A stretch of 26,132 nucleotides of DNA. It comes from a virus. The DNA is taken from IMG/VR virus record IMGVR_UViG_3300006928_000065, positions 1-26,132 of that record, one strand, 5' to 3'. Below the pieces are notes generated by a model. The model was not told the origin of the DNA and ran no database searches. It saw only the letters and a program-made list of their open reading frames with translations. Positions 1 through 26,132 of this stretch are shown here, in pieces; position 1 is the first letter of the stretch; each line of letters starts with the position of its first letter. The translations under genes and the position numbers were made by a program.

Positions 1-606
1 CCATATTTCTACTGGATTATATCCATAAGGTCTTTCATGTGTACGATATATAGCTCCTGCAGATAAACTAAACTTTTTACCAATAGGTAATTTAGCTCTT
101 AACTCTGCAGATTTATAATCAAAATTTACTTTTCCTTGTTTTCTACTTTCTACTTTAACAATATGGTATTTTCCACTGTGTTTTAAGAAATATCTGTGAT
201 TTTTAAATACATCATCTCTGGATCTTTCTTTTTCAGTATGAAATACATATTCAAATCCTTTAATAGCTGAATTAGGAGCTGTCATAGCTACATTAGATTC
301 AGTTCCATCATAGTATTGTTTACCCTTTATTTCATAATCAAATCTTGCGATCTTACGAATACCAAATCCATAGCGATAATCATGATCATAATAATCAGTT
401 CCATCCACTACAACAGGTACATCGTATAAACTTCCGTTAGGATTTGTTCTTACAAAATAACTTGGTGCATTTTCTTTTGAGTTTTTAAGATCTCCAGACA
501 CATAAAGAGTACTGTACTTAAAAAAATCTTTAAATAACTTTTTCTTTTCTTGTCCACTTATATTAAACGTGATAAGTAAACAAAGAGTAAGTAAAATTTG
601 TTTCAT
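1..606 (-). CDS. Secreted beta-rich protein, possible outer-membrane type (partial, first 202 aa)
   Basis: The frame starts at 604-606, immediately after the stop of the 70-residue gene, and remains open to the left edge. The first ~19 residues (KQILLTLCLLITFNISG) form a signal peptide with a flavobacterial-type end (SGQ). The remainder is rich in Tyr, Lys and alternating beta-like stretches (RYGFGIRKIARFDYEIKGKQ, YHIVKVESRKQGKVNFDY, KKFSLSAGAIYRTHERPYGY). This pattern (KIARF, YDGTES, GFEYVF, ERPYGYNPVEIW) matches a family I remember at the end of the structural module in marine podovirus-like contigs, of unknown function. A beta-barrel or periplasmic beta protein is plausible; it might act in exclusion of other phages, lysis, or as a virion-associated protein. 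The C-terminus, which would show a barrel end signature, is outside the window. Confidence 0.6.
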   Translation of the reverse strand, partial: MKQILLTLCLLITFNISGQEKKKLFKDFFKYSTLYVSGDLKNSKENAPSYFVRTNPNGSLYDVPVVVDGTDYYDHDYRYGFGIRKIARFDYEIKGKQYYDGTESNVAMTAPNSAIKGFEYVFHTEKERSRDDVFKNHRYFLKHSGKYHIVKVESRKQGKVNFDYKSAELRAKLPIGKKFSLSAGAIYRTHERPYGYNPVEIW

Positions 607-819
607 TTAGTTTTTCTTTTTACGGGTTTTTCTTTTCTTTTTACGAGACCTCCAGTCCTTCTCTAACATAGTAGTTACTGTAATGATATTCTTACATGTA
701 TCAGTTTTAGTAATTCTTACTCGGTAGTTCTCGATTTTTTCTACTTTAAGTGTTACACATTTTTCTTGCGCATTAGTTGTTAAAGTAAACGCTAATAAAA
801 TTATAATTATATTTTTCAT
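607..819 (-). CDS. Small secreted basic protein (70 aa)
   Basis: The first 18 residues (MKNIIIILLAFTLTTNAQ) are a clear signal peptide of flavobacterial type, ending in Ala-Gln, with no lipobox cysteine. The mature part has two cysteines (positions 21 and 42) that could form a disulfide. The tail is very basic (KKKRKTRKKKN). The start overlaps the stop of the giant gene (ATGA), and its stop is directly followed by the ATG of the next gene, so the three are coupled. I do not recognise the family. Position at the end of the late module, export to the periplasm and strong charge are compatible with a lysis accessory or an envelope-acting factor, but this is inference only. Confidence 0.6.
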   Translation of the reverse strand: MKNIIIILLAFTLTTNAQEKCVTLKVEKIENYRVRITKTDTCKNIITVTTMLEKDWRSRKKKRKTRKKKN

Positions 820-3800
820 GGTTTTACATAATATTGAATTGTGCCGTCAGGTCTTTCTACTTGCATAAAATCAACACCGCTTTGACCTTCTGGCTTATAA
901 TGATTCGGTCCTGATAATGGAATTTTTTTAGTAAATCCTTTCTTTTTTACTCTTTGTACTTGTTTTTTATAGTTTTCTTTTAATTTTTCGTCTTCTTTTG
1001 CTTCACGATCAATAGTACTTTGTCTTCCCCAGTATGGTAGACCTAAAATATAAGGAGACCAACCTAAACTTAAAGCTATTTTTTGCCACATCCTTGTTTG
1101 TTCATCCGTTACATTACGCATATTGTTTGTTAAATTCATAACACGATCTGCGGGTAAATTTAAAAAAGCAGATATAATTTGTGAAACAGCTAAATATGCA
1201 GGGTTGTCTAAACTCCAACCTCTTCTTTTTATTTCTTTCATATTCCAACTAAAAGATTTAGCAGCTTGTCTAAGTTTTCTAACTTTACTGTCTAAAACTG
1301 GAGAAACATCAAATATATCCCAAAGTGGATCTTCATAATCTGGAGATTTCTTTTGCGATTCATCGTACATTCTCATTGTAACATTTTTAAGCGTAGATAT
1401 AAAAGCACCACCAAATCCAAGACCAAATAATAATGAATCTAACATACCATTTGCTACATCTGCTGCTCTATTTTTATCTTTTTCTTCATCATCATCAAAT
1501 AATCCAGCAAATAAAGCTTGCTGTAAAGAATGGAATATTAAGTTCTGCATACCTACATAATACATTACACTTGATAAATTACTCATATCACTTTCACGTT
1601 GAGTCATACCTGGTTTTCTACGTCTTTTAATAAAGTCTAATACAGATTTTTTAGTTTTTCTGTTAAACTGCATTGTAACGTTTTGGAACGAAAGAAGAAC
1701 ACGACCAGCTAAACTAGCTTGTTGTTGTGATATTTTAGATGGATTACTTGATTGCTGTGTTTCTTCTGCTATAGCATAAAAATCTTTAAAAGCTTGTGCT
1801 TCTGCTTCTGCTTCAGTATATAGTTTTCCAGTTTTTGAATTAGTTCTTTTTTGTAGTGCAGCTTTTCTGTTTATAAAAAATGTAGCTCCACCTGATGCTA
1901 TAGCTAAACTATCCATTATTCTTGTTATAACAAAACCTTTATCAAGTAAAAAACTTACCATTCCTTGGAAACCACCTTTTTTACCAGCATCTACTAACTC
2001 AGCTTCATTTACGTTGATTTTTAAACCATCACGTCTATTTACAAGATAATCAGAATTCATTAATTTTAAAAATGTAGGATAAAAATCTTTACTTGCAAAA
2101 GCTTTAGCAGCTGCATATATATTATTATCACCCCAATTTATAAAATTTACCGCAGATAGTGTCTGAAGTAATCCAGATTTTTGATTTATAAACATGGTAA
2201 CACCTACTGAAGCGTTAAGCCAGTCAAGCATATCGTTAACTATACGAGCTCCACCACCTGTATAAATTGGTCTATTACTACCAGATCTCATTCTACGTAT
2301 AGAATCTTTTAAAGCTTCTACATATTTACTACCATATAAAGCTTCTAATTTATTATAAAGCTCTGGTGTAAAAACAGCTTCTATATTTTCATTCCATTCA
2401 GTTAATAATTTCTGTCTAAATCCTTTATCTATACCGTTTAATATGTCGGATTTCATATCTCCAGCCATCCAATTATTTTTAGGTGCTGGATATTTGCCGT
2501 CTTTTTGTATTAATATTACTTCGTCAGCAAATACATTTAGCTCGTTGTCACCTTCAACAAATTTAACTAAATCAGCTATATCTCTTTTAGACATACCCGG
2601 TATTTCCATACCCTGCTTGTTCCACATGTAAACTCTTACAGCTTGAGACTTAGTAAAAGGTCCAATTCCTGTTTGTTCTAATAAAGGATTTCTTTTTATT
2701 CCAAACATGTTTCTTTTAGTTTTTAAACTAGGAAATTGTTTTTTAAGAGCAGCAAAATCATTTGCAACCGCTATTTTAGCACTCATTAACTCTAATTCAG
2801 CTTTATCATAAGGTTTTATAAGATTGTCCTCAATCCATTTAGCATGTCTATTACCTTGTTCGCCTGTTCCTCTAAAAGCATATGTTAATCCAGCAAAATC
2901 ATCTGCTGATGGAGTTATTGTAAATTGTCTTAAAAATCTTTTAAATAATCCACCATCTTTTTTCTTTCCTTCTAATCTAGCTCTAACATCTGAGTATTGT
3001 TTAAAGCTTTCAACTCCAGTTACTTCTTCTAATATTTTATTTATTTCTGTATTTAATCTTTTACTTTTACTAAACTTAGCTTGTTGTACTTTATTTTTAA
3101 CATCAACAGCGTCTAATACAGCTTTAACACCAGCAACATTAGCAAATGAATCATCAGCAAAATAAAAATCATTATAACCTTCAGCTGTTTTGTTCAATAC
3201 CCAATCAGCTTTAGCTTGAGCTGTACCATCAGATAATCCAGTAATATTTTGTAAAGGTATATCTATTCCTATACTTTTTAAGAAAGCCTGTATTGCTGGA
3301 CCAGCACTATTAGGTCTAGCTGTTAAAACAAATATATCACCACTACCAAATTTACCTTGACGTTTTCTAGCAAGATCAGCTAATGGTCCTTCTTTAGTTC
3401 CTTTAGCTACATTTTCAAAATTACTAAAATCAAACTCTGCTCCTTGCTCTGAAAGTATTCCAGCTTGTTTAGCAAATTGCGCAGCAGATATTTCTTTAGT
3501 AGTACCATCAATCATATTAACAATAACCTTTTCTTTTGTTCTAGCTAATGTATCATCAAAATCAAAAACACTAATACCTTTTCTCTTAGGATTAGATCTA
3601 CTTGCTCTAATTCTGGTTTCAAAAGAATTAAGCATTGTATCTTTTCTTTGTTGAGCATCTTGAGTTCTACTAAATATTTGATCACCAAAAGTTTTAACAC
3701 CTTTATCAACAGCTTCTTGTTTTAATTTTTGAACTGGTTTACTAATTTTTAATCTTTCTTTAGCTTTTTCTAGAGTCATTATAGGTTTATCTAAAAACTT

Positions 3801-6800
3801 AGCTTCGTTTTTAGGATCTGATTGTAAAGCACTTGCGTCTACTAACAATCTATTTTGATAATTAACCGCGCTAGCATTAGATCTTAATTCTTGAGGTAAA
3901 GGTAAACCAGCTTTATCCGCTAATGATTTACCAGTATTTAAATCAACTATAGTGTTTGTATTTATTCCAGCAGCTGCTAATCTTATTATACCAGCATTTG
4001 GAGTAAGTATACTAACTCCTTCAGGTAGGTTAGAATCAAGCTTAGCTCTATCTAATTTTAAGTCCGCATTATTAGATAACTGTATTTGAATAAAGTTATC
4101 TTTAATACCTTGTTTTATCCTACCAATTCCACCATTTTTTAATCCCCACAATATAGACGCTCCAATAACATTAACAGGTGGACTATGTTCTTCTATAAAA
4201 GATTCTGTTCTTTGAGCTTGTTTAACGGGTTTTCCTGTTGAAGGATTAATGCCTTTAGCTCTTATAAATCTTTCAGATACACCAACAAATGGAGCTGCTA
4301 TTTTCATAAGTCCTGTTGTAGCTTGGTAAGATTGTGCTACAAACATACCAGCAACTTCTAATGGAATTATAAGTTTACCATCTTTCTTTTTATTTAGTAA
4401 ATCTATAAAATCCATTAAAGCATCCATGTTGATTTCTTCTTGGATCTTGTTGTCTGCTTTTTCTTGTAATGTTAATTTTCTAGGTATTTGTTTTCCATTT
4501 TTATCCTTAACAAAAGGTATTTCTATTCTTTTAGCCGCAATAATATTATCTAATTTGTCTTTAGGGTATTTACTATCATTAAGTTTAGCTAACCTTCTAG
4601 CTTCTTTATAAGCTGGATCACTTTGACCATAATACGGATTTCCAACAGCTGCAACCCATTGATCACTGTCTTTAGGCTTAGATCCAGGTAAACCTTTTTC
4701 TACATATGTTCCATCTTTTTTCTCAAAATAAGTTTTTGGATTTTTAATTCCCGCAGCTACTGCTTGTTGTTTTGTTGAGTATTTTTTATTGTTATTACCA
4801 TAAACTCTTTTTCTACCAAAATTACCCATTTTTAGTAAGTCGAACATTCTTAATGGCATTCCACTTTCTTTAATTGAATTTTCAATCTTTGTTTGGAAAG
4901 CTTTTCTATTACCTTTGTTAATAGTTGCATAGCTTACACCCATAGATTTCATCGCGGTGTCAATACCACTTTTTGTTATTGTATCTAACAAACTATTATT
5001 ATCTATAGTTCTACTAAACTTAGCACCAGATTGTATTCGCTTTCCTTGCAAGGGTTGTGCTGTTTCAAGCATACGGTTTCTAATATGTAAAGCTAGTAAA
5101 CCTTTAATAGTTTGTGCGGTTCTATCTCTATATATTGGTTTTGTTGCTTTTTCATTAATAAGATCTAAGTATTGCTTTAATGTACCTGTAAATTTACCAT
5201 CTTTAAATAAAGCATTCTTTACATTATTAGGTACAAATGTACCTTTACCCATATCATTCTTAAGCTCTACCATACGAGCATGATCTGATTGCGCGTTTTT
5301 AATTAAAAATTGTTTAGCTTTAGTTAAACCTCTTGCGTCAGTTTTTTGAAAGTTTCTTTTCTTATCAACTAAAGTTTCAGGATTAAAACCAAATAGTTTA
5401 CCATATATTTCCGCTACTGCTTGAGGTATGTTTCTTGTTTCTGCAAATCCAACATCACCTTCTATGGTTTTAGCCCATTTATTAACAGCTTTGGTTATTT
5501 CAGCTTCAGTTTCTTTACCTAAATTAGTTGTTTCACTAGGTTTTTTAGCTAGCTTATCATCTTTAACCTTTGTTTCTTTAGTATCATCAGCTACTTCTTT
5601 CGCCTCTTTACTATCAATACGTTTTTCTTGCTTCTGTTTTTCGCTTTTTTCTGCTAAAGCTTTATTTGCTACCATTTTAGCAAATCTAGTATTAGCAAAT
5701 ATTGATTCACCAAAACCTTTAGGACCAACTATAGTTCCATCAGCTCTTGTTGCTTCAGGATTGAAGTTAAATATACGCTCGTACATTTCATCAATCATTT
5801 TATCACCTTGCTCTCTACTACTTTCTCTAGATCTTATATAATTATTTATAACTCCACCAGGTAATAAAGCACTTGCAATTGGTAAAGCTGTTTTATTATC
5901 ACGCATAAACGCATCAAACTGTTCTTTAGTTTTTATACTAGTTGGTATTAAATCGTTTATAGCTTCAAGTGGTGTTGCTTTTTTAGTTTTTGAAAATTTA
6001 GGAATTCCAGATCGACCTTTAACATTTCTATATGGTGATTTTCTACCATCTAAAGTTTCTGCGATAGGTCCATAATCCATAACTAATTTTCCATTAGCAT
6101 CTTTAATCATTGTTAATGGTCCTTTACCTTCTAATGCCAACCTTTGATTAGGCGTTAATGCATCTAGCTCAGCACTTTTAGTTTTAGAATCTTTACGTTT
6201 ATCAGTTTTATCATCTACTCCTTTTTCTGCTAATTGTTGAGCTCTATCAGATAACACACCTGATTCAGAATCTTTTACATATCCTTTAACAAAATCATAT
6301 AAATCTTGTCCACTTTCAAATCCTATATCACTAGCTTTAACATTAGGTCCTACGGGATTTTCATTAGCTGCGTTAGCAAATATACTAGAAAAGAAATTAC
6401 CTAATCTTTCTATCAAAGATGGTTTAGTTTCAAATGTTTCTAATGGTATTGCACCTTCCATTAATAATGAGGCGTAGTTTGCTAAATATTCATCAGGAGC
6501 ATCTTTCAACTCTTGTTCTGAATATAGCTTCATTTTATTCATTAATAAAGCATAACCTTGAGGATCTGTTTCTTGTAATATTTTTAAGAATTCATCTTTT
6601 AGTTTTTCACCATTTGGTCCACTAAATTGTTGCTTAAGTATTTTATGTAGTAACTCATGTCTACCAACACCTATAGCTCCAGCTTCTCTCATTTTTTGTT
6701 TGTTCAAGAATATTTGACCATTAGGCAATACAAACCCGTCTACATTAGCATCTAAATCTATACCATTATCTTTAGCAAGTTGTTCAAATTCTTGAGTTGT

Positions 6801-9335
6801 TTCAAATACTTGTACAGCTTTATTTTCACCAACAGCATTGTCAAACTCTCCATCTTTTTTACCAACATTACCGAATTTTTTAGTAAACTCTATATCTTTT
6901 TCTACCTGTTTATCTATATTAGCTTGTTGCTCTGCTGATCTAGGAATAGAGGATAGTTCATTATTGATTTCATCTACTCTAGCTTGTTCTGTTTCTGTCA
7001 AAGATTTATCACCTGCTTTGTCTATTTTCTTTTGTAAATTTTCTTTTTCAGCTAATAAACCAATAGCTTTTTGTCTTTGTTGACCAGTATAATCTAATCC
7101 CTGCATTCTATTAGCAGCACCTTGCTGTGCTTTGAAATTAGCTTTTATTTCCTCAGCTTTAGTGGTAGTCATTCTACCAGCTTCAACCTCTCTTTTTAAT
7201 TCTGTATTTAAGAACATTTCAGTTGAAGGATTTGTAAGTACATCATAAGCTGCATCAGCTTTTTCATCAACTGTTAATTCAGTTACTGGTTTACCATCTT
7301 TAATACTAACAGTTTCAACTACATTCTGTTCTTTAATATTATCAGCTGTATTTTCTCTTACAGCGTTTTCCATCGCGTCTTGTCGAGCAACTTCAGATGT
7401 TTGTTCTATTTCTGTTTTAGATGGTTTCTTTTTTATATCATCAACCTGTTTAATTCTTCCTGTATCTTCTAGTCTTTGTCTTTTAGACGTTGAATCTTCC
7501 ATACCAGAAGCTATTTCTTGTGATGCTCCTCCTTCTATGAAAGGATTAACTGAATCAAACATGCCGGATAAATTTTTATAACCAGCTGAATTTAAATTTC
7601 CTTTAATATTTTTTCTTGCAATAGTGTTTCTTAACATTTGTCCACCAACACCTACAGAAGACATACCACCACCCATAACACCACCAATTAAGAAGGTATC
7701 AATTAGTTCACCAAATTTAGGGAAATACTCAGTTACCTCATCTTTATATACAGCATCTGCAACTTGATTTATAAGCAATGTACCAACCTCTGATAAACCT
7801 TCTTGTCCAAATTCTTTCATTACTTTAGTACCATACTGTCTTAATGTTTGCTCAACTGCTTCTTTAGTACCACCTCTTAATGATTTAAGCATACCAGAAC
7901 CAATTTTCTTAGTAACAAGTTCTAATAAACCTTCAGAAGCACCAGTAGTATAAGCATGTCCTAATCGAGCCCAATCTAAAGGTCTTCCATCTTGTTTGCT
8001 TTCCATATTGGTTCTAGCTGCTTCACCTACTACAATAGAAGCAATACCTACATATGGTATCATTGATTGAGCTACAGAGGGTAAAGATCCTAAAGCTGAT
8101 GCTGTAATTCTTGTTGAACCAGCAACAAAAGATCCTATTCTTTTCTTTAAATCATAATCACCATCATCACCACCCGTAAAAGCATCACCCATCATTTCAG
8201 ACATACCTACATCTCCAAAATCAGCTAAAGTCATGTTTAATTGTTCAGCTTTTTTACTAAATACATTATAAGCTTCTTCACCGGCTTCAACTACATCTCT
8301 TTGGGTTAATGTATTTAAGGTTTTTAATGGATTACCAGGTCCAAGTGCGACTTGCATTAATGGTGAGTTAAAGATTTCTTGAGCACCTGGAGGTAAATTA
8401 ATACCCAAAGTATCTCCAATCATTTGTTTAGTATCAGCTAGTAATTGTGGTGTTGCCATCATAGCAGCACCAATGCTTAATACTCCAGACTCTACAAGGT
8501 CACCTACTTCTTCACCAAAATCATATTTACCTTTTTTACGACCTAACGCGTCTGTTTGATCTGCATAAGCAGCATCACCTATTACAAATTCTGCTACTGT
8601 ATCATTAATAATATTATCAAAGCTAACACCAACAAAAGAATCATCTTCATAATCACTAAAATCCAATATACCTATAGCATCTAAAGCTCCTGCTATTGGC
8701 TCTAATGTTACATCCACAATTCTATCAGTAGCAAAATCTATTGCATCTATTCCTAGTTCTATAGTTTCACCTGCAAGTCTAGAAAGACCCTCACCTATTC
8801 TACCTTCAAATAACATTCCATACCAACCTTTTTCCTCATCAAGAGCGTATTGTTTTAATGCTTCTTTCTTTTTCTTCTTAAATTCTGCTTGAGCTTTAAA
8901 CTGATCTTCATATTGTTTAACTTTCTTCTCATCCATGTCAGAGTGTCCAAAGTGATACGCTATTGATGCTTTTTCTAATAATCCTCTGTCATCTTCTTTA
9001 TCTGCTATCGTCCAATCTACATCCCTATCACCTGCTGGTTTACTATAATATATAGCTTGGTTTGTTTCTGGATCTATAGTGAATTTAAAGTCTTTACCCC
9101 CTTTTGTTACTACAGTGTCTGGCATTATAGGTTGCTCCAATGAACCATTTTCCGATTCTGAGACCGTATTGTCTTCTGATCCCACATTGGTCTCCGCTTC
9201 TACAGCAGGATCGTTGCTCTTTACTTTTTCTTGAGGTTTATTTTTAGCTTCCCACTCCTTGGTCATAGCATACATTTCTTTACTACTCAAACCACCTTGT
9301 GCAACTAAACTTTCTATATATTGATCTTTAGTCAT
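816..9335 (-). CDS. Giant multidomain (polyvalent) internal virion protein with metallopeptidase and HAD domains (2839 aa)
   Basis: One uninterrupted frame of 2839 codons. The N-terminal ~100 residues are charged and acidic. Residues about 270-570 contain several hydrophobic Gly/Ala-rich segments that could insert in membranes (IPYVGIASIVVGEA, LIGGVMGGGMSSVGVGG). A zinc-metallopeptidase motif RHELLH gives His893, Glu894 and His897, with a candidate third ligand Glu949. A HAD phosphatase domain has VFDFDDTLA (Asp1925, Asp1927), VLTARP (Thr2005) and YFADDS (Asp2061-2062). The last ~700 residues (GLTYAFRGTGEQGNRH, LLSFQNVTMQFNR, NGMLDSLLFGLGFGGA) match a block I know from giant proteins of marine phages containing large-polyvalent-protein domains. 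Such proteins are thought to be carried in the virion and injected with the DNA. KFS(K/R) motifs recur between domains. The end overlaps the next gene by ATGA. Enzymatic substrates are unknown. Confidence 0.75.
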   Translation of the reverse strand: MTKDQYIESLVAQGGLSSKEMYAMTKEWEAKNKPQEKVKSNDPAVEAETNVGSEDNTVSESENGSLEQPIMPDTVVTKGGKDFKFTIDPETNQAIYYSKPAGDRDVDWTIADKEDDRGLLEKASIAYHFGHSDMDEKKVKQYEDQFKAQAEFKKKKKEALKQYALDEEKGWYGMLFEGRIGEGLSRLAGETIELGIDAIDFATDRIVDVTLEPIAGALDAIGILDFSDYEDDSFVGVSFDNIINDTVAEFVIGDAAYADQTDALGRKKGKYDFGEEVGDLVESGVLSIGAAMMATPQLLADTKQMIGDTLGINLPPGAQEIFNSPLMQVALGPGNPLKTLNTLTQRDVVEAGEEAYNVFSKKAEQLNMTLADFGDVGMSEMMGDAFTGGDDGDYDLKKRIGSFVAGSTRITASALGSLPSVAQSMIPYVGIASIVVGEAARTNMESKQDGRPLDWARLGHAYTTGASEGLLELVTKKIGSGMLKSLRGGTKEAVEQTLRQYGTKVMKEFGQEGLSEVGTLLINQVADAVYKDEVTEYFPKFGELIDTFLIGGVMGGGMSSVGVGGQMLRNTIARKNIKGNLNSAGYKNLSGMFDSVNPFIEGGASQEIASGMEDSTSKRQRLEDTGRIKQVDDIKKKPSKTEIEQTSEVARQDAMENAVRENTADNIKEQNVVETVSIKDGKPVTELTVDEKADAAYDVLTNPSTEMFLNTELKREVEAGRMTTTKAEEIKANFKAQQGAANRMQGLDYTGQQRQKAIGLLAEKENLQKKIDKAGDKSLTETEQARVDEINNELSSIPRSAEQQANIDKQVEKDIEFTKKFGNVGKKDGEFDNAVGENKAVQVFETTQEFEQLAKDNGIDLDANVDGFVLPNGQIFLNKQKMREAGAIGVGRHELLHKILKQQFSGPNGEKLKDEFLKILQETDPQGYALLMNKMKLYSEQELKDAPDEYLANYASLLMEGAIPLETFETKPSLIERLGNFFSSIFANAANENPVGPNVKASDIGFESGQDLYDFVKGYVKDSESGVLSDRAQQLAEKGVDDKTDKRKDSKTKSAELDALTPNQRLALEGKGPLTMIKDANGKLVMDYGPIAETLDGRKSPYRNVKGRSGIPKFSKTKKATPLEAINDLIPTSIKTKEQFDAFMRDNKTALPIASALLPGGVINNYIRSRESSREQGDKMIDEMYERIFNFNPEATRADGTIVGPKGFGESIFANTRFAKMVANKALAEKSEKQKQEKRIDSKEAKEVADDTKETKVKDDKLAKKPSETTNLGKETEAEITKAVNKWAKTIEGDVGFAETRNIPQAVAEIYGKLFGFNPETLVDKKRNFQKTDARGLTKAKQFLIKNAQSDHARMVELKNDMGKGTFVPNNVKNALFKDGKFTGTLKQYLDLINEKATKPIYRDRTAQTIKGLLALHIRNRMLETAQPLQGKRIQSGAKFSRTIDNNSLLDTITKSGIDTAMKSMGVSYATINKGNRKAFQTKIENSIKESGMPLRMFDLLKMGNFGRKRVYGNNNKKYSTKQQAVAAGIKNPKTYFEKKDGTYVEKGLPGSKPKDSDQWVAAVGNPYYGQSDPAYKEARRLAKLNDSKYPKDKLDNIIAAKRIEIPFVKDKNGKQIPRKLTLQEKADNKIQEEINMDALMDFIDLLNKKKDGKLIIPLEVAGMFVAQSYQATTGLMKIAAPFVGVSERFIRAKGINPSTGKPVKQAQRTESFIEEHSPPVNVIGASILWGLKNGGIGRIKQGIKDNFIQIQLSNNADLKLDRAKLDSNLPEGVSILTPNAGIIRLAAAGINTNTIVDLNTGKSLADKAGLPLPQELRSNASAVNYQNRLLVDASALQSDPKNEAKFLDKPIMTLEKAKERLKISKPVQKLKQEAVDKGVKTFGDQIFSRTQDAQQRKDTMLNSFETRIRASRSNPKRKGISVFDFDDTLARTKEKVIVNMIDGTTKEISAAQFAKQAGILSEQGAEFDFSNFENVAKGTKEGPLADLARKRQGKFGSGDIFVLTARPNSAGPAIQAFLKSIGIDIPLQNITGLSDGTAQAKADWVLNKTAEGYNDFYFADDSFANVAGVKAVLDAVDVKNKVQQAKFSKSKRLNTEINKILEEVTGVESFKQYSDVRARLEGKKKDGGLFKRFLRQFTITPSADDFAGLTYAFRGTGEQGNRHAKWIEDNLIKPYDKAELELMSAKIAVANDFAALKKQFPSLKTKRNMFGIKRNPLLEQTGIGPFTKSQAVRVYMWNKQGMEIPGMSKRDIADLVKFVEGDNELNVFADEVILIQKDGKYPAPKNNWMAGDMKSDILNGIDKGFRQKLLTEWNENIEAVFTPELYNKLEALYGSKYVEALKDSIRRMRSGSNRPIYTGGGARIVNDMLDWLNASVGVTMFINQKSGLLQTLSAVNFINWGDNNIYAAAKAFASKDFYPTFLKLMNSDYLVNRRDGLKINVNEAELVDAGKKGGFQGMVSFLLDKGFVITRIMDSLAIASGGATFFINRKAALQKRTNSKTGKLYTEAEAEAQAFKDFYAIAEETQQSSNPSKISQQQASLAGRVLLSFQNVTMQFNRKTKKSVLDFIKRRRKPGMTQRESDMSNLSSVMYYVGMQNLIFHSLQQALFAGLFDDDEEKDKNRAADVANGMLDSLLFGLGFGGAFISTLKNVTMRMYDESQKKSPDYEDPLWDIFDVSPVLDSKVRKLRQAAKSFSWNMKEIKRRGWSLDNPAYLAVSQIISAFLNLPADRVMNLTNNMRNVTDEQTRMWQKIALSLGWSPYILGLPYWGRQSTIDREAKEDEKLKENYKKQVQRVKKKGFTKKIPLSGPNHYKPEGQSGVDFMQVERPDGTIQYYVKP

Positions 9336-9349
9336 TTAATTTAATTTTA
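9333..9349 (-). promoter_or_regulatory. A/T-only start leader of the giant gene
   Basis: The minus strand reads AAATTAAATTAAATG. Fifteen bases are identical to the leader of the cupin gene, although the two genes are unrelated. The leader begins within the stop codon of the preceding gene, so it is more likely a translation-initiation element than a promoter. Confidence 0.45.
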
Positions 9350-10432
9350 TTGGTTATCACCCATTATTTTAGATGCTTTCGCTTTAATACCATCTTGCAT
9401 ATCAAACACTGCCGCGTCTTCTTCTACACTTGGTAGCTTATTTGTTAAGAATTGTTTTAAATAATTTTTAATAAAAAACGCTTTATATCTTTCTCCAAAT
9501 AGAATTTTTTTATCTTGATGTAATGGTAAATCTATTTCATAATACCATGATTGATCTCCAGCATTAGCATCTTGTACCATTTGATCGTCTTCTTCTAAAC
9601 TAGTTTGTTTAGCTAGGTAAACATTCCATGCTGCAACTGCTTCTTGTTCTGCTGATAATATACCTGCAACTTCTGCGTTTATAAAAGGTTGTAATTTTCT
9701 TTCTATTTTATCCATATCATACTGCAATATGTTTCTACCTTTCCCTCCACCAATATCAATTATTTCGTAATCAGGCTCACCATTAAATTTTAAAATAAAT
9801 TCTTCTGATATTTTTGCGCTAGCAGATAACTGTCCATCTTCACCAACATCTTCTGGCATAAATAATCCAGATTGAACCAATAATTCTGCCATACCTTTAT
9901 TAATATCTGGTGTTTCAACAACCATAGATGTATCAGCGTCTAACAAACTTTGCAAAGCAGCACTGTTTATTATCAAAGGTTCTTCAAGTAAAGGACCAAT
10001 AAAAACTAATTCTTGTGCTCCATTATCTAGTAAAGTTAAATTAATATCATAACCATCTGTTTTAGAAAATCCTGGTTTTTTAGAAATAATACAATTAGCA
10101 ACCATGAATGCATAATAATTATTAGGATCATAATTACCAGTTTCTACAACTTGTAGTTCGCCCATTACGTTAGATAAAAAATCAAGAGAAGCTTGTGGTG
10201 CTGCTTCTAATTGTAGTAACATTTTATTCTCCATAATACAATCACCGCATGTTCCTCTTTCTAATTCAGCTTTTAGTTTAGCATATATTTTACCTGTGTT
10301 TTGATAAGCTTTATTTAAAACACCATAATCAATATTTACTCTAGAACTTAAATATCCAGGAACATAAGCCATGTTGTCGCTTTGCAACATTTGTTTTATT
10401 AATAAATTTATTTGTATATTTTTATTTTCCAT
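9347..10432 (-). CDS. Virion-module protein of unknown function (361 aa)
   Basis: I do not recognise this protein. It is acidic and appears mixed alpha/beta. A TCGDC motif (Cys62, Cys65) and a third cysteine near residue 113 are visible, which might form a disulfide or metal site. The middle is rich in acidic residues and Leu (TLLDNGAQELVFIGPLLEEP), and the C-terminal part is helical (PFINAEVAGILSAEQEAVAA, ERYKAFFIKNYLKQFL). It has no signal peptide and no clear membrane segment. Gaps of 11 bases on both sides place it in one transcription unit with the small ejection-like protein and the giant protein, so an internal virion or ejection role is the most economical guess. Confidence 0.6.
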   Translation of the reverse strand: MENKNIQINLLIKQMLQSDNMAYVPGYLSSRVNIDYGVLNKAYQNTGKIYAKLKAELERGTCGDCIMENKMLLQLEAAPQASLDFLSNVMGELQVVETGNYDPNNYYAFMVANCIISKKPGFSKTDGYDINLTLLDNGAQELVFIGPLLEEPLIINSAALQSLLDADTSMVVETPDINKGMAELLVQSGLFMPEDVGEDGQLSASAKISEEFILKFNGEPDYEIIDIGGGKGRNILQYDMDKIERKLQPFINAEVAGILSAEQEAVAAWNVYLAKQTSLEEDDQMVQDANAGDQSWYYEIDLPLHQDKKILFGERYKAFFIKNYLKQFLTNKLPSVEEDAAVFDMQDGIKAKASKIMGDNQ

Positions 10433-10443
10433 TTCCTATATTT

Positions 10444-11121
10444 TTAACTTCCTTTTGATCCAAAATACGAACTAGCAGCACCTGCTACTCCAGATATTGC
10501 TCCAGTTAATGCAGATGTTTGATCTCTTTCTGCCTGAGCTTTAATTCCTTGCATGTTATCTATTTGAGATTGTAGTCTATTTAACTGCATCATTTCTCTA
10601 CCTTCTCTTTGTTGATAAACAAATTGTTTTCCTGCCGCATCAAGACCTTGCATTCTTTTTTCTTCAGCTATTTTAGCGTCTTGAAGTCTTTGTTCTCCTT
10701 GCTGTTTTGCCATTTCATTAGATTTTTCTTGTGCCTCAATATTAGCAGCAATACCTTTCTTAGATTGTAAAGCAGCTTGAGCTAAAGCTGTTGCGCTACC
10801 TGCTCCACCACCTGTTTGTCTTATAGTGTCTAATGTGTTAGCTAATGCTTGATCAGTTTCTTCCATCTGCATTTCAGTAGCTTGAGTAGCTACAGCAAGA
10901 TTAGCCATAGGATTACTCATCATACTACTTAAATTAGTAGAATCCTCATAAGGATTTATGATTTCTTGTCTATTCGCTTCTAATTGTGACATTTTAGCAT
11001 TCATCGCTTTTAATTTCTTAGCAGCTCTTCGCCTTGCTCTTCTAGCTTTACCACCACCAATGATACCACCGAGTATGCTTGTACCCGCGCTTATTGCTGC
11101 GGATCCTAATAAAAAACTCAT
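10444..11121 (-). CDS. Internal virion / DNA ejection protein, small helical (225 aa)
   Basis: The protein has a Gly/Ala-rich hydrophobic N-terminus (LLGSAAISAGTSILGGIIGG), a basic stretch at residues 25-37 (KARRARRRAAKK) and a long helical Gln/Met/Ala/Glu-rich middle that should form coiled coils. It ends in a second small-residue hydrophobic segment (SALTGAISGVAGAASSYFGS). This layout is typical of small ejection proteins, the functional counterpart of T7 gp14, which are packed in the capsid and insert into the host envelope to form a DNA channel. It is followed directly by two larger genes in the usual position of the other ejection proteins. Assignment rests on composition, layout and context; there is no diagnostic motif. 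Confidence 0.6.
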   Translation of the reverse strand: MSFLLGSAAISAGTSILGGIIGGGKARRARRRAAKKLKAMNAKMSQLEANRQEIINPYEDSTNLSSMMSNPMANLAVATQATEMQMEETDQALANTLDTIRQTGGGAGSATALAQAALQSKKGIAANIEAQEKSNEMAKQQGEQRLQDAKIAEEKRMQGLDAAGKQFVYQQREGREMMQLNRLQSQIDNMQGIKAQAERDQTSALTGAISGVAGAASSYFGSKGS

Positions 11122-11122
11122 A

Positions 11123-11566
11123 TTATTTATATTTATTATTGTATTCTTCCTTTGTCATAGAGACTATTTCTTTTTCTAATTCAGCTATATCTTTTGTATT
11201 TGTAGGGTTCTTATGAACATTTACAAATATAGAATCTTCTAAAGCTAAAATAATTCTTTGTGAACCAGGTTCTGATACAGTATAGCAAGGAGCTATGTGC
11301 TCTATCTTTTCACCATTATTATTTATAATAACTGAACCTGTTAATAAAAACCAAACATGTAGGTGATTATGAACTGCACCTAAAATAACATGTCCTTTTT
11401 TTAAATTCATTTGTCTTATGTAGAGTTGATCTGCAAAACTATGTATTATTGGTATATCAGGTACTGTTGCTATTGCTTTACCATCTCCATAAAACCCATC
11501 TTCTTCTTTACCCTCAAACATTAATTTCTGCAAAGCTTCTACAGCTGTTGCTTTTTTTAATTTCAT
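11123..11566 (-). CDS. Small cupin-fold protein (147 aa)
   Basis: A single-domain cupin is indicated by GAVHNHLHVWFLLTGSVII (residues 63-81), which gives three histidines (66, 68, 70) in the first cupin motif and the conserved glycine at 77. The second motif region, PCYTVSEPGSQRIILALED, has the expected Pro-Gly turn but lacks its usual histidine. Metal binding through the first-motif histidines is possible; an enzymatic activity cannot be assigned. Similar cupins are frequent among structural genes of marine phages, where their role is unresolved. Possible roles include a virion component, a chaperone for tail assembly or a sugar-binding protein. It lies between the tail gene and the ejection-protein gene with gaps of 10 and 1 bases, so it is co-expressed with virion genes. 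Confidence 0.65.
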   Translation of the reverse strand: MKLKKATAVEALQKLMFEGKEEDGFYGDGKAIATVPDIPIIHSFADQLYIRQMNLKKGHVILGAVHNHLHVWFLLTGSVIINNNGEKIEHIAPCYTVSEPGSQRIILALEDSIFVNVHKNPTNTKDIAELEKEIVSMTKEEYNNKYK

Positions 11567-11580
11567 TTAATTTAATTTAA
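11564..11580 (-). promoter_or_regulatory. A/T-only start leader shared with the giant gene
   Basis: The minus strand reads AAATTAAATTAAATG, 15 bases identical to the leader of the giant gene (9333-9347). The leader contains the stop of the upstream muzzle-core gene. There is no Shine-Dalgarno sequence, consistent with Bacteroidetes-type initiation. Confidence 0.45.
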
Positions 11581-13049
11581 TATCCGTTGTTAGCTATAAA
11601 ATCACTACTAACATTAAATAATTCTTTTTCTCCTCCGTTATTTGTAACTGTATCAGTAGCTATTGTAACTGTACTTACAAAACCTTTAATACCAGATATA
11701 GAACTACCAAAGTTTATTTCACCAGGAGCAGCACTACTATTATTAATAAGATTAGCTACATACTTATTTTCTTTTCTATTAAATCCAGAATAGAAAAATG
11801 GTGGAACAGTTGCGTTTGGATATTCATTACCTGCTGAATCATATTGACCTTGAGTATAACTATATACTTGAGCAGTTGTATCTTGAAAATTTATCCAGTT
11901 TGAATTTGTTGTTACCGTGTTTTCTCCTGTTAAATCAGAAGTAAAAGAATTAACTTGCCAACCATTTGTTCCTTCATATTCTACTGTTTTAAATGTTTTT
12001 GATGAACTTGGGTTAGCATTAAAAACAAAAGTTATAGAAGTAGGTTTTATAGCTTGACCTTCATTGGAATAAAATAAGTTTCTATTTACACCACTAGAAT
12101 AATGCTGATATAAATTACCAAATTTTAAACTATAAAATTTATTATTTAAACTAAACATTGCTTCTGGTTTATATGTAAAAAAGCTAGTCCAACCTTGAAC
12201 AAGGTTATCAAAAGCTACTGTTTCATATCCTCCTTCTAAAGTATCAGCTTGTGCTCCAGGTTCTTGTGTAGATACGAGATATTGTTTATTATGTATATCC
12301 CAACCACCTATAATTCTTCCTGTTACTCCACCTACTGTAATACCTGATCCTAATCTATCTCTAAAATAATCTATCATATTAGCTCTAGATATCTCAACTA
12401 AACCTCCAGATAATTTTAAAACAGTTCCATTATTTCTATCAGTAAAATACTTATCTGTACCGTACACTGCAAAACTTGTAGGGTCATTACTAATACCGTA
12501 TTTACCTGCATAAGGTTGAATAGCACCAATAACAAGGTTAGCACTGGTAACAGTTCCACCACCTTCAGCAGAATATATAGCGTCTTTATCAATTAAAGCT
12601 CTACTAATTTTTAATTCTTGAAATATATTTAAATTCGTATCTTCAGCATAAAGTTTTTGTATAGATCCATTTGCGGGGTCTACAGATTTAACTATGTTAT
12701 CACCAACTGAAAACATGTTAGTGTTATTTATACCTGTTCTAGAATTAAATATACCTGAATATATTAAAGAGTTTCCACGTCTAGACCCATTAGGTTCTTC
12801 TTCTACTAAATAAGCTTTAGCACCAAAAGAAACTGAAGTATTATTATAACCACCATTGATTCTAGATTCTTCTATAACCCAGTTTTGAGGAACATCTGCA
12901 GCAGATACAGGATAACCTCCTTTAGCAGCAGGTACACCCATCGAACCATTCCAAGAAGGTATGTTTCCATAACTAGGACTTGAAATTGTTTGGTTCACTT
13001 TCTTTAGAAGAAATGTATTGAAGTATTTAACTTCTATTATAGCAGCCAT
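11577..13049 (-). CDS. Muzzle-family C-terminal core as a separate protein (490 aa)
   Basis: Residues 57-165 carry a very recognisable block: WVIEESRINGGYNNTSVSFG, KAYLVEEE, RGNSLIYSGIFNSRTGINNT, SVDPANGSIQKLYAEDTNL and SRALIDKDAIYSAEG. The block YAGKYGISNDPTSFAVYG, KYFTDRNNGTVLKLSGG follows. In the phages I remember, this block belongs to the C-terminal part of the same long protein that starts with MNKDLD, so here the muzzle seems to be encoded by two genes. The N-terminus IIEVKYFNTFLLKK also reads like an internal muzzle segment. The 30-base gap to the upstream gene is in frame and free of further stops after the tandem TAA. The two products are expected to assemble in the same tail structure. 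That they are two halves is an inference from family memory; the separation itself is plain in the sequence. Confidence 0.65.
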   Translation of the reverse strand: MAAIIEVKYFNTFLLKKVNQTISSPSYGNIPSWNGSMGVPAAKGGYPVSAADVPQNWVIEESRINGGYNNTSVSFGAKAYLVEEEPNGSRRGNSLIYSGIFNSRTGINNTNMFSVGDNIVKSVDPANGSIQKLYAEDTNLNIFQELKISRALIDKDAIYSAEGGGTVTSANLVIGAIQPYAGKYGISNDPTSFAVYGTDKYFTDRNNGTVLKLSGGLVEISRANMIDYFRDRLGSGITVGGVTGRIIGGWDIHNKQYLVSTQEPGAQADTLEGGYETVAFDNLVQGWTSFFTYKPEAMFSLNNKFYSLKFGNLYQHYSSGVNRNLFYSNEGQAIKPTSITFVFNANPSSSKTFKTVEYEGTNGWQVNSFTSDLTGENTVTTNSNWINFQDTTAQVYSYTQGQYDSAGNEYPNATVPPFFYSGFNRKENKYVANLINNSSAAPGEINFGSSISGIKGFVSTVTIATDTVTNNGGEKELFNVSSDFIANNGY

Positions 13050-13079
13050 ATTATTAGTATTACTTGTTTTTATCCATTA

Positions 13080-16000
13080 TTACAACCCGTTACAAGTGTT
13101 AAATGGATCAGGATTATTTAATGCTAGTTTAGTAAATTTAGTACCTAAACTATTTTGTGTATAAGTAGTGTCTTGAGCACACACATAGTTACCAGTACTA
13201 CCAATTCCTCCTGGGTTGGTGTCAAAAAATCCTATGTTTCTTTGTTCACCTTCACAATCAGTGTAATTAAGTGATATAAAATCACCACTATCAGTCCACG
13301 TATATTTCCAAGTATAACAAGGTGTTCTTTGTATATCTAAAGTAAAATTACACGTAGCGGTTAAAGCACCAGCATCTTCTACAGTAGCTACACAAGCGTA
13401 TTGTCCATCTACCATGCTATTAGGAGTATCACCTCCAGTGAAATTACAGTTAACATTCCAATAATTATTAACCCGTGATTGAATCAATTGTACTGCGCCA
13501 GTTCCTTGTGGACCATAATCTACACCACCTTTGGTAACTGTAAGTCTCCATGTTAAATCTTTCCAAGCTTGAGGATTTGTTACTCCTAGTCCAAAAGCAG
13601 CTCCATTTGTTGCTTGAAGAACTTTAAAAGTTCCTAAAGGATTTGAACCGTTACCGGTTCCTGGAACATAAATAGGAGGATTACCACATGTACTAGCTAA
13701 AACTACAGGAGCTAAATTTATCAAAGACACAGGTTGTTTTGTAATAAACGTCTGAACACCAGCGTGGTTAATCTCAAATTTAAAAGAATAAGTATCACTA
13801 GTAGCATGCTGATTACTATAGTAAAAGGTATCTTGAACCTTTACATTGTAGTTGCTACCATCTCTTACTAAATTAAATACCGCTGTATTACTAACTCCTT
13901 CATTAGTACTAGTAATTACATTGTTATTAAAATCTCTAACCTCTACTAATTGAAATTGAGGCGGATTAGTTGCAGCATAGGTTATACTATTACCAAATTG
14001 ATCTAGTATAGAAAAATCTGATGAACACATTTCATTGTTTCCCGCTTGAGTATTTATTCCTTCATCAAAGTCATTAGTATTAAAACCAAATGAAACACCT
14101 TCAGCAGTACCACCTGATATTGCTTGATTTAAATCAGTTATTAACCCAGCTGTACTTGTTTCCCAAAATATATCTAAGTTAGATTCTACAGGATCTGTTT
14201 CCATCACGGCTAGCTGAGGCATTGTAACCCAATTATTAGCATTTATAGGAGTTGGTGTAAATGTTAAAACATCACCAACAGAAGTACCAGCTGTGTTTTG
14301 ATTTAATACTATTTTACGGAAACCACTATCATTTGAAACCGAAAGAACTAAAGTTCCATCTAATATTCCAGGTCCAGTAACTGTTTGTCCAGATGTTACT
14401 GCAGCAGCGGCAGGAGTAGGACTTATAGAAGCTGTTGTTAAACCAAGAGTATCTAAACCTCCTAAACCAGTAGAACCTACAGTTCCGGTTACTATAACTG
14501 CTGCTACACCAAATTTTCCAGAAGGTGTATTTATTCTACCAATTAAAGGATTTGAAATAACATTATAAAAATCAGCACTACCTACATAACCTGTTTGTGA
14601 TATACCGTTAAACATGTCATCATCAGTAGCTATAACACTTACTATAGGAGCAATAGCTCCAGGATAATATTGAGTATTATTTTGCCAAACATCAACGCTG
14701 TCTACGTTTTCTACTCTTCCATGTAATACTACACTGCTCCTAAATTGTTTTTGTTCTGGTCCTACTTCTATTAAATCTCTAGGGACTTTATTAATATTAT
14801 CATTAAATAATACAGTGTGAGATGTTTTACCTAATTCTTTAGTTGGATCTGTAGGGTAAGCAGCCATTACACCAGGTAAATATACATTGTAATATTCTTG
14901 TTCTGTTTGTTTCACAACTACTTTATAAGAGTACCAACCTAATGGATTATAATCTGCACTAGTAGGATCACCATTGTAGATACCTGTTGTTCCACCTGAT
15001 ATAGGATTATTAAATAAAACTTTTAAAGAATTTCCAGGAAAAGATAAAGCTTCTACACTTGAAGCTATATATCTTGAAAAAACAGTAGAACCTAAATAAG
15101 ATTCATTGTTGAATTTAACAGAGCTATCTCCATCGGATAATATTACTGTAGATTGTCTACCAAACTTATCTGATAATACTATACCTACTTGATAATTTCT
15201 ATTTTGTTTTAACGAATGATTAGGATATTCTATTTTACTTGTTGTGTATCTTACGTTGTTAGGTGCGGTAAAAGTAAGCGTTGAATTTGCGGCTAAAGCA
15301 CCAGCTAACCCGGCAGATAATGTAATTGTAGTACCAGTGTTTGAAGCAATAACAGTATTACCTGCAATTGCTCCCGCAACATTAGATGTTACTGTATATC
15401 CATTTGCCCACGAACCGCTTGGTGTATTTATAGCGATAACAGTTTCTCCTTGAGGTTCTAAAGCAGTATTTGTAGTCGTTGCTGTACCTAAATTAAAATC
15501 CGATTTTGCACTTACCGCAACATTGTAATCTATAGTACTTGGAGGAGTGTGTTTATCTAGGAAATTTCCATATACAACTCTATTACTTATAATTTCTTGA
15601 GACAAAGCTCTTACAGGTACTTTGTCATATGTTCTTGTTGTTTCACTAGAAGGTAAAACTTTATAGGGTTTTGTAGATTGATATTCATATTCAAAAACAC
15701 TAGAATCACCAAATGTTAAACCAGCATTATTTGCTAAACTTTGAGGAGTAGATAAAACAAGAGCACTTCCACCGTCATAACTTACTACAGTAGGATTATT
15801 AACTACACCGTCTCCACTAACCAAAGCACCTACTTTAATAGAACCTGAAACATTATCTATAGCTACAGCTGTAGTAGTAGTTGTTGCTCCATTTACATCT
15901 GCTCTACCATATCCATTTTTAATTCTAGACATTGGAATTGTTTCAATAACATTAATATTAGTTGAATTAGATTCTTTATACAATATATCTATGTCTGTTA

Positions 16001-17231
16001 TTTTAAAAGTTTTATTTAAATTACTAGAAGTTGCTGGTAATGGTATTCTTAATATTATTTTATTAACTTTATTTTCCATAAATTCAACAACAGTACTTCT
16101 ATAAGTATCTTCTTCATCTTGAACATCTAGTATAGGACTATTATTTTTAGTACCCACACCTGCTGTAGCACTTTCTTCATTCACCTTATATCTAAAATAA
16201 CCATCTTGCTTTGGTATAAAACATTCTTGAGTAAACGGTGACATTATAGAATATTCACCATTTTCAAACTTATATCTATAAGCAAATCTTACAAATAATT
16301 CTTCTAAATAATCTGAATCACCATTATAATTTGTTTGATAATAAGGATTGTAATTAAATATAACAGTTGTACCTGCATCTATAGTGTATGTAGGAGTTTG
16401 TGTTTGAGTATTTACTGTAAAATAAGTATTATTGGATCCATTAACACTTGCTACTGTTTGACTAGTTTCAATAAAGTCACCATCATTATTAATATAAGCT
16501 ATAGTAGCACCATAAGGTAAATCACCTTGATAACCATTTCTTACAATTTTTATACCGGTAACATTACTTGAATACGCGCTCTCTGTAACACCTTCGCCAC
16601 CATCAGGATAATATCTACTTACAACATCATACATAGATGTTTCATAATCAGTAGCTGTATTTGATGCTGGTCTATATAACTCTATTGGTTGATAAGGATT
16701 ATATTTAGCAACAGATATTTGATCTTCAGTTGTATAGTATGCTGGATTAGTACTATTATTTGGGTTAGCTAAAGATACGTTTATAACTCTTGGTTGATTT
16801 CTATTATCTGTCCAAAATAATAAATCTTCTAATATATTTACACCAGTTATCGGGAACAGTGTAGAAAAATTAAGAAAAGCTCCTTTAACTAATATAGAAG
16901 ATGATTCAGTTAAAGCGTTATATTGCATGATCCAAGATGTTGAGTTTGTATTATATGCGTCAGCTGTGTTACTTGCTAAAAATATAAAAACTCTACTATT
17001 AATTTCATCAGTACAATAACCTATAGCAAACAAATCATCTTCACCAGCTAAATCTCTTAAATCTGCAACCCTAATATTACCTAAAACATTTTCTAATGCT
17101 CCAACATTAGGACCTTCAGATCTACTTACCTGAGCATTTACTGCATTTCTATATTCATCTCTAGGTAATAATCGATCATCAAGATCTTTATTCATTCTAC
17201 CTTTAATGAAATTATTGGTTACTTTTGCCAT
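13080..17231 (-). CDS. Muzzle / tail stabilisation protein, N-terminal part with adhesion-like C-terminus (1383 aa)
   Basis: The N-terminus (NNFIKGRMNKDLDDRLLPRD, EYRNAVNAQVSRSEGPNVGA, LENVLGN) is the hallmark I know from muzzle or stabilisation proteins of crAss-like and marine podovirus-like phages, which form the distal part of the short tail. Three beta modules of similar pattern, with GNTVIASN-like and TITLS-like strands, occur near residues 446-509, 587-657 and 909-990. From about residue 1050 the character changes to Ig- or cadherin-like beta sequence (SLINLAPVVLAS near residue 1165). It ends with a Cys-rich domain from about residue 1300 (PCYTWKYTW, ISLNYTDCEGEQ). By my count eight of the eleven cysteines lie in the last ~220 residues. 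The conserved C-terminal core of the family is missing here and is found in the next ORF. The gene stops with tandem TAA TAA, 30 bases and in frame upstream of that ORF. Confidence 0.7.
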   Translation of the reverse strand: MAKVTNNFIKGRMNKDLDDRLLPRDEYRNAVNAQVSRSEGPNVGALENVLGNIRVADLRDLAGEDDLFAIGYCTDEINSRVFIFLASNTADAYNTNSTSWIMQYNALTESSSILVKGAFLNFSTLFPITGVNILEDLLFWTDNRNQPRVINVSLANPNNSTNPAYYTTEDQISVAKYNPYQPIELYRPASNTATDYETSMYDVVSRYYPDGGEGVTESAYSSNVTGIKIVRNGYQGDLPYGATIAYINNDGDFIETSQTVASVNGSNNTYFTVNTQTQTPTYTIDAGTTVIFNYNPYYQTNYNGDSDYLEELFVRFAYRYKFENGEYSIMSPFTQECFIPKQDGYFRYKVNEESATAGVGTKNNSPILDVQDEEDTYRSTVVEFMENKVNKIILRIPLPATSSNLNKTFKITDIDILYKESNSTNINVIETIPMSRIKNGYGRADVNGATTTTTAVAIDNVSGSIKVGALVSGDGVVNNPTVVSYDGGSALVLSTPQSLANNAGLTFGDSSVFEYEYQSTKPYKVLPSSETTRTYDKVPVRALSQEIISNRVVYGNFLDKHTPPSTIDYNVAVSAKSDFNLGTATTTNTALEPQGETVIAINTPSGSWANGYTVTSNVAGAIAGNTVIASNTGTTITLSAGLAGALAANSTLTFTAPNNVRYTTSKIEYPNHSLKQNRNYQVGIVLSDKFGRQSTVILSDGDSSVKFNNESYLGSTVFSRYIASSVEALSFPGNSLKVLFNNPISGGTTGIYNGDPTSADYNPLGWYSYKVVVKQTEQEYYNVYLPGVMAAYPTDPTKELGKTSHTVLFNDNINKVPRDLIEVGPEQKQFRSSVVLHGRVENVDSVDVWQNNTQYYPGAIAPIVSVIATDDDMFNGISQTGYVGSADFYNVISNPLIGRINTPSGKFGVAAVIVTGTVGSTGLGGLDTLGLTTASISPTPAAAAVTSGQTVTGPGILDGTLVLSVSNDSGFRKIVLNQNTAGTSVGDVLTFTPTPINANNWVTMPQLAVMETDPVESNLDIFWETSTAGLITDLNQAISGGTAEGVSFGFNTNDFDEGINTQAGNNEMCSSDFSILDQFGNSITYAATNPPQFQLVEVRDFNNNVITSTNEGVSNTAVFNLVRDGSNYNVKVQDTFYYSNQHATSDTYSFKFEINHAGVQTFITKQPVSLINLAPVVLASTCGNPPIYVPGTGNGSNPLGTFKVLQATNGAAFGLGVTNPQAWKDLTWRLTVTKGGVDYGPQGTGAVQLIQSRVNNYWNVNCNFTGGDTPNSMVDGQYACVATVEDAGALTATCNFTLDIQRTPCYTWKYTWTDSGDFISLNYTDCEGEQRNIGFFDTNPGGIGSTGNYVCAQDTTYTQNSLGTKFTKLALNNPDPFNTCNGL
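14260..14505 (-). other. Beta module 3 in the muzzle protein (residues ~909-990)
   Basis: This is a third occurrence of the pattern: AVIVTGTVGSTG, TSGQTVTGPGILDGTLVLSV, KIVLNQNTAG and DVLTFTP. It is more divergent and longer than the other two. Confidence 0.45.
15260..15470 (-). other. Beta module 2 in the muzzle protein (residues ~587-657)
   Basis: This segment has the same pattern: Thr-rich entry, ETVIAINTPSG, GNTVIASNTGTTITLSAG and STLTFTAP. It begins and ends in recognisable muzzle sequence, so it appears as an insertion. Confidence 0.5.
15705..15895 (-). other. Beta module 1 in the muzzle protein (residues ~446-509)
   Basis: The segment shows a module pattern: Thr-rich entry, a KVGALVSGDGVV turn, PTVVSYDGG, then ALVLSTP and LTFGDSS strands. 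This is the kind of short repeat seen in phage tail fibres, and it is inserted between otherwise family-like muzzle segments. Confidence 0.5.
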
Positions 17232-17237
17232 TAAATT

Positions 17238-18464
17238 TTAGTGTTTAATCCATTTAGATTGACCTCTCATTACTTGAACTATTTCTTCAAGTTTAATATT
17301 TGATAATCTTATCTTAGCATTTCTTAATGATGCTCTTCTATCTTTTTTAAATCTTGCTACTAGACCTTCAGGAACACCTGCTCTACCAGCTAATAAATTA
17401 TATGATATACTCATATACATTGCTTCTTCAGCCATTTTAGGCACTCTAGTATCTAAATCATAAGCAAGTCCATCAGATATGTACTCTAATACAATTAATC
17501 TATCTCTTAAGTTACTAGAAAAAGTAAACTTACCTTCTCTTTCATTTATTCCAAACCATCCATTAGTGTTAGAATATTGAGGATCTATTCCATATAATCT
17601 TCCCCAGTTCCAAGGTCCTGATCCAAAATCATTAGAGTACCATCCGTAAGCCCATTCATCTTGTAAATATAAAGCTTCTTCATTTAATAATCTATTAGGG
17701 TTAGTATCTTGCCATCTTTCTACAGTTAATGATGTTCCTTCTAAATCTTCACCAAAATTATCTTGAGTTGGTACTCCTGTGTTATCTTGTAATAATTTAG
17801 TATAAGGATTTATAGTTAAATTATTGTTAGGATATAAAGGTCTTTTTACTCCATAATGATCTATCCAAGACAATGCTACATAATTAACATAATCTTGTGG
17901 CATAATTAAAGATAAATTATCTGGTACAGTTAATTCTTGAGATTTAATACTTTTTAAAGTATCATAACTAAATTCTTGTAAAGATCGTTTAGCAAAAAAT
18001 AATACATCAGATTTTTTAGCGGTTTGAAGTATTTTTCCATCACCTACATAACCAACCATGTAATTATCTATTATATCTCCTAGTTTTATATATTGATAGC
18101 TGCCATAGTTTTCTTCTACTGCATCTCCTACCGCTTCTTCTGCTGGAGTATTAGCATACTGACCACCAGTTAATATTTTTAATTGTACAACTATATATAA
18201 ATTATTAGCAGGATTAGCAGCAAATGTTATAGCGTTTCGAGTTACAGAATATTGTAACACATACTCAGTCCAACTACCTGGAAAACCTGTAGTACTAGTA
18301 TATATTTTAAAATTATTTAAAGCATATTCAGCTACTGCTGGATTCCAACTACCATACAAAAGATCAGTATTAAACGTGGTTGTTATAGTTAGTGCACCTC
18401 CTGTTCCTCTAAAGCCTTGTGAGCCTTGATAATATTGTTGGTTAGTTTCTGTTATTTGCGCCAT
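17238..18464 (-). CDS. Head-to-tail connector protein with extra N-terminal beta domain (408 aa)
   Basis: From about residue 125 onward the protein carries a conserved block (GDIIDNYMVGYVGDGKILQ, KSDVLFFAKRSLQEFSYDTL, SLIMPQDYVNYVALSWIDHY, GVKRPLYP). I recognise it as a connector/tail-accessory family of marine podovirus-like phages, often labelled P22 gp4-like. The C-terminus contains a conserved helical region (RVPKMAEEAMYMSISYNLLA, then a basic FKKDRRASLRNAKIRLSN). Residues about 20-100 are an extra beta-rich domain (LTITTTFNTDLLYGSW, EYVLQYSVTRNAITFAANP, NLYIVVQLK). Its spacing resembles the N-terminal attachment domain of T7-type tail fibres, which suggests it may anchor another tail component. 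It is coupled to the upstream ring gene by TAATG and lies 6 bases ahead of the muzzle gene. The connector role is inferred from family and context. Confidence 0.65.
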   Translation of the reverse strand: MAQITETNQQYYQGSQGFRGTGGALTITTTFNTDLLYGSWNPAVAEYALNNFKIYTSTTGFPGSWTEYVLQYSVTRNAITFAANPANNLYIVVQLKILTGGQYANTPAEEAVGDAVEENYGSYQYIKLGDIIDNYMVGYVGDGKILQTAKKSDVLFFAKRSLQEFSYDTLKSIKSQELTVPDNLSLIMPQDYVNYVALSWIDHYGVKRPLYPNNNLTINPYTKLLQDNTGVPTQDNFGEDLEGTSLTVERWQDTNPNRLLNEEALYLQDEWAYGWYSNDFGSGPWNWGRLYGIDPQYSNTNGWFGINEREGKFTFSSNLRDRLIVLEYISDGLAYDLDTRVPKMAEEAMYMSISYNLLAGRAGVPEGLVARFKKDRRASLRNAKIRLSNIKLEEIVQVMRGQSKWIKH

Positions 18465-19213
18465 TATGATTTTTCATTTTGTGAAACTGACATTGCTTCT
18501 TGTTCCGCAGTTTGTATTATTGTAGGATCGTTTATTATTATACCACAATATTTTAAGACTTGTGTTATAATATTAGTTTGTTCTGAAATATCTAATTCAA
18601 AATCCGTAGAAGTACCAGCATTGTATATATATTGACCTAAATTACCAGTAGTAAAACCCCAAATAGGAGCTGTAGGAACAGTTAAGCAATTTATACTTAA
18701 AACATCTGGATTAGGAGATACTCTTATTATTAATGAACCTGCATTATTAGTAGTGTAACATATAGGATATTGATTGGTAGGACTAGTTAAATTAGATCTT
18801 GTAATTAATTCAAAATCTTTTTTACTAGTTAATTGAGTTATTGAATTACGTACTGGATTGTTTACGTTTGTTGTATTGTATGTAGATATTATTTGACCTA
18901 ATTTGTAGATAACGTTTGCGGTGTTGTTTTGCCAAGCTGTATTACCACCGACATAAGTAAAAGCTATATCTTGTTCAAATGGATATAACTTATAAGCAGT
19001 GTCTTTAAACATGTTAAAGAACTCTGTGTCATTCTGTTGATTGTTTTGATTGTATCTATTAACTTGATTTCCGTCTGGAAAATAAGCTTGAAATATTTCG
19101 TTTTGTACTTGAGCAGAAATACTATTAAACTCTGATGGAGTAACATATCCTCTTTGTTCTTTGTTTAATATGTACAAGACTGTTGTGTATACTGTATTTA
19201 TATTTACTGCCAT
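18464..19213 (-). CDS. Head-tail ring/adaptor protein (249 aa)
   Basis: The N-terminus (NINTVYTTVLYILNKEQRGY, VTPSEFNSISAQVQNEIFQA, YFPDGNQ) is a pattern I associate with a conserved structural protein next to the connector genes in marine podovirus-like and crAss-like phages, probably one of the ring or adaptor proteins joining portal to tail. The exact ring position cannot be told from sequence. I chose the ATG at 19211-19213, which gives MAVNINTV. The in-frame ATG at 19244-19246 would add 11 residues encoded inside the stem-loop and lacks family resemblance. The middle of the protein is Asn/Thr-rich and beta-like (SLIIRVSPNPDVLSINCL). The stop overlaps the next start as TAATG, so the two proteins are translationally coupled. 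Confidence 0.65.
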   Translation of the reverse strand: MAVNINTVYTTVLYILNKEQRGYVTPSEFNSISAQVQNEIFQAYFPDGNQVNRYNQNNQQNDTEFFNMFKDTAYKLYPFEQDIAFTYVGGNTAWQNNTANVIYKLGQIISTYNTTNVNNPVRNSITQLTSKKDFELITRSNLTSPTNQYPICYTTNNAGSLIIRVSPNPDVLSINCLTVPTAPIWGFTTGNLGQYIYNAGTSTDFELDISEQTNIITQVLKYCGIIINDPTIIQTAEQEAMSVSQNEKS

Positions 19214-19230
19214 TATATTTTTTTTATTAT

Positions 19231-19263
19231 AATACAGAGGTGACAAAGTGTCACCCCTCTATT
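19231..19263 (-). terminator. Stem-loop between the split gene and the ring/adaptor gene
   Basis: On the minus strand the arms AGAGGGGTGACA and TGTCACCTCT pair around a CTT loop: ten pairs including one G-U, then a mismatch and four A/T pairs. From the plus strand, that G-U pair is a C-A mismatch, so the fold again favours minus-strand RNA. It lies in the 61-base gap if the next gene starts at 19213. No strong U-tract follows, so attenuation or mRNA end protection is as likely as full termination. Confidence 0.6.
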
Positions 19264-19274
19264 ATTATCACTTG

Positions 19275-19661
19275 TTAATTGAGCTTTTTATCTATAGATT
19301 TATAAATTTCTACTCCCTCATCTGTTTTCAAGAAAGCAGCAAAAGCTGAATAAGGGTTTTCATCAAAAGGAACATTCATTAACTTCCTGTTGTTTGATCC
19401 CCAAGAGAACGTTCTTTGATCTTGAGACAGCTTTATTATACCTAGTTCCCTAGCTTTAATAGAAAAATTTCTCAATTGCACATTCTCATCATTAGCTAAT
19501 GCAATAAATAACTTTGGATTATTTTTTGCAAACAATAATAAATCTCTTTTAATTTCTTTAGAGCTCATATTATTTACTTCAGAACCTTTTTCAACTCTCA
19601 ATATAGCTTCAGCATGATCTATATCTATGTTTCTAGCTGCATTTAATGCTTCTATTTCCAT
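19275..19661 (-). CDS. Conserved virion-module protein, C-terminal half (128 aa)
   Basis: This ORF encodes ALNAARNIDIDHAEAILRVE, SSKEIKRDLLLFAKNNPKLF, DENVQLRNFSIKARELGII, RTFSWGSNNRKLMNVPFDEN and AFAAFLKTDEGVEIYKSI. In my recollection this is the C-terminal half of the same protein whose N-terminal half is encoded immediately upstream in the same frame. The region looks mostly helical and has no catalytic motif I can name. The ATG at 19659-19661 is the first in-frame start after the TAA. It is preceded by GATTTAGAA, with no Shine-Dalgarno sequence, so efficient independent initiation would depend on coupling to termination nine bases upstream. Its strong sequence conservation, with no further disruption, argues that the half is still expressed. 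A stem-loop follows the gene. Confidence 0.65.
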   Translation of the reverse strand: MEIEALNAARNIDIDHAEAILRVEKGSEVNNMSSKEIKRDLLLFAKNNPKLFIALANDENVQLRNFSIKARELGIIKLSQDQRTFSWGSNNRKLMNVPFDENPYSAFAAFLKTDEGVEIYKSIDKKLN

Positions 19662-19673
19662 TTCTAAATCTTA
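19662..19673 (-). other. In-frame TAA plus three sense codons joining two half-genes
   Basis: The minus strand reads GAA TTA TAA GAT TTA GAA ATG, so the upstream frame passes through one stop into the downstream ATG without a frame change. Without the stop, the ORF would span 19275-20057 and encode 260 residues, the length I remember for the unsplit family. A single base change from GAA, AAA, CAA, TAT or TAC gives TAA. Confidence 0.75.
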
Positions 19674-20057
19674 TAATTCATCTTTAGCTTCTGCTACAGC
19701 ACTATACTCTTCATATATTTTATTTTTTAAAGGGTGATATAGTGAAAGTAGTTTTTGTAAATTCTGTTTATTTTTAGGAACTTTCAAAAAACCGTCTCTA
19801 AAAATTATATGACCCATCGTTGCTTCACCTTTTTGTTCGTCGACTAATGGTGAATCTTGATTGGTTGCATATCTTATTTCTCTTTGTTTTCCTGTAGTCT
19901 CATCAAACCAAAGTAATGCATGCTTTTTTGAATGCTTACCTGGTATTGTTAAAGTTAAAGGAGACTTATCTCCTTTTAAATAATAAACTCTATCTCTTAC
20001 TTCCCATTTTGGGCCTTGAGGTTTTTTAACCTCTACTTTTTTTTCATTTTTTGACAT
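19671..20057 (-). CDS. Conserved virion-module protein, N-terminal half (128 aa), split by in-frame TAA
   Basis: This ORF encodes 128 residues with KWEVRDRVYYLKGDKSPLTL, HALLWFDETTGKQREIRYA, GEATMGHIIFRDGFLKVP and LLSLYHPLKNKIYEE. I recognise this as the N-terminal half of a protein of about 250-260 residues found just after the capsid gene in marine podovirus-like contigs; its biochemical role is not known to me. The N-terminus is Lys/Glu-rich and probably flexible. The frame ends at a single TAA (19671-19673), and the same frame continues without another stop through three sense codons into the next ORF, which carries the C-terminal half. Either the two halves are made separately and associate, or the stop is read through, or the stop is a mutation or sequence error. 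The gene is preceded by the repeated A/T-only leader and the capsid hairpin. Confidence 0.65.
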   Translation of the reverse strand: MSKNEKKVEVKKPQGPKWEVRDRVYYLKGDKSPLTLTIPGKHSKKHALLWFDETTGKQREIRYATNQDSPLVDEQKGEATMGHIIFRDGFLKVPKNKQNLQKLLSLYHPLKNKIYEEYSAVAEAKDEL

Positions 20058-20084
20058 AATATAATATAATTAAATAGTTAATAA
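20053..20084 (-). promoter_or_regulatory. A/T-only leader, copy 2 of a repeated start-region element
   Basis: This element is 31/32 identical to 22824-22855. Here it lies between the capsid stem-loop and the start of the gene at 20057. Placement immediately after a terminator-like hairpin makes a promoter or re-initiation role plausible. I found no TAnnTTTG box of the Bacteroidetes housekeeping type in it. Confidence 0.5.
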
Positions 20085-20117
20085 TAATTACCCCGCCCGA
20101 AGACGGGGATAATTATT
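20083..20117 (-). terminator. Stem-loop downstream of the capsid gene, capped by a UUCG tetraloop
   Basis: On the minus strand the core reads CCCCGTC-TTCG-GGCGGGG: seven pairs including one U-G, closing a cUUCGg tetraloop, one of the most stable RNA caps. After a single-base bulge the stem continues with eight A/T pairs. Read from the plus strand, the U-G pair becomes a C-A mismatch, so the structure favours minus-strand RNA. It lies in the 73-base gap after the capsid stop. No clean U-tract follows, so it may attenuate transcription or protect the 3' end of capsid mRNA rather than fully terminate. Confidence 0.7.
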
Positions 20118-20130
20118 TAAATTTGGATTA

Positions 20131-21597
20131 CTATAATCCTTGGAATAAAACGAAGTTGTTAGCAGCTTGAGTTACTAAACATCTTTCAGATAGGAAGTTA
20201 ACCTCCATAGCATCAAGAGTTGAAGTAAATGCACCACCAGCAGCACCAGTTAACCATGATTTCATTCTTCTGTCGTCACCTTGAGAAGCTCTATATCTTA
20301 CGTGTAAGAAAGGTCTTCTAATGTTAGTACCTAAGATTTGATCATAAACAGTACTTGTTCCAGCAGGAACTAATACACCTTCAATTGAATTTGTACCAAC
20401 GATAGCACCTCTAGTAGAAGCATCGTTTAAGTATTTCCAATCAGTTTTATAGAAGTCATAAGAACCTCTTCTAAAACCAGAGAAGCCTAAGTTAAGTGCC
20501 ATTTCTTCTGAATTTTCGAATAAACCGAAAGCAGTACCACCAGCGAAACCACCAGAGATAGAAGCTAACATATCGTCAAAATCAAGAGATGTTTGTCTCT
20601 GTAAGAATAACATGTTTTCTTCAATAGCTCCTTGAGTATCTAGGTTTTTAAGAATAGCATCAAACTCATCAAGTCCTGCAGCCGCTGTAAAACCAACGTT
20701 TACATTACCTCTAGCTCTAATAGCAGCAAATAAACCTTGTGTACCTGGTAAAACAGCAGTAGCATAACTTCCTGCAGCACCATTAACGTTAGCGTTTAAT
20801 TCACCTTCTACCATTGCCATTTCTAAGTAATCTTCGAATCTTAATCTAGTTTCAGATTCAGCTTTTAAATACCAAAGGTATCCAGAAGCACCATCTTCAG
20901 TAGCAACTTCAACCCAACCAATCTGCGCCATATCAGATCCAGTAACAACGTACTGATCTCTTATGATTACTGGTGAGTTAGAAAACTGTGTAAACGAAGG
21001 GTCAACACTTATTCTAGCAGCAGAGTTTCCTACTCCTGCTCCAATACTTGATCCTTTTGTATAATCAGAACCATAAACAAACATTTTTACAGCACCAGTT
21101 GCACCACCACCAGAGATAGTAATACCTTGTGCATCAAATGTTGCGTTAGCAAATGGTTGAACTGTTACGTTACCAGCAGCTCTTGCTGTAACAATACCTT
21201 TTGCTTCTGTCCCGTTAGGGTCTAAAAGCACAACAGTATCATTAATAGATATAACGTTAGTTACACCTGCAACACCAACTGGAATTGTAACAACAGATGC
21301 TAAACCAGCACCAGCTCCTCCTCCTGCAGCTACACCACAGTTGTCATAGGATATATGTAATCTATTTTGTTCAGACCAGATTACTTGATCTGAGGTCATT
21401 GGCATCTCTGCACCGACCATTCTCAAAAAGCCAGATAACGTTCTGTTTCCATAACGCTCTACTTCTTGTTCGTAAATTTCTGGTAAATATTGTTGCGCAA
21501 AGTCATTCGCCCCACCGTTAAAAGCTAAATAAGCTGAAGGTGATGGAGTTTGAATCGGACTTGGAATAATACTACCAAATTGTGGAGATAAACTCAT
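20131..21597 (-). CDS. Major capsid protein (488 aa)
   Basis: This is the shell protein, presumably of HK97 fold. Support comes from its position after portal and scaffold, its length, and its N-terminal block (NDFAQQYLPEIYEQEVERYG, then SGFLRMVGAEMPMTSDQVIW and NRLHISYDNC), which I recognise from major capsid proteins of marine podovirus-like phages. Residues about 92-180 form a Gly/Ala/Val-rich beta segment (ISINDTVVLLDPNGTEAKG, NVTVQPFANATF), which looks like a domain inserted into the capsid fold and could be surface exposed. The C-terminal half contains GSYDFYKTDWKYLND and LHVRYRASQGDDRRM. The gene ends with TAG, and its codons look richer in G and C than its neighbours, as expected for a very highly expressed gene. 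A stem-loop lies just downstream. Confidence 0.85.
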   Translation of the reverse strand: MSLSPQFGSIIPSPIQTPSPSAYLAFNGGANDFAQQYLPEIYEQEVERYGNRTLSGFLRMVGAEMPMTSDQVIWSEQNRLHISYDNCGVAAGGGAGAGLASVVTIPVGVAGVTNVISINDTVVLLDPNGTEAKGIVTARAAGNVTVQPFANATFDAQGITISGGGATGAVKMFVYGSDYTKGSSIGAGVGNSAARISVDPSFTQFSNSPVIIRDQYVVTGSDMAQIGWVEVATEDGASGYLWYLKAESETRLRFEDYLEMAMVEGELNANVNGAAGSYATAVLPGTQGLFAAIRARGNVNVGFTAAAGLDEFDAILKNLDTQGAIEENMLFLQRQTSLDFDDMLASISGGFAGGTAFGLFENSEEMALNLGFSGFRRGSYDFYKTDWKYLNDASTRGAIVGTNSIEGVLVPAGTSTVYDQILGTNIRRPFLHVRYRASQGDDRRMKSWLTGAAGGAFTSTLDAMEVNFLSERCLVTQAANNFVLFQGL

Positions 21598-21613
21598 AAT
21601 TTTAAATTTTTAA

Positions 21614-22828
21614 TTAGTTAAATTTTCTTTTTTTGATTTTCAATTTAGAAGAATCAGCTCCAGAAACAGATTTAACTTTAAAGCCATTTACAAAAACCTC
21701 GCCCTGTTGGGTTCTAGCTTTTACAGGTGATAAATTTTTAGATTTATTCACTACGTCTTTAACTGCATCTGCTTTTCCTTGCTCATAAAAATGAGACGCG
21801 ATTCTATCTACATTTTCAGCTGCATAAATTGCTTTGTGATAACCAGCCGCATCAGTAACATTACCTTCATTGTCTAAGAACTTCTTAACTAAATTGTTAA
21901 TGTTGGATTGGTTTTCAGCAACTTTATCTACATCCTTTATATTGTACTTATATTTTTTATCTCCCACCGATATATCGAAACCTTCGAAATTTTCATTGAA
22001 AAGTTGTTTTGTATTTTCCTGGAATGCTTGATGTTGTTGCTCAGCTATTTCTTGCTGCTTATTGTATCGATTGAAAAAGTCCATAGCTTTTTGTTGATCC
22101 TGAGTTACGCCGGTTCTCAACTTGATTTCGTCGTAATATTTATTCTTAGTTTCTTCTAAAAAGTTTTTAGCTTTTGCAATCTCCTCTTTTTTAGCGAGTT
22201 TTTTCTTTTTGACGTCACGCTCTTCGTCAATTTCTGTATCGAAATCGAATTTATCTTCCATGATAAAGTCTATTTCTTCAGCATCTAAATGTGGTTTAGT
22301 CTGCTTATAATATTCTTTTAGTAAAGTAGTGTCATCTACATTAGTGTAATCAGCATTTAATCTAGTGTAGTCTTCTATTGTTCCACCAGTTTCTTCCATA
22401 AAATTAACTAATTTTTCGATGTTCTCAGGTAATTGTTTACCTAATACTTTTTGATCTCTAACAGCTTCTTTTACTTCTGCTTCTACTTTTTTAACCTCTT
22501 CAGTTACTTCTTTGATCGGAGAAAACCCTTCAGTAGTCTCGTTGGACTCTTGTACAGGTTCTCCCACCTCTGCGCTATCTCCGGATGGTTTTTCCAGAGG
22601 TATCTCCTTTGTTTCTCCGATTTGAATGGCATTATCTTCTTCTTTAAGTGCTTCCTTAGGTATTGTAACCTTAGTAACATCGTTAGGTATTTCTATTAAT
22701 GGTTCCTTAAAATTAACTTTTTTAACCTCTTGTTTAACATCACCTAATTGTTTAGGTTTTTTAGGTTTTGATTTTACTTTAAAGTCACCTTCCTGTTTAA
22801 CAGGTTCATTTGTTTTTAATTCTGACAT
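21614..22828 (-). CDS. Scaffold-like / head assembly protein (404 aa)
   Basis: This is a highly charged protein between portal and major capsid genes, the classical position of a scaffold protein, which templates prohead assembly and is then removed. The first ~125 residues are a low-complexity, Lys/Glu/Pro-rich, probably disordered region. Residues of roughly 190-290 are strongly helical and charged (KKKKLAKKEEIAKAKNFLEE and onward), consistent with a coiled coil. The C-terminal ~120 residues (FDISVGDKKYKYNIKDVD, AAGYHKAIYAAENVD, FYEQGKADAVKDVV) match a block I remember from marine podovirus-like contigs at the same position. The protein ends in a basic segment (KLKIKKRKF), which could bind capsid protein or DNA. 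The gene follows a 28-base A/T-only gap. Scaffold function is inferred from position and composition, not from a catalytic motif. Confidence 0.6.
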   Translation of the reverse strand: MSELKTNEPVKQEGDFKVKSKPKKPKQLGDVKQEVKKVNFKEPLIEIPNDVTKVTIPKEALKEEDNAIQIGETKEIPLEKPSGDSAEVGEPVQESNETTEGFSPIKEVTEEVKKVEAEVKEAVRDQKVLGKQLPENIEKLVNFMEETGGTIEDYTRLNADYTNVDDTTLLKEYYKQTKPHLDAEEIDFIMEDKFDFDTEIDEERDVKKKKLAKKEEIAKAKNFLEETKNKYYDEIKLRTGVTQDQQKAMDFFNRYNKQQEIAEQQHQAFQENTKQLFNENFEGFDISVGDKKYKYNIKDVDKVAENQSNINNLVKKFLDNEGNVTDAAGYHKAIYAAENVDRIASHFYEQGKADAVKDVVNKSKNLSPVKARTQQGEVFVNGFKVKSVSGADSSKLKIKKRKFN

Positions 22829-22855
22829 AATATAATATAATTAAATAATTAATAA
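22824..22855 (-). promoter_or_regulatory. A/T-only leader, copy 1 of a repeated start-region element
   Basis: The 28-base gap before the 404-residue gene contains only A and T. Together with the start codon region it matches the leader at 20053-20084 in 31 of 32 positions. Read on the minus strand, the shared core ends TAATTATATTATATT just before ATG, and both genes begin ATG TCA/TCT-like codons. There is no Shine-Dalgarno sequence. It could be a translation-initiation leader of the A-rich Bacteroidetes type or part of a phage late promoter; the sequence alone does not separate these. Confidence 0.5.
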
Positions 22856-22856
22856 A

Positions 22857-25244
22857 TTAAACGCCTAGCATTGAGCCAGTAACGTCTTTTTGTTCAAAGT
22901 CTATAGGTTGTAAATCATTTTTCCTTTGATCTATCATTTTACTTTGTTGCGTACCTTCCATTTTTATACGCTTATCTTTACGATCTTCTATTCTTGATTC
23001 TTTATCTTGCATTGCCTGCATATCCATTTGCTTCAATTGCATATCATACTGAAATTGAGCTTGCATTTTCTCTTGCTCTAACTGCGCTGCAGTTTGCATA
23101 CGTTGTATTTCCATTTGAGATCTAGCCTGTTCATATTGAACTTTAGATCCAGAAATAGCTTCTTGTTTTTGAACTTCAGCTAATCCTATTTTTTCTGCAG
23201 CTTCTGCTTGAGCTTCAGATTGAGCTTTGGCTTGAGCCATAGCGTTTTGTTGATCTTGTTTTCCTTTTACTTTACGTTTTACTTTAAGTAATTGATTAGC
23301 TAATTTAAGGTTTTTAATTTGTCTTAAATCAATAGCGTCTTCTAAATTAATATCCCCTTGTTGTAGAGCCATTTGTATATTTTGCTCTAGCTGAGCTTGT
23401 TGCTCTTCATCTGGTTCTAATTCTAAATAAATACCAAAGTCATGTAAATTTAAATTACTTATTTGAGCTAAGGTGTTTACATTATAGTTTGATATGTTAT
23501 TCATTAAAGACTCTGCGGTAAGTGGAAACTCTAATGCATCTGCTATTTTTAATGCTATATTTTCTGCTATCCTTAATGTAACATATAAACTAGCTTGTTT
23601 AATGTGTCTAGTAGCTACGTTAGAAGCGTTAGCTGCCATTTTTTGTAATCCAACTAGTGTTTGTTTATCAGGTGTGCTACCATCTCTAGCTTCATTTAAC
23701 CCGGTCACATCTCTTATCATTTGTAAATAATACTGATAAGTGCTAATTAAACTTTGTATTTTACCTTGACCAGAGCTAGCTGTTAATTCTTGAATAGGAA
23801 CTTTACCTGGATTCATATCACCATCTTGAGTTAGTGATCTACCTACTATACTACCAGTTTGGAAATACATATTTAATGCTTCTGCTGGGTTATAATTAGT
23901 TCCATTACCTAAATCTACTTCAGCAAGGCCATCCATATCCAAATATACACCATCTGGAACCATCTTTGACATTACTTGCTGTAATTTTAAATGTGTTAAT
24001 TGAATCATATCAGCAAATCCTATACATTTACTTACCAACGATTCTATTCTACCTTTATACATACGAGGTGCGCAAATAGCATAATTCATTTCTACTTTAG
24101 TAGTATCAGACATAGGTCTAGACATGTTTTGTGCAAGTTCCCATTTCAACATAGTATCTGTTCCTAATACTTTAGCACCACTATATAAAACCTCTATACT
24201 TCTACTAACTCTTTCATATCCATCATTAGGTGGTGGGTTGAATTGATCAGTTTTTTCTAAAGCTTTTTGCAATCCTTGTTCTGTTTGTTTTATTTTAAAA
24301 ACTTGATTATGGTAAGTTTTATAATCAAAGTACATTACTTGAACCGTGTTTTCATCATAACCACCCCAACCTGTTATATAGTTTCTATTTCCAGGCATTT
24401 TTTGTATTCTTTCTAATTCTTCATTAGATATATCAGGAAATTCTTTTTTAAGTTCAGGTATTGTAATAGACTTTATTTCTCCAACATAATATATATCTTC
24501 AAAATTAGGATCTTCTGTATATGAATAAACCATATAAGCTGGATCTACATAATCAACTGTTATACCTTCAGCTGTATTAAAGTTTGTTTTACAAGCTGCG
24601 ATTCCACAAACAGTTAAATCCATGTTTAATCTGCGTTTTGTTAAGTCATATTTGTTATGATCCATAACAGAAGATATAGCTTCTTCTTCAGCTATTTCTA
24701 TACTTTGCTTATACGACAACTGCATGTGAAGTTCAAGTTCTTCTGGAGTTTCTGGTAATACCTCAGGATTTTTACTTTGATATAAATTAATTCCTAATGA
24801 TTGTTTTAATGAATCAAGATATTCTCTAGCCAACATATCTTCTTGTATTTTAGCAGCGTATTCAGTTCTTTTCTTTACTGAAGAAGGATCTTGAGCGTAA
24901 GCTTTAATATCATATGTTTTAGCAGATATACCATTAACAACAATGTCTACAAATTTAGATAATATAGGGACTGGTTTCCAGTCTAAATTAAGATAAGACA
25001 AATCACCATTAATAGATAATTCATCTTTGTATTTTTGTATACTTTGTTCTCCACGAGCATACAGTCTTAATTGATGAAATTGATTCCAATTAGTTAAATA
25101 CCTATTTCCATTAGTTCTACCAGTTTTAAACCACTCGTATTCAATAGCCATAGCAACTTGACTCCCATATTCAATACTTGCTTTTTCAGCATCACTCACT
25201 ACTTGACTAGGGAAAGCACTATTGGTATTAGTATATATATTCAT
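22857..25244 (-). CDS. Portal protein (795 aa)
   Basis: The portal is the dodecameric ring at the capsid vertex through which DNA enters and leaves; it docks the terminase and nucleates assembly. The N-terminal ~120 residues (FPSQVV, AIEYEWF, RLYARGEQS, SYLNLDWKPVPI, KFVDIVVNGI) match what I remember of portal proteins of marine podovirus-like and crAss-like phages. It sits between the terminase and the scaffold/capsid genes. At 795 residues it is longer than many portals. The excess is a C-terminal extension of about 150 residues rich in Gln, Met, Ala, Glu and Lys. It contains no evident proline until the last ~15 residues and should form a long helix or coiled coil, like the barrel extension of some podovirus portals. 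The gene is translationally coupled to the terminase by a TAATG overlap. Alternatives are unlikely given position and size. Confidence 0.85.
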   Translation of the reverse strand: MNIYTNTNSAFPSQVVSDAEKASIEYGSQVAMAIEYEWFKTGRTNGNRYLTNWNQFHQLRLYARGEQSIQKYKDELSINGDLSYLNLDWKPVPILSKFVDIVVNGISAKTYDIKAYAQDPSSVKKRTEYAAKIQEDMLAREYLDSLKQSLGINLYQSKNPEVLPETPEELELHMQLSYKQSIEIAEEEAISSVMDHNKYDLTKRRLNMDLTVCGIAACKTNFNTAEGITVDYVDPAYMVYSYTEDPNFEDIYYVGEIKSITIPELKKEFPDISNEELERIQKMPGNRNYITGWGGYDENTVQVMYFDYKTYHNQVFKIKQTEQGLQKALEKTDQFNPPPNDGYERVSRSIEVLYSGAKVLGTDTMLKWELAQNMSRPMSDTTKVEMNYAICAPRMYKGRIESLVSKCIGFADMIQLTHLKLQQVMSKMVPDGVYLDMDGLAEVDLGNGTNYNPAEALNMYFQTGSIVGRSLTQDGDMNPGKVPIQELTASSGQGKIQSLISTYQYYLQMIRDVTGLNEARDGSTPDKQTLVGLQKMAANASNVATRHIKQASLYVTLRIAENIALKIADALEFPLTAESLMNNISNYNVNTLAQISNLNLHDFGIYLELEPDEEQQAQLEQNIQMALQQGDINLEDAIDLRQIKNLKLANQLLKVKRKVKGKQDQQNAMAQAKAQSEAQAEAAEKIGLAEVQKQEAISGSKVQYEQARSQMEIQRMQTAAQLEQEKMQAQFQYDMQLKQMDMQAMQDKESRIEDRKDKRIKMEGTQQSKMIDQRKNDLQPIDFEQKDVTGSMLGV

Positions 25245-26132
25245 TAATTTATAATTTTTGATAAAGTTCCTTTATTGTTGTATTTTTTTATACCCAAATC
25301 AACAGCTTTTAATTCTCTCTTGTTAACAGGTGAATACCTGTGTTTGTTACAAGCCATTAAAGCTAAACCTGAACTAATTGAAGCATCATGAGTTGTCCTG
25401 TTATTTATATTAAATTTAGACCAATCCTCTAATGTTCTTTGAAAATACATGTCTCCATAACCTGTTTCTTTTAATCCTATAAAATGTTCTATATAGGTTT
25501 CAATTGCAGATGCGTGAGCTTGTTTAATGTCTTCGCTTGAATTAGGTATACCACCTATTTCTTTTTCTGTAACAGATAACTTATTTCTTTTTTTATCTGG
25601 TCTGTTCATAGCAAAACCTCTATAACCCCTACGTTTAAAATAATAAAGTAATCTTGGTTTGTTGTTTTCTGCTAGTATTGGCATGCCATAAAATACACAA
25701 GCCATAAGTACATCTTCAAAAAATATCTCAGCAGTTTGTGGACGCGCTATGTATTCTAAGAAAAAATGATTAGGTGGAACTTCTTCCATGCTAAATTTTG
25801 TTAAACCGTGTAGAGATCCGTTAGATCCTCTTTTATCTACTGTTCCTGATATATCATATGGGTCACATCCAAAAGCACCGCAATGCTCATTACCAGGATA
25901 ATTAATTCCATTTTTTAAATATCTTTTGTTTTGAAGTTGTGCAGGTGGAACCCAAGTTACTAAAAATCTTCCTTGATTGTTTGGAACAAATATAACTTTT
26001 GTGTCTTTTTGACCATTTTCCCATTGAAAACCACCCTTTGTAACTCCTAATGTATTTTTTAAATCTTCATTAAAATCTATCTGTTGATATATTTTTGTAA
26101 GATTAAATAAAGATGATTTAGATTCATCTCTA
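25244..26132 (-). CDS. Terminase large subunit, C-terminal (nuclease) part, partial at 5' end
   Basis: The reading frame stays open to the right edge of the window, so this is the last ~295 residues of a longer protein; an internal ATG at 25787-25789 is not the real start. The large terminase is the ATP-driven motor that packages phage DNA into the prohead and cuts the concatemer. What is visible fits the RNase H-like nuclease domain. A GCDPYD motif puts an Asp at 25862-25864. An ILAENN motif puts a Glu at 25667-25669 and is followed by a YFKRRGY segment. A THDASISSGLAL motif puts an Asp at 25385-25387. These match the three acidic metal-binding positions of the fold. The ATPase domain would lie beyond the window. 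The stop overlaps the portal start by one base (TAATG), and the terminase-then-portal order is the usual one. I read the nuclease motifs directly; the family name follows from motif order and neighbours. Confidence 0.85.
   Translation of the reverse strand, partial: RDESKSSLFNLTKIYQQIDFNEDLKNTLGVTKGGFQWENGQKDTKVIFVPNNQGRFLVTWVPPAQLQNKRYLKNGINYPGNEHCGAFGCDPYDISGTVDKRGSNGSLHGLTKFSMEEVPPNHFFLEYIARPQTAEIFFEDVLMACVFYGMPILAENNKPRLLYYFKRRGYRGFAMNRPDKKRNKLSVTEKEIGGIPNSSEDIKQAHASAIETYIEHFIGLKETGYGDMYFQRTLEDWSKFNINNRTTHDASISSGLALMACNKHRYSPVNKRELKAVDLGIKKYNNKGTLSKIIN

Follow-up and report, generated by a model that had tools for sequence, protein, structure and literature searches.

Crassvirales phages encode a conserved post-capsid protein directly after the major capsid gene, typified by gp33 of phiCrAss001 (330 aa, DNA-binding by annotation only) and by g090 of Cellulophaga phage phi14:2. 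Closer to the locus described here are the PHROG 34748/16922 proteins of Cellulophaga phage phi40:1 (gp094), the Flavobacterium elemo phages, Maribacter phage Panino, and ctfjg026, which are 249–266 aa long and have the same position and both of the same domains. In the isolate phages elemoA, Panino, and phi40:1, and in the metagenome-derived genome ctfjg026, this protein is a single annotated CDS of 249–266 codons. Recoded and suppressed stop codons are also described in Crassvirales, mostly UGA and UAG in the account given in PMC7886860.

We analyzed a linear virus record of 26,132 bases (the window, meaning this whole stretch). Its gene order is terminase end, portal, a 404-aa protein in the scaffold position, major capsid protein, post-capsid gene, and tail-barrel-like structural proteins, and most genes in this order have PHROG matches. 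The window is from a crAss-like podovirus, kin to phages of marine and brackish Bacteroidota. As with Crassvirales gp33-type proteins, the post-capsid gene lies directly downstream of the major capsid gene; the gene after its downstream stem-loop is ring-protein-like. Here, the post-capsid gene is interrupted by an in-frame TAA. The features of the locus are as follows.

20131..21597, minus strand: major capsid protein gene (PHROG 13704; weak Crass_capsid match)
20091..20108, minus strand (in the segment 20083-20117): terminator-like stem-loop between the capsid gene and the post-capsid gene, present around relatives' genes
20058-20079, minus strand: conserved AT-rich leader, 22 nt, right before the start codon of the post-capsid gene
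19671..20057, minus strand: 5' ORF (ORF A), 128 codons plus TAA; N-terminal beta-rich domain of the post-capsid protein (PHROG 34748 profile positions 30-118; strands 23-117 in the model)
19671-19673, minus strand: in-frame TAA private to this contig; a tyrosine codon in the closest relatives and D, E, V, or others elsewhere
19275..19661, minus strand: 3' ORF (ORF B), 128 codons with an ATG start; C-terminal, mostly helical domain (PHROG 34748 profile positions 179-285; helices 127-259 in the model), common to the Crassvirales gp33 family
19229-19265, minus strand: stem-loop after the post-capsid gene and before the ring-protein-like gene, present around relatives' genes

ORF A and ORF B share one frame on the minus strand (20057..19275) and give 260 positions when the stop is read. 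Between the TAA and the ATG of ORF B are 9 nt, or three sense codons (D, L, E). A preliminary description of this DNA had reported two same-frame ORFs of 128 codons split by a TAA and three sense codons, and its coordinates, frame, and counts are exact; the strand is minus. It had also given one continuous protein with matching N- and C-terminal blocks as the family's form at this position, with a sense codon in homologs where the window has the TAA, and both statements are borne out by the relatives. All 155 relatives with a complete ORF among viral contigs are unsplit, with a single ORF of 253–293 aa and a sense codon at the TAA site, which is freely variable in the family (E, D, V, Y, S, and others). 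Each half matches its own part of PHROG 34748 and of PHROG 16922, both of which are single-protein families. Both families match the unsplit relative end to end and each spans both halves, and the match to the PHROG 34748 profile extends over both domains.

Once a third scan had been run from a distant member, a profile scan with stops read through yielded 255 matches, which represent 172 distinct proteins and include some contigs twice. An internal stop was present in 1/255 matches, the window alone; these scans may lack records very near the window and could thus overlook a small lineage that shares the stop. The other X residues among these matches are N bases or lie beyond the gene, in intervals lengthened by a second weak match. 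Furthermore, a degenerate DNA pattern of this junction, allowing either TAA or TAG, had no match in 2.9 million viral contigs. The same split, which the preliminary description had proposed to look for in related contigs, was not found in those scanned.

Two near-identical contigs indicate the age of the stop. L162 is 99.80% identical to the window over 12,369 bases and L170 is 99.77% identical over 7,890 bases; in both, the gene is intact with a sense codon at this site. Within the gene, the TAA-making base is the only difference from L162, and the TAA base and one synonymous change are the differences from L170. No other nonsense changes or indels were found in the stretches common to the window and these two contigs. 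In the shared 11.4 kb, the window-private changes are at 17330, 18021, 18239, 19671, and 26032 (three transversions versus two transitions), and of the four that fall in genes, three are protein-altering; the affected sites are fixed in relatives. The window and L170 differ by 14 transitions and 4 transversions; apart from the TAA, those in genes are all synonymous. This substitution pattern, though small in numbers, fits unselected errors or very young alleles.

Because contigs of 99.8% identity are intact and no relative has the stop, the split is specific to one contig and is either very young or an error. We therefore read the locus as a contig-specific nonsense change in a normally continuous Crassvirales-type post-capsid gene, arising as a consensus error or as a rare, very young allele, and as neither a conserved split nor a readthrough device (probability about 0.92). 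In the intact post-capsid gene, a stop results from about 6.4% of single-base changes, so a lone contig-private nonsense change is unremarkable. "Recent mutation or sequencing error" is the only one of the three options in the preliminary description that fits. The gene is normally one piece of about 260–290 codons, and the single nonsense change falls at the linker between its two domains; under this reading, it originated in the assembly consensus or as a rare allele of very recent date. If the stop is real, translation would yield the N-terminal domain as a protein of 128 residues, and some ribosomes may restart at the ATG 9 nt on, so that the C-terminal domain would be made separately. Annotation of the locus as two genes, or as a readthrough gene, is unwarranted.

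The preliminary description had taken the lack of decay in either half as a sign of selection on both. This does not hold, as the gene is one base from a 99.8%-identical intact contig and there has been no time for decay; a dN/dS of the halves since the split would be based on at most one further change in the gene. With the split private to one contig, both halves should be intact regardless of whether the split has a function.

The position of the stop bears on whether the two halves could function apart. In the structure that AlphaFold predicts for an unsplit relative (mean pLDDT 81.6, pTM 0.49), the strands lie within residues 23-117 and residues 127-259 form a helical region. The TAA corresponds to residue 129 of this model, where the first helix of the C-terminal domain begins, beside a lower-confidence linker. 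The break is thus predicted at the boundary between the beta-rich N-terminal domain and the helical C-terminal domain, which explains why both halves look complete. A domain boundary with a nearby downstream ATG could be among the few places where a split is tolerated. Termination-reinitiation over short distances is documented in Escherichia coli and Haloferax, with a steep drop with distance and a coupling-predictive range of −8 to +10 nt (PMC10666635). Given such documented coupling, reinitiation at the ATG 9 nt past the TAA, at reduced efficiency, would be plausible if the stop is real. One could therefore propose that the two domains are made separately from a bicistron by termination-reinitiation and then associate. 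The TAA at the domain boundary, the in-frame ATG at +9 nt, inside that range, and the identity of the remaining residues of both halves to the intact relative are in its favor. However, that identity is expected at 0.2% divergence, and the split, which a functional bicistron should share with related genomes, is common to none of them. The internal Met is also unconserved (50/255, with Leu in 173/255), so the family had no pre-existing internal start. We consider a functional split unlikely, and the preliminary description's split gene with associating products is not borne out, with a stop in only one of the 255 matches. Likewise, we see only a slim chance that the TAA exists in a real phage population, whose post-capsid protein would then consist of two domains translated apart, a split tolerated because the break is at the domain linker. 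Two normally separate genes that merely share one frame have next to no likelihood: the single ORF in all complete relatives rules this out, the described phages agree, and PHROG 34748 and 16922 both cover the two halves.

Regulated stop-codon readthrough, or suppression by a phage or host suppressor tRNA, would instead give short and long forms of one protein. PMC7886860 lends this some background, as some of the Crassvirales phages treated there have suppressor tRNAs, in one case for TAA, and the window likewise has an in-frame stop in a conserved crAss-like late gene. However, the phage readthrough described there concerns UGA or UAG, and reassigned TAG or TGA codons occur there in many genes, whereas the window has one TAA in one gene of one contig. 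TAA is also the usual terminator, ending 13/15 window ORFs, including the post-capsid gene. RNA near the stop shows no excess of structure over shuffled sequences (z −0.6 and −1.2). We found no tRNA in the window, in contigs L162–L171, or in three related contigs of 31–38 kb (about 108 kb of relatives), a search covering part of the window phage's genome and its relatives' contigs. In the available sequence, then, the stop is a terminator, no suppressor tRNA is present, and the stop has neither conservation with its context nor a recoding signal. Regulated readthrough as a device, raised in the preliminary description, is not supported, and we regard it as very improbable. An alternative code in which TAA encodes a residue was also considered and is ruled out, as TAA is a regular terminator.

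The two stem-loops on either side of the gene, which the preliminary description took as flanks of a regulated unit, do exist (z −3.5 and −5.7). They are uninformative on the split, since they flank the unsplit gene in relatives too: structures below −10 kcal/mol are found upstream at 232/233 loci and downstream at 184/233. Their sequences differ greatly between lineages, and RNAalifold shows both-side changes at 6/8 pairs with a covariation term near zero. They may act in termination or RNA processing and so give the post-capsid gene a transcript of its own. In addition, a near-identical 22-nt leader, AAYTATTTAATTATATTATATT, is present at 20058-20079 and 22829-22850 on the minus strand, abutting the starts of the post-capsid and scaffold-position genes. 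Two matches occurred in 0/100 shuffles. The leader is kept at both places in relatives, is strongly conserved across 86 distinct upstream sequences, and is a candidate shared promoter or translation leader. The leader and the stem-loops alike are features of the gene in its unsplit form.

We assign the family to the Crassvirales post-capsid proteins of which phiCrAss001 gp33 is typical. Profile comparison with hhalign matched the C-terminal domain to phiCrAss001 gp33, phi14:2 g090, and relatives at 93–94% (E 1e-7 to 2.7e-7; best 94.3%, E 1e-7). The alignment spans the C-terminal 148 columns only and leaves the N-terminal domain outside it. The assignment to the gp33 type thus combines C-terminal homology with a shared position after the major capsid gene, and it joins the marine family (PHROG 34748) to the conserved Crassvirales protein. 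By gene order, the window family is probably also the crAssphage "gene 75" of PMC7886860. Foldseek against predicted viral structures gave crAss-like matches, including S0A085 of phi14:2 (294 aa, E 1.7e-5). As g090, the gene right after the phi14:2 capsid gene, has the same length, we infer that the two are the same protein. Solved structures in the PDB gave no match by sequence and none by fold (best E 0.9), and Pfam had no match to either half and none above cut-off to the unsplit relative.

We also noted that the records for phi40:1 gp094 and phi14:2 g090 have no virion mass spectrometry note, while most neighboring genes have one. The phiCrAss001 virion structure paper makes no mention of gp33. 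There is a hint here that the conserved post-capsid protein may not stay in the virion, and a non-virion role in assembly is a lead. A separate Foldseek match is BFVD A0A8S5RK61 (virus sp. ctBM815, 162 aa; TM 0.65 by target length, 138 columns), which may be a stand-alone, single-domain version of the post-capsid protein or the product of an uncorrected genetic code. Elsewhere in the window, the ORFs at 13080-17231 and 11577-13049 match separate parts of one 1474-aa PHROG (14478), and a muzzle/tail-stabilization-like protein seems to be encoded there as two proteins.
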